NCBI RefSeq assembly: GCF_007994075.1 | Contig: NZ_VIWU01000001.1 | Coordinates: 1,674,001 to 1,738,000, forward strand | Reading direction: 5' to 3' | Origin: Pseudonocardia hierapolitana | GTDB lineage: Bacteria; Actinomycetota; Actinomycetes; Mycobacteriales; Pseudonocardiaceae | DNA: 64,000 nucleotides | Shown here: positions 1-64,000 of the stretch, piece after piece | Position numbering within the stretch: position 1 is the stretch's first letter | Layout: each line of letters opens with the position of its first letter | Position numbers and translations under genes: made by a program | Notes under the pieces: model-generated | Told to the model about the DNA's origin: nothing | Database searches by the model: none | The model's input: only the letters and a program-made list of their open reading frames with translations

Positions 1-638
1 CCGGCGACGTGGGTGAGCAGGTCGTACGCCTCGGCGATGAGCTGGATGTCGGCGTACTCGATGCCGTTGTGCACCATCTTGACGTAGTGGCCCGCGCCGT
101 CCGGCCCGACGTGCACGCAGCACGGCGTGCCGTCCACCTGCGCGGCGATGCTCGTGAAGACCTCCTCGACCTCGGCGTACGCGGCCGGGTCGCCGCCGGG
201 CATGATGCTCGGCCCGAGCAGCGCGCCCTCCTCGCCGCCGGACACACCCACGCCCATGAAGCGCAGGCCGCGGGCGGCGCACTCCTCGGTGCGCCGCTTG
301 GTGTCGGGGAAGTGCGAGTTGCCTGCGTCGATGATGATGTCGCCCTCGTCGAGCAGCGGCGCGAGCTCCTCGATCACGGCGTCGACGGGCGCGCCCGCCT
401 TCACCATGACGATGATCCGCCGCGGCCGCTCCAGCGCGGCGACGAACTCCTCGACCGTCTCCGCCGCCGTGAACGCGCCCTCCGAGCCGTAGGCCTCCAT
501 GAACTCCCGGGTACGCGCCGCCGTCCGGTTGTGGACGGCGACCGGGGTGCCCCGACGGGCGATGTTGCGGGCGAGGTTCGCCCCCATCACGGCCAGCCCG
601 GTCACGCCGATGCGGCTCTTGGCGTCTGCCACGGTCAT
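1..638 (-). CDS. gnd: 6-phosphogluconate dehydrogenase, N-terminal part (cut by window edge)
   Basis: Catalyses NADP-dependent oxidative decarboxylation of 6-phosphogluconate to ribulose 5-phosphate in the cytosolic pentose phosphate pathway. The minus strand reads [20 protein letters not shown] and then NLARN, the Rossmann nucleotide-binding start typical of this family. Further along come the stretches [20 protein letters not shown] and [13 protein letters not shown], the conserved substrate-binding and catalytic region (Lys and His-Asn visible). About 212 residues lie in the window; family members are about 470-480, so the C-terminal half is outside. The ATG at 636-638 follows GAGGGGAAGCG on the minus strand. 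The next gene on this strand upstream is holA. Identification is firm; whether it is the only copy cannot be told. Confidence 0.93.
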
Positions 639-862
639 CGCTTCCCCTCACCAGTCGGTGCGCCAGTCAGCACGCTACCGCCCGCGGAACGGGCGGGATC
701 ACCCTCGGGTTCCGCTCGATGCGAGCGCCACCGAGGAGGACGCGCATCAAACGTGAGATGGGATACATCGCATCGACAGCTCCGGCGGCTCTCGCCGACA
801 GTAGGAGTTCGCCGGCGGGCGCCACGCTCCCCTCGCCCGTCCGACACGAGGAGATTCCCCCG

Positions 863-979
863 ATGCTCGTTGACCTGCTCGCGTTGATCCCCGCCGTCCT
901 CGCCGGTATCGGCGGCGCCCTACTGGGCGACAAGGTCGGAGGCTGGTTCAAGAAGTCCCGCACCAGCGGAAACAGCTGA
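863..979 (+). CDS. 38-residue hydrophobic small protein, unknown function
   Basis: A short ORF starting MLVDLLALIPAVLAGIGGAL and ending GDKVGGWFKKSRTSGNS. An excellent ribosome binding site, GAGGAG, lies at 849-854, nine bases before the ATG. It has one hydrophobic or amphipathic stretch (about residues 3-21) and a basic tail (KK, R), so it probably sits at the membrane. I do not recognise a family. It lies in the gap between gnd and holA, where many actinobacteria carry rpsT, but it is not ribosomal protein S20. It could be a small membrane protein, a toxin-like peptide or a secreted peptide; the sequence does not decide. Length and start are supported mainly by the Shine-Dalgarno sequence. 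Confidence 0.5.
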   Translation: MLVDLLALIPAVLAGIGGALLGDKVGGWFKKSRTSGNS

Positions 980-1082
980 GTTCTCGACCCTCCCGGGCAG
1001 GTCGGACGTAGATGCGACATGCCCGCACCCGCGATCGACCGCATCCACGGCCGACCTGACCCTCGCGTAGCGCCGGCGCGGC

Positions 1083-2042
1083 TCAGCGGCGCGAGCGGGC
1101 CGCCAGGATGCGCAGGACGGCTCGTTCCAGTGCGTAGTCCGGGTCGGCCGCGGCGCCCTTCACGTCGGCGTTGACCTCCGCCGCCGCCGCGAACGCCTCG
1201 GCCAGTGCCTCCGGGCCCCATCCGCGGACCGCCTGCTGCGCCTTGCGGATCTTCCAGGGCGGCATGCCCAGCGTGCCGGCCAGCCGGTTGGGGTCGCCCC
1301 GGCCCGCCGACCCGACCTTCGCGAGCGTGCGCAGCGCGTCGGCCAGTGCGTCGGCGACCAGCACCGACGGCGTGCCGAGGAGCTGTGCCCAGCGCAGCGC
1401 CTCGATCGCGCCGGCCCGATCGCCTGCCACGACCTTGTCGGCCACCGCGAACCCGGACGCCTCGGCCCGGCCGCGGTGGTAGCGGCGCACCGCGCGCTCG
1501 TCGACCGAGCCGCCGGTGTCGGCCACCAGCTGGCTGGTGGCCGAGGCGAGCTCCCGCAGGTCGGACCCCACCGCCTCGAGCAGCGCGCCGATCGCGTCCC
1601 CCGTGATCTTGCCGCCGACGCGGCGGGCCTCGGCACGCACGAAGTCGGACCGCTCGTCCATCCTCGTGATCTTGTTGCAGGTGGTGACGGGGGCGCCCGC
1701 CTTCCGCAGCGCGTCGACGAGCGCCTTGTTGCGCGCCCCGCCCGAGTGGACGACCACGAGGACGATGCCCTCGGCCGGGTCGGCCGACTGCTCCACGATC
1801 GCCCCTGCCAGCTCCTTGCCGACCTCCTGCACCGCGAGCAGGACGAGCACCCGCCCCTCGGCGAAGAGCGACGGGCCCAGGCTCTCGGCCAGGTCGGCGG
1901 GGGTGAGCTCGGACGCGCGCATCCGGCGCACCTCGGCCGACGGGTCGCCCGCCCGGACCTCGGCCACCACCTGCTCGATCGCCCGCTCGACGAGCAGCTC
2001 CTCCTCGCCGATGACGAGGCGGAGGGGGGCTGGCGCGGCCAT
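1083..2042 (-). CDS. holA: DNA polymerase III subunit delta
   Basis: Clamp-loader subunit that opens the beta sliding clamp during replication. The 319-residue protein starts MAAPAPLRLVIGEEELLVER and has the usual delta layout: an N-terminal AAA-like domain (GEEELLVERAIEQVV), a middle region with LLEAVGSDLRELASATSQLV, and a C-terminal collar domain ending YALERAVLRILAARSRR. Length fits the actinobacterial family (about 315-330). The ATG at 2040-2042 is preferred because GGGAG lies about 8 bases upstream; a GTG at 2058-2060 would add six residues. In relatives holA usually follows comEC directly; here the neighbour on that side is thrC and comEC is near 59 kb. Confidence 0.93.
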   Translation of the reverse strand: MAAPAPLRLVIGEEELLVERAIEQVVAEVRAGDPSAEVRRMRASELTPADLAESLGPSLFAEGRVLVLLAVQEVGKELAGAIVEQSADPAEGIVLVVVHSGGARNKALVDALRKAGAPVTTCNKITRMDERSDFVRAEARRVGGKITGDAIGALLEAVGSDLRELASATSQLVADTGGSVDERAVRRYHRGRAEASGFAVADKVVAGDRAGAIEALRWAQLLGTPSVLVADALADALRTLAKVGSAGRGDPNRLAGTLGMPPWKIRKAQQAVRGWGPEALAEAFAAAAEVNADVKGAAADPDYALERAVLRILAARSRR

Positions 2043-2104
2043 GCGTCCATGCTCCCGCACGGCCCCGACATCACGTGACCCGGCTCCCAGATCACGGGAC
2101 GCGC

Positions 2105-2134
2105 TTGGGAGCCGGGGTGATCGTGTCGTAACGT
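2105..2134 (+). promoter_or_regulatory. Candidate sigma-70-type promoter for thrC
   Basis: TTGGGA at 2105-2110 and TAACGT at 2129-2134 are separated by 18 bases and lie just upstream of the riboswitch. Transcription would begin near 2140, leaving about 15 nt before the aptamer. Assigned by pattern and position only. Confidence 0.4.
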
Positions 2135-2155
2135 GTTGGGCACAACCGCATATGG

Positions 2156-2268
2156 CTCATCCAGAGGGGCAGAGGGAACGGCCCGACGAAGCCCCGGCAA
2201 CCGGCGATGCGCGCTCTTGCGCTCGAACACGGTGCCAATTCCGACCCGCACGGTGCGGGAAAGATGAG
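2156..2268 (+). promoter_or_regulatory. SAM-I (S-box) riboswitch upstream of thrC
   Basis: The conserved SAM-I core is visible: CAGAGG at 2162-2167, then GAGGGAACGGCCCGACGAAG and CCCCGGCAACC, matching the family core (GAGGGA, GGCCC, GAxGAA, CCCGGCAACC). The closing P1 helix is CTCATC (2156-2161) paired with GATGAG (2263-2268), a perfect 6-bp stem. The thrC Shine-Dalgarno GAGGAG (2266-2271) overlaps the 3' strand of P1. A SAM-bound aptamer would therefore hide the ribosome binding site, giving translational OFF control with no need for a separate expression platform. The actinobacterial SAM-IV class was considered, but the long core fits SAM-I better. Confidence 0.88.
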
Positions 2269-2278
2269 GAGACTTCTC

Positions 2279-3550
2279 ATGTCCCTGACTGCTGACAGCG
2301 CCACGACCACCGCTTTCGACCTCGGACCCGCCCGTGCGCTGTCCTGTCGGGAATGCGGTCACCAGATCCCGCTCGCGGCCGAGTTCGCCTGTCCGGAGTG
2401 CTTCGGCCCGCTCGAGGTGGCCTACGACTTCGGCACCGTCACCCGCGAGTCGATCGAGGCGGGCCCCAAGTCCATCTGGCGCTACCGCCACCTGCTCCCC
2501 GTGCCCACGAACGTGCAGTCCCACCCCAACACCGAGCCCGGCCTCACCCGGCTGATCAAGGCCGACCGGCTCGCCGCCGCGCTGGGCGTGCGCACGCTGT
2601 GGGTCAAGGACGACACGGGCAACCCCACCCACTCCTTCAAGGACCGCGTGGTGGCCGTGGCGCTGGCCGCGGCCCGCGAGCTCGGCTTCACGGTGCTCTG
2701 CTGCCCGTCCACCGGCAACCTGGCCAACGCGGTGGCCGCCGCGGCCGCGCGGGCGGGCTGGGACTCGGTGGTGCTGATCCCCAGCTCCCTCGAGCAGGCC
2801 AAGGTGCTCACCACCGCCGTCTACGACGGCACCCTCCTCGCCGTCGACGGCAACTACGACGACGTCAACCGGCTCGCCACGGAGCTCGCCGCCGAGCACG
2901 AGGACTGGGCGTTCGTCAACGTCAACGTCCGGCCCTACTACGCGGAGGGCTCCAAGACCCTCGGCTACGAGGTGGCCGAGCAGCTCGGCTGGCGGCTGCC
3001 CGAGCAGATCGTGGTGCCCGTGGCGTCCGGCTCGCAGCTGACCAAGGTGGACAAGGGCTTCACCGAGCTCGGCACCCTCGGCCTGGTGGAGCCCACCCCG
3101 TACCGGGTGTTCGGCGCCCAGGCCACGGGCTGCTCACCGGTGGCCAAGGCGTTCGAGGACGGCCACGACGTGGTGCAGCCGGTGCGCCCCGACACGATCG
3201 CCCGCTCCCTCGCCATCGGCAACCCCGCCGACGGCCCGTACGTCCTCGACGCCGTCCGCCGCACCGGCGGGGCCGTCGCGCACGTCAGCGACGAGGAGGT
3301 CGTGGAGGGCATCCGGCTCCTCGCCCGCACGGAGGGCGTGTTCGCGGAGACGGCCGGCGGCGTCACCGTGGCCACCGCGAAGAAGCTCATCGAGTCGGGG
3401 CAGCTCGACCCCGACGCCGAGACCGTGCTGCTGATCACCGGCGACGGGCTCAAGACCCTCGACGCCGTGTCCGGGCACATCGGCCCGTCGGCCACCGTGC
3501 CCTCCACCAGCAAGGCGGTGCGCGAGGCGCTGGCGGCGCGCGGGCTCTGA
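2279..3550 (+). CDS. thrC: Threonine synthase (zinc-ribbon form)
   Basis: PLP enzyme that converts O-phosphohomoserine to threonine. The 423-residue protein begins MSLTADSATTTAFDLGPARA. It has an N-terminal zinc ribbon (Cys23, 26, 38, 41) and then the fold-type II PLP domain with GNPTHSFKDRV, where Lys121 is the Schiff-base lysine. STGNLANAVAAAAA (phosphate loop region) and a C-terminal GDGLKTLDAV follow. The ATG at 2279 has GAGGAG 7 bases upstream, overlapping the SAM riboswitch P1 stem, so expression should fall when SAM is high. Homoserine-derived carbon is shared between threonine and methionine, which makes SAM control plausible but unusual. A zinc-ribbon thrC may be a second, specialised copy; that cannot be judged here. 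Confidence 0.9.
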   Translation: MSLTADSATTTAFDLGPARALSCRECGHQIPLAAEFACPECFGPLEVAYDFGTVTRESIEAGPKSIWRYRHLLPVPTNVQSHPNTEPGLTRLIKADRLAAALGVRTLWVKDDTGNPTHSFKDRVVAVALAAARELGFTVLCCPSTGNLANAVAAAAARAGWDSVVLIPSSLEQAKVLTTAVYDGTLLAVDGNYDDVNRLATELAAEHEDWAFVNVNVRPYYAEGSKTLGYEVAEQLGWRLPEQIVVPVASGSQLTKVDKGFTELGTLGLVEPTPYRVFGAQATGCSPVAKAFEDGHDVVQPVRPDTIARSLAIGNPADGPYVLDAVRRTGGAVAHVSDEEVVEGIRLLARTEGVFAETAGGVTVATAKKLIESGQLDPDAETVLLITGDGLKTLDAVSGHIGPSATVPSTSKAVREALAARGL

Positions 3551-3562
3551 CGGCCGGGCTCA

Positions 3563-3583
3563 TCGCCGCGCCGGCAGCGGCGA
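3563..3583. terminator. Hairpin between convergent thrC and araC-type gene
   Basis: TCGCCGC (3563-3569) pairs with GCGGCGA (3577-3583) around a 7-nt loop. It lies in the 48-bp gap between two convergent genes and has no T-tract, as is common for high-GC terminators. It could serve both strands. Confidence 0.5.
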
Positions 3584-3598
3584 GCTACCCCGGGGCTC

Positions 3599-4507
3599 TC
3601 AGGAGCGGAAGGAGCGCGGCGTCCCACCGAACTCTCGGCGGAATGCGTCGGTGAAGGTGTTCACCGACGAGAAGCCACTGGCGAACGCGACGTCGGAGAT
3701 CCGCAGCCGCCCGTCGCCGAGGAGCCTGCGAGCGAGGGTCAGGCGTTCCCGACGGATCACCTCGCTCGGCGTGGTGTCTGCCGCCTTGAGGGCGACCTGC
3801 ACCTGGCGAAGCGACCAGCCGAGGGCAGCGGCGGCAGAAGCTCCGGTCAGTTTCGGATCCGCTGCATGCTCGGCGACGTGTGCGCGAAAGGCCTGCTCGA
3901 CGAGGTAGAGGGACCCACTCGTGGCAGGCGTCGCGAGCTGGCGGAGCATCTCGGCGGCTCCTGCCGCCGCCCGCTCGAACTCGCCGGGGCCGAAGCGATC
4001 GCTTTCCGCGGCGATACCTGTGAGCAGGTTGTGGGCCACCGCGCCCAGGCCCGTCCGGAGGTCCAGAACCGGCCGGGGCGGGGTGTCGGGACTCGCGTCG
4101 GGCAGGGTGAAGACCAGCGCGCGGACTCCGTCGCCGTGACGGATCTCGAAAGGATGAGCCGTCGCCAGCAGGCCCGCGGCGCCAGGATTCAGCCGGACGT
4201 CCTGGTCGCCGGCCCGAACGAGCATGTTTCCCGCCAGCGGGACGAGGACACGGACCCGGTAGTCGTCGTCCCGCGCCACGTCCTTCGCCGAACGGACGTA
4301 GTGGATCTGCTCCGACCAGAACTCCACCATCTGGTGGCGGGGCCCGCGCTGGAGCACGGTCCGCGCGCGGAAGTCCGAGGCGTCGGCGAACCCCGACGAG
4401 AAGCTGCAGTGGTTGGTCCGCACGTACTGGCTCCAGAACTCCGCGCGCTCGTGCGCGTCCAAGCGCAGTGTGGAGGTGCGTTCCACCAGGTGCGCGCCGA
4501 CGTCCAT
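3599..4507 (-). CDS. AraC-family transcriptional regulator
   Basis: A 302-residue cytosolic regulator. The N-terminal part (about 20-170) resembles the AraC-binding-like ligand domain with FSSGFADASDFRARTVLQRG and a cupin-like stretch VLVPLAGNMLVRAGDQDVRL. The C-terminal part (about 200-302) carries the two helix-turn-helix units, seen in LRQVQVALKAADTTPSEVIR and FASGFSSVNTFTDAFRREFG. The ATG at 4505-4507 follows GGGAGGGTGGGC. It is divergent from a DUF4331 gene, and the 186-bp gap holds a perfect 11-bp inverted repeat, a likely operator. It probably controls that neighbour. The ligand is unknown. Confidence 0.88.
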   Translation of the reverse strand: MDVGAHLVERTSTLRLDAHERAEFWSQYVRTNHCSFSSGFADASDFRARTVLQRGPRHQMVEFWSEQIHYVRSAKDVARDDDYRVRVLVPLAGNMLVRAGDQDVRLNPGAAGLLATAHPFEIRHGDGVRALVFTLPDASPDTPPRPVLDLRTGLGAVAHNLLTGIAAESDRFGPGEFERAAAGAAEMLRQLATPATSGSLYLVEQAFRAHVAEHAADPKLTGASAAAALGWSLRQVQVALKAADTTPSEVIRRERLTLARRLLGDGRLRISDVAFASGFSSVNTFTDAFRREFGGTPRSFRS

Positions 4508-4617
4508 GCCCACCCTCCCGCCGACACAGGGTAATGCGCGTTCTCGGGACTTCTCTGCGCGTCCTCGGCGGATCGCGCGGCCGGCGCTGCTTAGCCTCGA
4601 CAACCGCGGCGCGCACG

Positions 4618-4653
4618 ACAGACGTGCTCCGTGGCTCCGACCAGCACGTCTGT
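4618..4653. promoter_or_regulatory. Perfect 11-bp inverted repeat between araC-type gene and DUF4331 gene
   Basis: ACAGACGTGCT (4618-4628) is repeated inverted as AGCACGTCTGT (4643-4653) with a 14-bp spacer, so the centres are 25 bp apart. It lies 41 bases upstream of the preferred DUF4331 start. It may bind two regulator monomers or form a leader hairpin. Confidence 0.55.
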
Positions 4654-4693
4654 TGGCCACACTGACCCTACGGACGGAACGGCAGGTTCTCCC

Positions 4694-5722
4694 GTGTCCC
4701 ACCATCTCGACTCGCCGCTCGCGCGGCAGGACATCCGGCTCGACATCACCGATCTCTACGTCTTCGGCGGCGAGAGCGGCACCGTATTCGTGATCAACGT
4801 CTGTCATTCCCTGGGCAAGGCGGCCGTCCCCGGCTACCACCCCGAGGGAAGGTACGAATTCAAGATCGACTTGGACGGGGATGTCGTCGAGGACCTGACC
4901 TACCGCTTCACGTTCGACGCCCGGGATCCGGAAGGTCGCCAGGGTTATGAGGTCCGACGCCTCACCGGCGTCGAGGCAACGGACCCGTCGGCCGTCGGGA
5001 CCGTCGTCGCGCAGGGCCGCACCGAGCAGACCCTCACCGCGGAGGGCGGTGCCCGCATCTGGGCAGGTCGAGCAGGGGATCCCTTCTGGATCGAGCCGAC
5101 CGTGCTGCACGCGGTCGGACACGCGGTGCAGGACGGCACGACGGTCGACCTCACCGGCTGGACGCCCGCCGAGGCGAGCAATCTGTTCGCCGGACAGACC
5201 GTGCACTCCATCGTGCTCGAGGTCCCGGACGCCGCCCTGGTGTCGTCGGCCGCCGACGGGCGGATCGGCGTGTGGGCGGTCGCCTCCCTGGCCACGGACG
5301 CAGGCGGGTGGCGCTCGATCAACCGCGTCGGGCTGCCGATGATCCACCCGCTGTTCACCCAGTACGACGAGGATCTCGGGGACCGCCTCAACGCCGGCGC
5401 GCCGAGCGAGGACCTCGCGACATACGGGGACCTGCTGACCAAAGAGATCGCCGGCATCGTCGGCGCCTACGGAACCGCCGAGGACCCAACGGCATACGCG
5501 GAGGGGCTCGTCGCTCGCATGCTCCCGAACGTCCTGCCCTACACCGTCGGCACCGCCGCCACCTTCGGCTTCAGCGGCTGGATCGGCCGCTCGCTGACCG
5601 ACAACGCGCCGGACGTCATGTTCTCCCTCGCGGCGAACACCCCGATCTCCCTCGGCATCGGCAAGGAGTCGGTCACGAGTAAGCCGACGGGTGTCTTCCC
5701 TTACGTCCCGCCCGCGGCCTGA
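4694..5722 (+). CDS. DUF4331 family protein
   Basis: A 342-residue protein beginning VSHHLDSPLARQDIRLDITD and LYVFGGE, the characteristic start of the DUF4331 family (SHH.DSP followed by DLY.F). No signal peptide is evident with this start. The body is rich in beta-type segments and ends VTSKPTGVFPYVPPAA. The GTG at 4694 is chosen over a GTG at 4631 because family members begin at SHHxDSP and because the 4631 start falls inside the inverted repeat. Biochemical function of the family is not established. Its divergent AraC-type neighbour is the likely regulator. A strong hairpin follows the stop codon. Confidence 0.78.
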   Translation: MSHHLDSPLARQDIRLDITDLYVFGGESGTVFVINVCHSLGKAAVPGYHPEGRYEFKIDLDGDVVEDLTYRFTFDARDPEGRQGYEVRRLTGVEATDPSAVGTVVAQGRTEQTLTAEGGARIWAGRAGDPFWIEPTVLHAVGHAVQDGTTVDLTGWTPAEASNLFAGQTVHSIVLEVPDAALVSSAADGRIGVWAVASLATDAGGWRSINRVGLPMIHPLFTQYDEDLGDRLNAGAPSEDLATYGDLLTKEIAGIVGAYGTAEDPTAYAEGLVARMLPNVLPYTVGTAATFGFSGWIGRSLTDNAPDVMFSLAANTPISLGIGKESVTSKPTGVFPYVPPAA

Positions 5723-5728
5723 GCGAAC

Positions 5729-5755
5729 GGCACGGCCGATCGTTGCGGCCGTGCC
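5729..5755. terminator. Strong hairpin after DUF4331 gene
   Basis: GGCACGGCCG (5729-5738) and CGGCCGTGCC (5746-5755) form a perfect 10-bp stem with a 7-nt loop, seven bases after the stop codon and before the convergent SARP gene end. It has no long T-tract. Confidence 0.65.
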
Positions 5756-5818
5756 CACCCTCTCCTCGGAGCAGCCGGCACGCCTGTGCGATGCCCGGGC
5801 GCCGCCGCTGCCCGGCAG

Positions 5819-8800
5819 TCATTCCGTCGCGCGGGCGACGAGGAGGCCCGCTTCTGGCTCGCCGTGCACCCGGCCGTGGTCGAACGCCGAAGCGAACGCG
5901 TCGTCCCCCACCGCCGCACGGCACGTCGCGGTGATCCGGTCGACGTCGCCCCGTTCACCGGCCGGCAACGGCGCACCGACCTCTGCCCGCAGCGCGGCGG
6001 CCGCCCCGAGCAGCCGCGCCGCCCGCTCGTGGTCGCCGCAGAGCGCTTCCACGCCGGCGAGCCCTTCCAGCGCCAGCGCCACCGCACGCGGGTCGGCCGC
6101 CTTGCGCGCCGCCGCCAGCCCTTCCAGGTGCAGGGCGCAGGCGGCATCGGCGTCACCGCGTTGTTCGGCGATGAAGCCCAGCTCGGCGAGGATGAGGGCG
6201 ATCGCCATGTCCGACTCCAGCCGCCGGTCGTAGGCCAGCCACTTGCGCAACCACGCCTCGGCCTCGTCGAATCGTCCCTGCCGCCGCGCGCTCAGCGCCA
6301 AGCCCAGCTCGGCGAACTCCTCGCCGATCGTGTAGCCCTGCGCCACGGCCTGCACGCGGGCGCTTTCGTGCAGCTCGTCGGCCTGCTCGAAGTCGCCGGT
6401 CAGCAACGCGATCCGGCCGAACGCTGACAGCTTGTCCGACACCTCGCTGCTCAGGCCCAGCTCTTCGGCGATCCGCAGGCCGTCGCGGTGCAGCTCGGCC
6501 GCGCGGTCGTAGTCGCCGACGACCTCGGCGTGCGTGCCGAGGCCGAACGTCGCGTGCAACTGCCCCCACCGGTCGCCCACCTCGGTGAACAGGGCCATGC
6601 CGCGCTCGCCGTGCCGGGCCATCGCGGGCAGGTCGCTGCGCGCCAACGCATACCGCGCGAGAGTGCCGTGGGCGGCGGCCGTGCCCCACCGGTCGCCCTG
6701 GTCCTCGAACACCGCCAATGCCCCGGCGACGAGGTCGTGGCCGATGCTCAGCTCGCCGATGCCCAGGCCGGTGAACCCGAGGAACCACTCGGCCCGCGCC
6801 CGCCGGGCCGCGGCCTCCGCGTCGGTCGGCCGGGTCTCGAGCAGCGGCACCATTGCGGACCCGACGCCCATGCGCAGGTTGAACGCGGTGTGCCACACCC
6901 GGACCGTGCCCGCCACGCCGTCGGGACCGCCGGCGGCCAGCGCCGCGGTCAGCGCCCGCCGCCCCTCGCCGAGCCGACCGCGCAGCACCCAGTACCAGGC
7001 CAACGACTCGACCAGCGGCAACGCCTCGCCGTCGCGGGCCGCGTGGTCGATCGCGGCACGCAGGTTGGCGGCCTCGGCGTCGAGCAGGCGCAGCCACTGC
7101 CGCTGCCGGGGTCCGCGCAGGTGCGGGTCGGCGGTGGCGGCGAGCCGCGCGTAGTGGTCCCGGTGCCGCCGCTCGACCTCGGCGACCTCGCCCGCCTCGT
7201 GCAGCTTCGCCGAGGCGTACTCGGCGACCGACTCCAAGAGCCGATATCGGGGCGGATCGGCGGTGGTGGCGGTGACCAGCGAGCGGTCGACCAGGCGTGC
7301 CAGCAGGTCCGGCACGTCGAGGCCGGCGCCGCCGGACACGGCCTCCGCCGCGCTCAACGTCCACCCGTCCACGTGCACGGACAGGCGGCGCAGCACGGTC
7401 CGCTCGGCCTCGGTCAGCAGCTCCCAGCTCCAGTCGAGCATCGCCCGCAGGGTCCGCTGCCGGGCGGGCGTGTCGCTGTGCCCCGCGGTCAGCGCGCGGA
7501 ACCGGTCGTCCAGCCGCGCCAGTACCTCGTGGACGCCCCATGCGCGGACCCTGGTGGCGGCGAGTTCCAGGGCCAGTGGGATGCCGTCCAGCCTGCGGCA
7601 GATCGCCGCGACGGCGTCGGCGTTGTCCGCGTCGAGGGCGAAGCCGGGCGCGCTCGCCGCCGCTCGGGCCGCGAACAGCTCGACGGCGCTGGGCTCGGCC
7701 AACGTCGGCACGGTCCACAGCAGCTCACCGGCCACGGCCAATGGGCGTTGGCTGGTGGCCAGCACCCGCAGCCCGGGCGCGGCGCGCAGCAGCCCCGCGG
7801 CCAGCTCCGCCGCGGCCGGTGCGACGTGCTCGCAGTTGTCGAGCAGGAGCAACATCCGCTTGGCTCGCAACGCCTCGGCGAGCGTGCCGGCCAGGTCCGT
7901 CACCACGCAGTCGCGGATGCCCACGCTCGCCGCCACCAGCGCGGCCACCTCGTCCGGCGACGCGCCCGCCGGCAGCGCGGCCAGCTCGACCAGCCACGTG
8001 CCGTCCGGGAACCCGGTGACCAGCTCCCGGGCCACGGCCAGTGCCAGGCGGGTCTTGCCGACGCCACCCGGGCCGGTGAGGGTGACCAGCCTGTCCGCCG
8101 CGAGCAGCAACCGCACCTCGCCGAGGTCCGCCTCCCGGCCGACCAGGTCGCCGAGCAGGTGCGGCAGGTTCGTGGGCGGCTCCACCGAGCCACCGAGCGA
8201 CGGATCCTGCTCCAGGATCGCGCGGTGCAGCGCGGCCAGGCGCGGGCCCGGTTCGACGCCGAGCTCCGCGCTCAGCCTGGCCCGCACGTCGCGGTAGCCC
8301 GCCAGCGCCTCGCCCTGCCGCCCGGCTCGGTAGAGCGCACGCAGGTGGGCGGCCCGGAGGCGCTCGCGCAGCGGGTGGCGGGCCACCAGGTCGCCGAGCT
8401 CGTCGGCCAGCACGCCCGGATCTCCGAACTCGAGGCGTGCCTCGGCCCGCTGCTCCCACGCGGTGAGGCGCAGCTCGACCAGCCGGGCCGTGACCTCCCG
8501 CGCGAATGCCTCGTCGACGAAGTCGGCCAGCACAGCACCCCGCCACAACGCCAGAGCGTCGTCCAGCACCGGGACCCGCGCCCGCGGGTCACCGATCGTG
8601 GCAGCTTCGGCGAGTAGCGCTTCGAACCGCCCGGCGTCCACCGCGTCCGGTGCGACGTCGAGCAGGTAGCCGGGCGGGCGGGAGACGACGAGCTGCCGCG
8701 CGCCGGGCTCTGCGTCGTCCAGCGCGGCGCGGAGCTGGGACACCCTGGTCTGCAGTGCGGCCGCGGGGTTCGCGGGCAGCCGGTCGCCCCACAGGCGGTC

Positions 8801-8941
8801 GATCAGCTGGTCGGCTGGCACCACGCGGCCCGCGTCGACCGCCAGCTGGGCGAGCAGCGACCTGACCTTCAGCTCGGGAACGCGGACCGGGCGGCCATCG
8901 GCCGTCCACACCGCGAGCGGGCCGAGCACCCCGAAACGCAC
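5819..8941 (-). CDS. AfsR/SARP-family regulator (BTAD, NB-ARC, TPR)
   Basis: A 1040-residue one-component regulator. Domains in order: OmpR-like winged helix (about 1-95, VRFGVLGPLAVWTADGRPVR), bacterial transcriptional activator domain (about 100-245), NB-ARC/STAND ATPase with Walker A GPGGVGKTR (290-298), and a long TPR-like C-terminal half. STAND proteins usually switch from an ADP-bound to an ATP-bound oligomer on signal; SARPs activate promoters through short direct repeats. The GTG at 8939-8941 is chosen because SARPs begin VRFxVLGPL; an upstream GTG would add 30 unrelated residues. It is divergent from an MFS exporter gene. Repeats of CCGAA on an 11-bp period lie between the two, so the exporter is the likely target. 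The signal is unknown. Confidence 0.9.
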   Translation of the reverse strand: MRFGVLGPLAVWTADGRPVRVPELKVRSLLAQLAVDAGRVVPADQLIDRLWGDRLPANPAAALQTRVSQLRAALDDAEPGARQLVVSRPPGYLLDVAPDAVDAGRFEALLAEAATIGDPRARVPVLDDALALWRGAVLADFVDEAFAREVTARLVELRLTAWEQRAEARLEFGDPGVLADELGDLVARHPLRERLRAAHLRALYRAGRQGEALAGYRDVRARLSAELGVEPGPRLAALHRAILEQDPSLGGSVEPPTNLPHLLGDLVGREADLGEVRLLLAADRLVTLTGPGGVGKTRLALAVARELVTGFPDGTWLVELAALPAGASPDEVAALVAASVGIRDCVVTDLAGTLAEALRAKRMLLLLDNCEHVAPAAAELAAGLLRAAPGLRVLATSQRPLAVAGELLWTVPTLAEPSAVELFAARAAASAPGFALDADNADAVAAICRRLDGIPLALELAATRVRAWGVHEVLARLDDRFRALTAGHSDTPARQRTLRAMLDWSWELLTEAERTVLRRLSVHVDGWTLSAAEAVSGGAGLDVPDLLARLVDRSLVTATTADPPRYRLLESVAEYASAKLHEAGEVAEVERRHRDHYARLAATADPHLRGPRQRQWLRLLDAEAANLRAAIDHAARDGEALPLVESLAWYWVLRGRLGEGRRALTAALAAGGPDGVAGTVRVWHTAFNLRMGVGSAMVPLLETRPTDAEAAARRARAEWFLGFTGLGIGELSIGHDLVAGALAVFEDQGDRWGTAAAHGTLARYALARSDLPAMARHGERGMALFTEVGDRWGQLHATFGLGTHAEVVGDYDRAAELHRDGLRIAEELGLSSEVSDKLSAFGRIALLTGDFEQADELHESARVQAVAQGYTIGEEFAELGLALSARRQGRFDEAEAWLRKWLAYDRRLESDMAIALILAELGFIAEQRGDADAACALHLEGLAAARKAADPRAVALALEGLAGVEALCGDHERAARLLGAAAALRAEVGAPLPAGERGDVDRITATCRAAVGDDAFASAFDHGRVHGEPEAGLLVARATE

Positions 8942-8954
8942 GATCGGACCGTAC

Positions 8955-8983
8955 CCGAATGCGACCCGAAGTCGGTCCGAACG
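8955..8983. promoter_or_regulatory. SARP-type direct repeats, 11-bp period (site 1)
   Basis: CCGAATG (8955), CCGAAGT (8966) and CCGAACG (8977) begin exactly 11 bp apart. Two further CCGAACG copies occur at 9015 and 9036, 21 bp apart. Heptameric direct repeats on an 11-bp period are the known binding pattern of SARP regulators. The site lies 84 bp upstream of the MFS start and 14 bp from the SARP start. Confidence 0.7.
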
Positions 8984-9066
8984 ATTCCTGGAGCCGCACC
9001 GGCCACCGTGGGTTCCGAACGGGCGGACCAACCGCCCGAACGGTTCGAGCGAGGGAAAGAATCACG

Positions 9067-10614
9067 ATGTCTGTCGAAGTCGGTGACCGGGCCGGGACCA
9101 GGGAATGGCTCGGCCTCACGGTGCTGCTGCTGCCGACCGCGCTGCTGTTCGTCGCCCAGACCGTTCTGTTCCTGGCCACTCCGCACATCGCCGCCGACCT
9201 GCGGCCGAGCAGTGACCAGCTGCTGTGGGTCAACGACGTGTACGGGTTCGCGATGGCCGGGCTCCTGGTGGCCATGGGCACCATCGGGGACCGGGTCGGC
9301 CGCCGGCGGGTGCTGCTGCTCGGCGCGGTCGTGTTCGGCGTGGGCTCGGTGGTGGCCGCGTTCGCGCCGAGCATCGGGGTGCTGATCGCGGCGCGCGCGT
9401 TGATGGGTGTCGGCGCGGCGGCCGTGATGCCGTCGACGTTGTCGCTGGTCCCCAACATGTTCAAGGACCCGCGGCAGCGGGCGACGGCGGTCGGGATGTG
9501 GGCAGCATCGGTGTCGGTCGGCGTCGCGATCGGCCCGCTGCTCGGCGGGCTGCTTCTGGAGTCGTTCTGGTGGGGCGCTGCGCTGCTGATCGGCGTGCCG
9601 GTGATGGCGCTGGTCGTGATCCTGGCGCCGCTGCTGGTGGCGGAGTACAAGGCGCCGGACGCTGCCGGGCAGCGGATGCCGGACGTGCTGAGCGTGCTGC
9701 TGTCCATGGCCGCGCTGCTGCCGTTCGTCTATGGGATCAAGGACTACGCCAAGTCGGGGCTGACCGTGACGGCGGTGGTGACGACGCTGGTCGGGATCGC
9801 GTTCGGGGTCGTGTTCGTCCGCCGGCAGCTCGGCCTGGACACCCCTCTGCTCGACGTGCGGCTGTTCCGGAACCGCTCGTTCAGCGGCGCGTTGGGCGTG
9901 TGGCTGCTGTCCGCCATCGCACTCGGCGGCATCTACCTGCTGTTCACCCAGTACCTCCAGCAGGTGGCCGGGCTGTCGCCGCTGGCGGCCGGACTGTGGA
10001 TCCTGCCCGCGGCGCTGATGCTGGTGGTGGTGTCGACGGTGTCGCCGATCGTGGCGCGCAAGGTGCGGCCAGCGTACGTGGTGGCGGTCGGTGCGCTGTT
10101 CTCGATGGCCGGGTACGTCCTTCTGACGCAGGTCGACAGCGTGGCCGGGCTCCCGCTGCTGATCACCGGGTTCTACCTGCTCTACCCGGGCATCGCGCCG
10201 ACGATGGCGTTGACCACCGAGCTGGTGATGTCGGCCACGCCGCCGGAGAAGCAGGGCGCCGCGTCGGCGGTCAGCTCCACGTCCATCGACCTGGGCGTCT
10301 CGCTCGGCATCGCCGTGATGGGCAGCATCGGCACGGCCGTCTACCACGCCACGGTGCCGTCCGGCCTGCCCGCCCAGGCCGCGGACTCGCTGTCGGGCGC
10401 GCTGAACGAGGCTTCGACGATGTCCGGCGACGCGGCGCAGTCGTTGGTGGCAACGGCGCGGGAGGCGTTCACCAGCGGGCTCAACGTCGCCGGGGTGGTG
10501 GCGGCGGTGCTGGTCGCAGGCGCGGCCCTGCTCGCGGTCACCCTGCTGCGACACGTGCCGCCGGCCTCCGTACCGGCGAACGAGCCCGATGGCGCGGCCA
10601 CCGTGAGCGCCTGA
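9067..10614 (+). CDS. MFS drug exporter, DHA2 (EmrB/QacA) type
   Basis: A 515-residue integral membrane protein with about 14 hydrophobic segments, the DHA2 topology of proton-driven drug antiporters. The segment after TM2 has the motif A region GTIGDRVGRRRVLLLGAVVF; motif C-like ALMGVGAAAVMPSTLSLV follows. It begins MSVEVGDRAGTREWLGLTVL, and the ATG at 9067 has GAGGGAAAG upstream. It is divergent from a large SARP regulator and followed by a perfect 16-bp hairpin, so it looks like a single-gene unit under that regulator. The substrate cannot be predicted. Confidence 0.9.
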   Translation: MSVEVGDRAGTREWLGLTVLLLPTALLFVAQTVLFLATPHIAADLRPSSDQLLWVNDVYGFAMAGLLVAMGTIGDRVGRRRVLLLGAVVFGVGSVVAAFAPSIGVLIAARALMGVGAAAVMPSTLSLVPNMFKDPRQRATAVGMWAASVSVGVAIGPLLGGLLLESFWWGAALLIGVPVMALVVILAPLLVAEYKAPDAAGQRMPDVLSVLLSMAALLPFVYGIKDYAKSGLTVTAVVTTLVGIAFGVVFVRRQLGLDTPLLDVRLFRNRSFSGALGVWLLSAIALGGIYLLFTQYLQQVAGLSPLAAGLWILPAALMLVVVSTVSPIVARKVRPAYVVAVGALFSMAGYVLLTQVDSVAGLPLLITGFYLLYPGIAPTMALTTELVMSATPPEKQGAASAVSSTSIDLGVSLGIAVMGSIGTAVYHATVPSGLPAQAADSLSGALNEASTMSGDAAQSLVATAREAFTSGLNVAGVVAAVLVAGAALLAVTLLRHVPPASVPANEPDGAATVSA

Positions 10615-10624
10615 TCATCCACCT

Positions 10625-10660
10625 CGTGCCGGGGACGGGAGCCTTCCCGTCCCCGGCACG
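10625..10660 (+). terminator. Perfect 16-bp terminator hairpin
   Basis: CGTGCCGGGGACGGGA (10625-10640), loop GCCT, then its exact reverse complement (10645-10660), directly after the MFS gene. This is the strongest hairpin noticed in the window. Confidence 0.85.
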
Positions 10661-10794
10661 ACGCTTCCGGCTGGTTGTCCCCCGTGCGAGCTACCCAGAA
10701 GTACCCCCTCCATGGTGACGATCATGCGCCCGCGGAGCCATACCGTCCTGACCACGCCGCGCGCCCCGGTCGCGGCCCTCGGACAAGGACCCCC

Positions 10795-11625
10795 ATGCGA
10801 CTGGTCATCCAGCTCGCCGTCGTCGCGGCAATCGCCCTCGCCGGCAGCACCCTCGTCAGCGCCGTGGCGTCAAACCCGCCACTCACCCTGATCGTCGGCC
10901 TCGTCACCGCCGCAGCGGCGCTGCTGGGCTACAGGTGGGTCGTGCGTCGCACCGAGCACCGCGCAACCGACGAGCTGTCCCGCACCGGCGCCGTTTCCGC
11001 ACTCGCCCGCGGCACCCTGATCGGCGTCGGCTTGTTCGCCTCGGTCATCCTCAACATCGCCTTCCTCGACGGCTACCGGGTCCTCGGCTGGGGATCCCCG
11101 GCCGGCGCCATCGCGCTGGTCGGGTTCATGGCCGCTGCCGCTGTCACCGAGGAGCTGATCTTCCGCGGCATCCTGTTCCGCATCATCGAGCAGTGGACGG
11201 GCACCTGGACCGCGCTCGTCCTCACCGCTGCACTGTTCGGCCTGTCCCACCTGTTCAACCCGCACGCCACCGTCTGGGGCGCGCTCGCCATCGCCGTCGA
11301 GGCCGGCGCGATGCTCGCCGCCGCGTACGCCGCCACCCGCACGCTGTGGTTCCCCATCGGCCTGCACTTCGGCTGGAACTGCGCGGCAGGCGCCATCTTC
11401 AGCACCGAGGTGTCCGGCAACGACACCCCCGACGGCCTGCTGCACGCCGTCATGAACGGGCCAACGGCACTCACCGGTGGCGAGTTCGGACCCGAAGGCA
11501 GCGTCTACGCCGTCCTGTTCGCCACCGTCCTCACCGTCGTGTTCCTGTGGCTGGCCCACCGCCGCGGCCGCATCGTGTCTCGCCGCGAGGCCCGCACCGC
11601 TCCGCGCACTACGCTCGCCCCGTGA
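10795..11625 (+). CDS. CPBP-family intramembrane metalloprotease
   Basis: A 276-residue membrane protein with about 7-8 hydrophobic segments. It has the CPBP (Abi/Rce1) motifs: VTEELIFRGILFRI (EExxxR), FGLSHLFNP and LHFGWNCAAG, which carry the Glu, Arg, His and Asn residues of the membrane-embedded metal site. CPBP proteases cleave membrane or prenylated substrates; the substrate here is unknown. The ATG at 10795 follows AAGGA. Its stop overlaps the GTG start of the sensor kinase (GTGA), so the three genes to 13432 probably form one operon and the protease may work in the signalling path. Confidence 0.85.
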   Translation: MRLVIQLAVVAAIALAGSTLVSAVASNPPLTLIVGLVTAAAALLGYRWVVRRTEHRATDELSRTGAVSALARGTLIGVGLFASVILNIAFLDGYRVLGWGSPAGAIALVGFMAAAAVTEELIFRGILFRIIEQWTGTWTALVLTAALFGLSHLFNPHATVWGALAIAVEAGAMLAAAYAATRTLWFPIGLHFGWNCAAGAIFSTEVSGNDTPDGLLHAVMNGPTALTGGEFGPEGSVYAVLFATVLTVVFLWLAHRRGRIVSRREARTAPRTTLAP

Positions 11626-12776
11626 TCGACACCGGGCACCTCGCGCAGCGGTGGCGGCGGTTGCCCGTCCCGCTGCGGGACGCGCCGCTCGCGCTGCTGC
11701 TCGCCGCCGCGGCGCTGGTGCCGGAAGTCAACAGCAACGGCACGCAGATCGGCGGCCTGCCGACGCGCCCGATGGACCTGCTGACCGTCGCGGTGGTCGC
11801 CCTCGAGTGCCTCCCGCTGGTGGTGCGCCGCCGCTGGCCGGCCCTCAGCCTCGCGCTGGTGTTCCTCGGCTTCGCGGCCGACCAGGTCCTCGGCTACCAC
11901 ACGGTCGCCGGGACCGCGCTGCCCATCGCGCTGCTGAGCACGGCAGCGCACCTGGAGCACCATCGCCGCACCACCGCGGTCCTGGCGTCCGCCGCGTACG
12001 TGCTGATGGTGATCGCGCTGACCCTGCGTGGCGCACCCGAGGGCGTACTCGGCTACGTCACCTTCTACCTGGCACTGGCCCTCGCCTGGGGCGCCGGGGT
12101 GTGGCTGCGGCAGTCGCGGGTCGCCGAGGTCGAGCGCCGGCTCCACGTCGCCGACGCCGCCCGCGCCACCGAGCGCACCCGCATCGCCGGCGAGCTGCAC
12201 GACGTCGTGACCCATCACGTGACTGCGATGGTGGTGCAGGCCGAGGCGGCGCGCTACCTCACCGCCCAGCCCGACCGCCTCGACCAGACCCTGACGATCG
12301 TCACCGAGACCGGCCGGAAGGCCATCTCCGATCTGCGGCACCTGCTCGACCTGCTCGACCCCGACCAAGGCCCGCGGGCGCGCACGCCGACCGTCGGCGA
12401 GCTGCACGACCTCGTGGAGCAGACCCGCCGGGCCGGTCAGCCCGTCGAGTTCACCGAGGAGGGGCGCCCGCCTGCGGGTATCGGCAGCGCCGAGATGATC
12501 GTCTACCGGGTGGTGCAGGAGTCGCTGACCAACGCCCTCAAGCACGCCCACGGCAGCAGCACCACCGTCGACGTGCGGCACGGCGAGGGGGAGATCGCGG
12601 TCGAGATCGGGACCGACGGCACGGGATCGGCGGTCGCGTCGCCGGGCGGGAGCGGGCGCGGCCTCGCCGGACTCCGCGAACGGGTCGGGGTGCTCGGTGG
12701 CGAGTTCAGCGCAGGCCACCGCGACGGCGGCGGGTTCGTGGTGCGGGCGCGCATCCCCGTGCAGAGCACTTCGTGA
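11622..12776 (+). CDS. NarL-family sensor histidine kinase
   Basis: A 384-residue kinase. The N-terminal half has about 5-6 membrane segments (for example LTVAVVALECLPLVVRR). The HisKA_3 dimerisation box RIAGELHDVVTHHVTAMVVQ follows, with the phospho-accepting His in ELHDVV. The C-terminal ATPase domain has the N box VYRVVQESLTNALKHA and a G-rich SPGGSGRGLAGLRERV. The GTG at 11622 overlaps the CPBP stop by GTGA, and the stop overlaps the next start, so it is translationally coupled to its response regulator. The sensed signal is unknown. Confidence 0.92.
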   Translation: MIDTGHLAQRWRRLPVPLRDAPLALLLAAAALVPEVNSNGTQIGGLPTRPMDLLTVAVVALECLPLVVRRRWPALSLALVFLGFAADQVLGYHTVAGTALPIALLSTAAHLEHHRRTTAVLASAAYVLMVIALTLRGAPEGVLGYVTFYLALALAWGAGVWLRQSRVAEVERRLHVADAARATERTRIAGELHDVVTHHVTAMVVQAEAARYLTAQPDRLDQTLTIVTETGRKAISDLRHLLDLLDPDQGPRARTPTVGELHDLVEQTRRAGQPVEFTEEGRPPAGIGSAEMIVYRVVQESLTNALKHAHGSSTTVDVRHGEGEIAVEIGTDGTGSAVASPGGSGRGLAGLRERVGVLGGEFSAGHRDGGGFVVRARIPVQSTS

Positions 12777-13432
12777 CCGCACCGGTGCGCGTCCTGGTCT
12801 GCGACGACCAGGCGCTGATCCGCACCGGGTTCGCGACCATCATCGACGCGCAGCCCGATCTCGAGGTGGTCGGCGAGTGCGGCGACGGCCGCGCCGCGGT
12901 CGAGCTCGCCGGCCGGCTGCACCCCGACGTCGTGGTGATGGACGTGCGGATGCCGGTCCTCGACGGGATCGAGGCGACCCGCCTGCTCGCCGGCGCCGGC
13001 GTGGCGAGTCCGGTGAAGGTGCTCGTGGTGACGACGTTCAACCTGGACGAGTACGTGTACGAGGCGCTGCGCGCCGGGGCGAGCGGCTTCCTCCTGAAGG
13101 ACGCCCCACCGGCGCAGCTGCTGCACGGAATCCGCACCGTCGCCTCGGGCGCCGCGTTGCTGGCCCCCGAGGTGACCCGGCAGCTCGTCGGCCGCTACGC
13201 CGCTCGGATCCGGCCGCAGGAGAGCGCGCCGGACGACGTTCCGCTCACCCCGCGCGAGCTGGAGGTGCTGCGCCTCATCGCGGACGGGCGCTCCAACAGC
13301 GAGATCGCCGCGACGCTCGTGATCAGCCAGGAGACGGTCAAGACATACGTCTCGCGCATCCTCACCAAGCTCGACCTGCGCGACCGGGTGCAGGCGGTCG
13401 TCTACGCCTACCGCCGAGGGCTCGTCACCTGA
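12773..13432 (+). CDS. NarL/LuxR-family response regulator
   Basis: A 219-residue regulator coupled (GTGA overlap) to the kinase just upstream. The receiver domain (about 1-125) has VLVCDDQALIR with the acidic pair, phospho-acceptor Asp in VVVMDVRMPVLDG, the switch Thr in VVTTFN and Lys in FLLKDAPP. The C-terminal LuxR helix-turn-helix reads LTPRELEVLRLIADGRSNSE and then IAATLVISQETVKTYVSRIL. Targets are not evident; the upstream CPBP gene is in the same operon. Confidence 0.93.
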   Translation: MTAPVRVLVCDDQALIRTGFATIIDAQPDLEVVGECGDGRAAVELAGRLHPDVVVMDVRMPVLDGIEATRLLAGAGVASPVKVLVVTTFNLDEYVYEALRAGASGFLLKDAPPAQLLHGIRTVASGAALLAPEVTRQLVGRYAARIRPQESAPDDVPLTPRELEVLRLIADGRSNSEIAATLVISQETVKTYVSRILTKLDLRDRVQAVVYAYRRGLVT

Positions 13433-13471
13433 CTCGTGTCGGAGCCGGGGATGGAGATCGTCGGGAATTCG

Positions 13472-13594
13472 TCAGGCGGCGGAGATGTCACTGCGCCACA
13501 CGGCCGCGAGTAGGGCCCGGCCCGCATCGGTGTCTCCTTGCAGGCGTACCCGCCCGGCGGCGACGGCGGCGTCCACGTCGTCTTCTCCTGCCAT
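13472..13594 (-). pseudogene. 40-residue C-terminal gene fragment
   Basis: The minus strand reads MAGEDDVDAAVAAGRVRLQG and then DTDAGRALLAAVWRSDISAA before a stop. It looks like the tail of a larger protein, broken at about 13595 where an unrelated forward MFS fragment begins. Family not identified with confidence. Confidence 0.3.
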
Positions 13595-13596
13595 CA

Positions 13597-13820
13597 GCGC
13601 CGATCGTCGGCGGCCTTCTCCTGCTGGTGGCGTTCGTGCTCTGGGAGAAGCGCGTGCCGCATGCGATGCTGCCGATGGCCCACTTCCGCAGCCGCGGCTT
13701 CACCATCGCCAACGTCTCGGCCTTCTTCCAGCACTTCGCGCTGATCGGCGCGCTGTTCATGCTGGCGCAGATGTTCCAGGAGGGCCTCGGCAACGACCCG
13801 ATGGGCACCGGCCTGCGACT
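13597..13820 (+). pseudogene. MFS (DHA2-type) transporter internal fragment
   Basis: The reading frame gives APIVGGLLLLVAFVLWEKRV, PHAMLPMAHFRSRGFTIANV and FMLAQMFQEGLGNDPMGTGL, which is the middle region of a DHA2 exporter (about TM8 to TM10). No start codon, N-terminal half or C-terminal half is present. It abuts a minus-strand gene tail on one side and the end of a lipase gene on the other, so it is an isolated remnant. Confidence 0.7.
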
Positions 13821-13836
13821 GCGCCGGGGATCGGAA

Positions 13837-14652
13837 TCAGCGGGCGACCGCTCGGGGGGCGACGGCGGTGTCGAGGAACGCGGCGACGACGTCGTGCACG
13901 ACGTCCCGGTCGTGCTCGTTGAGAACGTCGTGCAGGTCGCCGGGGAAGGTCCGCACGGTCGCGCGCGGGAGCCGGCGGGCGACGGCGTGGGCGTCGGCGA
14001 CGGGGACGATGGGATCGGCCTCGCCGTGGACGAGCAGGACCGGCACGTCGGGCCGGCCGGCTGCGAGCCCGGCGTCGATCTCCGGCCACGTGGCCCGCAA
14101 CGCCAGCAGCATCTCGCGGCGGAAGCCGCCCTTCCAGGTCAGCGGGTCGTGCAGCAGGGCGTGCACGTAGTCCGGGTGCGTGCTCAGGAACTCCGGCGGC
14201 TCCCCCGACTCGGTCTCGTCGCGGCCGAGAGCCAGCTCGGCGTCGACCCACTCCAGCGGGCTCACCGGGGCGCCGGACAGCACCAGCGCGTCCGCGAGTT
14301 CGGCGGAGCGGAGCGCGAGCAGCGTCGCTGCGACCGCGCCGCCGGAGTGTCCGATCACCACCAGCGGCGTCCCGGGATGCTGCTCGCGGGCCAGCGCGGC
14401 GAGGTGCCGGGCGTCGTCGACGAGGTGGTCCCACGACTCGATCACGGCGCGGGCGCCGTCGCTGCGGCCGTGGCCGACCACGTCGAACGCGTGCACGGCG
14501 TGGCCGTCCGCGGCGAGGCGGCGGGCGAGCGCGTCGTAGAGCCCGAGGTGCTCGCCGTAGCCGTGGATCAGGACGACGGTGGTGCGGGCGGGGCCGTCCG
14601 GCAGCCACCGGTCGTGGAAGACGCGGCCACGGGAGCCGAGGAACGTGGACAT
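13837..14652 (-). CDS. Alpha/beta hydrolase, monoacylglycerol lipase/lysophospholipase type
   Basis: A 271-residue hydrolase. VVLIHGYGEHLGLYDALARR is the oxyanion-hole region typical of monoacylglycerol lipases; the nucleophile Ser is in VIGHSGGAVAAT (GHSGG), the acid in LLVHGEADPIVPVADA and the His in FPGDLHDVLNEHDR. No signal peptide is seen. It lies 32 bases after the FAD oxidoreductase gene on the same strand and is probably its operon partner. The product of 49101-49922 is a close paralogue, with identical stretches such as YVHALLHDPLTWKGGFRRE. Substrate unknown. Confidence 0.9.
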   Translation of the reverse strand: MSTFLGSRGRVFHDRWLPDGPARTTVVLIHGYGEHLGLYDALARRLAADGHAVHAFDVVGHGRSDGARAVIESWDHLVDDARHLAALAREQHPGTPLVVIGHSGGAVAATLLALRSAELADALVLSGAPVSPLEWVDAELALGRDETESGEPPEFLSTHPDYVHALLHDPLTWKGGFRREMLLALRATWPEIDAGLAAGRPDVPVLLVHGEADPIVPVADAHAVARRLPRATVRTFPGDLHDVLNEHDRDVVHDVVAAFLDTAVAPRAVAR

Positions 14653-14684
14653 GCTCCAGTCCTTCCGGGAGTGGGAATCTGGGG

Positions 14685-15896
14685 TCAGGCCGCCGGCTGC
14701 TGGGCAGGGGCGGCGAAGAAGTCGGCTACGGCGACGGATCCGGTGAAGACGCCGAAGAAGAGCTCGGTCCGTGCCGGGTCGTCGCGCAGGGCGAGCAGCA
14801 GCTGCTGCATCTGCGGGGTGGGTGGCTCGAGCGCGGCGCGCTGCCAGGTGAACTCGTACATCGCCATCACCGCGTCGTTGCGCCGCTGCTCGTATCCGAC
14901 CAGTGCGGCATGCATCGCCCGCGGGTCGCGCAGGCCGGTGTCGATGGCGTCGGTGAGCAGTTCGGCGTGGTGGAACGCGTCGGTGATCCCCTGCGCGGTG
15001 CAGGGGTCCTTGACGTAGCCGGCGTCGCCGACCAGCGCCCATCCGCGGCCGTAGGGCCTGCGGAAGAACCCGGGGGTGGCGGCGCCGATCCACCGCTCCT
15101 CGCGCCGGCCGGCGCGGACCCGTTCGGCCAGGTCCGGCGCGACCTCGTCGAGCGTCCGGGCGTAGTGCCCGGCGATGTCGGCGCGGGCGGCGCGGAACGC
15201 GTCCACCGGCAGGCTGATGCTCACGACGGTGAGGTCGTCGTGGGTGGGGACGGTGACGACCGACCGGTAGGGCCGCGAGTACAGGGTGGCGGCGGGGGCG
15301 ACGGGCACGCCGCTCCAGTACGTGAAGTAGATGCCCTGGCGGGCAGGTCGCTCGTGGTAGGTGGGGGCGTCGACCATCCGCGCCACCGTCGAGCGCATGC
15401 CGTCCGCGCCGATGACGATCGCGGCCCTCGCCTCGACGGTGCGGCCACGGACCCGGCCGCGGATCCCCCGGACGGTCTCCCCGTCGCCGGTGCGCAGCAG
15501 CCCGTCGACCGTGCACCCCTCCCACAGCTCGGCACCCGCCCGCGTCGCGGCCTCGACGAGGATGCCGTCGAGGATCCTGCGGCGCGGGGCGTAGGCCTCC
15601 GCGACGCCGCCGGCGGGCGGGAAGCGGCCGGTCAGGGCGAACGGGCCGACGTCGATCGTCCCGGAGGTCAGCGCCGGGCAGCCGGTGCGGGCGAGCTCGT
15701 CGCGCAGCCCCCACCGCTCGAGCGCGGCGACTCCGGGCGGCCACACGAGGTGGTTGGACAGGGGCATGTCGCTCGGGAACGTGGCCCGGTCGACCAGCAG
15801 TACGCGATGGCCCCGGCGGGCCAGCAGCATCGCGGTGGCTGCACCGCCGCAGCGGGCGCCCACGACGATCGCGTCATAGGAGTGGTTGTCGGACAT
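14685..15896 (-). CDS. FAD-dependent oxidoreductase (geranylgeranyl reductase/PHBH-like fold)
   Basis: A 403-residue flavoprotein. The N-terminal dinucleotide site is DAIVVGARCGGAATAMLLAR, the middle DG motif is VIGADGMRSTVARMV and the C-terminal FAD site is GWALVGDAGYVKDPCTAQGI. The order fits the PHBH/geranylgeranyl-reductase group, which includes monooxygenases, halogenases and reductases. No halogenase WxWxIP motif is seen. It is the first gene of a two-gene operon with a lipase and is divergent from a SARP regulator, with 11-bp-spaced TGTCG repeats in the 94-bp gap. Secondary metabolism or lipid modification is plausible; the reaction cannot be named. Confidence 0.82.
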   Translation of the reverse strand: MSDNHSYDAIVVGARCGGAATAMLLARRGHRVLLVDRATFPSDMPLSNHLVWPPGVAALERWGLRDELARTGCPALTSGTIDVGPFALTGRFPPAGGVAEAYAPRRRILDGILVEAATRAGAELWEGCTVDGLLRTGDGETVRGIRGRVRGRTVEARAAIVIGADGMRSTVARMVDAPTYHERPARQGIYFTYWSGVPVAPAATLYSRPYRSVVTVPTHDDLTVVSISLPVDAFRAARADIAGHYARTLDEVAPDLAERVRAGRREERWIGAATPGFFRRPYGRGWALVGDAGYVKDPCTAQGITDAFHHAELLTDAIDTGLRDPRAMHAALVGYEQRRNDAVMAMYEFTWQRAALEPPTPQMQQLLLALRDDPARTELFFGVFTGSVAVADFFAAPAQQPAA

Positions 15897-15920
15897 GCGG
15901 ACCACGTTGGCGCACGCTCC

Positions 15921-15949
15921 TGTCGATCCGGTGTCGTCGCGCTGTCGCC
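15921..15949. promoter_or_regulatory. SARP-type direct repeats, 11-bp period (site 2)
   Basis: TGTCGAT (15921), TGTCGTC (15932) and TGTCGCC (15943) begin exactly 11 bp apart. They lie in the 94-bp gap between the FAD oxidoreductase and the second SARP gene. A weak -10-like CAGACT occurs near 15960 in the SARP direction. Confidence 0.72.
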
Positions 15950-15990
15950 GTCGGCGTGCCAGACTCGAGCCCGCTGCGCCGAGGTGACCG

Positions 15991-18906
15991 ATGCTGTTCC
16001 GGGTGCTGGGCCCGCTCGAGGTCGAGGCTGACACGGGCCCCGTCGCGTTGACGGGGGCCCGGTCGCGCGCGCTGCTCACCGCGCTCCTGCTGCAGCCTGG
16101 CACCGTCGTGCCGGCACACCGGCTGATCGCCGCGCTGTGGGGCGAGCGGCTGCCGGAGGACGCGTCCAACGCCCTGCACCAGGTGGTCGGCCGCCTGCGC
16201 AGGCAGCTGGGGGACGATGTCGTGGCCACCGGTCCCGCCGGCTACCGCCTGGCGCGCGACCCGGCAGCCGTCGACGCCGAACGCTTCGAGGCCGACTACC
16301 GGGCCGCGCGACGGATCGCACCCGAGGACCCGGCGGCGGCCGAGGCGCTGCTGGACAGGGCACTCGGGCTGTGGCGAGGACCGGCCTACGGCGAGTTCGC
16401 CGACGGGTTCGCCCGCGCGCCCGCGGCGAGACTCGAGGAGCTGCGAATCGCGGCGCTCGAGGACCGGGTGGCCCTCCTGCTCCGGCGGGGCGACTCCGGG
16501 GCCGTCTCCCGGGCCCGGGACCTGACGGCGCAGGAGCCGCTGCGCGAGCGGCCGGTCGAGCTGCTCATGCGCGCCCTGCACGCGGGCGGGCGGACGGCCG
16601 AGGCGCTCGACGTATACCGCCGGCACCGGGAGCTCCTCGCCGCCGAGCTCGGGCTGGATCCCGCGCCCGGCCTCCGCGAGCTGGAGAGCGCCCTCCTGCG
16701 CGGCGCCGTCCGCGCGCCGGCGCCCCCGCCGGCACCACCACCCACAGCGACGCGACCACCGCGCCGCGACCTGCCCTGGCGGCCGGGCCCGCTGCTGGGC
16801 CGCGAACGCGATCTGCACCTCCTCGTCGGGTGCCTGGCGAAGCAGCGGCTCGTCACGCTGGTCGGACCCGGTGGCGTGGGAAAGACGCGGCTCGCCTTGG
16901 AGGCGGCCCACCGGCTCGCCGTCGACCGCCAGGTGTGGTGGGCCGACCTCGTCACGGTCAGCCCCCAGCGCGTGTCCGACGCACTGGCCGAGGCCGCCGG
17001 GATCGAGGTCCCGCGCTCCGCGGACCCGGCGGGCTCCTTGTGCGCGGCTCTCGCCGGACACCGCGGCGTGCTGTGCCTCGACAACGCCGAGCACCTCCTG
17101 CAGACCCTCGCGCCCGTGGTCGAGCGTCTCGCCGACGCTGCCCCGGACCTGGCCATCCTCGCCACCAGCCGCGAACGGATCGCCGTCGCGCCGGAGCACG
17201 TGCACCTCCTGGCCCCGCTGCCGCTCCCCGCGGACGACGACCGGGACAACCCGGCGGTGCGGCTGTTCGTCGACCGCACCCCTGGGTTGGAGGCGGCGTC
17301 GCTGTCCGACGACGACGTCCGCGTCGTCTCCGGGCTGTGCCGCCGGCTCGACGGGCTGCCGCTCGCCATCGAGCTCGGCGCGGCGCGGGCGGCCACGTTC
17401 GGCCTGCACGAGCTCGCCGCCCGCCTCGACGAGCGGCTCGAGCTGCTGGCCGGGGCACGCCGCACGGCCGCGGCGCGCCACCGCACGCTCCGCGCCCTCG
17501 TCGACTGGTCGTACGGCCTGCTCACCGAGGACGAGGCACGACTCTTCACCCGGCTCGCCGTCTTCCCGGGCAGCTTCACCCTCGTCCAGGCCGAAGCCGT
17601 CGGCGCCGACGAGCGAACCGCGGCCCGATCCGTTCCGGAGCTGCTCGCCCGGCTCGTCGAGCAGTCCCTGGTGCAGTCCGGACAGGGTCGGTTCTGGCTG
17701 CTGGAGACGCTGCGGGTGTACGCCGCCGAGCGGCTCGACCCCGCAGACGCGCACCGGCTGCGCGCCCGGCACGCGGGCGACACCGCCGCGCGCCTGGCCT
17801 CCCTCGCGCCGCAGCTCTCGACCTCCGACGAGCTGGCCGCCGTCGCCGCCATTGCGGCGCTCGGCGCCGACCTGCACGCCGCGTGGAACCACGCAGTGGA
17901 CCACGACCGAGCGCTCGCCGTGCAGCTGGCCGCCGACGTCTACGACTACGCCTACCACCGGCAGCGCCGGGACCTGCTGGAATGGGGTCTTGTGGTGTCC
18001 ACATGGGACGTCGAGCATCCGAAGCTGCCGATCGCCCTCGCGGCGGCCGCGGCGGCAGCCTGGTCGGCCGGGCGCCTCTCGGCCGCTCAGGCGTTCGCCG
18101 ACCGCGCTGCCGCCGACGATGCGCCGAGCGTCGCCCGTGCCGTCAACCAGTGCGCCAACCTCGCCAACTTCGACGGCCGCACCGACGAAGCCGTCGCCCG
18201 GTTCTCCGCGGCCGCGGCGCTGCACCGCGCGGCCGGGGAGTCCGTCCGCGCGCTGGCCTGCGAGATCTCCATCTCGCTCGCGCTGTCCTACTCCGGTCGG
18301 TTCGCCGCTGCGGCCGCGCGGATGCCCGACCTGCTCGAGCGCGCCGATGCCGCCGGCAACCCGAGCACACTGGCCTGGGCACACTTCGTGACGGGCGAGG
18401 CCGAGGTTGATACCGACCAGGCGCGCGCCGCCTACGCCGCCGCGGCCGAGCACGCCGCCCGGGTCGACAACCGGTTGTTCGGCAACCTCGCCCGCACCTC
18501 GACGTTGCGGCTGGCGATCCGCCACGGTCGCGCCGACGTCGCGCTCACCGACGCGAGCCGCGTCGTCGACGAGTGGGAGGACCTTCGCAACGAGGCGGCG
18601 CAATGGTCGGTGCTGCTCATCGTCGCCGTACTCCTCGTGCGCGTCGGTGCCTCGAGGGCCGGGGCCGTGCTCGCCGGGGCGGTGCTCGCCGCCCGCGACC
18701 GCCAGGTCAGCATCGCGCGGGACGGTGCCCTCCTGCATGACGCCATCGAGCGCGTCCGCGACCGGCTCGGAACCGCACCCACCGAGCAGGCACTCGCCGA
18801 GGGCGCTCGACTTCCGGCCGCCACCGCCGTGGCGCACGCCCGCCGGGAGATCCGCACGGCGCTACGGATTCTCGACGCTCCAGGCGCTGCAGTAGCCGAG
18901 GTCTGA
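15991..18906 (+). CDS. AfsR/SARP-family regulator (BTAD, NB-ARC)
   Basis: A 971-residue regulator starting MLFRVLGPLEVEADTGPVAL. It has a winged-helix DNA-binding domain (about 1-90), BTAD (about 95-240), a Pro-rich linker (about 241-260), NB-ARC ATPase with Walker A VGPGGVGKTR (about 291-300) and LCLDNAEHLL (Walker B region), and a C-terminal helical repeat region. It is closely related in layout to the third SARP (54242-57148). It is divergent from the FAD oxidoreductase-lipase operon, its likely target, with three TGTCG repeats on an 11-bp period in between. The signal that frees the ATPase is unknown. Confidence 0.9.
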   Translation: MLFRVLGPLEVEADTGPVALTGARSRALLTALLLQPGTVVPAHRLIAALWGERLPEDASNALHQVVGRLRRQLGDDVVATGPAGYRLARDPAAVDAERFEADYRAARRIAPEDPAAAEALLDRALGLWRGPAYGEFADGFARAPAARLEELRIAALEDRVALLLRRGDSGAVSRARDLTAQEPLRERPVELLMRALHAGGRTAEALDVYRRHRELLAAELGLDPAPGLRELESALLRGAVRAPAPPPAPPPTATRPPRRDLPWRPGPLLGRERDLHLLVGCLAKQRLVTLVGPGGVGKTRLALEAAHRLAVDRQVWWADLVTVSPQRVSDALAEAAGIEVPRSADPAGSLCAALAGHRGVLCLDNAEHLLQTLAPVVERLADAAPDLAILATSRERIAVAPEHVHLLAPLPLPADDDRDNPAVRLFVDRTPGLEAASLSDDDVRVVSGLCRRLDGLPLAIELGAARAATFGLHELAARLDERLELLAGARRTAAARHRTLRALVDWSYGLLTEDEARLFTRLAVFPGSFTLVQAEAVGADERTAARSVPELLARLVEQSLVQSGQGRFWLLETLRVYAAERLDPADAHRLRARHAGDTAARLASLAPQLSTSDELAAVAAIAALGADLHAAWNHAVDHDRALAVQLAADVYDYAYHRQRRDLLEWGLVVSTWDVEHPKLPIALAAAAAAAWSAGRLSAAQAFADRAAADDAPSVARAVNQCANLANFDGRTDEAVARFSAAAALHRAAGESVRALACEISISLALSYSGRFAAAAARMPDLLERADAAGNPSTLAWAHFVTGEAEVDTDQARAAYAAAAEHAARVDNRLFGNLARTSTLRLAIRHGRADVALTDASRVVDEWEDLRNEAAQWSVLLIVAVLLVRVGASRAGAVLAGAVLAARDRQVSIARDGALLHDAIERVRDRLGTAPTEQALAEGARLPAATAVAHARREIRTALRILDAPGAAVAEV

Positions 18907-18944
18907 CGAGTCCAGCGGCATCGATGATGCGGCCGCGCCGCAAC

Positions 18945-18961
18945 CCGAGGCCGGTCCTCGG
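18945..18961. terminator. Short hairpin between convergent SARP and kinase genes
   Basis: CCGAGG (18945-18950), loop CCGGT, CCTCGG (18956-18961), inside the 91-bp gap between two convergent genes. Short stem, so only moderate support. Confidence 0.4.
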
Positions 18962-18997
18962 CCACCGGGACGACGGCGGCTGTTCCTGATCCGGCTC

Positions 18998-20218
18998 TCA
19001 CGCCTCCGGCCACGGCACGTCGACGAACACCTCGGTTCCGGCCACCGGGCCGGGGAGGAGCCTGAGGGTGCCGCCCGCTGCCTCGACGCGCAGCGTGTGC
19101 GAGGTGAGCCCGATGTGGCCGAGCTGCGCGCTGCGCTGCACCGCGCCGTCCGGGATGCCGACGCCGTCGTCGGTCACGGTGAGCCGCGCTCGGCTGCCGA
19201 CGTGGGCGAGTGCGACCGTCACCGACCGGGCGGCCGCATGCTTGGTGACGTTGGAGAGCAGCTCGCGAGCCGTGCGGTAGAGCAGGGCGTCGGCGGGGGT
19301 GCGCACGTCGTCGGGCCAGTTGCGGACGTCGACGTCGACGGAGAACCCGCCGCGTGCGCCTGCGTTGCGGGCGAGCTCGCGCAGGGCGGCCGGCAGCCCG
19401 GCCCGGTCGAGCACGGCCGGGTGCAGTTCGGCCACGGTTGAGCGCAGGAGCTGAGAGGACTCGGTCAGCGCGTGCTCGACGCGGGTGAACGCGGCCTGGT
19501 CGCCGGTCTCGCGGGCCTCGTCGAGGTCCTGGCGCGCGGCGAGCACGTACTGCAGCGCGCCGTCGTGCAGCTGTTCGGAGAGAAACCGGCGTTCGCGTTG
19601 CTCGATGTCGGTCAGCTCGGCGAGCAGGTGGGTGCGATCGCGCACGAGCGCGCCGATCGTGCGCACCCGCGAGCGCTGGATCCGCGACAGGCCGACGCAG
19701 CCGAGGCCGACCCCCGCCAGCACCAGGGTGCGCAGCAGCAGCGACGACCACGGTTCCTCGTTGGCGACGCGGGTCACGATCCCCGCCGCCAGGTACACCA
19801 GCACGGTCGGTACGACCACGGCTGTGCAGACCCGCAGCCGCAGCTGTGTCGCGGCCATCACGGGGATGAGAAGGAACCCGGCCTCGAGCACGTCGGAGGT
19901 CCAGCTCTGCGGCGTCGCGAGCCCGGTCAGCAGGGTGAGCACGGCCAGCACCGCGAGGTCGACGAACTGGGCCAGCCACGCCATGCGCACCGCGGACGGG
20001 GCGCCGTTCCGGATCCAGACCGTGACGGCGAGCACCGAGAGCGCGTATCCCGCGACGACGATGGCGCAGGCCAGGGCGTACCGCTCGGGTGGGACGGCGA
20101 CGATGGTCAGGACCATGAAGGCCAGCAGCACCAGCCGCAGCCACGACTGCAGCACCAGCCCGCGACGGGCGTGCTGGAGGACGACGGCGGCTACCTCGGG
20201 TGCGCTGGATGCGGGCAC
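18998..20218 (-). CDS. Sensor histidine kinase (NarL-system type)
   Basis: A 406-residue kinase with about 5-6 N-terminal membrane segments (for example LVLLAFMVLTIVAVPPERYA). A dimerisation domain follows with RRFLSEQLHDGALQYVLAAR, where the His of LHDGALQ is the phosphorylation site. The ATPase domain has TARELLSNVTKHAAAR (N box) and VTDDGVGIPDGAV (G1). The GTG start is 20216-20218. It is divergent from the response regulator at 20293, separated by 74 bp, and the two are almost certainly partners. The signal is unknown. Confidence 0.9.
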   Translation of the reverse strand: MPASSAPEVAAVVLQHARRGLVLQSWLRLVLLAFMVLTIVAVPPERYALACAIVVAGYALSVLAVTVWIRNGAPSAVRMAWLAQFVDLAVLAVLTLLTGLATPQSWTSDVLEAGFLLIPVMAATQLRLRVCTAVVVPTVLVYLAAGIVTRVANEEPWSSLLLRTLVLAGVGLGCVGLSRIQRSRVRTIGALVRDRTHLLAELTDIEQRERRFLSEQLHDGALQYVLAARQDLDEARETGDQAAFTRVEHALTESSQLLRSTVAELHPAVLDRAGLPAALRELARNAGARGGFSVDVDVRNWPDDVRTPADALLYRTARELLSNVTKHAAARSVTVALAHVGSRARLTVTDDGVGIPDGAVQRSAQLGHIGLTSHTLRVEAAGGTLRLLPGPVAGTEVFVDVPWPEA

Positions 20219-20292
20219 GGCGACCTCCGGGGGTGCGCACGGCCTGCCAATGGTGGCACCGGATCCGGTCCCGCGTCCCTATCCTGACCGCG

Positions 20293-20940
20293 ATGGATTC
20301 GACCGACTCCCCGGTGCGGGTGGTCGTCGCCGACGACCACCCGTTCTTCCGCGACGGCGTCACCCGCGGGCTCACCATGAGCGGCCGGATCCGCGTGGTC
20401 GCCGAGGCCGAGGACGGCAGGGCGGCCCTCGAAGCGATCCGGACCGAGCGACCCGACGTCGCCCTCGTCGACTACGAGATGCCCGGCGTCGACGGGTTGG
20501 GCGTGGTTCGCGCGACCGTCCGTGACCAGCTCCCGACGCGTGTCCTGCTGCTGTCGGCGCACACGGACGGCCCGGTGGTGTTCCAGGCGCTCCAGGAGGG
20601 TGCGGCCGGGTACCTGTCGAAGGACGCCCGCCGATCGGAGATCGTCGAGGCCGTGCTGGACGTCGCGCGGGGCCGCACGGTGGTCCCCGCGGAGATGGCC
20701 GCGGGGCTCGCGGGTGAGATCCGGATGCGCGCGCAGACGCAGGGGCCGGTGCTCAGCGAGCGGGAAAAGCAGGTCCTGCAGGGCTTCGCCCGAGGGCTGT
20801 CGATGCCGCAGGTCGCGGCGGAGCTCTTCATCGGGGTGAGCACCGTCAAGACCCACACCCAGCGCCTGTACGAGAAGCTCGGTGTCTCGGAGAGGGCGGC
20901 CGCCGTGGCCGAGGCGATGCGCCGCGGGCTGCTGGAGTAG
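20293..20940 (+). CDS. NarL/LuxR-family response regulator
   Basis: A 215-residue regulator beginning MDSTDSPVRVVVADDHPFFR. The receiver carries ADDHPFF, phospho-acceptor Asp in VALVDYEMPGVDG, a switch Ser in LLLSAHTDG and Lys in YLSKDARR. The C-terminal LuxR helix-turn-helix is LSEREKQVLQGFARGLSMPQ plus VSTVKTHTQRLYEKL. It is divergent from its presumed kinase. Targets are not evident; a convergent cell-wall-type protein follows a terminator hairpin. Confidence 0.92.
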   Translation: MDSTDSPVRVVVADDHPFFRDGVTRGLTMSGRIRVVAEAEDGRAALEAIRTERPDVALVDYEMPGVDGLGVVRATVRDQLPTRVLLLSAHTDGPVVFQALQEGAAGYLSKDARRSEIVEAVLDVARGRTVVPAEMAAGLAGEIRMRAQTQGPVLSEREKQVLQGFARGLSMPQVAAELFIGVSTVKTHTQRLYEKLGVSERAAAVAEAMRRGLLE

Positions 20941-20951
20941 CGCATGGCCGA

Positions 20952-20977
20952 GGCCCGCGCCGTCTCCGGTGCGGGCC
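20952..20977. terminator. Hairpin between convergent genes
   Basis: GGCCCGCGCCG (20952-20962) pairs with CGGTGCGGGCC (20967-20977), one G-U pair, loop TCTC. It lies in the 56-bp convergent gap after the response regulator. Confidence 0.6.
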
Positions 20978-20996
20978 AGTGGTCGGGGATGGCCGG

Positions 20997-21533
20997 TCAG
21001 GACCCCATCTGGTTGTTGCCGTGCGCGAGGAACTGGACCAACGCCTGCTCGGTCGCGGCGTTCATGGTGCCCGTCTGCGGCAGGCCGGCGTCGCGCTGCA
21101 GGTAGGTGATGGCCTGCGTGGTCTGGCTGTTCATGACCCCGCTGACCGGGCCCTCGTAGTAGTTGAGCTGGCCGAGCTCCCGTTGCAGTGTCGAGACCGC
21201 GGCGGAGGGAGCCGGCGGCTTCGGCGGCGCGGGCGGGTTCGGGACCACGTGGTGGTGAGCGGGAGCACCCGCGGGCGCGGACGGGACCTCGACGTGTCCG
21301 CTGCTCGGCGTGAACCCGGCGGAGTAGCCGCTGCCCTGGTCGGCGGACGAGGGGCTCGACGGGGCTGCGCCGGCGGTCAGGCCGCCGAGACCCAGCACGA
21401 GGCCCGCGGTGACGGCCGCGCCGACGACGGCGCACCCGACGGCGATCCCCACGGTGCGGGCGCCGGAGCTGCGCCGCTCGGGCTGCTGGACGGGCTGCTG
21501 GACGTCGGTGGCTGTGGTGGTCGTGGTGTTCAT
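20997..21533 (-). CDS. Membrane-anchored peptidoglycan-binding domain protein
   Basis: A 178-residue protein with a short cytosolic N-terminus (MNTTTTTATDVQQPVQQPER), one membrane segment (about residues 27-55, VGIAVGCAVVGAAVTAGLVL), a Pro/Ala/Ser-rich linker (about 60-110, PNPPAPPKPPAPS), and a C-terminal PG_binding_1 domain (about 111-170, LQRELGQLNYYEGPVSGVMN). It is probably exported and tethered, touching the cell wall. It has no catalytic domain. It stands alone, convergent to the response regulator. Confidence 0.85.
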   Translation of the reverse strand: MNTTTTTATDVQQPVQQPERRSSGARTVGIAVGCAVVGAAVTAGLVLGLGGLTAGAAPSSPSSADQGSGYSAGFTPSSGHVEVPSAPAGAPAHHHVVPNPPAPPKPPAPSAAVSTLQRELGQLNYYEGPVSGVMNSQTTQAITYLQRDAGLPQTGTMNAATEQALVQFLAHGNNQMGS

Positions 21534-21673
21534 GATGATCTCCTGGATGCTTTCTCCCGGGGCGCTTCCCCGATGCCTCTACGGTGCCGCTCACGCGGCG
21601 CGCGCACCGTCCACCGGGCAGGCCATGCCGAGGTTGAAGCCGGTGTCCACCGACGGGGGGACGCGCGTGTCGG

Positions 21674-22411
21674 CTACAGCGGCGTCCGGCCGCGATCCGC
21701 GGGTGCGGGCGTACCGGCGAAGATGTCGACGAGCCGGTCCCAGCGGGTCTGCCGGCCGGATGGGAACCTGCGGCGCGCACGCGCCATGCGGCGGTCGTCG
21801 TAGCGGCTGCGCGCCCAGGGTGACGTCGGCCGGGCCAGCCGCAGGGCCGCGACCAGCGCCAGGAACGGGACGAACACACCGACCACCCCCAGCACCGGGC
21901 GGCCCTTGAGGATCGCGACGAGCGCGAACACGAGGTTCCCGACGACTCCGACCGCCGTCACCGACGCGCTGCCCCCCGAGTCGTCCCCGAACGGGTTGAC
22001 CCCCACCACCAGCAGCACCCCGACGATCATCGCGACGAGCACGGCGTCCACCGAGCTGCGACCCTGCCGCTCCCAGTACACGTCCTCGAGGTGCAGCCAG
22101 AGCGCGAACTCGTCGAGGGTGAGCGCGGCGCCCATCCCGAACAGGACGGCCAGCAGGTCCGACCACGGGGTTGCGGGCCGGTAGGTGAACTCGGCCGTTC
22201 CGGCGCCGAGGAGCAGGAAGATCCCGTACACCTGGTGGTGCACGTGCACGCCCCCGAACTTCGCGTTCCGGAACGGCCCGCGACCCGTCCTGATCGCGCG
22301 GGTGATCGCCCTCGTCGCGAGGAACGTGACCAGGAACGAGGCCAGCATCCAGCCCACGAGCGCCCGACGCCGGGTCAGCTCGGGAAGCAGGTCGATCAAG
22401 GTGCCGGACAT
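21674..22411 (-). CDS. Multi-pass integral membrane protein, unknown function
   Basis: A 245-residue protein with about 6 hydrophobic segments (for example LVGWMLASFLVTFLATRAIT, SSVDAVLVAMIVGVLLVVGV and VLGVVGVFVPFLALVAALRL). A short motif GGVHVHHQVYGIFLLL has His residues at a predicted membrane face, and TLDEFALWLHLEDVYW follows. The C-terminus is basic and cytosolic. I do not recognise a named enzyme family. The ATG at 22409-22411 follows GAGGAGG. Clustered His and acidic residues could bind a metal, but that is inference. Confidence 0.75.
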   Translation of the reverse strand: MSGTLIDLLPELTRRRALVGWMLASFLVTFLATRAITRAIRTGRGPFRNAKFGGVHVHHQVYGIFLLLGAGTAEFTYRPATPWSDLLAVLFGMGAALTLDEFALWLHLEDVYWERQGRSSVDAVLVAMIVGVLLVVGVNPFGDDSGGSASVTAVGVVGNLVFALVAILKGRPVLGVVGVFVPFLALVAALRLARPTSPWARSRYDDRRMARARRRFPSGRQTRWDRLVDIFAGTPAPADRGRTPL

Positions 22412-22524
22412 GGGGCCCGCCTCCTCGAGCTCCGATGCTCGTCCATCTGTCAACCCTGCTGTTGGACGTGGTTGCCGCGCGCCCAGCCGATGCCCTTCCG
22501 CGTCGAGATCGAGTAGGGAAAGGC

Positions 22525-22710
22525 ATGCCGACGAGAACATCGCCGAGCATGACACCGGTCCCCGCCGAGGCGAGCGCACGTGCTGTCGCGCTGGGCCTGC
22601 CCGACGACGGCCGCTTCCTCGCCGTCCTCGTGGACGTCATCGCGGGGCGATGCCGTCGTCGCCGGGGGTGCGGTTGTCGCCGGCGGCCGCTCCGCCGCCT
22701 GGCCGATTGA
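22525..22710 (+). other. Possible short ORF in a 366-bp gap
   Basis: In the gap 22412-22777 the only hint of coding is an ATG at 22525 preceded by AGGGAAAGG. It opens MPTRTSPSMTPVPAEASARA and VALGLPDDGRFLAVLVDVIA, then degenerates into an Arg/Cys-rich tail. It may be a decayed gene end or chance. Nothing else is seen in this gap. Confidence 0.2.
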
Positions 22711-22777
22711 CCTTCCCGGGCCGGCGAGAACGATGACCGACGTCCCTGACTCGAGAGCCACGGGAAGGAGCGGGACG

Positions 22778-23824
22778 ATGGGCGACTACTACTCCGAGGA
22801 GCGACACGGCCCCCACGAGTACTTCGAACTGGGCGACTTCGAGCTGGAGAGCGGGATCACGCTGCCGGGCGCGCGGATCGGCTACAAGACCCACGGGAAG
22901 CTGAACCGGGCCAAGGACAACGCGATCCTCTTCCCGCACATGTGGTCGGGCACGCCCAAGGCGATGGAGATCTTCATCGGCCGCAACCGGCCACTCGACC
23001 CGGACAGGTACTTCATCGTCCTGCCCGGGCAGTTCGCCAACGGCTTCTCGTCGTCGCCCAGCAACACGCCGCCACCATTCAACGGCGGCGCTTTTCCGAA
23101 CGTCAGCATCGGCGACGACGTCCGCGCCCAGCACCGGCTCGTCACGGAGGAGTACGGGATCGAACGCTTGGAGTTGGTGCTCGGCTGGTCGATGGGTGCC
23201 GAGCAGACCTACGAGTGGGCGGTGCGCTACCCGAACATGGTCAAACGCGCGCTCCCCTTCGCCGGAACCGCGAAGACGACTCCGCACGACTACATCTTCG
23301 TCCGCAGCCACGAGGACTCCCTCAAGTCCGACCCGGCCTGGAACGGTGGCTTCTACCGCGATCAGAGCGAGGTCCACGTCGGGCTGCGCCGGCATGCGCA
23401 GATCTGGTCGGTGATGGGACTGTGCCCCGAGTTCTACAGTGCGGAGGCATGGCGGGGCGCAGGGTTCACCTCCCTCGAGGACTTCCTGCGCCGCTTCTGG
23501 GAAGGCTACTTCGCCCCGATGGATCCCAACAACCTGATCTGGATGGGTTGGAAGTGGCGTCACGGAGACGTGAGCCGGCACACCGGCGGGGATCTCGCCG
23601 CCGCGCTCAGCCGGATCACTGCGAGGACCTACGTCGTGCCGTTCTCCCGCGACATGTTCTTCCCGCCCGCCGACTGCGAGGCCGAGCAGAAGCTCATCCC
23701 GAACAGCGAGTTCCGCGTGGTCGACAGCCTGTGGGCGCACTTCGCGATGTTCTGCATGACCGACTCCGACCGGGAGCAGATCGACGCCTGCATCGCCGAC
23801 CTGCTCAAGGACGAGGTTGCCTGA
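22778..23824 (+). CDS. Alpha/beta hydrolase of the homoserine O-acetyltransferase (MetX-like) group
   Basis: A 348-residue protein starting MGDYYSEERHGPHEYFELGD. It has the MetX-like opening (LPGARIGYKTHGKLNRAKDN), the nucleophile elbow LVLGWSMGAEQTYEWAVRYP with Ser in GWSMG, an acid in FSRDMFFPPADCEAEQ and a His in VDSLWAHFAMF. The fold group includes true homoserine acetyltransferases and unassigned hydrolases. The divergent elbow and lack of nearby methionine genes favour an acyltransferase or hydrolase of unknown substrate. The ATG at 22778 has AAGGAG upstream. The gene stands alone. Confidence 0.8.
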   Translation: MGDYYSEERHGPHEYFELGDFELESGITLPGARIGYKTHGKLNRAKDNAILFPHMWSGTPKAMEIFIGRNRPLDPDRYFIVLPGQFANGFSSSPSNTPPPFNGGAFPNVSIGDDVRAQHRLVTEEYGIERLELVLGWSMGAEQTYEWAVRYPNMVKRALPFAGTAKTTPHDYIFVRSHEDSLKSDPAWNGGFYRDQSEVHVGLRRHAQIWSVMGLCPEFYSAEAWRGAGFTSLEDFLRRFWEGYFAPMDPNNLIWMGWKWRHGDVSRHTGGDLAAALSRITARTYVVPFSRDMFFPPADCEAEQKLIPNSEFRVVDSLWAHFAMFCMTDSDREQIDACIADLLKDEVA

Positions 23825-23880
23825 TCGCCCGGCACGAGCCCGGCACCGGGCGTACAGCACACCGTCCCGGGCGGCTCGGT

Positions 23881-23962
23881 GCCGTGGCCGTGGAGCATTC
23901 GGTGCGGTTCTGGACCGAGGCGTTCGGGATGGAGGTGGCCGCGCGCGAGCGCAGGGGCCCGC
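23881..23962 (+). pseudogene. VOC/glyoxalase-like fragment
   Basis: One frame reads AVAVEHSVRFWTEAFGMEVA and ARER, like the first beta-alpha unit of vicinal oxygen chelate proteins. It is about 27 residues, with no start codon or rest of gene, wedged between the MetX-like gene and the decayed SBP gene. Confidence 0.4.
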
Positions 23963-23980
23963 CGCGAGCGCATCAGGCGG

Positions 23981-25675
23981 TCAGCAGGCGTTGCCCGCCG
24001 CGCCGGCGAACCCGGGCTTGTCCCAGTTCGCCGCGTCGGCCGGGGGCGAACCGGGACCGGCGGGCTGCGCCATGTCTGGTTGCCGGGACCAGTGCCCCTC
24101 GTCGACCGTGACCTCCGCGATCTCGAACGTCGTCCGGTACGGCCCGAAGCTGACGTGGTTGTTCACCGCGTACAGCGCCTGCGGCGCACACAGGAACACC
24201 GCGAGCGCATTGTCGAAGCAGTACCGGTCGATGTCCTCGGCGACCCGCACGAGCCGCGCACCGTCGAGCTCCACTGCCATCCGGGCGAACAGCTCGTCGA
24301 ACCCGGGGTCGGGCGGTCCGGCGCGGAAGGCGCCGTCGCGGCCGAAGAACTCCCGGTGCACCGCTGCCGGCGGCGCCTCCGACGACAGGTCGAACCACGC
24401 GTGCACCAGCAGGTCCCACGGCAGGTCGAGCTTCTTCTCCACCAGCGCACGGGATCCGGCGAGCGCGTTCTCCTCGGGGACCCTGATCACCTCGACCGCG
24501 ACGCCGAGGGACCTGCGGAGATCATCACCGATCAGCTGGGCGATCCCGACGAACGCCATGGGTGTCGCGATCCGGATCGGCCGACCGGTGGGCCACCCGC
24601 CCTTCTCGAACAGCCGCTTCGCCTCGTCGGGGTCGTGCGGGTACGGGGTGGCGCCCTCCGGGAAGCCCGAGCACCACGACGGAGTCATGGCCGGGATCTC
24701 GTTGGCGTAGCCCGCCAACCCGTCCTCGACGATCCGCCGGCGGTCGACCGCCAGGTTGAGCGCCTTGCGGACGTCGACGCTGTCGAGCGGGACGTCGGTG
24801 CGACCCCGGTTGATGATGCAGGTCAGCACCCGGTTGGCATCGGCGGTGATCAGCCGCGCGTACTGCGAGGTCCGCACGCGCTCCGCGTCGGCGGGACTGA
24901 CCTCGGTGACGATGTCGACCTCCCCGTCACCGGAGATGCACAGCTCCAACGCCTGCGACGGGGACAGGTCGTTGCGGAACACCGCGCGTTGCACGCGGGG
25001 GCCGCGCTCGGCCCGGTTCCAGTGATCGAGGTTGGCCTCGAGCACCACTTCGGCGGAGCGGTCCTCGGACTCGATCAGCCAGGACGCCGTGTACGGGTTC
25101 GGGGACATGACGGCGTGGCGGGTGAGGATGGACGATGCACCCTGGACCAGGGTGAACGGGCCGGTCCCCCAGGGACCCGGCTCGTCGATCACTCACCAGT
25201 GGCCTTCGCCGGAACCGAACTTCTTGTAGCCGAACCCGGGGGCATCGGGGCCCTTCCAGAACGCCGTGGACGCGATGTGGAAGCCGCGCATCTTCCCCAC
25301 TGCCAGCCCGTCAGGGCCCGGGAAGTGGAACCGGATCGTGTGATCGTCCACGACCTCCGCGACCGACTCCGGCGGGAAGTTCACCCACGTACCCGGCGGG
25401 TGCGGCGCCGCCCAGCGCTGCATCTCGTCGAAGTTGAGCTTGATGGCGTGCGCGGTGACCGGCTCACCGTCCTGGAACCGCACCCCACGGCGGAGCTTCA
25501 GCTCCAGCGTCCTCTCATCACGCCAGTCTGCCGACTCGGCGAGCGCGAACACGGTGCGCCCGTCCTCGTCGATCCGAATCGGCTCCTCCATCGTGTTCCA
25601 GGTGATGAACAACCAGTTCAGCGGTGACGGATCGACGATGTTGATCGTGCCGACCGGCGTCCCTACGGCAACCAT
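23981..25675 (-). pseudogene. ABC transporter substrate-binding protein (SBP_bac_5), split by an in-frame TGA
   Basis: Together the two halves make a family 5 (peptide/nickel-type) solute-binding protein of about 564 residues. The first part runs from [20 protein letters not shown] to KKFGSGEGHW; the second continues in the same frame with VIDEPGPWGTGPFTLVQGAS and ends FAGAAGNAC. The family signature is clear (LKLRRGVRFQDGEPVTAHAI; VRKALNLAVDRRRIVEDGLA). A single TGA at 25193-25195 separates them with no frame change. The start ATG at 25673-25675 has GGGAGG upstream. No typical signal peptide is visible. It lies next to the nitrile hydratase genes on the opposite strand. A nonsense mutation is most likely; readthrough or selenocysteine is possible but unsupported. 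Confidence 0.8.
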
Positions 25676-25812
25676 CACGAGCACCTCCCGGCGAGGAGAC
25701 ACATCACCGTAGACACCGGCCGTCCACAGCACAACCGAGGCCGTTGAATCGATCAATGGGCCTCAATAGCATCGTCCAGCAACTTCGCGGTCTCGACCCG
25801 GAGGAGGGCGCC

Positions 25813-26105
25813 ATGCCCTTGCAACCGCCCGATCCCGACACGATTCGCCACGTCGGGGAGCATTGCGGTCTGGGTCTGTCCGACGCCGACGTCACGTCGT
25901 TCTGCCCGTTCGTTCACGGGTTGCTCAGCTCGTGGGACGCCGTCGAGGAGCTCTACGCCGCCTCCGTCCCCGCCGCCCCGGAGCGCTCGTGGACCCGCCC
26001 GGACACTGGGACGACGCCACCGTGCTGCGCGTCGCACACGTCTTCGAGCAGGCGGTCGGGGGCTTCCCGACGCCGCAGCCGGTCTCCGCGGGGAGTACTT
26101 CATGA
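25813..26105 (+). pseudogene. Amidase remnant (both ends kept, core deleted)
   Basis: The first frame gives [20 protein letters not shown], then [20 protein letters not shown] and [11 protein letters not shown], the usual N-terminus of nitrile-hydratase-linked amidases. A different frame then gives [20 protein letters not shown] and GFPTPQP, the usual C-terminus. The middle, some 400 residues with the Ser-Ser-Lys triad and GGSSGG motif, is missing. The remnant's stop overlaps the start of the nitrile hydratase beta gene (ATGA), which shows the original operon order amidase-beta-alpha-activator. The host can no longer hydrolyse amides with this copy. Confidence 0.75.
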
Positions 26106-26803
26106 ACGGCGTGCACGACCTCGGTGGGACGGACGGCCTCGGCCCCGTCCCGGTGGAGCAGGACGAGCCGGTCTGGCACGCCGACTGGGAGAAGGCGGCG
26201 TTCGGCATGTTCTCGATGCCCTTCCGCGCCGGCTTCTTCGGGGTCGACGAGTTCCGCTACGGCATCGAGCAGATGCACCCGGCGATCTACCTGCTCTCGC
26301 CCTACTACGAGCACTGGGCGCACACCGCCGAGCACTACGGGGTGGCGCGGGGTGTGCTCGACCCGGAGGAGATCGAGGAACGCACGCAGTACTACCTCGA
26401 GAACCCCGACGCTCCGCTGCCCGAGCGTTCCGATCCCGACCTCATGGCGTTCGTCGATGCCGTCGTGAAGAACGGTGCCCCGGCGCGGCGCGAGTCGGAC
26501 AAGGCGCAGGCGTTCGCGGTGGGCGACCGGGTGACGGTCGTCGACGACAGCCCGAGGGGCCACACCCGCAAGGCGCGCTACATCCGCGGCAAGACCGGCG
26601 TGATCGAGAAGGCGTACGGCACGTTCATCTACCCGGACAGCGCCGGGAACGGCCGCGGCGACGCCCCGGAGCACGTCTACTCGGTCAGGTTCACCAACGA
26701 GGAGCTCTGGGGCCCGGAGGCCGCCGAACCCAACGGCGTCGTCTACTTCGACGTCTGGGAGCCCTACATCGTCCCGGCCAGCACGGAGGAGGCCACGACA
26801 TGA
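26102..26803 (+). CDS. nthB: Nitrile hydratase subunit beta
   Basis: Beta subunit of nitrile hydratase, which hydrates nitriles to amides. The 233-residue protein opens [20 protein letters not shown], the standard family start. It continues with [20 protein letters not shown], the helical region that contacts alpha, and ends with the SH3-like barrel ([20 protein letters not shown] and [13 protein letters not shown]). Gene order beta before alpha is typical of cobalt-type enzymes. Its stop overlaps the alpha start (ATGA), and the ATG overlaps the stop of the amidase remnant. Probably functional. Confidence 0.95.
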
Positions 26804-27414
26804 GCACCGCGCCGATCAACCCGCCGAAGGTCCGCACCCGGGAGGAGATCGCCGCCCGCGTCAAGGCCCTCGAGGCGATCATGATCGAGAAGGGGATCAT
26901 GACGATGGAGGCGGTGGACCGCCTCGCCGAGATCTACGAGAACGAGGTCGGCCCGCAGCTGGGTGCAAGCGTCGTGGCCAAGGCGTGGACCGATCCCGAG
27001 TTCAAGGCGCGGCTGCTCCGGAACGCAACGGAGGCGTGTGCCGAGCTCGGCATCGGCGGCCTGCAGGGCGAGGACATGGTCGTCGTCGAGAACACCGACG
27101 ACGTCCACAACGTGATCACCTGCACGCTCTGCTCGTGCTACCCGTGGCCGGTGCTCGGGCTGCCGCCGAACTGGTACAAGGGCCCGCAGTACCGGTCCCG
27201 GATCGTCCGCGAACCCCGCACGGTCCTGCGCGAGGACTTCGGCCTCGACCTCCCCGACTCCACCGAGATCCGCGTGTGGGACTCGTCGTCGGAGATGCGC
27301 TACTGGGTGCTCCCGCAGCGTCCAGCGGGCACCGAGGACCTCGACGAGAAGGCGCTCGCCGCGCTGGTCACCCGCGATTCGATGATCGGCACCGGCCAAC
27401 CGAAGGCTCCGTGA
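26800..27414 (+). CDS. nthA: Nitrile hydratase subunit alpha (cobalt type)
   Basis: Catalytic metal-binding subunit, 204 residues. The metal site is [19 protein letters not shown]: Cys108, Cys111, Ser112 and Cys113, of which two cysteines become oxidised to sulfinic and sulfenic acids in this family. Thr at 109 (CTLCSC rather than CSLCSC) marks the non-corrin cobalt type. It opens [20 protein letters not shown] and ends [12 protein letters not shown]. It overlaps beta (ATGA) upstream and the activator gene downstream (TGATG), so the three are translationally coupled. Confidence 0.96.
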
Positions 27415-27815
27415 TGGGGTACCGACAGGACGCGACCGAGCTCGGCGACGCCCGGCGCCGGGTCGAGGCCCTGGTGTCCGAGTTGCCCGGGGCCGAGCAG
27501 CGGCCGTTCGAGCACCCCTGGGAGCTGCGCGCGTTCGCAATGGCCGTCGCGGCGTACCACAACGGGCAGTACGAGTGGTCGGAGTTCCAGCTCTCTCTGA
27601 TCCAGGCGATCAAGCAGTGGGAGCAGGGCGACAGCGGCGAGCCGTGGTCGTACTACGAACACTGGCTCACCGCACTCGAGACGGTGCTCGCCGGCTCCGG
27701 CGCGCTGTCGGAGGCGGCGCTCGACGAGCGAACCCGGGCGGTGCTCGAGACGCCCAAGAACGCGAACCACCACGAGGCGCACCGGGAACCGGTCGCGATC
27801 GACCCCGCCCGCTAG
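27414..27815 (+). CDS. Nitrile hydratase accessory/activator protein
   Basis: A 133-residue protein of the nitrile hydratase accessory family, which helps load cobalt and oxidise the alpha-subunit cysteines. Typical stretches are FEHPWELRAFAMAVAAYHNG and FQLSLIQAIKQWEQGDSGEP, with WSYYEHWLTALETVL following. Start ATG at 27414 overlaps the alpha stop by one base. Third gene of the operon. Confidence 0.92.
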   Translation: MGYRQDATELGDARRRVEALVSELPGAEQRPFEHPWELRAFAMAVAAYHNGQYEWSEFQLSLIQAIKQWEQGDSGEPWSYYEHWLTALETVLAGSGALSEAALDERTRAVLETPKNANHHEAHREPVAIDPAR

Positions 27816-27928
27816 TGGCTCGATACGCGATGTCGACCAGGTAATTGATCTTGCTGGTCGAGCCCGGGAGGCTGCTGCCCGCACGTCGAGTGCCGGAGGT
27901 GGAGGTAGCTCGGACATCCCGCGCCGAC

Positions 27929-28050
27929 GGTGTCGGTTCCCAGATCCTCGTCGGCTTCCTCGGCGCTGCGCAGGTAGAAGGTGTCGGATCCGCGCATGAC
28001 CTGGTAGACGTGGGTGGAGACGCCTTCCGGTGTGCGTTCGAAGGGTCGGC
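27929..28050 (-). pseudogene. Phosphotransferase (APH-like) N-terminal fragment
   Basis: The minus strand reads RPFERTPEGVSTHVYQVMRG and SDTFYLRSAEEADEDLGTDT, like the nucleotide-binding start of aminoglycoside-phosphotransferase-fold kinases. It loses similarity after about 40 residues and the kinase core is absent. It fills part of the 301-bp gap 27816-28116; nothing else is seen there. Confidence 0.45.
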
Positions 28051-28116
28051 GGCGTCTGGGCTTCGACCGGCGCCACCGACCGGCTGCTCGGCTCTCTACC
28101 GTCTAGCCTGGCCGTT

Positions 28117-29148
28117 GTGTTGCGCGCGGCGCTCGTGACCCCGCTGTCCGGTCCGCTCGCCGACTACGGCCGCGCAGGCGTCGACGCGCTGGAGATCTGG
28201 GCTTCGCAGTTCGCCGGGCGGCCTGCGCCGAGGGTGGCGACCTACGATGCGCACCCCCATCCGGCGACGGCGGTCCGACGGGCCGAGAGGGACGGGTTCG
28301 ATCTCCTGTTCGGTCCGTACGGGAGCGGTCCCGCTACCGCGGTGGCGGCCGCCACCGCTCACCTGATGTGGAACCACGGCGGGGCACGGGTCGCCCCCGC
28401 CCGGAACGTGGTGAGTGTGCTCGCGCCGGCGGCGCGGTACTTCGACGGAACCGTGCAGGTCGTCGCCCGGACCGATCCTGCGGTCCGACGGGTGGCCGTG
28501 GTGGGATCCGGCACCGGGTTCGCCCGCGCCGTCTGTGACGGCGGGGAGCGGGCCACGAGCGGGCTCGGCATGGCGGTACGGCGGGCGACACTCCCCGCGA
28601 TCAGGGCGCCGGAGGCCGAGCTGCTGCTCGTGGCGGGCGCTTTCCAGGAGGAGCTCGGCGCCGCACGGCTGCTGCTGCCCGGCCGGTGGCGCGCCGCGGG
28701 GTTCGTCGGAGCAGGCGTCGAGGAGGTTCTGGCCGGCATCGGCCCGCTCCGGGAGGGGCTGCTCGGCCCGGCGCAATGGCTCGCGTCGGCCGCTCCGAAT
28801 CCCGACGTGGGCCCGCTTGCCGCCGAGTTCGTCGCGGCGTTCCGCCGCCGGACCGGCGCAGAGCCGCCTTACCCGGCAGCCCAGGCGTTCGCATCCGGCT
28901 TGATCGCTGGTCGGTGTCTGAGTGAGTCCGGCAGCGCGCGCCGCGATGCGCTGCTCGCCACGGCACGCCGGCTCGACTGCGTCACCCTGTTCGGCCGGTT
29001 CCGGCTCGACCCCGACACCGGCGGGCAGGTCGGGCAGGAGGTGTTGACCGTCCAGTGGCAGGACGGCAGGCGCGTCGTGGTGTGGCCTCCGGATCGGGCA
29101 CAGGCGCCACTGCGCCACCCGCTGGAACGGGCGCGCGCACGGCGGTGA
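28117..29148 (+). CDS. AmiC-like periplasmic-binding-fold protein, probable amide sensor
   Basis: A 343-residue protein with the type 1 periplasmic-binding fold used by Leu/Ile/Val-type ABC receptors. It begins VLRAALVTPLSGPLADYGRA, GVDALEIWA and later has VATYDAHPHPATAVRRAERD and LLFGPYGSG. With the GTG start at 28117 there is no signal peptide or lipobox, so it should stay in the cytosol. AmiC and the Rhodococcus nitrile hydratase regulators of that family are cytosolic binding proteins of this type that sense amides. Its place right after the nitrile hydratase operon supports such a role. No AmiR-like partner is seen nearby. The start is uncertain: 28030 is also possible. Confidence 0.7.
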   Translation: MLRAALVTPLSGPLADYGRAGVDALEIWASQFAGRPAPRVATYDAHPHPATAVRRAERDGFDLLFGPYGSGPATAVAAATAHLMWNHGGARVAPARNVVSVLAPAARYFDGTVQVVARTDPAVRRVAVVGSGTGFARAVCDGGERATSGLGMAVRRATLPAIRAPEAELLLVAGAFQEELGAARLLLPGRWRAAGFVGAGVEEVLAGIGPLREGLLGPAQWLASAAPNPDVGPLAAEFVAAFRRRTGAEPPYPAAQAFASGLIAGRCLSESGSARRDALLATARRLDCVTLFGRFRLDPDTGGQVGQEVLTVQWQDGRRVVVWPPDRAQAPLRHPLERARARR

Positions 29149-29149
29149 G

Positions 29150-30121
29150 TCACACGGCCTCGTGCCGGCGAGCGCCGAGAACGGCGCGGGCCAGAACATC
29201 GTCGGGCGGGCCGGTGCCGGGAAGGGTGGGGACGACGATCACGTCCCGCACGGCGGCACGGACCGCGTCACACTCGACGGCGTCCGCGGCATCCAGCACG
29301 AAGTGCCGGCAGAGATCCCGGTACAGCGAGGCCACAGCCGCCGCGGTCGGGGGCAAGCCGCGCGCGGCGAGCAGCCCCGCGCGGCTGGCTGCCCGCAACC
29401 GCTCACCGGGATCGCTGATCGGAACCCGCGACACGATCGGGGTGACGGCCAGGACCGGCGCCGCGGTCGTGCGCAGCGCCGCACGGATCCCGGGCACCGC
29501 CAGCACCGGGCAGATGCTGGCCAGCGGATTGCTGGGAGCAAGCACCACCAGCCCGGCGTCGGCGATCGCGGCCAGCACGCCGGGCGCGGGCACGGCACGC
29601 CCGGCGCCGGTGTAGCGCACCTCTGCAACCTCGGGAGCGGCCTGGTGGCGCACCAGGAACTCCTCGTAGTGCAGCACCGCGCCCGCCGTGGTCACTACGT
29701 GCGTGGTGACCATGTCGTCGGTCATCGGCAGGACCCGCACCCCGACGCCCATCGCCCGCGCCAGAACGGCGGTGACCTCGCTCAACGACGTGCCGTCCCC
29801 GAGGAGGCCGGTGCGCAGCAGGTGAGTGGCCAGGTCGCGGTCACCCAGGTTGAACCACACCTCCTGCCCGAGATCGCGTAGGGCGTCCATGCACCGGAAC
29901 GTCTCACCCGACAACCCCCACCCGCGCTGCGCGTCCTGCCTGCCGGACAGCGCGTAGAGGGTGGTGTCGAGGTCGGGGCAGATCCGCAGCCCGTGCTGCC
30001 ACAGATCGTCGCCGGTGTTGACCACGAGCGTGAGCTCGGCCGGCTCGAGCACGCGCAGGAGCGCGCGCCAGAACCGCGAGGCGCCGATGCCCCCGCCGAT
30101 GCCGACGACGCCGCGGGTCAC
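29150..30121 (-). CDS. cofD: CofD/FbiA-type 2-phospho-L-lactate transferase
   Basis: Transfers the phospholactyl or phosphoenolpyruvyl group to the deazaflavin FO in coenzyme F420 synthesis. The 323-residue protein begins MTRGVVGIGGGIGASRFWRA and has LTLVVNTGDDLWQHGLRICP, the family signature for substrate binding. DLDTTLYALSGRQ and LAPSNPLASICPVLAVPGIR follow. Length fits the family. The GTG start is at 30119-30121. The usual partner fbiB/cofE is not adjacent; instead it sits downstream of a DUF3237 gene in a catabolic cluster, 12 bases away on the same strand. It may be a second copy that serves an F420-dependent pathway. Confidence 0.9.
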   Translation of the reverse strand: MTRGVVGIGGGIGASRFWRALLRVLEPAELTLVVNTGDDLWQHGLRICPDLDTTLYALSGRQDAQRGWGLSGETFRCMDALRDLGQEVWFNLGDRDLATHLLRTGLLGDGTSLSEVTAVLARAMGVGVRVLPMTDDMVTTHVVTTAGAVLHYEEFLVRHQAAPEVAEVRYTGAGRAVPAPGVLAAIADAGLVVLAPSNPLASICPVLAVPGIRAALRTTAAPVLAVTPIVSRVPISDPGERLRAASRAGLLAARGLPPTAAAVASLYRDLCRHFVLDAADAVECDAVRAAVRDVIVVPTLPGTGPPDDVLARAVLGARRHEAV

Positions 30122-30133
30122 GGCGCTGACCGA

Positions 30134-30595
30134 TCAGCCGTTCTCCACCCGGTGGACCCGATACTCCACACGCGGGCCCGGCAGCAGGCGGCCCTCGCCG
30201 AGGAACAGCGTCCGGTTGACCCACGCATACCGCTCGTCCCCGGTCTCCAGCCGGGGCTGGGTGAAGAAGTACTGGTCGCCGTACCCGGTCGGGGTGTCGC
30301 CCCCGCCGAGAACGGCCGTGAGCTCGGGCGTGAGCTCGACCAGCCCGAAGTACTGGACGTAGATGAGGGCCTCGTCGTGGGTCCGGAAGGTGAACCGGAC
30401 GTCGAGACGGCCGAACCCGTCGGGGCCGACGAGCAACCAATCCGCGCCGGCCCCGACCATGGTCCCCTTCAGCCGTTCACCGGTCAGCTCACCACCCGTG
30501 ACCGTGGCGATCGTCCGCTGCCCGAACGGTCCGGCGCCGACGTCGTGGATGACGAGATCGGCGTGGTACAGGAACTCCCTCACGAGGTTCGGCAT
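30134..30595 (-). CDS. DUF3237 family protein
   Basis: A 153-residue protein, MPNLVREFLYHADLVIHDVG onward, with the lipocalin-like beta-barrel pattern of DUF3237 (GELTGERLKGTMVGAGADWL; FRTHDEALIYVQYFGLVELT; RYAWVNRTLFLGEGRLLPG). The family has no firm biochemical role but often sits in aromatic or steroid-like catabolic clusters. Its ATG (30593-30595) overlaps the stop of the 471-residue protein upstream by one base, so the two are translationally coupled and may act together. Confidence 0.8.
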   Translation of the reverse strand: MPNLVREFLYHADLVIHDVGAGPFGQRTIATVTGGELTGERLKGTMVGAGADWLLVGPDGFGRLDVRFTFRTHDEALIYVQYFGLVELTPELTAVLGGGDTPTGYGDQYFFTQPRLETGDERYAWVNRTLFLGEGRLLPGPRVEYRVHRVENG

Positions 30596-32010
30596 CAGTG
30601 CCAGCCGTCCATGTGCTCGCGGATCTGCCTCGTCACAGTCGAGCCGTCGTAGTACTTCTCGTAGAACGCCGGGTCGACGTGGTGGATCACGGCTCCGAAG
30701 TTGCACTGCATCGGGTTGAAGTAGACCGGGCACTGCCCGTAGGTCTGGACGCAGTAGTCGAAGTACGCCACGCATGCCTCGACGGCCCAGTCGCTGACCC
30801 GGACGGCGGGGCTGTTGACGATGTTGCGTACCGCCTCTGCCGTGTACGGGCCGCCGTGGCTGAGCATCCAGTTGTCTTCGCCGGTGGACATCGTGCGCCC
30901 GAGGCCGTACTTCTCCTCCATCATCGCGGTCACCACCGACCGCGCGTCCGGGTACTTCTCCGACGGGATGTAGGTGGCCTCCTTCACGCCCTTCATCCCG
31001 AACGTCTTCAGCGCTCCGCTGGCCAGCGGAGCCCGCTCGTTGAGCGGCTCGTGCCGGAATCCGAGGCCCCGGGCGACGTCGGGGAACGCGCCCATCAGGA
31101 CGTCGTCGAAGAAGCCACAGAAGATCCAGTTCCCCAGCCCCATCGACTCCGCGGCGAGCCGCATGTTCTGCACGTACGAGCCGGGTGGATAGGTCTCGAC
31201 CTGGAAGATGAACTGCTCGAACTGGCTGATCGTGATCGGGAACTCGAGCTGGCCCTCCCGCACCCACTCGCCGGTTCCGGCGGGCTCGCCGGTCTTGTCG
31301 TCGGTGAGGTAGATGTGCCACGCGTCGAAGATGTTCAGCATCACGCTGAAGTACAGCCACCCGTGGTCGGTGATCGGGATGAACCAAGTCGTCCCCGGCC
31401 GGTTGACGTTGTACTGGTAGGGGCCGAAGAGCGACGCGTTCGGTGCGCCGGGCACCCGCAGCGCCCAGTCGATGTCCGGACGGCCGTCCATGATCTTGTG
31501 CATCCCGTTCCGGTACCAGTCGAGGACCTTGTGGTAGTCCTCCGCGCCCTGGATCTCGACCATCCGCTCGCGCTCGTCACCGGGGTTGTAGACGAAGGCG
31601 CCCTCGTCCTTGATCACGAGCAGGTCATGGGCGAACGAGTTGCCCGGGGCGGCGGCCGTGCGCCCGGCGATCCCGACCAGTTCGTGGAAGCCACCTGTGC
31701 TGGCGATGTCCCAGTGCGCCATGCCGTTGGGTCCCATCGCCGACCAGGCGACGACCGCCTCCTCCACCTCGGACAGCGGCACCACCGGGTGTTCGGAGAC
31801 GAAGGCGAGCGGCCCCTTCGGCTGGTGCAGCCGCCGGCCGGCAGCCGTGGTCTCCTCCTCGCCGCTCTCGATCTGGTATCCCATCGCCACCCGGCGGCTG
31901 CGCAGCGTCGCCAGCAGTTGCGGCAGCGACCGGCCCTGTTCGAAGAACATCGTGAGCTGGCGCTGCTCGTCGTCGGTGATCTGGCCGGGCGGGGTTGCCG
32001 TCGTGGTCAT
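30595..32010 (-). CDS. 471-residue protein of unknown family
   Basis: I do not recognise this protein. It begins MTTTATPPGQITDDEQRQLT. It is soluble-looking and rich in aromatic residues. There is no signal peptide, no membrane segment and no Walker, Rossmann or FAD motif. Notable stretches are SMGPNGMAHWDIASTGGFHE-like AMGPNGMAHWDIASTGGFHE, PITDHGWLYFSVMLNIFDAW, YGQCPVYFNPMQCNFGAVIH and HVDPAFYEKYYDG. Several His/Cys residues near the C-terminus could bind metal. The ATG at 32008-32010 follows GGAGGAGCTCC. It is coupled to the DUF3237 gene and lies downstream of the PucR-type regulator, so it is probably a catabolic enzyme of the cluster. Function is open. Confidence 0.75.
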   Translation of the reverse strand: MTTTATPPGQITDDEQRQLTMFFEQGRSLPQLLATLRSRRVAMGYQIESGEEETTAAGRRLHQPKGPLAFVSEHPVVPLSEVEEAVVAWSAMGPNGMAHWDIASTGGFHELVGIAGRTAAAPGNSFAHDLLVIKDEGAFVYNPGDERERMVEIQGAEDYHKVLDWYRNGMHKIMDGRPDIDWALRVPGAPNASLFGPYQYNVNRPGTTWFIPITDHGWLYFSVMLNIFDAWHIYLTDDKTGEPAGTGEWVREGQLEFPITISQFEQFIFQVETYPPGSYVQNMRLAAESMGLGNWIFCGFFDDVLMGAFPDVARGLGFRHEPLNERAPLASGALKTFGMKGVKEATYIPSEKYPDARSVVTAMMEEKYGLGRTMSTGEDNWMLSHGGPYTAEAVRNIVNSPAVRVSDWAVEACVAYFDYCVQTYGQCPVYFNPMQCNFGAVIHHVDPAFYEKYYDGSTVTRQIREHMDGWH

Positions 32011-32177
32011 GGAGCTCCTCCACCGCATCGTCGGACCAGCCGGCGTGCGATGGCCGGCCAGATCCGGTCGGGGCACGACAGGTGCCGCATTCCAGCGTGA
32101 CCGCCGTCACGTCGGGCAACAATGGCGGTGCGTGCCAACGATGCCGGCGGCCGTTGTGGCGCGTCGACAGGGGGCGG

Positions 32178-33878
32178 CTACTGGCCGTCCAGCGCCGCTT
32201 GGACCCGCAGCGCGAGCTCGAGCAGGAACCGGTCGTCCACGTCCCGCAGGTTCACGCCGAGCGTCTCCTGCACCTTGGCCAACCGGTAGCGCACGGTGTT
32301 CGGATGGACGTGCAGGCACGCCGCGGCCCGCTCGAGATGCCGGTCGCTGGCGAGATAGGCGTCGAGGGTCTTGACGTACTCCGACCCCCCGACCGCGTCC
32401 GCCTCGAGAATCGGACCCAGCGCGCTCTCGACCATCGACTCCAGCGACTGCCGCGTCGAGCCTCCGACCAGCAGGCCGTACAGACCGAGGTCGGCGGCCG
32501 AGAGCACCACCTCGCGCCGCCCGCGCGTGCGCGCCAGGCTCAACGCGAGCGCGGCCTGCGCGTAGGACTCCGCGTAGTCGGCGACCCGGATGCACATCCG
32601 GCCCAGCCCGGCCGCGAGGCCTTCCGCCGTGTGCGCGGCGGAGAGAACCGCCTCCAGAGCTCGCTGGATCTGCCCAGGATCGGTTGTTCCCGCGGCGAGC
32701 AGCACGACGATGTCCCCGCCGCGGGGCACGACGATGGATTCGGGCGCATACCGGCGGATGCCCTGTTCGACCTGACTGAAGGGGCGTCGGGAGACCGCGC
32801 GTGCGGCGTCCTCCCGATCCAGCTCGCCCGACGGGGCGCGCAGGCCGATGCACACCACGTAGCGGGGCACCTTGAGGTCCACGCCGAGCAGCGCAGCCCG
32901 GCTCAGGAGCCCGTTCCGGTCATCGGTTCGGCCCTCGAGCAGATCGTCGAGGAGCTCGCCGTGTACCCGCAGTTCGCTCTGGAGCGCGGCACGTTCGCGC
33001 AGCAGCTGCAGCGCGATCAGCCGCGCGCACACGTCCACGAGTTCCGCGTCGGAGGACGTCGGCTCGTGGTCGGCGCGGACACACAGCGCGCCGAGCGGCT
33101 CGTCGCCGACGTCGACCAGGAGCCGTACCGGCGCGGCCCCGGCGTCCGATGGGGTCTCCCCCAGCGGCTCGCGCGCGGGGTCGAGCAGCTCGACGTCGTA
33201 CCCGAGGTGCTGGGCCAGCATGTCGACGCCTGCGCTGATGTCGCCACTGCGAGCAAGCGAGGTGGCGGCCGCCCGAACGACGTCGAGCGTGCGGGACTTG
33301 TCCCTGGCTCTCTGCTCGGCCTCCTCGGCGCGCTGCCGCTCGCGTTGCCGCTCCCTGATCCGGCCCAGTGCCGTTCCCGTGTCATGGGCGATCCCGGTGA
33401 CGAAATGCATCTCGGGCGCGGTCCAGTCCCGTGGGGTGCGCTGGTCGGCGTACAGCACACCCAGGACCTCGATACCGTCCGTCAGGGGTGCGCAGATCCC
33501 CCCACGGATCCCCTCGGCGTCGATGATCCGTTTCATCACCGGAACGCGGCGCGGGTCCCGCCGGTAGTCGCGGGTGGTGATGGTGCGGCCCTCCTTGGCC
33601 ACCCGTCCGCCGATGCCCTGACCCACGCGAAGCCGCCACAGCGCGGGCATCTCGGCGGTCCGCATCCCGCTGTGGGCGGCCATCGTCAGGTAGTCGCCAC
33701 TGGTGATCCCGCACCAGCTCACATCGGCCGGCAGGGCTTCCCGCACGACGTCTACCGCGGCCTGAGTGGCAGCGGCGACGGTGTCTGCGCACACCAGCCT
33801 GCGCAGGAAGTTCTCGACCGGGGCCGAACGGTGCGCGGCACCGACGGCGACGGACTGGCCGTTCAGCCGCGAGGGCAC
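32178..33878 (-). CDS. PucR/CdaR-type transcriptional regulator with GAF domain
   Basis: A 566-residue regulator. An N-terminal GAF domain (about 20-180) includes GQGIGGRVAKEGRTITTRDY and GGICAPLTDGIEVLGVLYAD; a coiled coil follows (RIRERQRERQRAEEAEQRAR). A GGDEF-like middle region and the C-terminal PucR helix-turn-helix complete it (SDRHLERAAACLHVHPNTVR plus YRLAKVQETLGVNLRD). Such proteins activate purine or aromatic catabolic genes on ligand binding. GTG at 33878 is preferred because it starts four bases after the EthD stop; a GTG at 33917 would overlap it. It probably controls the divergent CoA-ligase operon and its own strand. Confidence 0.85.
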   Translation of the reverse strand: MPSRLNGQSVAVGAAHRSAPVENFLRRLVCADTVAAATQAAVDVVREALPADVSWCGITSGDYLTMAAHSGMRTAEMPALWRLRVGQGIGGRVAKEGRTITTRDYRRDPRRVPVMKRIIDAEGIRGGICAPLTDGIEVLGVLYADQRTPRDWTAPEMHFVTGIAHDTGTALGRIRERQRERQRAEEAEQRARDKSRTLDVVRAAATSLARSGDISAGVDMLAQHLGYDVELLDPAREPLGETPSDAGAAPVRLLVDVGDEPLGALCVRADHEPTSSDAELVDVCARLIALQLLRERAALQSELRVHGELLDDLLEGRTDDRNGLLSRAALLGVDLKVPRYVVCIGLRAPSGELDREDAARAVSRRPFSQVEQGIRRYAPESIVVPRGGDIVVLLAAGTTDPGQIQRALEAVLSAAHTAEGLAAGLGRMCIRVADYAESYAQAALALSLARTRGRREVVLSAADLGLYGLLVGGSTRQSLESMVESALGPILEADAVGGSEYVKTLDAYLASDRHLERAAACLHVHPNTVRYRLAKVQETLGVNLRDVDDRFLLELALRVQAALDGQ

Positions 33879-33882
33879 CGAT

Positions 33883-34302
33883 TCACGATAGGCTCGCCCC
33901 GGTTCCCGCGGTACCACCGTCGGGCGCCACGGTGTGGTCGAAGATCTCGTGCTCCTCCGTCATGAAGATGGTCGACCGCGCGAAATCGATGAAGGTCGAC
34001 TCGTCCTCGAGCAGCATCTGCATCGCCTCGGCGCCATCGGCACTCGCCACCGCCGCGTGCAGGTCGTCCAACGTGTCCCACCACACCTCGGTGATTCCCT
34101 CGTAGATCGGCGCCATGCCGCGGCTCTCCACGAGCGCGTCGTTCAACCGGGTGTCGATGGTGTGGCTCTGCACGTAGCGGCGGGCCCGGATCGCCTCGGC
34201 GACCGCGCGCACCTTGGGCCCGTGCACCTCGAGCCAGTACCGGTGGAACTGGCCGGGGTCGACATCGTCGCGGGCGCGCAGGATGTACACCAGCTTGACC
34301 AT
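33883..34302 (-). CDS. EthD-domain (dimeric alpha-beta barrel) protein
   Basis: A 139-residue protein starting MVKLVYILRARDDVDPGQFH and RYWLEVHGP, the standard EthD opening. A ferredoxin-like dimeric barrel of about 100 residues is followed by a short tail. Relatives work beside cytochrome P450 or oxygenase systems or bind aromatic compounds; the exact role is unknown. ATG at 34300-34302 follows GAGGCGAC. It is first on the minus strand, divergent from the CoA ligase, and followed after four bases by the PucR-type regulator gene. Confidence 0.8.
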   Translation of the reverse strand: MVKLVYILRARDDVDPGQFHRYWLEVHGPKVRAVAEAIRARRYVQSHTIDTRLNDALVESRGMAPIYEGITEVWWDTLDDLHAAVASADGAEAMQMLLEDESTFIDFARSTIFMTEEHEIFDHTVAPDGGTAGTGASLS

Positions 34303-34453
34303 GTCGCCTCCTCACCCCGTCATGCGGAGGCCAGGGTGCCCCGCAACCGCAGGTCCGCCAATGGCTCGCCCCGCCAACGCGTTCCGCCCGCTGTGTGGGC
34401 TCCTGCCAACGAGCCCGGGAAGGTTCGGCGCTGCCGCACATTGCCCAGTGGTG

Positions 34454-34471
34454 TGACCGGTGCCACGGTCA
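34454..34471. promoter_or_regulatory. Dyad in the divergent ethD/CoA-ligase promoter region
   Basis: TGACCG (34454-34459), GTGCCA spacer, CGGTCA (34466-34471): a 6-6-6 dyad 29 bases before the CoA ligase start. It could be an operator for the PucR-type regulator. Support is pattern and position only. Confidence 0.4.
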
Positions 34472-34500
34472 GGGGCCAGACCCCGGATTCGGAGGCGGCG

Positions 34501-36084
34501 ATGGCTCGGGCGCAAGGAGCGGTCGAACAGCTCATCCGGCAACGCGTCGCGGACCATCCCGACGATCCCTGGCTGTTGTGGCACGACGATCGGGTCCCGT
34601 GGCGCGACGTGCTGTCGAACGCGCAGCGGACGGCGAACGGGCTGCTGGAGCTCGGGATCCGCCCCGGCGAGCGAGTGGCGATCATGATGGCGAACCGCCC
34701 GGAGTTCATCTGGGTGCACCTGGGGATCCTGCTGATCGGTGCCTCGTCGGTGCCGGTGAACATCTCCCAGCGCGGCCCGACACTCACCCACATCCTGGCC
34801 GATTCCGATACCGCCGCCGTGGTCTGCCAGCGGGATCTGCGGGACGTGGTGCTCGCCGTTCGCGACGATCTTCCCGCCCTTCGCTGCGTGATCGCCGAGG
34901 GAGGTCCCGGTGGCGGCGTCGACTGCGACCTCGAACGGCTGCTCTCGGGAGCCGACCGCGAACCGGACGTCGAGCTCGCCGAACCGACGGGTGGCGTCGG
35001 GATGATGTACACGTCCGGCACCACCGGCCCGCCCAAGGGCGTTGTGGCCACGAACTACGACCTCACCCCGCTCACGGTGCTGCTCGAGTCCTCGGGTGTG
35101 CGGCCGGGCGAGACGATGTACACCGGGCTGCCGCTCTTCCACGGCAACGCGCTGCTGGTCTCGATGATCGGATCGATCATCCGCGACGCCAGGCTCGCGC
35201 TGGCGCCGCGGTTCACCGCATCGGGTTTCTTCGACGACTGCCGCCGTTACGGGGCCGTGGCGGCCAACTCCCTCGGCGGGATGATCTCGATCCTGCTCAA
35301 GCAGCCCGATCGCCCCGACGACCGGGACAACCCGCTGCGCGTCGTGCTGTCCGCAGGATGCCCGCCGGATCGGTGGCGGGAGTTCGAGGAGCGCTTCGGC
35401 GTCCGCATCATCGAGTGGTTCGGCATGGTCGACTCGCCCGGCATCCTGCTCAACGACGTGGGCCGGGTCGGGTCGATGGGGCGTTCCGGGGTGTCCGGCG
35501 TCGAGTTCCGGGTGGTCGACGACGACGACCGACCGCAGCCCCCCGGCACCGTCGGCGAGCTGGTGTTCCGCCACCCCAGAGGCCGGATGACGACGTACCA
35601 CAAACTTCCCGATGCGACCGAGCGGGCGTACCGAGGCGGCTGGTTCCACTCCGGCGACCTCGCGGAGTACGACGAGGACGGGTTCTTCTACTACCGGGGA
35701 CGCAAGACGGAGTCGATGCGCCGGCTCGGCGAGAACATCTCGGCCTGGGAGATCGAAACGGTCGTGAACAGCCATCGGGGCGTCCTGGAGAGTGCAGCCC
35801 ATTCCGTGGCGTCCGACCTCGGCGAGGACGAGGTGAAGGTCTGCATCGTCGCGCGCCCGGGCATGACCGTCACCCCCGAGGAGATCCTCGACCACTGCGC
35901 GGGCCGGATCGCGCGGCACGCGATGCCGCGCTACGTGGAGTTCCTCGACGAGCTGCCCAAGACCGCCACCGAGCGCAACCAGTACGCGGCGCTGCGGGCC
36001 CGTGGCGTGACGCCCGGAACGTGGGACCGCGAGCAGGCCGGCTACCCCATCGGCAAAGCCGACGCTGGACGGAGGAGCGGATGA
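34501..36084 (+). CDS. Acyl-CoA synthetase (AMP-forming), A10 lysine replaced
   Basis: A 527-residue ANL-family ligase that should activate a carboxylic acid with ATP and CoA. The ATP-binding A3 motif is YTSGTTGPPKG (170-180). GWFHSGDLAEYDEDGFFYYR is the A7 region and RGRKTESMRRLGENISAWEI the hinge and A8. The A10 region reads ELPKTATERNQYAALRA. In most ligases this is PKTxTGK or TEK with a catalytic lysine; here Arg stands in its place. This could weaken adenylation or suit a special substrate. The ATG at 34501 follows GGAGGCGGCG. Its stop overlaps the thiolase start (ATGA). The overall sequence resembles crotonobetaine/carnitine-CoA ligases. Confidence 0.87.
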   Translation: MARAQGAVEQLIRQRVADHPDDPWLLWHDDRVPWRDVLSNAQRTANGLLELGIRPGERVAIMMANRPEFIWVHLGILLIGASSVPVNISQRGPTLTHILADSDTAAVVCQRDLRDVVLAVRDDLPALRCVIAEGGPGGGVDCDLERLLSGADREPDVELAEPTGGVGMMYTSGTTGPPKGVVATNYDLTPLTVLLESSGVRPGETMYTGLPLFHGNALLVSMIGSIIRDARLALAPRFTASGFFDDCRRYGAVAANSLGGMISILLKQPDRPDDRDNPLRVVLSAGCPPDRWREFEERFGVRIIEWFGMVDSPGILLNDVGRVGSMGRSGVSGVEFRVVDDDDRPQPPGTVGELVFRHPRGRMTTYHKLPDATERAYRGGWFHSGDLAEYDEDGFFYYRGRKTESMRRLGENISAWEIETVVNSHRGVLESAAHSVASDLGEDEVKVCIVARPGMTVTPEEILDHCAGRIARHAMPRYVEFLDELPKTATERNQYAALRARGVTPGTWDREQAGYPIGKADAGRRSG

Positions 36085-37307
36085 GCGATGTCGTGATCGC
36101 CGGAGCGGCGATGACCCGCTTCGGCAAGTTCCCCGACAGCACCATCAGGGTGCTGGCCGAGGAAGCGGTGTCAGACGCGCTCGCCGACGCCGCTATCGGC
36201 GCAGCCGACGTCGGGATGGTGTTCTTCTCCAACGCCGTCGCCGGGATCATCACCGGTCAGGAGATGATCCGCGGCCAGGTGGCGCTGCGGCACACCGGCC
36301 TGCTCGGGTTGCCGATGGTCAACGTCGAGAACGCGTGCGCGTCCGCCTCCACCGCGTTCCACCTCGCGGTCGGCGCCGTCGCGTCCGGCTCGGTGGACGT
36401 GGCGCTCGCCGTCGGCGCGGAGAAGATGACCCATGAGGACAAGGCGCGCTCATTCGCGGCGATCGGCACCGCCGTCGACCTCCTCCAGCTCGAGGACCTC
36501 AAGCAGTGGGCCCGCGGCGGCTCGGCAGGCTCCCCGCTGCCCGAGGAGGCGGAAGACTCCAGCGGCAAGCGATCGTTCTTCATGGACGTGTACGCCGCCA
36601 ACACCAGGGCGTACATGGAAGCCACCGGAGCGACGGTCGATGACTTCGCCGAGGTCGCCGTCAAGAGCCACGAGCACGCGGCGTTGAACCCGAAGGCGCA
36701 GTACCGCTCTCCGGTCAGCCGGGAGGAGGTGCTGGCCAGCCGCATGGTGTCCGACCCACTCACGCTGTTGATGTGCTCCCCGATCGGCGACGGTGCCGCC
36801 GCCGTGGTGGTGTGCTCGGCCGAGCGGGCCAAGCGGTTGGGCGCCGACGCGGTGCGGGTGCGCAGCTGTGCGCTGGTATCGGGCATGGACCGAACCGGCG
36901 ACGAGCCCGGGGCGGTCGAGCGAGCGGCGGCACGGGCCTACGAGGCCGGCGGGATCGGGCCTGCCGATCTCGACGTCGTCGAGCTGCACGACGCCGCGGC
37001 CCCCGCCGAGCTGATGACCTACGAGGAGCTCGGGATGTGCGCTCGCGGCGAGGGCGCGGCCCTGCTGCGCTCCGGCGAGACCCGGCTCGGTGGGCGGCGC
37101 GTCGTGAACCCGAGCGGAGGGCTGCTGTCCAAGGGGCACCCGATCGGCGCGACCGGCTGCGGCCAGATCGTCGAGCTGGCCGATCAGCTGCGCGGCAGGT
37201 GCGGGGAACGGCAGGTCGAGGGGGCGCGGACCGCACTGGCGGAGAACGGCGGCGGGTTCCTCGGCCGGGACGCCGCAGCGATGGTCGTCACGGTGCTGTC
37301 GAACTAG
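36081..37307 (+). CDS. Thiolase (SCP2/acetyl-CoA acetyltransferase-like)
   Basis: A 408-residue thiolase-fold enzyme, MSDVVIAGAAMTRFGKFPDS. The nucleophilic Cys86 lies in VNVENACASASTAFHLAV, and the catalytic His near 353 in GGLLSKGHPIGATGCGQIVE. The C-terminal CxG motif of classical thiolases is replaced by ENGGGFLGRD, which fits the SCP2-thiolase group that cleaves rather than condenses. It should release acetyl- or propionyl-CoA from a 3-ketoacyl-CoA made after the CoA ligase step. The ATG overlaps the ligase stop. The nitroreductase gene follows 38 bases later. Confidence 0.88.
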   Translation: MSDVVIAGAAMTRFGKFPDSTIRVLAEEAVSDALADAAIGAADVGMVFFSNAVAGIITGQEMIRGQVALRHTGLLGLPMVNVENACASASTAFHLAVGAVASGSVDVALAVGAEKMTHEDKARSFAAIGTAVDLLQLEDLKQWARGGSAGSPLPEEAEDSSGKRSFFMDVYAANTRAYMEATGATVDDFAEVAVKSHEHAALNPKAQYRSPVSREEVLASRMVSDPLTLLMCSPIGDGAAAVVVCSAERAKRLGADAVRVRSCALVSGMDRTGDEPGAVERAAARAYEAGGIGPADLDVVELHDAAAPAELMTYEELGMCARGEGAALLRSGETRLGGRRVVNPSGGLLSKGHPIGATGCGQIVELADQLRGRCGERQVEGARTALAENGGGFLGRDAAAMVVTVLSN

Positions 37308-37345
37308 GGCTTCGAACCCGGGCCATCGAGTGGAGGAGACGATTC

Positions 37346-38128
37346 ATGGAGTTCAAGCAGGTCGTCGGCGACCGGCGCACCATCCGGTTCTTCGAGCCGA
37401 ACCAGCCGGTCGAACCGGAGAAGATCCAGGTCATGTTGGAGGCCGCCAACCGTGCCTCCCGTGCTGTGAACGCCGACTTCATCAAGGCCGTTGTGTGCTA
37501 CCGCGACGAGCTGACCGACGATGTGCGCGAACAGCTCAAGACTCCCACCACGACCGTCCAGCTCGATCTCGCCCCGGTGGCGATCTTCTGGTACGGCGAC
37601 CTGACCTTCGCCCAGGGCGCGCAGGAGCGGCTCAAGGAGCTCACCGACCTCGGGGCGCTGCCCGTGACGCACGGCTGGTCGCACGCCTACGTCGACGAGG
37701 TTGCCTACGCCCAGGTCGTCGAGCCGCTGTCGAAGGACGCGACGGCGAGCGTCTGGGCGGTCTCGGTCGAGTGCGGCCTTGCCATCGCGCAGGCGATGCT
37801 GGCCGGCGTCGACGAGGGCCTCGGCGTCGGCCTGCACGCCTTCAACTCCGAGGTCGCGAAGAAGGCGCTCGACATCCCCGACACCTGGCTCCCGATGTGG
37901 ATGCTGCTGGTCGGCTACCCCGCCGAGGACCGCAAGGCCGGTGGCCAGCGACCGCGCCGGTCACTGTCGACGAACTTCCACCGGGGTCGCTACGGCAATC
38001 CCTGGGAGGAGATCCCCGAGGTGACCGAGCGACTCCGGAAGGAGGGGATGATCCAGGAACCGATGGACCCCGAGGCGCGCGCCCGCGAGGTCCGACAGCT
38101 GGCCGAGCGCTTCGGCCTGCCCCTGTGA
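37346..38128 (+). CDS. Nitroreductase-family flavoprotein
   Basis: A 260-residue FMN-dependent nitroreductase-fold protein, MEFKQVVGDRRTIRFFEPNQ PVEP with the family opening RRTIRFF and the FMN contact MLEAANRASRAVNADFIKAV. ASVWAVSVECGLAIAQAMLA is the dimer helix and GVGLHAFNSEVAKKALDIPD follows. It could reduce nitro groups, quinones or enoyl bonds with NAD(P)H. The ATG has GGAGGAGACG upstream. Its stop overlaps the next gene (GTGA). Its place with a CoA ligase and thiolase suggests a reductive step in degradation of an aromatic or alicyclic acid. Confidence 0.88.
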   Translation: MEFKQVVGDRRTIRFFEPNQPVEPEKIQVMLEAANRASRAVNADFIKAVVCYRDELTDDVREQLKTPTTTVQLDLAPVAIFWYGDLTFAQGAQERLKELTDLGALPVTHGWSHAYVDEVAYAQVVEPLSKDATASVWAVSVECGLAIAQAMLAGVDEGLGVGLHAFNSEVAKKALDIPDTWLPMWMLLVGYPAEDRKAGGQRPRRSLSTNFHRGRYGNPWEEIPEVTERLRKEGMIQEPMDPEARAREVRQLAERFGLPL

Positions 38129-38478
38129 CGGGGCCGGTTCACGGCGCGCCGTCGGTCCAGCGTTGGTTCGCCAGTGCCGGCCACGACCGCGGTCCCTCCG
38201 ACGTACAGGATCACTACTTGCGCGTCCTCGCAGACTTCTGCGCCCACGTCGGCAAGGCACCCGACGAGTTGGTGGCTTTCTGCTTCCTCCGCAAGCGGGA
38301 CACCGGCGTGCGGTTCGTCAGCGTCAAACGCCGCGTCGCGGTCAACGAATGGATCGAGGAGTTCGCGGCCGAACAGGGGTGGGAGGGCAAGGAGGCGGTG
38401 TCCAACGCCAACATCATCAGGGGGTTCCTCATTCACAACGGGGTGCTGATCCAGGGGAGGGTCTGGACCGGCGACTGA
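38125..38478 (+). CDS. Small protein resembling a lone tyrosine-recombinase core-binding domain
   Basis: A 117-residue protein, GTG start overlapping the nitroreductase stop (GTGA). Residues about 14-110 (FASAGHDRGPSDVQDHYLRV; ADFCAHVGKAPDELVAFCFL; NANIIRGFLIHNGVLIQGRV) have the four-helix SAM-like pattern of integrase N-terminal core-binding domains. The catalytic domain is absent, and the protein ends naturally at GRVWTGD. It may be a DNA-binding or regulatory protein recruited to the operon, or a chance likeness. The coupling argues that it is a real gene of this operon. Confidence 0.6.
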   Translation: MTGPVHGAPSVQRWFASAGHDRGPSDVQDHYLRVLADFCAHVGKAPDELVAFCFLRKRDTGVRFVSVKRRVAVNEWIEEFAAEQGWEGKEAVSNANIIRGFLIHNGVLIQGRVWTGD

Positions 38479-38761
38479 CTGGCAACTCGGTTTCCAGCAC
38501 CCAACCCATGGGACCGGAAAGGTACCGACAAGCTTGAATCTCGCCTCAAACCGAATGGAAGGCATCGAGCCGATGGATCAGCAGCTGCGCATAGGGGCCA
38601 TGAGCGGACATCGGCGAGGGCCTCGGGTCAGGTGAGATCAGCCGAAGACGACCAAGCTTCCTCATCATCCGGGTGCTGCCCTACGTGACGTCACCCGCCA
38701 GCTCCACGCTGACACCCCGCGTCAACCGATCCGCCTCTAGAAGGATGGCGCGGACGGTGCT

Positions 38762-39682
38762 GTGCTGGACGGACCAGCGGTGGGAACCCTGCCGCCCCGG
38801 ACCGCCGGGAGCGCCGTGACCGTACGCAGAACCCGCCCCGACGACGGCCTCTTCGGACCCGCCTCCGTCACGTGGCGCGTGCACCTGGAACCCGTGCTCT
38901 GGGTCGGCGGCTTCCGCGCGCTGCTGCTGCAGTCGCTGCACCCCCGCGTGATCCGGGCGACGTACCAGAACTCGGCTCTGTTCGACCCGCGCCGGGCGAT
39001 GTCGCGCTTCCAACGAACCGTCGAGTTCGTGGGCGTGCGCACGTACGGTTCCAGCGCCGACGTCGAACGGGCCGCGGCGCGGGTGCGCAGGCTGCACGCC
39101 GCGCTGCGCGGCCACGACCCGGACACCGGCGAGACGTTCCGCATCGACGAGCCGCCCTACCTGCTGTGGGTGCACTGCGCTGAGATCGACTCCTACACCG
39201 ACATCGCTCTGCGGGCCGGCGTGATCGACGAGGGCGAGGCCGAGCAATACCTCGCCGAGAGCGTGCGCGCCGCCCGCGTGGTGGGGCTGCGTGATGCACC
39301 GGCCTCCCGGGCCGAGATGCGGGAGTACTTGCGGCGCACGAGGCCGGTGCTCAGATTGACCGACGAGGCACGCATCGCCGTCGGCGGGATCTTCGCTCCG
39401 CGCGGCCAGGCGCCCACCGCCACAAAGGTGGCGGTCCCGGCACTCGCCACGCTTGCGATGGCGACGCTCCCGCGGTGGGCCCGGCGGATGTACGGACTGC
39501 CCGGGATCCCGACCACCGACCTGGGCGCCACGATCACCCTGCGCGCCCTCCGGCTGGCCACCAGCCTGCTGCCCGACGCGCCCGCCCCGCCGGACATCGA
39601 GCGGGCCCGCCGGCTTGTGCGTGATCGACCACGAAAACGGCTTGCCCTCGCGACCGGCAGCAAGGTCGGGCAACCCGGCTGA
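38762..39682 (+). CDS. Oxygenase MpaB-family protein (DUF2236)
   Basis: A 306-residue protein of the latex-clearing/MpaB group, which includes haem b-dependent oxygenases. The usual opening DDGLFGPASVTWRVHLEPVL is followed by FRALLLQSLHPRVIRATYQN, RTVEFVGVRTYGS and a later LLWVHCAEIDSYTDIALRAG, holding the conserved His and Arg residues. GTG at 38762 is taken as the start, but GTG at 38816 is equally possible. A 283-bp gap upstream holds a GTGACGTCAC palindrome at 38685-38694 and no clear gene. Substrate unknown. Confidence 0.8.
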   Translation: MLDGPAVGTLPPRTAGSAVTVRRTRPDDGLFGPASVTWRVHLEPVLWVGGFRALLLQSLHPRVIRATYQNSALFDPRRAMSRFQRTVEFVGVRTYGSSADVERAAARVRRLHAALRGHDPDTGETFRIDEPPYLLWVHCAEIDSYTDIALRAGVIDEGEAEQYLAESVRAARVVGLRDAPASRAEMREYLRRTRPVLRLTDEARIAVGGIFAPRGQAPTATKVAVPALATLAMATLPRWARRMYGLPGIPTTDLGATITLRALRLATSLLPDAPAPPDIERARRLVRDRPRKRLALATGSKVGQPG

Positions 39683-39727
39683 CAGCGGTGACGACGCAGT
39701 CCCTCCAATCGGCGACGGAGGTCGGAC

Positions 39728-41369
39728 ATGGCCGACACCGAAGTGTTGATCGTGGGCGCGGGGCCCGTCGGGCTCACTGCGGCGCTCGAGCTGCGCCGCC
39801 GGGGCGTTGGCTGCCGGGTGATCGACCGGCTGGCCGCCCCCGCCCAATATGCCAAGGCGGTCGGTATCCAGCCGCGCACCCTGGAGCTGTGGGAGGCGGC
39901 CGGTGTGCTCACCCGCGCGCTCGACGCCGCGACCCCGATGCACGGCCAGATCGTCTTCGTGAACGGGCAACAGGTCGGACGCATGGAGTTGGCGCTGCCA
40001 CCCGATGTGCCCTACGGCTTCGTTCGGGTTGCCGCAGTACGAGACGGAGCGGCTGCTCGCCGACCGGCTAGCCGAGCTCGGCGGCCGGGTCGAACGCGGC
40101 GTGGAGCTCGTGTGCTTCGCCCAGGACACCGACGGCGTCACGGCCGTGCTGCGCGGGCCGGACGGCGAGTCGCAGGTGTGGGCGGACTATCTCGTCGGGT
40201 GCGACGGCGCGCACAGCGCTGTCCGCAAGGGCCTCGGACTGGCGTTCACGGGCGACGCGTTCCCCGAGGAGTACATGCTCGGCGATGTGCAGGTCGACTG
40301 GAACCAGCCGGTGGGCTACGGCATCCGGTCGATGCACCAGGTCGACGGGAACACCGACGACGTGCTCGTCGCGATCCCCTTGCCCGGCCGACGCCGGTAC
40401 CGGATGTCGATGTTGGTTCCCGACGTGCTGGCCTCCGCGCCGGCACAGCAGGACGGTGTCGAGCACGGCCTCGAGTCCGACCGCGCCCCGCAGCTCCAAC
40501 ACATCCAGGCCGTCCTGGACCGGCTCGCCCCCGAGCCGACCCGCGCATCCCACCTCAGGTGGTCGTCGGTGTTCCGCATCAGCCACCGCATCGTCGATCG
40601 CTACCAACGCGGCCGGGTGTTCGTGGCCGGAGACGCCGCGCACATCCACCCCCCGACCGGCGCGCAGGGGATGAACACCGGCATCCAGGACGCGGTCGCG
40701 CTGGCGTGGAGGTTGGCGCTGGCCGTCAAGGGCATGGCCGCCGATGGACTGCTGGAAAGCTACGACGCGGAACGACGCCCCGTCGGCGAGGAAGTGGTGG
40801 GCCGCACCGTGCGGCACGCCCGCGCCGGCTTCGAGACCGACGACCCGGAGACCATGCTCCGCCGCGAGGCCCAACTGCTGGTCGCATACCCGGACAGCCC
40901 GCTGGTCGGCGAAGGCGCCGGCGCCGAAGCGCTCAAAGGGGGACCAGCTCCCGGCTCGCGCGCTCCGGACTGCCGGGGCTTGCGTCGCCCCGCGGTGGCA
41001 TTCCCACTCCGGCTGCACGAGCTGCTCGACGGGCGACGCCACACACTGCTGCTCTGCGCCGACGAGGCCGAGCAGCTCGCCGAACTGGCAGCCGTCGTGG
41101 CGCTGGCTCGGGACCGGGCCAAGGGCCACGTCGACGTCCGACTCGTCCTCGCCGCCGACTCGGAGATCAGCGACGACACGGCCGGCGGGCTGCTCGACGG
41201 ACCCCCGGTGCCGGTGGTGCGGGACTCGGCCGGTGAGTTCCAGACCGCCTACGGCGCGGTCGGTGGCTGCTGCTACCTCATCCGCCCCGATGGGCAGGTC
41301 GGGTTCCGTGCGGGTCGGACGCGCGCCGAGGAGCTGGGGGCCCACCTCGCCAAAGTCCTAGCCGCCTGA
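39728..41369 (+). pseudogene. FAD-dependent aromatic monooxygenase, frameshifted
   Basis: The two frames together make a PHBH/PheA-type flavin monooxygenase of about 545 residues. Frame one holds the FAD site VLIVGAGPVGLTAALELRRR and runs to ALPPDVPYGF. Frame two continues from GLPQYETERLLADRLAELGG with the DG motif LVGCDGAHSAVRKGLG, the GD motif VFVAGDAAHIHPPTGAQGMN and a C-terminal thioredoxin-like domain. The shift lies at about 40018-40026 (GGCTTCGTTCGGGTTGCC), where one base is extra. The rest is well kept, so the lesion is recent or a sequencing error. If intact it would hydroxylate an aromatic ring. Confidence 0.85.
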
Positions 41370-41494
41370 TCGTCCTCGTGTCGCCCCATGGTCAGAGAAC
41401 CACCGGCTCGCATGCTGTTGCCCTCGGTGGCGCCAGCCGCAGGTCATTTTGGAGGGCGGGGGCGGGCCATGCATACCACCGCATCTCGGCGGTC

Positions 41495-41626
41495 ATGACA
41501 CGCGAACTCGCGCGCCAGATCGGGCCGTCGCAGCGGAGGATCCAGCGGTACCGGGCGGAGGGGTTGATCACGTCCGTGGTCGAGTCGAAGGATGGCCATG
41601 CCCGGTGGCCTCATCGAGCTGGGTGA
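41495..41626 (+). pseudogene. Helix-turn-helix gene 5' fragment
   Basis: Reads MTRELARQIGPSQRRIQRYR and AEGLITSVVESKDGHARW, like the start of a MerR/excisionase-type DNA-binding protein, then runs into unrelated sequence and a stop. Part of the 579-bp remnant gap 41370-41948. Confidence 0.4.
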
Positions 41627-41642
41627 GGACGTCGGTCCGGCC

Positions 41643-41825
41643 GCCGTCGGTCGCGTGCGCCAACCAGTTCGGCGCGCTGAATGTGCCGTCCGGCTGGCTC
41701 CTGGAGACCCAGACCCCGGCACCACCGAACCCGACGATGTCCGCCCGCCCGTCCCCGGCGGTATCAGCCACGAACCGCGGATGCCGTTCCACCCGCCCCC
41801 GGCGTTGTAGCCAGTGCTCACGATG
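41643..41825 (-). pseudogene. FG-GAP/VCBS repeat protein fragment
   Basis: On the minus strand, STGYNAGG in one frame is followed, after a one-base shift at about 41797, by RHPRFVADTAGDGRADIVGF and GGAGVWVSRSQPDGTFSAPN. These are one to two calcium-binding VCBS/FG-GAP repeats (DGRADIVGFG). It is a piece of a larger secreted repeat protein. Confidence 0.65.
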
Positions 41826-41948
41826 ATGACAGGTGACAGGTTATGCGCGGTGGCTGCGCGCGGTGCTGATCCCGTCCAGGAAGGCGGAGGATCTGTTCGC
41901 CGGCTGGTGGCAGGTGATCGAGCTACCGCCGTGCCCGACAATGCGCGG

Positions 41949-43088
41949 ATGACGCGCACCGATCCCGCGGTCGTCGCGGGACAGGCCATGGCGATCGCGG
42001 ACGCGTGGTCGCCGCCCGACGCCCCGCAGAGCTGGTGGCTCACCTCGGCGACGTTCGCGGCGATCGCGCGGGAGGACGTCCTGCGGGAGCTGGCCGCCGA
42101 GATCCCACCCGACCGCCTTCCGCCGCTGCTGCTGGCCGCGGTCCTCGAGTACCTCGTCGGGGCCGAGCCGGATGCGCCGATCGCGCGGCACTACCCCGTG
42201 CCGGGAGGCGAGCAGCCGCCGCCGGATCCCGCGTTCGGCGCCGAGCTGGCGGCGTTCGCGGCCGCGCGGAGGGACCGCGTCGCACAGCTGTGCGAGGCGC
42301 ACCGCTACCAGATGAACGAGGTCGCCCGCTGCGTTGATGTGCTGCCTGCGCTCGGCATGATCGCCGCCGCCGACGATCGCCCGATCGCACTGGTCGACCT
42401 GGGCACCGGCGCCGGGCTCGGCCTGCATCTGGACCGCTACCGCTATACCTACCGCGCACCCGACGGATCCGCCCGCACGGTCGGCGACCCGGCGGCCCCG
42501 GTGCGCCTGTCCTGCGTTGTGCGCGCGGGAGCGCCGCCGCTGCCACCCTCGGTGCCCGTGATCGCCGACCGGGTCGGGATCGACGTCGAGCCGCTGGACC
42601 TCACCGACCCCGACACACTGGCCTGGCTCGCCGCCTGCGTCCCTCCCGAGGCGGGCGCGGTCACACGGTTCGCGGAAGCGTCGACGCTTGCCCGCGCCGA
42701 GCCCGCGCGGTCGGTGCGCGGCAGCCTGCTCGACGTGCTGTCCGACGTGGTCGCCGACCTCCCGCCCGACGCGCTGGTCTGCCTCGTCGACACCTATGTG
42801 CACGTCTTCCTGCCCCCGGCGGACCTCGCCCGGTTCGACGACCTCCTCGCGCAGATCGGCCGCGGGCGAGACCTCGACTGGGTGTCGGTGGACCCCCTCG
42901 TCCCGCTCGGCCCCGACGCGCGGCGCACGGTCCAGCACCTCGACGTCCCCCCGGAGTGGATCGAGGAGAACCGGAAGGGCGGCGTGTTCGGCGTGATCGG
43001 ACACGTCCGGATCCGGGACGGGGTGCGCACGGGGACCGTGCTCGGCCGGGCGCACCCCGGGGCCGCCTGGCTGGAGTGGACGGGCTAG
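41949..43088 (+). CDS. DUF2332 family protein
   Basis: A 379-residue protein, MTRTDPAVVAGQAMAIADAW onward, matching the actinobacterial DUF2332 pattern: an N-terminal helical region with LLLAAVLEYLVGAEPDAPIA and HRYQMNEVARCVDVLPALGM, then a methyltransferase-like centre IALVDLGTGAGLGLHLDRYR, and a C-terminal domain ending GRAHPGAAWLEWTG. The GxGxG-like stretch suggests a Rossmann fold, but no activity is known. ATG at 41949 follows no strong SD. Convergent with the CDF transporter gene; the 16-bp gap leaves no room for a long terminator. Confidence 0.82.
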   Translation: MTRTDPAVVAGQAMAIADAWSPPDAPQSWWLTSATFAAIAREDVLRELAAEIPPDRLPPLLLAAVLEYLVGAEPDAPIARHYPVPGGEQPPPDPAFGAELAAFAAARRDRVAQLCEAHRYQMNEVARCVDVLPALGMIAAADDRPIALVDLGTGAGLGLHLDRYRYTYRAPDGSARTVGDPAAPVRLSCVVRAGAPPLPPSVPVIADRVGIDVEPLDLTDPDTLAWLAACVPPEAGAVTRFAEASTLARAEPARSVRGSLLDVLSDVVADLPPDALVCLVDTYVHVFLPPADLARFDDLLAQIGRGRDLDWVSVDPLVPLGPDARRTVQHLDVPPEWIEENRKGGVFGVIGHVRIRDGVRTGTVLGRAHPGAAWLEWTG

Positions 43089-43104
43089 GGCTAGGGCACT
43101 GGGT

Positions 43105-44019
43105 TCAGGCCACCCACCGCGGGTCGGCGGTGAAGCCCACCGACAGCGACGGCTCCAGCCCGGTCACCCGCAGCCGGTCCTCCAACTGCGCGCGGACGCG
43201 GTCGAACTCCTCGACGCTGCGGGCAGTCGACCCCGCGTCCACGAGGAACATGATGTCGACATCCAGCCGCGTGCCCACCTTGGACTGCCGTACCGCGGGC
43301 TCGGCGAGGCCCCACTCCCGCGCCACATCGTCGACGAGCGCTGACACCTGCTCCCGCATCGCGGGTGCCGCGCTCATCGTCAACACCTCGCGCAGGCCCT
43401 CGACGGCCAGCCGGAGCGGAATCCGCAGGTAGATCGCCGAGGTCAGGACGACCATGGCCGGGTCGACGTAGCGGGCGAGGTCGCCGCGCCCGGCGAGCTG
43501 CAGGCCCAGCGCCACCCCGAACCCCGCGAACGCGCCGATGGACAGCAGAGCGTCGCCCATCCACTCCGCGGCCTCCGCGCGCACCAGGTCGGTGGCGCCG
43601 CGGCTCATCCGCCGCAGCACGAGCGACACGCCGAGGCCGACCGCGGTGGCGACGGCCCCGTACAGCACCGCCCAGCCCGCTTCGATCTCCCGCCCGCCCG
43701 CGAAGATCTCCTCGATCCCGCCGACCATCGCGTAGGCGCACAGGCCCGCCAACGCCGCCGCCTTGACAGTGATCGTCAACGGCTCGAAGATCTCCCGGCC
43801 CCACGGATAGCGTTCGTCCGGCCCCGAGCGCGCGGCCCGCAGCGCCCACACGGCCAGCAGCGACAGCGCCACGGAGACGAACGAGTACAGCCCGTCGAAC
43901 ACGATCATCTGCGAGCCCGCGAGCAGGCCCCAAACCAGCGATCCCACGGCGAACACGCTCGACGCCACCACGGAGAGCAGCAGTGCGCTCGAGTCGCGGG
44001 TGTGCCACTGCGTCGTCAC
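43105..44019 (-). CDS. Cation diffusion facilitator family transporter
   Basis: A 304-residue membrane protein with about 6 hydrophobic segments and a cytosolic C-terminal domain, the CDF layout. FDGLYSFVSVALSLLAVWAL (TM2) and RAEAAEWMGDALLSIGAFAG (TM5) hold acidic residues of the transport metal site, though the usual His of HxxxD in TM5 is Glu here (EWMGD). The C-terminal domain (about 205-304) has the ferredoxin-like pattern GTRLDVDIMFLVDAG. CDF proteins export Zn, Co, Fe or Mn by proton exchange; the altered site may change metal choice. GTG start at 44017-44019. Confidence 0.85.
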   Translation of the reverse strand: MTTQWHTRDSSALLLSVVASSVFAVGSLVWGLLAGSQMIVFDGLYSFVSVALSLLAVWALRAARSGPDERYPWGREIFEPLTITVKAAALAGLCAYAMVGGIEEIFAGGREIEAGWAVLYGAVATAVGLGVSLVLRRMSRGATDLVRAEAAEWMGDALLSIGAFAGFGVALGLQLAGRGDLARYVDPAMVVLTSAIYLRIPLRLAVEGLREVLTMSAAPAMREQVSALVDDVAREWGLAEPAVRQSKVGTRLDVDIMFLVDAGSTARSVEEFDRVRAQLEDRLRVTGLEPSLSVGFTADPRWVA

Positions 44020-44315
44020 CGCGCCATCGTCGCGGAGCGAGGGGCGACGTCAAGGTCCGCCGATCGATGGCGGCAGCAGCCACCCCCACACGAGGCCTAC
44101 CCGCTGGTCGCAGTGCCAGCGTGTGTTCAACACCAGCCCTGCGACCGCGTCGGGGGTGGAAGCTCACCGGGCGTACGCACCGCGGCTGGCGGAGTACGCG
44201 GCACCGGCGACGAGGCTGCCGTTCGCGAGGCCGATCACCCGCCCGCGACTCCAGCTCGTGTCTGGTCGGGGAGAGTAGCGCTTGCGTCGTGCGCGGCGAG
44301 TCCCGGAGGAGGTGA

Positions 44316-45935
44316 GTGAATGTGGCGGCGGGACAAGAGGCTTCGTTGGCGGCGGGTCGCGCCGCGTTGGCGTGCGCGGCCTGGGCGCAGGCGCGGGCGC
44401 GTTTCGAGGAGGCGGTCGCCGCGGGGGATGTGGCCGAGGGGTGGGAGGGGCTGAGCCGGGCAGCCTGGTGGCAGGGCGACCAGGAGGCGACGTTGCACGC
44501 GCGCGAACGCGCCTACCGCGCATACCGCGGCGCCGGTGATGTGTGCGCTGCCGCGCGGATGGCGATGTGGCTGGCGTCGGACCACCTCGATTTCCGGGGC
44601 GACGACGCGGTCGCCGCGGCGTGGCTGCGGCGTGGCCGGGCGCTGGTGGGCGATCGTGGGCCGTGCGTCGAGCTGGGCTTCATCGTCGTGCTCGAGGCGG
44701 ATATTGCGCTGCTGGCGGCCTGCGATCCGGTGAGGGCCGAGCGCCTGGCGCGGGAAGCGCTGGAGGTGGTGCGCGGCCTGTCGGATGTCGGGGTCGAGGT
44801 GGTCGCGCTGGCCGTGTTGGGCAGCGCGCTCGTTGCGTCCGGCCAGATCGAGGAGGGCTTGCGCCGGCTGGACGAGTCGGCGGCGTTGGCGGTCGGCGAG
44901 GAGTTCTCCGAGATCGCGGCCCCGGGATGGGCGCTGTGCCACACGGTGTCGGCGTGTGCGGAGGTGGGTGATTTCGGGCGCGCCGCGCAGTGGTGCCGGG
45001 CGCTGCACTCCTGGTCGGAGACCTGGCAGGCGCGGCATTTCTTCGGTGTGTGTCGCACGGCCTACGGCGAGGTGCTCGCGACCGGCGGTGACTGGTCATC
45101 GGCTGAGCAGGAGCTGCTCAGTGCGATGGAGGATCTGCGCTTGACGCGGCCGGCTCTCACCGCGCCGACCGCGGTCCGGTTGGGCAGGCTGCGCGCTCGG
45201 CAGGGTGAGCTGGTCGAGGCGCGGTTGCTGTTCGAGTCGGCGCTGCCGCTGCCGCAGGCCATCCTGGCGCTCGGCGAGTTGGAGCTGACCGGCGGAGACG
45301 CGACTGCGGCAGCGGACGCGGCGGACCGGGTGCTGCGGCGGTTGGGGGATGCGAACGTCCTGGACCGGCTGCCGGCGTTCGAGCTGCTCGCGCGCGCTCG
45401 TGCCACCGCGGGTGATGGGGTCGGCGCCGCTGCGGCGGCCGATCAGGTGGAGGCGCAGGCGGGGCGGTTGGCGACGCCGTACATGCGTGGGCGGGGTCGT
45501 CTGGTGCGCGCGGAGGTGATGTTGGCGGTCGGTGATCACGATGGCACGCGTCGGGCCGCCGAGGACGCCGTCGACCTGTTTGCCGCCTGCTCGGCGCCCT
45601 TCGAGACCGCCCAGGCGCGGATGCTGCAGTCTCAGGCGCTCGAGGCGCTCGGGCGGCCTGAGCGGGCCGAGGCACAGGCGCGCGCCGCGCGTGAGGCGTT
45701 CGCGCTCCTTGGTGCGCGCGGGCCGGCACGCCGGGGCACGACGGAGGAGCTGAGTCCGCGCGAGGTCGACATCCTGCGGCTGGTGGGGCGCGGGCTGGGC
45801 GACGCCCAGATCGCCCAACGGTTGTTCTTGAGCCCGCACACCGTGCACCGCCACATCGCGAACATCCGCACGAAGCTACGGGTGCGGTCGCGGGCGGCGG
45901 CAGTGGCCTACGCCACCCGCCACAGCCTGCTCTGA
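44316..45935 (+). CDS. LuxR-family regulator with TPR-like repeats
   Basis: A 539-residue protein. Residues about 1-450 are a run of helical TPR-like repeats (for example AWAQARARFEEAVAAGDVAE; ARARATAGDGVGAAAAADQV). The last 65 residues are a LuxR helix-turn-helix: LSPREVDILRLVGRGLGDAQ and IAQRLFLSPHTVHRHIANIR. There is no receiver or AAA domain. The GTG at 44316 follows CCGGAGGAGGTGA. It lies directly upstream of the four-gene oxidase-methyltransferase run and probably controls it; a hairpin and a GGTGA-AG-TCACC dyad (45981-45992) lie between them. A 296-bp gap upstream holds nothing recognisable. Confidence 0.87.
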   Translation: MNVAAGQEASLAAGRAALACAAWAQARARFEEAVAAGDVAEGWEGLSRAAWWQGDQEATLHARERAYRAYRGAGDVCAAARMAMWLASDHLDFRGDDAVAAAWLRRGRALVGDRGPCVELGFIVVLEADIALLAACDPVRAERLAREALEVVRGLSDVGVEVVALAVLGSALVASGQIEEGLRRLDESAALAVGEEFSEIAAPGWALCHTVSACAEVGDFGRAAQWCRALHSWSETWQARHFFGVCRTAYGEVLATGGDWSSAEQELLSAMEDLRLTRPALTAPTAVRLGRLRARQGELVEARLLFESALPLPQAILALGELELTGGDATAAADAADRVLRRLGDANVLDRLPAFELLARARATAGDGVGAAAAADQVEAQAGRLATPYMRGRGRLVRAEVMLAVGDHDGTRRAAEDAVDLFAACSAPFETAQARMLQSQALEALGRPERAEAQARAAREAFALLGARGPARRGTTEELSPREVDILRLVGRGLGDAQIAQRLFLSPHTVHRHIANIRTKLRVRSRAAAVAYATRHSLL

Positions 45936-45943
45936 GGGACGGC

Positions 45944-45959
45944 TGGCCGTTTCCGGCCA
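45944..45959. terminator. Short hairpin after LuxR gene
   Basis: TGGCCG (45944-45949), loop TTTC, CGGCCA (45954-45959), nine bases after the LuxR stop. It may end that transcript or be an operator. Confidence 0.35.
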
Positions 45960-46020
45960 TCCCGCAGGGTGGCCGATTCAGGTGAAGTCACCGGGTCGGT
46001 TCGGGGCTGAAACTCTGCCC

Positions 46021-47406
46021 ATGCCACTGATCAGCACAGTCACTTCCGGCGCGTCCGGTATCGATGAGCTCCGCTTCCGCCTGCAGGGTGGTGTGCACGA
46101 GCCCGGCGACGCGTACTACGAGGACACCTGCACGCTGTTCAACGCCATGATCGACCGCAGGCCACGGTGGGTGGCCGAGTGTGTGGCTGTGGAAGACGTG
46201 GTGGCGGCGCTGGCCTTCGCCCGGGACCACGACCTGCCGATCGCCGTCCGCGCCGGCGGGCACTCGGTTGCCGGCCTGTCGTTGTGCGACGACGGCCTGG
46301 TGCTCGACGTGCGCGGCATGGTCGACATCGAGGTCGACGCAGACCGTCGCGTCGTGCGCGTCGGCGGCGGCGCCGTCTGGGCGGACGTCGACCGCGCGAC
46401 GCAGGCCCATGGGCTGGCGACCACCGGCGGACGCGTCTCGACGACCGGCGTGGCCGGGCTGACGCTCGGCGGCGGCTCGGGCTGGCTCGAACGCAAGCAC
46501 GGGCTGGCCTGCGACAACCTGCTCGCCGCCGAGCTGGTCAGCTGGGACGGCCGGATCGTCCGCGTATCCACCGATAAGAACCCGGAACTGCTGTGGGCGC
46601 TGCGCGGCGGCGGTGGGAGCTTCGGCGTCGTCACCGCACTCGAGCTGGCGCTGCACCCGCTCGGGCCGGAGGTCTTCGCCGGCGTGGCCCTGTTCGACAC
46701 GGCCCGCGCCCACGAGGTGCTGAGCACCTTCCGCGACACCATGAACCACGCCCCCGACGAGCTCTCGCTGTCCTGCGCCTTCATCACCGCGCCTGAGGAC
46801 GACGACGTACCCACCCGGCTGTGGGGCCGCCCAGCGGTCGCCATCCTGGGCATGTGGGCCGGCGCCGTCGACGAAGGAGCGCGGGCGCTCGCGCCGATCC
46901 GGGGACTCGGCCCCGATGCCGACTTCTTCGGCCCGACCGGATACGCCGACTTCCAGAGTTCGGTCGACGACCCGCCCGGATACCGCAACTACTGGACCGC
47001 CGAGAACGTCGTCGACCTGCCCGACGAGGCGATCGACGCGCTCGTCCGGCGCGCGGCCGAGCTGCCGGCCGGCCCCTCGCAGCTGTTCATCGTGGCCTGG
47101 GGCGGGGCGGTCGCCGGCATCGGCACGGAGCACTCACCGCTGGCCGGCCGCGACGCGGGGTTCATCGTCCACCCCCTGCTGCTGTGGGAGGACCCGTCCG
47201 ACGACGAGCGCAACCGGGCCCTCGCCCGCGCGTTCCGCACCGATCTGCGTCCCTGGTCGACCGGGGTGACCTATCCGAACTTCCTCGGCGACGAAGGCAG
47301 CCAGCGGATGCGCGCCGCCTACGGCACCAGCACCGAGCGGCTGGCCGCTGTGAAGGCCGATTGGGATCCGCACGGCGTCTTCCGCACCCACCAAAACATC
47401 CAGTAG
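46021..47406 (+). CDS. FAD-linked oxidase (berberine-bridge-enzyme-like)
   Basis: A 461-residue flavoprotein of the PCMH/BBE group. The FAD-attaching His81 lies in PIAVRAGGHSVAGLSLCDDG, and a second likely attachment Cys164 in KHGLACDNLLAAELVSWDG, which suggests bicovalent FAD. GGGSGWLERKHG and LWALRGGGGSFGVVTALEL are the flavin loops, and the C-terminal BBE signature is WDPHGVFRTHQNIQ. Such enzymes oxidise sugars, alkaloids or polyketide intermediates. ATG at 46021 is chosen over a GTG at 45982. First gene of a run with methyltransferase, DsrE-like and lipase genes. Confidence 0.9.
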   Translation: MPLISTVTSGASGIDELRFRLQGGVHEPGDAYYEDTCTLFNAMIDRRPRWVAECVAVEDVVAALAFARDHDLPIAVRAGGHSVAGLSLCDDGLVLDVRGMVDIEVDADRRVVRVGGGAVWADVDRATQAHGLATTGGRVSTTGVAGLTLGGGSGWLERKHGLACDNLLAAELVSWDGRIVRVSTDKNPELLWALRGGGGSFGVVTALELALHPLGPEVFAGVALFDTARAHEVLSTFRDTMNHAPDELSLSCAFITAPEDDDVPTRLWGRPAVAILGMWAGAVDEGARALAPIRGLGPDADFFGPTGYADFQSSVDDPPGYRNYWTAENVVDLPDEAIDALVRRAAELPAGPSQLFIVAWGGAVAGIGTEHSPLAGRDAGFIVHPLLLWEDPSDDERNRALARAFRTDLRPWSTGVTYPNFLGDEGSQRMRAAYGTSTERLAAVKADWDPHGVFRTHQNIQ

Positions 47407-47426
47407 CCGCCCGCAGCCGCACTCAC

Positions 47427-47455
47427 CGGGTGCGGAGCATCACCGGGCGCACCCG
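47427..47455 (+). terminator. Possible hairpin between oxidase and methyltransferase genes
   Basis: CGGGTGCG (47427-47434) and CGCACCCG (47448-47455) form an 8-bp stem around a 13-nt loop in the 123-bp gap. It may reduce readthrough into the methyltransferase gene. Confidence 0.4.
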
Positions 47456-47529
47456 GCGTCACGACGGGCGACGCGACAGCGGGCCTCGTGCGGGACCGGC
47501 CCTGAGCCGGCACAACGGAAGGATTGATC

Positions 47530-48576
47530 GTGGATCACGACAAGTTGATGGAGTTCCTCGGCCGCTTCACCGCTGACCTGGGCGCGACCGGCTCCGCCGG
47601 CCTCGCGGTCATCGGCAACCGGCTCGGGCTGTACCGAGCACTCGCGCAGGGCCCGGCGACCCCGGGCGTGCTCGCCGAGCGCACCGGCTGCCACGAGCGC
47701 TACCTCACCGAGTGGCTGAACAACCAGGCCGCCGGTGGTTACGTCAGTTACGACCTCGCGACCGGTGAGTTCTTCCTGTCCGACGAGCAGGCGTTCTGCC
47801 TCGCCGACCCGAGCGGGCCGAACATCTCGGCCGCCTTCCTCATCGCGCTCGGCTACCTGCGCGCCGAGCCGCGCATCACCGAGGCGTTCCGCACCGGCGC
47901 CGGCCTCGCGTGGCACGAGCACCATGAGGACGTCTTCGTCGGGTGCGACGCCTTCTACCGGCCGGGTTACGTCGCTGAACTGGTACCGAGCTGGATTCCG
48001 GCACTGGATGGCGTGGCGGAGAAGCTCGCGGCCGGCGCCCGGGTGGCCGACCTCGGCTGCGGCCTGGGTTCCTCCTCGGTGCTGATCGCGCAGGCGTATC
48101 CGAACACCAAGGTCATCGGCTCGGACTACCACGCCGAGTCGATCGAGCGGGCGCGCAAGAAGGCCGCCGACGCCGGGGTTGCCGACCAGGTCGAATTCGA
48201 GGTGGCCACCGCGCAGACCTTCAGCGGGACCGGCTACGACCTCGTCACCATGTTCGACGCCCTGCACGACATGGGCGACCCCGTGAACGCCGCCCGCCGG
48301 GTGCACGACGCCCTGGCGCCCGACGGCACCTGGCTGCTGGTCGAGCCGAACGCCTCGGACACCGTGGAGGAGAACTTCAACCCGGTCGGCCGGCTCTACT
48401 ACGCAGGCTCGACGTTCCTGTGCGTACCCAACGGGCTGTCCCAGCCGGGCGGCTACGCACTGGGCGCGCAGGCCGGCGAGGCAGCGATCCGTGAGGTCGC
48501 GTCCAAGGCCGGGTTCACCAGGTTCCGGCGGGTCGCGGAGAGCCCGTTCAACGTGGTGTACGAGATCCGGCGATAG
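47530..48576 (+). CDS. SAM-dependent methyltransferase with winged-helix N-terminus
   Basis: A 348-residue enzyme. Residues about 1-95 form a winged-helix dimer domain ([39 protein letters not shown]), and about 165-300 a class I methyltransferase fold with motif [21 protein letters not shown], the acid loop [15 protein letters not shown] and [20 protein letters not shown]. The layout resembles methyltransferases of the O-methyltransferase-like group seen with natural-product and arsenite-type clusters. GTG at 47530 has GGAAGG upstream. Substrate unknown; the neighbour oxidase suggests a shared small-molecule pathway. Confidence 0.87.
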
Positions 48577-48637
48577 CCGGACGGCGACCCAGGCCCGAGA
48601 TCCAAAACCGATCCGTTCACACTCGAGGAGATCCGTC

Positions 48638-49054
48638 ATGGAAAAGCTCGCCATCGTCGTCCGGGACGACGGCTACGACAAAATGCTCACGCCGCTCACC
48701 TTCGCCTTCCTCAGCGCGAGAAAAGGCGTGCAGGTCGACATCCTGTTCGTGCTCTGGGCGGTACGCGCCCTCACCAAGGCGGGCGCCGCCGCGCTGGAGA
48801 TCGACGGCCGACATGCCGCGGACGCGGCCGCGCTCCGCCGCACGCTGGTCGAGGACGGCGAACCGACCGACATCCTCGACTGGCTCACCTACCTCGCCGG
48901 CACCGGCAAGGTGAACCTCTACGGCTGCCGCCTCGCCGCCGCCACCTTCGGCGTCGACGAGTCCGACCTCATCCCGGAGGCGGCCGGAATCGTCGATGCC
49001 GCCTGGTTCCTCGAGGAGAAGGCGATCGCCGCGGATCACTGCCAGTACTTCTGA
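48638..49054 (+). CDS. DsrE/DsrF-like small protein
   Basis: A 138-residue protein, [20 protein letters not shown], with the DsrE-like alpha/beta pattern ([20 protein letters not shown], and [20 protein letters not shown] with Cys in YGCRLAA). The visible Cys is at the position where many DsrE-like proteins carry a sulfur-relay cysteine. ATG at 48638 follows GAGGAG. It lies 61 bases after the methyltransferase gene and 46 before the lipase gene, all on one strand. A redox or sulfur-carrier role is possible. Confidence 0.75.
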
Positions 49055-49100
49055 TCGCGGACACCAACCGCCACGCCCGTCACGAGAGAGGACCGTCTTC

Positions 49101-49922
49101 ATGCCCACGTTCATCGGCTCCCGGGGCCGGATCTTCCACGACAGCTGGCAGCCCGACGGCGCCGCCCACGGCGCGGTCGTCCTGCTGCACGGCTACGGCG
49201 AGCACCTCGGGCTCTACGACGCGCTCGCCCGCAGGCTCGTCGCCGACGGCCTGGCCGTGCACGCGATGGACGCCGTCGGCCACGGACGCAGCGACGGCGA
49301 GAGGGCCGTGATCCCCTCGTGGGGCGAGTTCGCCGACGACGCCCGCAGGCTCGTGCACCTCGTCCGAGCGCAGCACCGCCAAGTGCCCCTGGTCGTGATC
49401 GGGCACTCCGGCGGCGCGCTCGCGGCGATGCTGCTCGCGCTGCGCTCACCGCAGACCCTCGACGCGCTCGTGCTCTCCGGCGCGCCGCTGCTCGCCCAGG
49501 AATGGATCGACGCGGAGCTCGCGACCGGCGCCGCCGAAACCGAGGTAGGCGATCCGACCGAGTGGATGAGCACCCACCCGCGGTACGTGCACGCCCTCCT
49601 GCACGACCCGCTGACCTGGAAGGGCGGGTTCCGGCGGGAGACGCTGCTCGCGGTCAGGGCCGTATGGCCGGAGATCGCCGCCGGACTCGCCGAGGCCCGC
49701 CCTGCCCTACCGGTGCTCCTCGTCCACGGCGAGGCCGACCCGATCGTGCCCGTGACCGACGCGCACGCCGTGGCGCAGATCCTGCCCCAGGCAGCCCTCC
49801 GGGTCTTCCCCGGGGACCTGCACGACGTACTGAACGAGCACGATCGCGATGCCGTCCACGACGTCGTGGCCACGTTCCTCGGCACGGTGCTCGCGGGCCG
49901 GCGGACACCACTCGCGTCCTGA
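49101..49922 (+). CDS. Alpha/beta hydrolase, monoacylglycerol lipase type (paralogue of 13837-14652)
   Basis: A 273-residue hydrolase starting MPTFIGSRGRIFHDSWQPDG. Oxyanion region VVLLHGYGEHLGLYDALARR, nucleophile Ser in VVIGHSGGALAAMLLAL, acid in LLVHGEADPIVPVTDA, His in GDLHDVLNEHDRDAVHDVVA. It is clearly homologous to the first lipase over its full length. Last gene of the oxidase-methyltransferase-DsrE run. Each copy is next to a flavin oxidoreductase gene, which suggests a repeated functional pairing. Confidence 0.9.
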   Translation: MPTFIGSRGRIFHDSWQPDGAAHGAVVLLHGYGEHLGLYDALARRLVADGLAVHAMDAVGHGRSDGERAVIPSWGEFADDARRLVHLVRAQHRQVPLVVIGHSGGALAAMLLALRSPQTLDALVLSGAPLLAQEWIDAELATGAAETEVGDPTEWMSTHPRYVHALLHDPLTWKGGFRRETLLAVRAVWPEIAAGLAEARPALPVLLVHGEADPIVPVTDAHAVAQILPQAALRVFPGDLHDVLNEHDRDAVHDVVATFLGTVLAGRRTPLAS

Positions 49923-50309
49923 GCGCCCTGGAATCACCAACAGGCGCCGACGGTGCGACGAGGAGCCGGCGCGGATCGCGGGCGACCCGCTCGCGGTCAA
50001 AGACGGCCGCAGTGAGCAGGCGACGGTCGCGGGCGGTCACCCCGGCCCGATGCCGTAAGCCACGGGGGACGGCGAGCGCTTGTTCATGCGGCCGCGGTTT
50101 CGAGGGGTTGAGCAAAGTCGTTGGAGTCCAGCGTGCTTGGTTGGGCCGTAGGCCCCACCGTCCTGCCTGAATCGTCCTGGGCGGTGGAGAGGCTCCTGAT
50201 CTAGCAAGGAGACTGGAGCCGTGCCCGCGCGCACGTACGCCACAACACAGCAGGCCACGAGATCGACTTGGTGCGCAAACTCTGCTGATCCCGACGGTGA
50301 ACCCGCAGG
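49923..50309. other. 387-bp gap with no clear gene
   Basis: No gene with convincing coding signal. A short frame PARIAGDPLAVKDGRSEQAT ends at 50058, and a frame near 50221-50290 reads GHEIDLVRKL; both may be transposon debris. The stretch marks the left border of the more AT-rich island. Confidence 0.3.
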
Positions 50310-50552
50310 TCAACCACACTTCCCACCTTGAAGATCTACAACTTGATAAGCGTCAGAGCTCACGAGGATGATCAAACTATCGTAATCCCGTGCACTGAGC
50401 TGAATTAGCCGTCGAACTATCTGTTCAAGATCACGATCCCCTTCGAACCCTTCACCTCCGCGTTGCAAACATTTAGTACCGGGCCGAAGTCTGGCCTGAT
50501 CGTTGCCCGCCGGCCGCAGCAGTGTGTCGAGGTCGGCCCGCGCTTCACGCAT
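50310..50552 (-). CDS. Possible 80-residue protein downstream of the P-loop ATPase
   Basis: An ORF on the same strand, 35 bases after the ATPase stop: MREARADLDTLLRPAGNDQA onward, with a plausible alpha/beta stretch DRDLEQIVRRLIQLSARDYD and SLIILVSSDAYQVVDLQGG. The Shine-Dalgarno is weak (GAGAAG). Family not recognised. Same AT-richer composition as the ATPase gene. It could be a partner protein or a gene remnant. Confidence 0.4.
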   Translation of the reverse strand: MREARADLDTLLRPAGNDQARLRPGTKCLQRGGEGFEGDRDLEQIVRRLIQLSARDYDSLIILVSSDAYQVVDLQGGKCG

Positions 50553-50587
50553 GACCGTGTACTTCTCGTACCCGTGCCCCGCGCTCT

Positions 50588-52066
50588 CTAGGGCTCTCTA
50601 GTTCCCAGGTAGGCCCGGTACATCGGGTGGATCGCGAACCTCCGCACGTTCCGGACGTCGAGTTGCGGGACCTGGTGGTGCCCGACAAAGGGAGTGGCGC
50701 CGTCGCGGCGCTGGGTGCTCACTGCGATCTCTGCGGTGAGGAATCCGACTCTCCAGAGCACGTCGATCAGCGCGTCCTCGTCGAAGTCCGCCAGCCAAGT
50801 GCGTGCGCGGACTCCGACCGTAAGCTCGCCGGATATGATCTCGAGCATCAGATATTCGAGCTGGGCACGTTCGAAGGTGTGTTCGTGGCCTCGGAACGCT
50901 TCGAACACACTGAGCACATCCGGGTACTGAAACCTCTGCTCGGCCGCGACGTCATGCGTGCGACCCCGTGAGTACTCGAACTCCGCGAGCACGATCGTAT
51001 CCAGACCAAGGGGCAGTGGCACCTTGCGCTCGCCCGCCGTATGAAGACACTGTACACAGAAGAGGATCATCTCGCGGGGACGGTGGAGCGTGCGGTCGAC
51101 GATGTAGCGGAACGGCTCGTTCGCCCCCTTGCGAGGCCTGGCGACGAATAGCGTGTTCCAGCACTTTTGATCCGGGGCGTCGGCGAGCTTCGGCAGCGCG
51201 TACCTGATCCGTCGGGCGATCAGGCTGTAGAGGTCTGCCTCCGACCACGACACCGACTCGATCATATCTCGGTACTTCTGAGCGTCCTCGTAGAGCGATG
51301 GCGTGTTCTCATAGAGTTCCTGACGCAATGAGACGTACAAGCGAAGATTGACGGACAGTCCGTTCAGCGAGACGCATGCCTGGAAAAGCCCCGCTATGAA
51401 CGCTTGCGCGTCTTCGGAGGAGTCCCAGCCCTTGTCGAGCTCATCGATGACGACGACGACCCGCTGGTCCTCCAGAGCCTTCTGCAGGTGGGGCACAAGG
51501 TGGCGGATCTCCTCGAGCTTGTATAGCCGCTCCAACTCCTTCGTCTTGACCTGTGCCTCGTACTTGCCGATCTTGAAGCCCTCGAGCCGCTTGAGATAGG
51601 AGATCAGCGCCCAGAGCTTCCCCATCCCCGGCTGGTGATGGTAGGTTCGGATGTATTTTCGGATCGCCGCCTCGGACGCATTCTTCGACCGCACTTGCTT
51701 CTTGCACAGCTCCTTCATCACCAGCGCGTACAACGTGTACTTCCACGCTGCGGCGTAGGCGCCTTGCTTAGCCCAAGAGCCCTGCTCCTCGGTCTGCATG
51801 GTGCGCTGAAGCATTTCATACGAGTAGTCGTCAGGAGCAAGCTCGATGACTCGTGCCCCGTTACCCCGGCTGCGTCGGGCGAGGATCTGGAAGATCGCAC
51901 TCTTACCCGCGCCCCGATTGCCGAGTATCACGGTCGTCTCGCCTCGGAGGACGCGCCGGAAGGCGTCGGACTCGACGAAGTAGTGCTCGAGACCTCGGTC
52001 GATGTCCCGCTCAGCTGCGGGAGCGCCGAGATCAATCGAGCTGCCCTGTAAGGCGACCGTGCTCAT
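50588..52066 (-). CDS. P-loop ATPase, probable Sll1717 family
   Basis: A 492-residue cytosolic ATPase. Walker A is ILGNRGAGKSAIFQILARR (GNRGAGKS, 49-56), and Walker B VVVVIDELDKGWDSSEDAQA (Asp208-Glu209). A sensor-like region follows with LRLYVSLRQELYENTPSLYE and DMIESVSWSEADLYSLIARR, and a C-terminal winged-helix-like domain ends FAIHPMYRAYLGTREP. The layout fits the ORC/Cdc6-like STAND ATPases annotated as Sll1717 family, often found in defence islands. The gene is noticeably more AT-rich and uses more A/T third positions than its neighbours, a sign of transfer. ATG at 52066 has GGGAGGTCGAC upstream. A defence role is inference. Confidence 0.75.
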   Translation of the reverse strand: MSTVALQGSSIDLGAPAAERDIDRGLEHYFVESDAFRRVLRGETTVILGNRGAGKSAIFQILARRSRGNGARVIELAPDDYSYEMLQRTMQTEEQGSWAKQGAYAAAWKYTLYALVMKELCKKQVRSKNASEAAIRKYIRTYHHQPGMGKLWALISYLKRLEGFKIGKYEAQVKTKELERLYKLEEIRHLVPHLQKALEDQRVVVVIDELDKGWDSSEDAQAFIAGLFQACVSLNGLSVNLRLYVSLRQELYENTPSLYEDAQKYRDMIESVSWSEADLYSLIARRIRYALPKLADAPDQKCWNTLFVARPRKGANEPFRYIVDRTLHRPREMILFCVQCLHTAGERKVPLPLGLDTIVLAEFEYSRGRTHDVAAEQRFQYPDVLSVFEAFRGHEHTFERAQLEYLMLEIISGELTVGVRARTWLADFDEDALIDVLWRVGFLTAEIAVSTQRRDGATPFVGHHQVPQLDVRNVRRFAIHPMYRAYLGTREP

Positions 52067-52196
52067 GTCGACCTCCCACTACGGACCGTCAGTGGTTGGG
52101 GTCGGGTTGCCGCCGCAGCGTGTTACCCGATGTCGCCGCGCGGTTACCGAGTGAGGCGTTCGGCCCTCGGAGGCCGCGGGAGCGGCGCGAACCCCG

Positions 52197-52740
52197 ATGC
52201 TGACATGGGTTGACCGCGTGATCCTCAGCGCGCTGAGCCGACTGCTGCCGACACGCCTGCGTCGACTGCGGCTCGTCTCACCCCGAACCGTGCCGCGCTG
52301 GCATGCCCGCCTCGTCGCCCGCCGCTGGACCTACCCGAGACGCCGACCCGGCCGCCCACCCACTTCGGAACCGATACACGCTTTGGTGCTGCGGATGGCC
52401 CGAGAGAACCCAGCTGGGGCTACCGACGCATCCAGGGCGAGCTCGTCGGACTCGGCGAGCACATCGTCGCCTCCACCGTGTGGAAGATCCTCCACGCTCC
52501 TGGCATCGACCCCGCTCCCCGACAGCCCGGACCGACCTGGCGACAATTCCTGGCCACACAAGCCCGCGCGATCCTCGCCGTCGACTTCGCCCACGTCGAC
52601 ACCATCCTCCTGCGACGCCTCTACATCCTCGTCGTGATCGAGCACGGCACCCGCCGCGTCCACCTCGCCAGGATCACCGCTCATCCCACCGGAACGCGGG
52701 GTGACCCAGCAGGCCCCCCGCGCTCCGGCGCAACGACGCG
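52197..52740 (+). pseudogene. IS transposase (rve integrase-core) pseudogene
   Basis: Frame one reads MLTWVDRVILSALSRLLPTR to VLRMARENPA. After a one-base loss at about 52412-52416, frame two reads WGYRRIQGELVGLGEHIVAS and AILAVDFAHVDTILLRRLYI to RRVHLARITAHPTG, with the first catalytic Asp in AVDFAHVDT. A further shift occurs near 52695 and the rest, with the second Asp and Glu, is missing. It resembles the integrase-core transposases common in actinobacteria. No terminal inverted repeats were found. Confidence 0.8.
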
Positions 52741-52923
52741 GCCACTGCGGCGAGACCGGCTTGGCGGCCTCATACACGGGTACGTGCAGGCTGCATGACC
52801 TGACAGGGTTCTCGGCACCCACAGGGTTGCCCGTCGCGGCGACCAGCGCTTTGGCAGTGGAGTCTTGGACCCCCACCGGTTGTAGGGATCGGCGGCCAGC
52901 AATGGCCGAGCCAGACGAGAAAG

Positions 52924-53733
52924 TTAGGCGAGTGAGACCGCGTCACCGCGTCGGACCATCCCGATCTGGCGCACCTCTGCGTACACGCCAACGTTCACAT
53001 CGTTGTACCGGGCGGCCGTGCGCAGGATCTCCCTGTCCTTGGGCAGATCGCCCTGCGGGAGCGTCGTCATGACGCAACGAGGGCAGGGGCCAGTAATTTC
53101 CAGGACGACCTCGTCCCCGATGTGCACCCGCCGGTCCAACCACTTATTTTCCGTGAAGTCGGCAACGTCGTCGGTGGCCTGCACGACGATGTTGGGCCGG
53201 AACCGCCGAACTTCGAACCGACCTCGCGGGTGAAGCTCGCGGAGCCGATTGATCGTGCTCGTGGTGAGTACGTGAACACCCGCGAGATCGAAGAACGTCC
53301 CGGCGGGCATCGCCTCGTCAGTGACGGTGTCCTGATGGTCAAGCTCTGCCATGTCAGGCCAGTACTCCTCCAAGGTGGGCCGGGGCGCCCCGGCGGCGGC
53401 CAGCATGACGCGCCTGCCGAGGACGGCGGAGACGATCTCGGCGAAGCGGGCGTCGTCAGAGCTGATCCTTGAGCCATCGGGCAACGTCACGGCGACCGGC
53501 GGGAGCGGCTCGCCCGGCTCCGGTGGCGCAGTGAACATCGCCCGGAAGATGAACAAGTCGGGCCACTTCCTCGGGTTCTTGGCGCTCACGACCTTGCCGG
53601 TCTCGACATCAACAAGGGCGAAAGCGCGATCACCCAGCAGGCCAAAATCGTTGAAATGAGATGCGTTGAGCTCCTCCCCCTGCATCGACTTCAGCGGGTA
53701 GCGCCACAACGTGAGAACCGCTCCGTCGGTCAT
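52924..53733 (-). CDS. MOSC-domain protein
   Basis: A 269-residue protein with an N-terminal MOSC beta-barrel (MTDGAVLTLWRYPLKSMQGE; WRYPLKSM is the family start) and a C-terminal MOSC domain (about 110-260) carrying FRPNIVVQATDDVADFTENK and LEITGPCPRCVMTTLPQGDL, where the Cys of PCPRC is the conserved molybdenum-cofactor site. Relatives reduce N-hydroxylated compounds or carry sulfur. ATG at 53731-53733 has AAGGAG seven bases upstream. It lies between the broken IS and the broken integrase, so it may be cargo. Confidence 0.88.
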   Translation of the reverse strand: MTDGAVLTLWRYPLKSMQGEELNASHFNDFGLLGDRAFALVDVETGKVVSAKNPRKWPDLFIFRAMFTAPPEPGEPLPPVAVTLPDGSRISSDDARFAEIVSAVLGRRVMLAAAGAPRPTLEEYWPDMAELDHQDTVTDEAMPAGTFFDLAGVHVLTTSTINRLRELHPRGRFEVRRFRPNIVVQATDDVADFTENKWLDRRVHIGDEVVLEITGPCPRCVMTTLPQGDLPKDREILRTAARYNDVNVGVYAEVRQIGMVRRGDAVSLA

Positions 53734-53934
53734 GCCGACACTCCTTGCCTCGGAACGTGTCATGCCGACCACCGACGAACTGTACTCGCAAACCTGAAGA
53801 TCGGCGGCATCGCTTTGCGACTAGCTCAGAGCATTCCTTCTGCTACACGCTGAAGTGAACGGAGCTCGGCGCGTGTCCAACGAGCGCCGGCGACGTGGAC
53901 AGCCCGCTGGCGGGCCGTACCCCGGCGAGGGTCC

Positions 53935-54106
53935 ACCCCGCACAACTTCCGGCGCATGTTCACCACCGAGCTCGTCGGCGCCGGGGCTCCCGCTGCACAT
54001 CGCCGTCTTCCCCGAGCACCTCATCGCCGCCCACGAAGCCCTCATCGAACGCTGCCGCGCGCTGTGCGCCGACGGCGGGCTGCGCTCGGTCACCGGCGAC
54101 GAGTAA
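53935..54106 (+). pseudogene. Tyrosine recombinase C-terminal remnant, catalytic core deleted
   Basis: Frame one gives TPHNFRRMFTTELVGAG, the HxxR region of phage-type integrases. A shift then leads to frame two, GLPLHIAVFPEHLIAAHEAL and IERCRAL, the usual tail. The stretch between, which should hold LLGH and the nucleophilic Tyr (RGYTAVFPE in relatives), has been deleted from HIA to VFPEH. It is inactive and marks a former integrated element. The rest of the gap 53734-54241 shows nothing else. Confidence 0.65.
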
Positions 54107-54241
54107 GCCGCGCTCACCCGATCGTGGAGTTCAAGTGGATCCGGGCGCGGGCTGCGCGTGCGCGGGGGCGGCGTACACGGTGTGGCCGATGCCGTCGGGA
54201 CCGGAACCCCGCCGGGCGGACCGGGACGGCGGCGCGGGTCC

Positions 54242-57148
54242 TCAGCTCATCGTGGCGGCGGCGTCGGCGAGCGCCTGCCGCGCCCGGGCCACCAGTGCGG
54301 CATCGGTGAGCCCCGCCCCCCGCTCGAGCGCGGCCGTCGTCGCATGCTCCCCGAGCCGCTCGCGGACGGCGGCCAGCGCCGCCTGCAATCGCTCGGCATC
54401 CGTGGCGAACCCAGGGAGGGCGTCCTCCCGTGCGAGCACCGCTCCGGCGAGGACCGCAGCGTCGGTGTGGGCGCCGGCCCGCTCCAGCAGGACCGTGACG
54501 TGCTGCACCAGCCACCACGCGACCGACCGGTTGCCGAGCTGAACCCACTCCTCGAGCGCCACGGGGAAGCCGGCCAGCGCCTCCCGCAGCGCTCCTGTGC
54601 GCGCGGCAAGCGCCGCGGCAGAGGTGCGGGCCATCGTGACGAACAGCCGCGAGTCAGCCCGGAGGCCGTGCTCGATGGCGGTCCGGTAGCTCGCTGCGGC
54701 CCGCTCCGAGTCGGCCTCGGAGGCCGCCTCCCCGGCCAGATAGTGCGCCCACGCCATCACGGTGGGGACCGCCGACCGCACCGCCTGCGGCAGCAGCTCG
54801 GCGAGGACGGCGGCCGCCTCCTCCGCGCGTCCCGCGTTGACCAGCGCGTGCGCGACCGACAGCTCCGTCACCAGGCCGAGGACCGGCTGCCCGCGGGCCC
54901 GCCGCAACTCGGCGTGCCGGTGGTACCGGGCAATCGCGTCGTCGGTGTCACCGAGGAACATCGCGATGTCACCCGACACGTTCATCGGCAGCGCGGCCGC
55001 TGGGGCATCGGGACCTCCGGCCAGGGTGATTCCCCGCTCGGCCGTCGCCGCCGCCTCGGTCATCCGCCCCGCCGACCAGAGCGCGGCCGCCGCGGTGCCC
55101 AGCGCCGCGGCCAGCTCCGGATCGTCGATCGGCCAATCCGCGATCGGAAATCCCCAGCGCAGCAGGTCGAGCCGCTGGCGGAAGTAGGCGAACTCGTAGA
55201 CGTCCCCGGCCAGCCGCAGCGCGAGCGGCCTATCGTGCGCGAGCGCGTGCTCCCACGCCGCATGCAGGTCGGGTGACAGTGCCGTCAGGTCACCGACCGC
55301 CTCGCCCTCGTGCTCGCTCCACAACCGCCTGCTGGTGGCGGCGAGCCGCGCCGCCGTGTCCCGGGCGTGCGCGTCCCGCAGCGCGTGCTCCTCGCCCGCC
55401 GCGGTGAGACGTTCCAGGGCGAACGCGCGGAGCGTCTCGAGCAGCTGGAACCGGCCGGATCGGGCCGACTGGACCAGGGACTGCTCGACCAGCCGGGCGA
55501 GCAGGGCCGGAAGCGATCCGCGGGACGCCCCACCGGATACCGCTTCCACCTGGTCGAGCGTGAACGAGCCGGGGAACACCCCCAGGCGCCGGAACAGCAC
55601 GGCCTCCTCGGGGTCGAGCAGGTCATGCGACCACTCGACGACGGCGCGCAGCGTGCGGTGGCGCCGGTCGGACGTGCGTCGCCCACCGCCGAGCACGTCG
55701 AGCCGGTCGCCCAGCCGATCCAGGAGCACGGTCAGGCCCAGCCCGCCGGCCCGTGCGCCGCCGAGCTCGATGGCCAGGGGCAGCCCGTCCAGCCTGCGGC
55801 AGGCCTGCGCGACCAGAGCCAGCCCGGCCTCGTCGGGGAGCGCGAGGCCGGGCGCCCGCGCCAGGAACAGCCGCACCGCGGGATTGTCGGGGTCAGCCCC
55901 GGTGGGCAGCGGAAGGGGCGCCATCCGCTGCACCTCCTCGGTGTCGAGCGCGAGCCGCTCCCGGCTGGTGACCAGCAGCGCGAGCCCCGGCGCGCCGTCG
56001 CGGAGCCGCTCGACCAGCACCGCAAGCTCGTCCAGCACGTGCTCGGCGTTGTCGAGGACCAGCACGCCGCGGTGCGCCGCGAGCGCGGTGCACAAGGCAT
56101 CCAGCGGATCGCGCCCCGAGGCGATCTCCACGCCGGTCGCCGCCGCCACCGCCTCCAGCAGGCGCGAGGACTGCACGGGCACGAGGTCGACCCACCAGAC
56201 CGGCCGGCTCGCCGCCGCGCACTGGTGCGCGACCTCGAGGGCCACGCGGGTCTTGCCCACCCCGCCGGGCCCGAGGAGCGTCACGAGAGCGGTGTCGGCG
56301 ACCGCGGCGGAAAGCGTCCGTACCTCGTCCTCGCGACCGATCAGCGGCGACGGGCGCCGCGGGAGCTGGCTCCGGCCCGGCGGCGTGGTGTCCATGGCCG
56401 CCTGGCGCGGGGTTGGGCCGACCTCCTCGCGGAGGATCCGCGTATGGAGCTCCCGGAGCTCGGCCGGCGGGTCGATACCCAGCTCGTCCCGCAGCACCCG
56501 CAGGTAGCGCTGGTAGGCGTCGAGGGCGTCGCCGGTGCGACCCGCCGCCGACAGCGCCCGCATCAGGACCGCCGTCGGCCGCTCGGCCATCGGATGCGCG
56601 GTGGCGAGATCCCGTGCCGCCGCGACCGCATCCTCGACCACTCCCGCCCGCAGCAGCGCCTCCGCGCGGTCCTCGGCCGCGGCCCGGCGCAGCTCGTCCA
56701 GACGCACGGCGGCGGGCCGGGCGAACGACTCGCCGAACTCGCCGTACGCAGGCCCCCGCCACAGCCCGAGCGCCTCGTCCAGCAGCCTGGCGGCAGCGGC
56801 GGGATCCCGACCCGACAGAGCGCGAGCGGCGCGGCAGCGCTGCTCGAACAGGTCGGCGTCGATCCGTGCGCCGCCGAGGTCGAGCTGGTACCCAGGCGCG
56901 CGCGTGACGAGCCGAGCTCCGGCGGGCCCGAGGGCGCGCCGCGCCCGTCCGACGACGACATGCACGGCGTTCTCCACGCGGGCGGGCGGCTCCTCGCCCC
57001 ACACGGCCTCGGCCAGGCGGTGCACCGGCACCACCGCTCCCCGCTCCAGCAGCAGGGCTGTGAGCAGCGCGCGGGCGCGCGGCCCCGGGGGCACGACGAC
57101 GCCCTCGGTGGAGTCCACTTCCAACGGACCGAGCACTCGGAACAGCAC
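54242..57148 (-). CDS. AfsR/SARP-family regulator (BTAD, NB-ARC)
   Basis: A 968-residue regulator. It begins VLFRVLGPLEVDSTEGVVVP with a winged helix (about 1-90), then BTAD (about 95-245), NB-ARC with Walker A GPGGVGKTRVALEV and LVLDNAEHVLDELAVLVERL, and helical repeats to the end. Same domain order as the SARP at 15991-18906, with similar C-terminal blocks (for example VLAGAVLAREDALPG against VLAGAVLAARDRQVS). GTG at 57146-57148 is chosen because GGGAGG lies five bases upstream and the paralogue starts at the same residue. It is divergent from a GNAT gene, with 11-bp-spaced repeats between. Likely a local activator. Confidence 0.9.
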   Translation of the reverse strand: MLFRVLGPLEVDSTEGVVVPPGPRARALLTALLLERGAVVPVHRLAEAVWGEEPPARVENAVHVVVGRARRALGPAGARLVTRAPGYQLDLGGARIDADLFEQRCRAARALSGRDPAAAARLLDEALGLWRGPAYGEFGESFARPAAVRLDELRRAAAEDRAEALLRAGVVEDAVAAARDLATAHPMAERPTAVLMRALSAAGRTGDALDAYQRYLRVLRDELGIDPPAELRELHTRILREEVGPTPRQAAMDTTPPGRSQLPRRPSPLIGREDEVRTLSAAVADTALVTLLGPGGVGKTRVALEVAHQCAAASRPVWWVDLVPVQSSRLLEAVAAATGVEIASGRDPLDALCTALAAHRGVLVLDNAEHVLDELAVLVERLRDGAPGLALLVTSRERLALDTEEVQRMAPLPLPTGADPDNPAVRLFLARAPGLALPDEAGLALVAQACRRLDGLPLAIELGGARAGGLGLTVLLDRLGDRLDVLGGGRRTSDRRHRTLRAVVEWSHDLLDPEEAVLFRRLGVFPGSFTLDQVEAVSGGASRGSLPALLARLVEQSLVQSARSGRFQLLETLRAFALERLTAAGEEHALRDAHARDTAARLAATSRRLWSEHEGEAVGDLTALSPDLHAAWEHALAHDRPLALRLAGDVYEFAYFRQRLDLLRWGFPIADWPIDDPELAAALGTAAAALWSAGRMTEAAATAERGITLAGGPDAPAAALPMNVSGDIAMFLGDTDDAIARYHRHAELRRARGQPVLGLVTELSVAHALVNAGRAEEAAAVLAELLPQAVRSAVPTVMAWAHYLAGEAASEADSERAAASYRTAIEHGLRADSRLFVTMARTSAAALAARTGALREALAGFPVALEEWVQLGNRSVAWWLVQHVTVLLERAGAHTDAAVLAGAVLAREDALPGFATDAERLQAALAAVRERLGEHATTAALERGAGLTDAALVARARQALADAAATMS

Positions 57149-57189
57149 GAGGCCTCCCACATGCACGGCGGATCGTCGCACGCCGCGGG

Positions 57190-57216
57190 TGACATCGGAA
57201 CGTCATCGCACTGACA
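57190..57216. promoter_or_regulatory. SARP-type direct repeats, 11-bp period (site 3)
   Basis: On the minus strand, TGTCAGT (from 57216), TGACGTT (from 57205) and TGTCACC (from 57194) begin exactly 11 bp apart. The half-site TGTCR matches the TGTCG repeats at the second SARP, whose protein is a paralogue of this one. The site lies between the SARP and GNAT starts. Confidence 0.65.
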
Positions 57217-57279
57217 GGTCGCGCACCGACGGTGTCTCGCAGGCGGCCATCCCGACCGCCGACCGAGCAGGAGGAAACC

Positions 57280-57891
57280 ATGACCACTCTGCAACCCGCA
57301 CGCACCGCCGTCCGCAAGGCCGCGCCGGCCGAAGCAGCGGTGGTGAGCTCCGCGCTCGCCGCCGCCTTCGAGGATGACCCCGTCTTCCGCTGGATGCTGC
57401 CCGACGAGACCGACCGCGCCGCCCGCACCCGCGCCTTCTTCGACCTCGTCGTCGAGGTCCTGGCCGTGCACGACGACGCCTGGACCACCACGGACGGCAT
57501 CACCGGCGCCGCGCTGTGGGTTCCCTACGGCCGGCCTCCGATGTCCGACGAACGCGCCGAGCGCTTCGCCGCCGAGGTCGCCGAGATCTGCGGTCGGCAC
57601 GCCGACCGGACACTGGAGCTGATCGCGGCGATGGACGAGAGCCATCCACACGCGCCGCACGAGTACCTGTGGTTCGTCGGCGTCGTTCCGGCCGCGCAGG
57701 GTCGCGGGATCGGGTCTGCACTCATCGCCCCCGTGCTCGAGCGCGCCGACCGGGCGGGCGCACCCGCCTACCTGGAGGCGACGAGCCCTCTCAACAAGGC
57801 GCTCTACGAACGGCACGGGTTCCGCGCCCGCCCCCCGATCTCCGTGGCGGGAGGCCCGCCGATGTGGCCGATGTGGCGCGATCCCGCCTGA
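57280..57891 (+). CDS. GNAT-family N-acetyltransferase
   Basis: A 203-residue acetyltransferase, MTTLQPARTAVRKAAPAEAA. The acetyl-CoA site is WFVGVVPAAQGRGIGSALIA (QGRGIGSAL), followed by YLEATSPLNKALYERHGF, typical of GNATs that act on small amines or antibiotics. The ATG has a near-perfect AGGAGGAAACC upstream, so it should be well translated. It is divergent from the third SARP and its probable target, possibly in self-resistance or metabolite tailoring. Confidence 0.9.
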   Translation: MTTLQPARTAVRKAAPAEAAVVSSALAAAFEDDPVFRWMLPDETDRAARTRAFFDLVVEVLAVHDDAWTTTDGITGAALWVPYGRPPMSDERAERFAAEVAEICGRHADRTLELIAAMDESHPHAPHEYLWFVGVVPAAQGRGIGSALIAPVLERADRAGAPAYLEATSPLNKALYERHGFRARPPISVAGGPPMWPMWRDPA

Positions 57892-58060
57892 CGGGCCCGA
57901 TGCCGGGATCGCCTGGCGTGTGCGTCCGTGACCAGCACCGACGCCCGGCCGCTCACGGGCGAGCGCACGGTTCCGGCATAGGAGATGTCGCCCGTCGAGC
58001 GCCGTGGCCGATACTGCACGGGTGCGGACGTACTGCAAGCATGGGCGCGTCGGGGACCAG

Positions 58061-58195
58061 CTACGTCGGCGTCTGCCTGAGCTGGTCGAGCGCCTCCAGC
58101 CCGTCCCAGTAGTTCCCGGCGCTGACGATCAGCCCGTCACGCACGGTGTATAGGGCCGCGTACGGCAACACAAGCGCCTTGCCGGTGGCCGACAT
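58061..58195 (-). pseudogene. SnoaL/NTF2-like C-terminal fragment
   Basis: The minus strand reads MSATGKALVLPYAALYTVRD and GLIVSAGNYWDGLEALDQLR, the end of SnoaL-like polyketide-cyclase-fold proteins. The N-terminal half (about 90 residues) is absent; upstream sequence is Arg-rich and unlike the family. Nothing else is seen in the gaps 57892-58060 and 58196-58470. Confidence 0.6.
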
Positions 58196-58470
58196 CTCGC
58201 GTCGCTTCCGGCGAGGCGAGACCTCAGGGCGGACCGCCCCATCGGCGTGCGCAACCGGTCGCATGGGGCTTCGGGTCCGGAGCATGGCAAGGTCAATAAG
58301 GAAATTGCCGCTGCAAGCCACAGCTGAAGGCGGCCGCGGACACGTTCGCCCTGCTCAACAGCCCATCACGCTGCATCTGGCGCGGCTGATGGCGCACGAG
58401 AGCTTCGGCGGCCGAGGCGGCGACGAGAGGAACGGGAACCGCTCCGCGGTCGCTGTGGTCTGACGAGGCC

Positions 58471-59057
58471 ATGACGATGACGCGCTCGCCGAAGACCTCA
58501 CGCTGGATCCACGCCCTGGGCCGGCTTGGCCGCCGCCACGGTCGTCGATGGCCAGCCCGTGCCGTGCGGGCCGTGATCCTCGTTGGCGTCGCCGCGGGCC
58601 TCACCCTCGGATCCGGAGCCACGGTCGCCCAGGCCACTGATCAGGCGGCTCTTCCCGTGAAGGCCCTCGCCAAGTCCTGCAATCTCGGATTCACGCCCAC
58701 CAACCCGACCGTGACCGGCCCGAGCATCCTCGGCAACGCCTTCGCGGTCTGCGGCGTCCCACCCGAACGGCACGTGCTCACCCTCAGCGTGCAGTACGGC
58801 CAAGGCCGACGTGGAAGACCGCCGAGTCGACCACCAGCACCGCGATCCCCACGCGCCAGCGCCAGGTCCACGAGGTGAAGACCGGATGCCGGCCCGGACT
58901 CTGGCGTGTCCATGCCGGCGTCGTCGGTCCCCCGCAGGGGCGCGACTTCGACTTCGCCGACAACAGCATCGAGCGGTTCGTCACCGCCGACGACTGCGAC
59001 AGAGGCGGGAGTTCGCCGTCCCGACTCGTCGCAACCCAGGCGTCCACGTCCTGCTGA
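58471..59057 (+). pseudogene. Secreted protein gene with a frameshift
   Basis: Frame one starts MTMTRSPKTSRWIHALGRLG with a basic N-terminus and a signal peptide (about residues 28-56, AVILVGVAAGLTLGSGATVA), then a mature part KSCNLGFTPTNPTVTGPSIL and ERHVLTLSVQYG. A second frame from about 58808 continues TWKTAESTTSTAIPTRQRQV, then GCRPGLWRVHAGVVGPPQGR and FDFADNSIERFVTADDC. Frames differ by one base, with a shift near 58800-58810. The two parts make a plausible secreted protein of about 190 residues with paired Cys. Family not recognised. Confidence 0.55.
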
Positions 59058-59157
59058 AGCCGGTGCAGGGTGTCCTGCTTGCGCTGTGGCGGCGGGCGGG
59101 GAGGAGCGACGATGCCGGGCAGCCTGCCCGACCATCGAGGTCATGTGCTCGCCCGCC

Positions 59158-61554
59158 TCACCGCGGCGCCGGGAGTGGGGAGCCGCGGGAGACGAGCTGC
59201 AGGTCCTCGTCAACGGGCCGCCCTACCAGCGCGATGTCCCCGGCGGTGTCGGTGCGGCGCACCGCGGCCCCGGCCCGCTCGAGGCCGCCGATCAGGCCGG
59301 GGTCGGGGTGGCGGTAGCGGTTGCCTGCGCCGACGCTCACCAGCACCGCGCGGGGGGACACGGCGTTGAGGAACTCCACCGACGTGTACCGGCTGCCGTG
59401 GTGTGGCATCTTCAGCACGTCGGCGCGCAGGTCGGCGCCGGAGGAGAGCAGGTCGGCCTGCGCGGCGAGCTCCACGTCGCCGGTGAGCAGGACCGTGCCG
59501 GCGGGGGTGCGGGCACGCAGCACCAGCGAGCCGTCGTTGACCGCCGTGCCGTCCTCGCCGTCGACGAATGCCGCGGGGTGCAGCGGGCCGAGCACGTCGA
59601 TGGCGAGCGCCGGCCATGTCAGCCGCCTGCCGGCGGCGAGCGCGACGAGCGGCACGCCGACGCCCGCGGCCGTGTCGGCGACGTCTCGCAACGCCCACCC
59701 CGGCTCCCGCACCGGGCCGACCGCCACGCCGCCGACCGCCCGGCCGCGCAGCGCGCCCTCGAGACCGGCGACGTGGTCTGCGTGCAGGTGGCTGAGCACG
59801 AGCAGCGCGATCCCCTGCACGCCGAGCCGGTCGAGGCACGCGTCGACCGGGCCGGCGTCGGGACCCGCGTCGACCAGCACGACCCAGCCGGGCCGGCCCG
59901 TGGCGAGCACGATGGCATCACCCTGGCCGACGTCGCAGGCGACCACCGCCCATCCGGGAGGCGGCCACCCCGGCGGCACGATGCGCGTGGGCACCAGCAC
60001 GAGCGCGAGCCCCAGTGCAACGGCGACGAGCAACGCACGCCACCGCGGGGAGCGGCCGAACCACAGCAACCCCAGCACCAGCAGACCCAGCAACACCGCG
60101 CCCGGTAGCCCGTCGGGCCAGCCGAGCACCGCACCCGGGACGGCCGCGGACCGGTCGGCCACCAGCACCAGCCACCCGACGGCGGGCCCGGCGGCCCACG
60201 CGCACACCTGCGCCGGCAACGCACCGAGCGGCGAGAGCACAGCGGCCAGCACGCCCAGCACGGTGGCCGGGGCGACGGCGGGAACGGCGAGCAGGTTGGC
60301 GGCCACGGCGACGGGGCTCACCTCACCGTTCAGCCCGGCGACCAGCGGAGCGGTGGCGAGGAACGCCGCCGCCGGCACGGCGAGCGCCTCCGCCATCCAC
60401 CGCGGCACGCCGCGGCGCTGCAACGCGACCGACCAGCCCGGGGCGAGCAGCACCAGTGCGGCGGTGGCCAGCACCGACAGCGCGAACCCGGGGTCGACGG
60501 CCAGCGCCGGATCGGCCAGCAGCAGCACCAGCACCACCGCCGCCAGCGCGGGAACCGCGGACCGTCCCCGCCCCATCGCCAGCGCGAGCAGCACGACGGC
60601 CGCCATCGCCGCCGCGCGCACGACGCTCGGGGACGGCCGCGCGAGCACCACGAACCCGAGGACGGCGGCCGCGCTCACAGCGGCGGTCAGGCGGGGATCG
60701 GCCCGCAGCAGGCGCAGCAGCGCGAGGACCGCGCCGGCCACGATCGCGAGATTCGCCCCGGACACCGCGAGAAGGTGGCTGAGCCCCGCAGCCCGGAAGT
60801 CGGCCTCGACCTCAGCGGTGAGGAGGCTCGTGTCGCCGACGGCCAGCCCCGGCAACAGCCCACCCGGTGCCGGCGGAAGCACCTGCGCGGCCTCTCGCAG
60901 CCCGGCCCGCAGCCCGCCGGCGGCGTGCTGCCACCACGGCGGCGCCGAGACCTCCTCGGGCGGGCCGCGGACCCGCAACGCCGCGACCGTGAGATCCCGC
61001 CGTCCCGCCGGGGCGAGCAGCCCGTGACCGGTGACGGCCTGTCCGGGGAGCAGCGCCGCCCATTCCTCGGCGGGCGCGATCAACAGCACCCGGCCACCGG
61101 CTGCCCAGCCGGAGTCGCCGACGTCGGCCCGCAGCAACTCGGCCGGCACGAGCACCTGGCTCGCCTCCCCGGGCCGGGCGCCGTAGCCCGGGCTCCGCAG
61201 CGGCCGCGGGTCGTCGGCGACGACCACCCGCACGCTCGCGGCAGCGCCTCGTTCGGCCGGCGTGCGGAGCGGGTGCCGGTCGACCAGCAGGGTGTGGGCC
61301 GTGACGACGAGCGCGGCAGCCCCCGCACAGCCGCCGGCCGCGAGCACCCAGGCCGCTCCGCGGCGCCGGACCACCGACACCCCGGCGAGCAGCGCGCACG
61401 CGACCAGTACGGCCACACCCGCGACCGGGCCGAGCCCGATGCCCAGCAGCACGACCGCCCACACCGCGACAGCCGCGGGCACCAGCCGCAGGTCGGGTGG
61501 CCGCGGCTGCGCCTGGTCGAGGTCGGGAGTCGGCGAGCGGGCGGGGAGCGTCAC
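59158..61554 (-). CDS. comEC: DNA internalisation-related competence protein ComEC/Rec2
   Basis: A 798-residue inner-membrane channel protein for DNA uptake. The N-terminal domain (about 1-220) has two membrane segments and a beta domain. The competence channel (about 240-500) includes GLSHLLAVSGANLAIVAGAV, the family signature. The C-terminal metallo-beta-lactamase-like domain has WAVVACDVGQGDAIVLATGR, LVLSHLHADHVAGLEGALRG (the metal site) and VLKMPHHGSRYTS. GTG at 61552-61554 is supported by its spacing to a -10 and upstream box identical to that of comEA. In relatives holA follows directly; here about 100 bp of unassigned DNA and remnants follow. Confidence 0.95.
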   Translation of the reverse strand: MTLPARSPTPDLDQAQPRPPDLRLVPAAVAVWAVVLLGIGLGPVAGVAVLVACALLAGVSVVRRRGAAWVLAAGGCAGAAALVVTAHTLLVDRHPLRTPAERGAAASVRVVVADDPRPLRSPGYGARPGEASQVLVPAELLRADVGDSGWAAGGRVLLIAPAEEWAALLPGQAVTGHGLLAPAGRRDLTVAALRVRGPPEEVSAPPWWQHAAGGLRAGLREAAQVLPPAPGGLLPGLAVGDTSLLTAEVEADFRAAGLSHLLAVSGANLAIVAGAVLALLRLLRADPRLTAAVSAAAVLGFVVLARPSPSVVRAAAMAAVVLLALAMGRGRSAVPALAAVVLVLLLADPALAVDPGFALSVLATAALVLLAPGWSVALQRRGVPRWMAEALAVPAAAFLATAPLVAGLNGEVSPVAVAANLLAVPAVAPATVLGVLAAVLSPLGALPAQVCAWAAGPAVGWLVLVADRSAAVPGAVLGWPDGLPGAVLLGLLVLGLLWFGRSPRWRALLVAVALGLALVLVPTRIVPPGWPPPGWAVVACDVGQGDAIVLATGRPGWVVLVDAGPDAGPVDACLDRLGVQGIALLVLSHLHADHVAGLEGALRGRAVGGVAVGPVREPGWALRDVADTAAGVGVPLVALAAGRRLTWPALAIDVLGPLHPAAFVDGEDGTAVNDGSLVLRARTPAGTVLLTGDVELAAQADLLSSGADLRADVLKMPHHGSRYTSVEFLNAVSPRAVLVSVGAGNRYRHPDPGLIGGLERAGAAVRRTDTAGDIALVGRPVDEDLQLVSRGSPLPAPR

Positions 61555-61561
61555 GCGTCCG

Positions 61562-61640
61562 ACGCTAGGAGCGGTCGGGGGCGGTGGGGCGACCTCGCCC
61601 GAACCTGTGGATGGCCGAACCCCGAGGTGGACAACTCGCC
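61562..61640 (-). promoter_or_regulatory. comEC promoter: leaderless -10 plus 36-bp upstream box
   Basis: On the minus strand TAGCGT (61567-61562) ends seven bases before the GTG, the layout of a leaderless transcript. The box at 61640-61605 reads GGCGAGTTGTCCACCTCGGG and then GTTCGGCCATCCACAG; 32 of 36 bases match the box before comEA, and its distance to the start (50 bases between) is identical. TTGTCCACC and CCATCCACA resemble DnaA boxes. Confidence 0.7.
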
Positions 61641-61786
61641 GCCCCCGCTCGCCGGATCGTTCGAACCGTCGGTCCCCCCGGCCACACTGGACACCGGAGG
61701 GCGGCGCCGACACTGATCACCCCAACCGCGGCGGCCCGCCCCGGGTCGTGCCCGGTGTGGCTGAATCCCCGGGAGTACCGAAGATC

Positions 61787-62320
61787 GTGAACCGACGCCG
61801 GCACCGGACGTCCGTACCTCCGGCGATGGCGATCGGAATCGCCGCGGTCGTGCTGTTCGTCGCAGGCGTCGGGATCGCCGTTCTGGTCGGCGGCGTCGAC
61901 GCCACGCCGCAGTGGATGCGGACGATGGCGGTCTTCCTCGCCGTGGGCCTCGGGATGGCCTACGTCCTCGGCACGGCGGAGTGGGCCATGGACGTGTGGA
62001 TCATGAAGCGGGCATGTGCGCACATCGACGCAGGCCGGTACGACGACGCCGCCGGGAAGCTGCAGGTGTACGTGAAGCAGCTCGAGAAGATGGCTGGGAC
62101 GTACGACCCGCTCACCCTCCGCTGGACCTTCACGCTCGCCCACGTGCTGCTGCACACCGGACAGCGGATGCGGGGGATGGCGCTGCTCGCGCTCGTGATC
62201 GACGGCCAGCTGACGGTGCTGGGTGCGGACCACCCGGAGACGCAGCGGTCGCTCCGGATGCTGGAGCGCCACACCGACTTCACCGCGCCGATCGCGCCGA
62301 TCGACGCCTGGTGGCGGTGA
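61787..62320 (+). CDS. Small membrane protein with two N-terminal membrane segments and TPR-like tail
   Basis: A 177-residue protein, VNRRRHRTSVPPAMAIGIAA. Two membrane segments (about 14-37 and 47-68, AVFLAVGLGMAYVLGTAEWA) are followed by a helical TPR-like part (ACAHIDAGRYDDAAGKLQVY; LRWTFTLAHVLLHTGQRMRG), ending PETQRSLRMLERHTDF. No named family. It is divergent from comEC, 232 bp away, and convergent with comEA. The GTG start at 61787 is the best of several. Confidence 0.7.
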   Translation: MNRRRHRTSVPPAMAIGIAAVVLFVAGVGIAVLVGGVDATPQWMRTMAVFLAVGLGMAYVLGTAEWAMDVWIMKRACAHIDAGRYDDAAGKLQVYVKQLEKMAGTYDPLTLRWTFTLAHVLLHTGQRMRGMALLALVIDGQLTVLGADHPETQRSLRMLERHTDFTAPIAPIDAWWR

Positions 62321-62392
62321 ACGACCGGGTGCTGCAGGAGCTGGACCCGGCTGGTGGCGGGTGGCAGCACAGCCGCCGTCCGTGGCCGATCG

Positions 62393-63388
62393 TCACACCA
62401 CCACCAGCTCCCGAAGCTGCGCGAACCGCCGCTCCCCGATGCCCTCGATCTCCCGCAGCTGTTCCACCCGGGAGAAGCGGCCGTGGCGCGTGCGCCACTC
62501 GAGGATCCGCTGCGCGGTGACCGGACCGACGCCGGGCAGCGCGTCGAGTTGCTCGACGGTGGCGGCGTTGAGGTCGACCTTTCCCACCGGAGCACTCCCG
62601 GCCGCCGGCGAGCCGATGCCCGGTGCCGGGTTCGCGGCGGCATCCGGTGCGGGCGGAACCCCCACGGCGACCTGCTCGCCGTCGGCCACCCGGCGCGCCA
62701 GGTTGAGCGTGGAGAGATCGGTGCCCGGGAGCGCGCCACCGGCCGCGTCGAGCACGTCGGCGACGCGCGCGCCCTCCGGCACCTCGACCAGGCCGGGCCG
62801 GTGGACCTTGCCGGACACGCTCACCACGAGCGGGGCGGGCGGTGCAGCCGGGGCCGCAGCGGTGGTGGCGGCCGCCGGAGCGGGCGCCGCCGACGCGGCG
62901 GTCTCGGCCGCGGACACGGCGACGGCCGGCAGGTCGGGTACCGGCTCCGCGCGTGGACGCTCGAACCAGACCCCCACCGCCGCCACCACGGCGGCCACCG
63001 CAGCCACGAGCGCGAGCGCGGTGGCACCGGGCCGGCCGGGGTCGATGCGCGCCTCGCGCCACGACGCGGGCGCCAGGCGGCGCAACGCCGCACCGACTCG
63101 ACCTGGCGGCTCCGCCGTGGAGTCGAACGGGCCATCCGCTCCGACATCGGCGCGATTCTCGTCCGGCGCGAGGCGCTCCAGCGGCCGGCGCGGGCCCGCC
63201 CGCGGCTGCGCATCGGGCATGCCGGCCAGCAGCATCGGCACCGTGGGCGGATCGAGCCCGCTTCGCCCGCTCGGCGCGCCTCCCGGGCGAGGTGGCGGCC
63301 AGACCCCGCCGGAACCGAGTGCGCCGGCCTCGGGCGTACCCGCCGGCTCGGGAGATGCGGGCAGGACGAGGGATTCGGATCTCGTCAT
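62393..63388 (-). CDS. comEA: Competence protein ComEA (DNA receptor)
   Basis: A 331-residue membrane-anchored DNA-binding protein. A long Pro/Gly-rich cytosolic N-terminus (about 1-125) is followed by one membrane segment (about 128-150, ATALALVAAVAAVVAAVGVW), an SLBB domain (about 205-265, VVSVSGKVHRPGLVEVPEGA) and a C-terminal helix-hairpin-helix pair (about 272-331, VDLNAATVEQLDALPGVGPV; RVEQLREIEGIGERRFAQLR) that grips DNA. ATG at 63386-63388 is fixed by a leaderless -10 and box shared with comEC. Operon order degV-comEA-comEC on the minus strand. Confidence 0.94.
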   Translation of the reverse strand: MTRSESLVLPASPEPAGTPEAGALGSGGVWPPPRPGGAPSGRSGLDPPTVPMLLAGMPDAQPRAGPRRPLERLAPDENRADVGADGPFDSTAEPPGRVGAALRRLAPASWREARIDPGRPGATALALVAAVAAVVAAVGVWFERPRAEPVPDLPAVAVSAAETAASAAPAPAAATTAAAPAAPPAPLVVSVSGKVHRPGLVEVPEGARVADVLDAAGGALPGTDLSTLNLARRVADGEQVAVGVPPAPDAAANPAPGIGSPAAGSAPVGKVDLNAATVEQLDALPGVGPVTAQRILEWRTRHGRFSRVEQLREIEGIGERRFAQLRELVVV

Positions 63389-63395
63389 GGGTTCG

Positions 63396-63474
63396 ACGCT
63401 AGGCCGGCGAAGGCGCGGGGCACGGATGTCTTGCTGAGCTGTGGATGGCCGGGATCCGAGGTGGACAACTCGCC
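63396..63474 (-). promoter_or_regulatory. comEA promoter: leaderless -10 plus 36-bp upstream box
   Basis: TAGCGT (63401-63396 on the minus strand) ends seven bases before the ATG, in the context CCTAGCGTCGAACCCATGAC. The 36-bp box at 63474-63439 reads GGCGAGTTGTCCACCTCGGA and then TCCCGGCCATCCACAG. Position and sequence match the comEC promoter. Confidence 0.7.
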
Positions 63475-63525
63475 GGGCGACCGGAGGAACCGTCGGCGTC
63501 ACCTGCATGCCACGGGCGGGGAGCA

Positions 63526-64000
63526 CTAGCCCTTCGGCACGACCACCACACCGAGCAGACCGGGTCCGACGTGCGCGCCGATCACGGCGCCGACCTCCGA
63601 CACGAGCAGCCGGGCAACCTCGGGCAAGCGCTCCCGCAGCCGGGCCGCAACCTCCTCGGCCCGCGCGGCCGCCGCGAGGTGGTGCACCGCCAGATCGACC
63701 GGCCCGTCCCCCGCCGCCCGCACCGCGAGCTCCACGAGCCGCTGGGCGGCCCGGGCCGTGGTGCGGACCTTTTCCAGCGGCACGATGCGGCCCTGCGACA
63801 CGTGCAGCAGGGGCTTCACGGCCAGTGCGGTGCCGACGAGTGCGGCGGCGGCCCCGATGCGCCCCCCGCGGCGCAGCCGGTCGAGCGTCTCGACCGAGAA
63901 GAACAGGCGACACCGCGCCGCGACGTCCTCCGCCGCGGCCGCGACGTCGGTGCCCGGCGCCCCGGCCTGCGCGGCCTCGGCCGCAGCCAGCACCGCGAAG
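63526..64000 (-). CDS. DegV family protein (cut by window edge)
   Basis: The C-terminal 158 residues of a DegV-type fatty-acid-binding protein, which holds fatty acids for the FakA kinase in other bacteria. FSVETLDRLRRGGRIGAAAA and LVGTALAVKPLLHVSQGRIV are the family core; the end is VGAVIGAHVGPGLLGVVVVP KG, the usual GAVIGxHxGPG. The N-terminal half lies outside the window. It precedes comEA in the same direction, as in other actinobacteria. Confidence 0.92.
   Translation of the reverse strand, partial: FAVLAAAEAAQAGAPGTDVAAAAEDVAARCRLFFSVETLDRLRRGGRIGAAAALVGTALAVKPLLHVSQGRIVPLEKVRTTARAAQRLVELAVRAAGDGPVDLAVHHLAAAARAEEVAARLRERLPEVARLLVSEVGAVIGAHVGPGLLGVVVVPKG

Follow-up and report, generated by a model that had tools for sequence, protein, structure and literature searches.

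Two head-to-tail half-sites, placed at a fixed distance from a -10-like hexamer, recur in front of comEA, comEC and a limited set of further genes of Pseudonocardia hierapolitana and are conserved in its relatives. The element (hereafter the box) is very probably the operator of a competence (natural transformation) regulon in this organism and, in varied form, in many Actinomycetes. We propose that a protein, presumably one factor common to all sites, binds the two half-sites, 17-20 bp apart, upstream of promoters consisting of a -10 (TAGCGT or the weaker CANNNT/GANNNT) with no visible shared -35. Once bound, the protein would activate genes for DNA uptake (comEA, comEC), for the Flp/Tad pilus (the SAF/CpaB-like gene, ssd-tad, prepilin peptidase) and for the handling of imported strands (ssb, comM, dprA, recA), together with those for a wall hydrolase and for nuclease-like proteins. 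Leaderless starts would serve comEA, comEC, SAF and the nuclease-like genes, and at recA the box would add to a PafBC-like damage promoter.

The box in front of comEA and comEC

The window, that is, the whole stretch of 64,000 nucleotides analysed, ends with the minus-strand genes degV, comEA and comEC, the latter two each preceded by a box (Table 1) in which two TCCAC-core halves follow each other head to tail with a 20-bp step. The half-site reads gTTGTCCACAg in most relatives and TTGTCCACC and CCATCCACAG at both com genes here. A recount gave the same figures as the sequence-only reading, which had claimed 32 of 36 identical bases between the boxes, 50 bases from the box end to the start codon in both genes, and a TAGCGT seven bases ahead of each start codon. 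The 19-mer GGCGAGTTGTCCACCTCGG has two exact copies in the window; with up to three mismatches allowed, 0.05 copies are expected by chance, and two were reached in one of 100 shuffles. Besides the box, the segment 61560-63480 contains one family of direct repeats of at least 14 bases, a 73% pair. The observation of a repeat ahead of comEA and comEC is thereby confirmed as exact and beyond chance.

Table 1 Features of the com region (window coordinates) and genes standing behind the box in the genome
Feature	Position	Strand	Basis or remark
comEA box, 36 bp	63439-63474	minus	sequence; among 10 exact genome-wide matches
comEA box, distal half TTGTCCACC	63460-63468	minus	sequence
comEA box, proximal half CCATCCACAG	63439-63448	minus	sequence
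comEA -10-like hexamer TAGCGT	63396-63401	minus	37 bases after box, 7 bases before ATG
comEA, 331 aa, SLBB + helix-hairpin-helix (HHH_3)	62393-63388	minus	Pfam; ATG from 63388
comEC box, 36 bp	61605-61640	minus	sequence
comEC box, distal half TTGTCCACC	61626-61634	minus	sequence
comEC box, proximal half CCATCCACAG	61605-61614	minus	sequence
comEC -10-like hexamer TAGCGT	61562-61567	minus	37 bases after box, 7 bases before GTG
comEC, 798 aa, Competence + Lactamase_B	59158-61554	minus	Pfam; GTG from 61554
Target: comEA			Pfam
Target: comEC			Pfam
Target: CpaB-like SAF gene			TIGR03177 pilus_cpaB 63.9 bits, below cut-off 71; PF08666 SAF above cut-off
Target: ssd, then two T2SSF proteins			TIGR03815 (ssd); T2SSF one above, one just below cut-off; tad-cluster-like
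Target: prepilin peptidase			Peptidase_A24
Target: yraN, comM, dprA			PF02481 (dprA)
Target: SSB gene (ssb)
Target: M23 peptidase
Target: three nuclease-like genes	L022:5032-6021, L026:5349-6245, L023:6153-7059

A plus-strand frame (about 61826-62320, about 164 aa) sits between comEA and comEC and had no match in a Pfam search; that it split a comEA-comEC operon may be the reason why comEC owns a separate box.

Sites across the genome and the genes behind them

The pattern TTGTCCAC-N15-TCCACAG has 10 exact sites in the genome of 8.86 Mb. Spacers of N11-19 were allowed, yet all 10 have N15, and the backward-read control gave 1 match against the 10 forward ones; with up to two mismatches, 15 sites stand against 2 for the backward-read pattern. 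The non-exact sites include 4620295- (one mismatch) and that of the SAF gene (two mismatches), while three two-mismatch sites (5458707-, 7477630- and 7649519+), none with the hexamer described below, were set aside as probable chance matches. The organism's recA (L364) is preceded by a degenerate copy, whose distal half is TTCAC and whose step is the same 20 bp.

Target genes were assigned from their translation, Pfam and NCBIfam (Table 1), and in this genome the site recurs ahead of several separate operons for uptake, pilus formation and recombination. Two of the nuclease-like targets show weak DUF559 or MTES_1575 matches under the cut-offs, and the third (site 7056071-), with no Pfam or NCBIfam match, was grouped with them by eye; by eye, nuclease-like genes stand behind boxes in the relatives G115 and G078 as well. 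The tenth exact site (4196513-; G000:C1:4196513-4196542, L027) is a perfect box near ppx with no clear target gene.

The gene classes are those of the com and tad systems of M. luteus (comEA/EC, Flp pilus, SAF/CpaB, TadZ), where they are needed for or tied to transformation: comEA and comEC are reported as essential and loss of the SAF/CpaB-like protein as cutting transformation 10^4-fold (parts of PMC8467076), and the tad loci are likewise described as essential (parts of PMC12849477). The sequence-only reading had seen a dedicated competence-gene operator with two head-to-tail DnaA-box-like parts. Evidence from the whole genome and from other species speaks for such an operator, but the set of sites is broader than the com genes and takes in pilus, ssb, recA and nuclease-like genes.

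Promoter geometry and alternative origins of the box

Counting from the end of TCCACAG at 13 sites (the 10 exact ones, 4620295-, SAF and recA), a NANNNT hexamer lies exactly 37 bases after the box in 12, and no other offset between 0 and 89 has it at two or more of the 13. Given a NANNNT background of 0.016 (155,000 bases of the organism's own DNA), 12 of 13 at one preset offset corresponds to P ~4e-21. It should be noted that the SAF and recA sites were partly recognised by eye and that the offset was suggested by comEA and comEC; among the sites chosen by the box alone, nine of 10 have the hexamer, 4196513- being the exception, and when comEA and comEC are left out, seven of eight still do (P ~2e-12). 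The hexamer reads TAGCGT or TAACGT at comEA, comEC, SAF and recA; elsewhere it is CANNNT or GANNNT.

A -10 only a few bases ahead of the start codon, as expected of leaderless messages, is present at comEA and comEC of the window and, as a leaderless TANNNT at comEA, in 34/40 loci of the family and 20/40 of the class; at the three nuclease-like genes the hexamer lies six bases ahead of a possible start codon. The earlier suggestion of leaderless messages therefore fits the spacing at comEA and comEC, and we infer leaderless starts for these two, SAF and the nuclease-like genes, but it does not extend to ssb, tad, recA and the prepilin peptidase, which have no -10 close to the start codon and look leadered. 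Counted from the comEA start codon (+1), the two halves fall near -76 and -55, positions from which an activator can assist polymerase at promoters of the class I type. This position suggests activation rather than repression; against plain activation, a mutation of a DNA-binding protein raised com expression in M. luteus (parts of PMC8467076).

That the box belongs to a DNA-damage promoter of the PafBC or LexA kind is, in our judgement, very improbable. PafBC promoters, which are RecA-independent, have the form TTGTCRGTG-N8-TANNNT and thus a TANNNT -10 like the boxed ones. recA is itself boxed, and 16 of the 30 boxed recA promoters among the matches listed combine the box with TGTCRGT or YGTCGGTG, which we take to be a PafBC-like motif, 7-9 bases from TAGCGTCG. 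The same motif is found in 0/43 comEA/comEC and 0/34 SAF promoters among these matches, and unlike the box, which ends 37 bases before the -10, it adjoins the -10. The half-sites occupy roughly -51 to -80, whereas PafBC works via a -26 promoter motif (parts of PMC11804915). Since the motif occurs at recA yet at none of the 77 com and SAF promoters, the box appears to be an element distinct from the PafBC one, and recA possibly responds to both.

We give still less credence to a neutral origin, in which a repeat or a recent duplication merely spread to these places. A few relatives do have many copies, some of which are alike for tens of bases past the box. What recurs in the genome of P. hierapolitana, however, is the pair of halves with the +37 hexamer, the stretch that separates box and hexamer being different from site to site, in agreement with the earlier statement that no recent duplication of the whole region is involved. 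Moreover, the same genes are boxed in other genera and families.

Conservation among Actinomycetes

The box pattern with a spacer of N11-19 is found in 146/150 genomes of the family (reversed-pattern controls: 0-2 per strand), and ComEC in 148/150. Of 40 fetched comEA-comEC regions, which cover 39 genera and do not include the window genome, 32 carry a relaxed box ahead of comEA; the remainder of that strand gave a single further hit in all these regions. TANNNTC lies in the expected interval in 31 of the family comEA loci. Six of the eight loci lacking the relaxed box keep a TCCAC 44-47 bases ahead of the -10. Degenerate comEA boxes, recognised by reading the sequences, occur in G122, a member of the window's genus, and in genus g42; the idea that g42, with 0-1 strict boxes, might be free of competence genes was ruled out by its ComEC and this degenerate box.

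The proximal half was scored at comEA loci with a leaderless TANNNT, chosen regardless of TCCAC (34 of 40 in the family, five lacking the HHH motif and one the leaderless -10; 20 of 40 in the class, 12 and eight lacking these, respectively). TCCAC starts 44-47 bases ahead of the -10 in 32/34 family loci, 27 of the 34 also having the distal half at 62-65 bases, and 44-46 bases ahead in 13/20 class loci; the proximal TCCAC is missing in the other 7/20. Where class loci have the proximal and another TCCAC (six cases), the steps are 11, 19, 26, 29, 29 and 30 bp, and the family locus L118 has 30, which hints, in few cases, at whole helical turns.

In front of the yraN operon (yraN-comM-dprA) a relaxed box (N9-19) was found in 24/30 loci, taken from 46 genomes searched and including the organism's own, as against 0/30 on the other strand and 0/30 in other intervals. 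The recurrence in relatives by which the sequence-only reading wished its box to be judged was thus largely found: the box is in place ahead of comEA in most genomes tested and also at the dprA operon and recA, save that, in the two genomes inspected from the window's own genus, it is degenerate at comEA (G122) and no relaxed box was found at yraN (G004).

Named genomes were scanned with the composite pattern TGTCCACN{12,16}TCCACAGN{35,41}TAGCGTCG, which, by demanding TAGCGTCG, is restricted to strong -10s. The scan gave at least 120 sites in at least 119 stretches, 80 of them listed by name and mostly from Pseudonocardiaceae. Genes were assigned from frames starting within 350 bases, by blastp against the proteins of P. 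hierapolitana and the recA of G115. Among the 120 matches listed, 107 head comEA (42), SAF (34), recA (30) or comEC (1), and 13 are unmatched. The matched sites beyond Pseudonocardiaceae include Micromonospora, Salinispora, Geodermatophilaceae, Rhodococcus, Frankia and Nakamurella. The one comEC site belongs to Pseudonocardia sp. CNS-004, which also has a comEA box; among the matches listed, only this genome and that of the window have a separate comEC box. By eye, and outside the 107, L262 is SAF, L182, L206, L219 and L258 have comEA-like starts and L247 is comEC-like, while the frame behind the box at L156 and L249 has no clear identity. All three Actinoplanes sites listed (L158, L187, L200) precede WXG100-like or unclear short frames, and the two from Nocardia a ribokinase-like gene (L225) and an unclear frame (L155), instead of com, SAF or recA.

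Four of the 150 family genomes are rich in boxes (53-86 sites). G115 has 86 and G119 33, and about five of 20 stretches sampled from these two show a credible gene behind the box. Many of their boxes (L060-L071 in G115, L072-L079 in G119) have no good frame behind them, but a TANNNT at 36-39 bases followed by a GC-rich run or hairpin; they are perhaps small RNAs or spread elements, and Rfam at gathering thresholds gave no match in 16 boxed loci of G115, G119 and G148. With so many sites in a few genomes and so few credible genes behind the sampled ones, the box is not competence-only.

Relation to known systems

Competence-regulon operators are known from other phyla, namely ComK boxes, cin/ComX boxes and CRP-S sites. 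The box resembles them in being one short site common to uptake, pilus, ssb, dprA, comM and recA genes, and differs in sequence, phylum and apparently factor, in its head-to-tail, DnaA-box-like halves and in that several -10s abut the start codon. M. luteus is reported to be without ComK, ComX and CSP-type signalling, its competence regulon is called currently unknown, and the upstream signals or regulatory cascade are described as yet to be identified (parts of PMC12849477, 2026). Amino acids and (p)ppGpp act on its comEA/EC promoter, according to a paper from which the word 'motif' is absent (PMC6667448). An open-access literature search, outside of which most subscription papers fall, brought up no such box or regulon that we recognised, and a search for the string TTGTCCAC no title on actinobacterial competence among the matches listed. 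While competence regulons as such are already known, neither this operator nor the geometry and gene set that go with it in actinomycetes therefore appears to have been described.

To the question of how actinobacteria control competence, the box contributes a sequence-predicted regulon, names of genes and a bait for the regulator. It suggests a coherent, regulated uptake programme in many actinomycetes, antibiotic-producing genera included, and would tie the nuclease-like proteins to this programme, a tie to competence that would be new.

Candidate binding proteins

The likeness of the half-sites to DnaA boxes makes DnaA one candidate binder, which we consider about as likely as a dedicated factor. 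Quite possibly, then, the box is a DnaA-box pair through which the replication initiator activates competence genes and ties uptake and recA to the state of replication. Tentatively, this may be taken further: DnaA, bound head to tail on one face of the DNA, would directly activate the competence regulon of Actinomycetes (recA, ssb, dprA, the Tad pilus and nuclease-like proteins), and DNA uptake would be coupled to the state of chromosome replication. It could equally well be, with a probability that we put not far from even, that a dedicated competence activator recognises direct repeats of TTGTCCACAG, a candidate type being the small HTH_17 (excisionase-like) protein Mlut_14660 of M. luteus.

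The sequence of the half-sites points towards DnaA. S. coelicolor and M. tuberculosis are listed with TTGTCCACA as their high-affinity DnaA box (PMC4285127, Table 1), and the proximal halves at comEA in the family are TTGTCCACAG in 20/31. The intervals behind dnaA in 30 family genomes, six of them with at most one TCCAC, contain 186 TCCAC sites and 23 strong boxes; the latter have a G before (19/23) and after (14/23) them like the competence halves, and same-strand TCCAC pairs there peak at 20 bp (21/88). Half-sites of most relatives hence match the actinobacterial DnaA box and the origin boxes including their flanks. The halves of P. hierapolitana itself (TTGTCCACC, and CCATCCACA at comEA) deviate from the DnaA box, but its origin boxes are degenerate as well, both sharing the TCCAC core, and CCATCCACA, which the comEA box has in its proximal half, is present in two copies in its origin interval. 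Genus g42 shows the deviant half TTGTCCCCA both at comEA (2/2) and at the origin (3/3), which is weak evidence because TTGTCCCCA is also common at the origins of other families; G251, on the other hand, has TCCCC halves at comEA and none among its scored origin boxes. The genome encodes one Bac_DnaA_C protein, and with it the search for a DnaA paralogue as binder ended without a candidate.

The arrangement of the sites is less typical of DnaA. Unlike DnaA-regulated promoters, the boxed ones have a fixed pair spacing, a fixed -10 distance, a competence gene set and an extended distal half. The spacing is base-exact in the genome of P. hierapolitana, which DnaA need not require; the step of competence pairs is 20 bp here and 17-19 bp in the family, against 20 and 22 bp for origin pairs. 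The distal half extends past the DnaA 9-mer as CAC-N-TC(G/A) in 12 of the 13 sites of this genome, whereas CAC-N-TC is found in 2/10 TCCAC sites of the origin interval. Moreover, the word 'competence' is absent from a review of DnaA as a transcription factor (PMC8203912). The strict spacing, the extension and the narrow gene set would suit a dedicated factor. So would genetic data from M. luteus: almost all mutants selected for raised comEA/EC expression were changed in or near Mlut_14660, its R64W allele, put back alone, restored the phenotype, and the gene, which is oriented divergently to that for SAF, resisted deletion (parts of PMC8467076). An HTH_17 protein encoded beside the SAF gene thus affects the comEA/EC promoter, which keeps a dedicated factor in play, although one mutation at the Mlut_14660 locus, 13-M89, left expression unaltered (parts of the same paper). 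Further points against such a factor are that no regulator was recognised among the gene calls around the sites of P. hierapolitana and that the half-site is hard to distinguish from local DnaA boxes.

In the dnaA-dnaN interval of P. hierapolitana (L080), three boxes with the TCCAC core follow each other head to tail in 22-bp steps.
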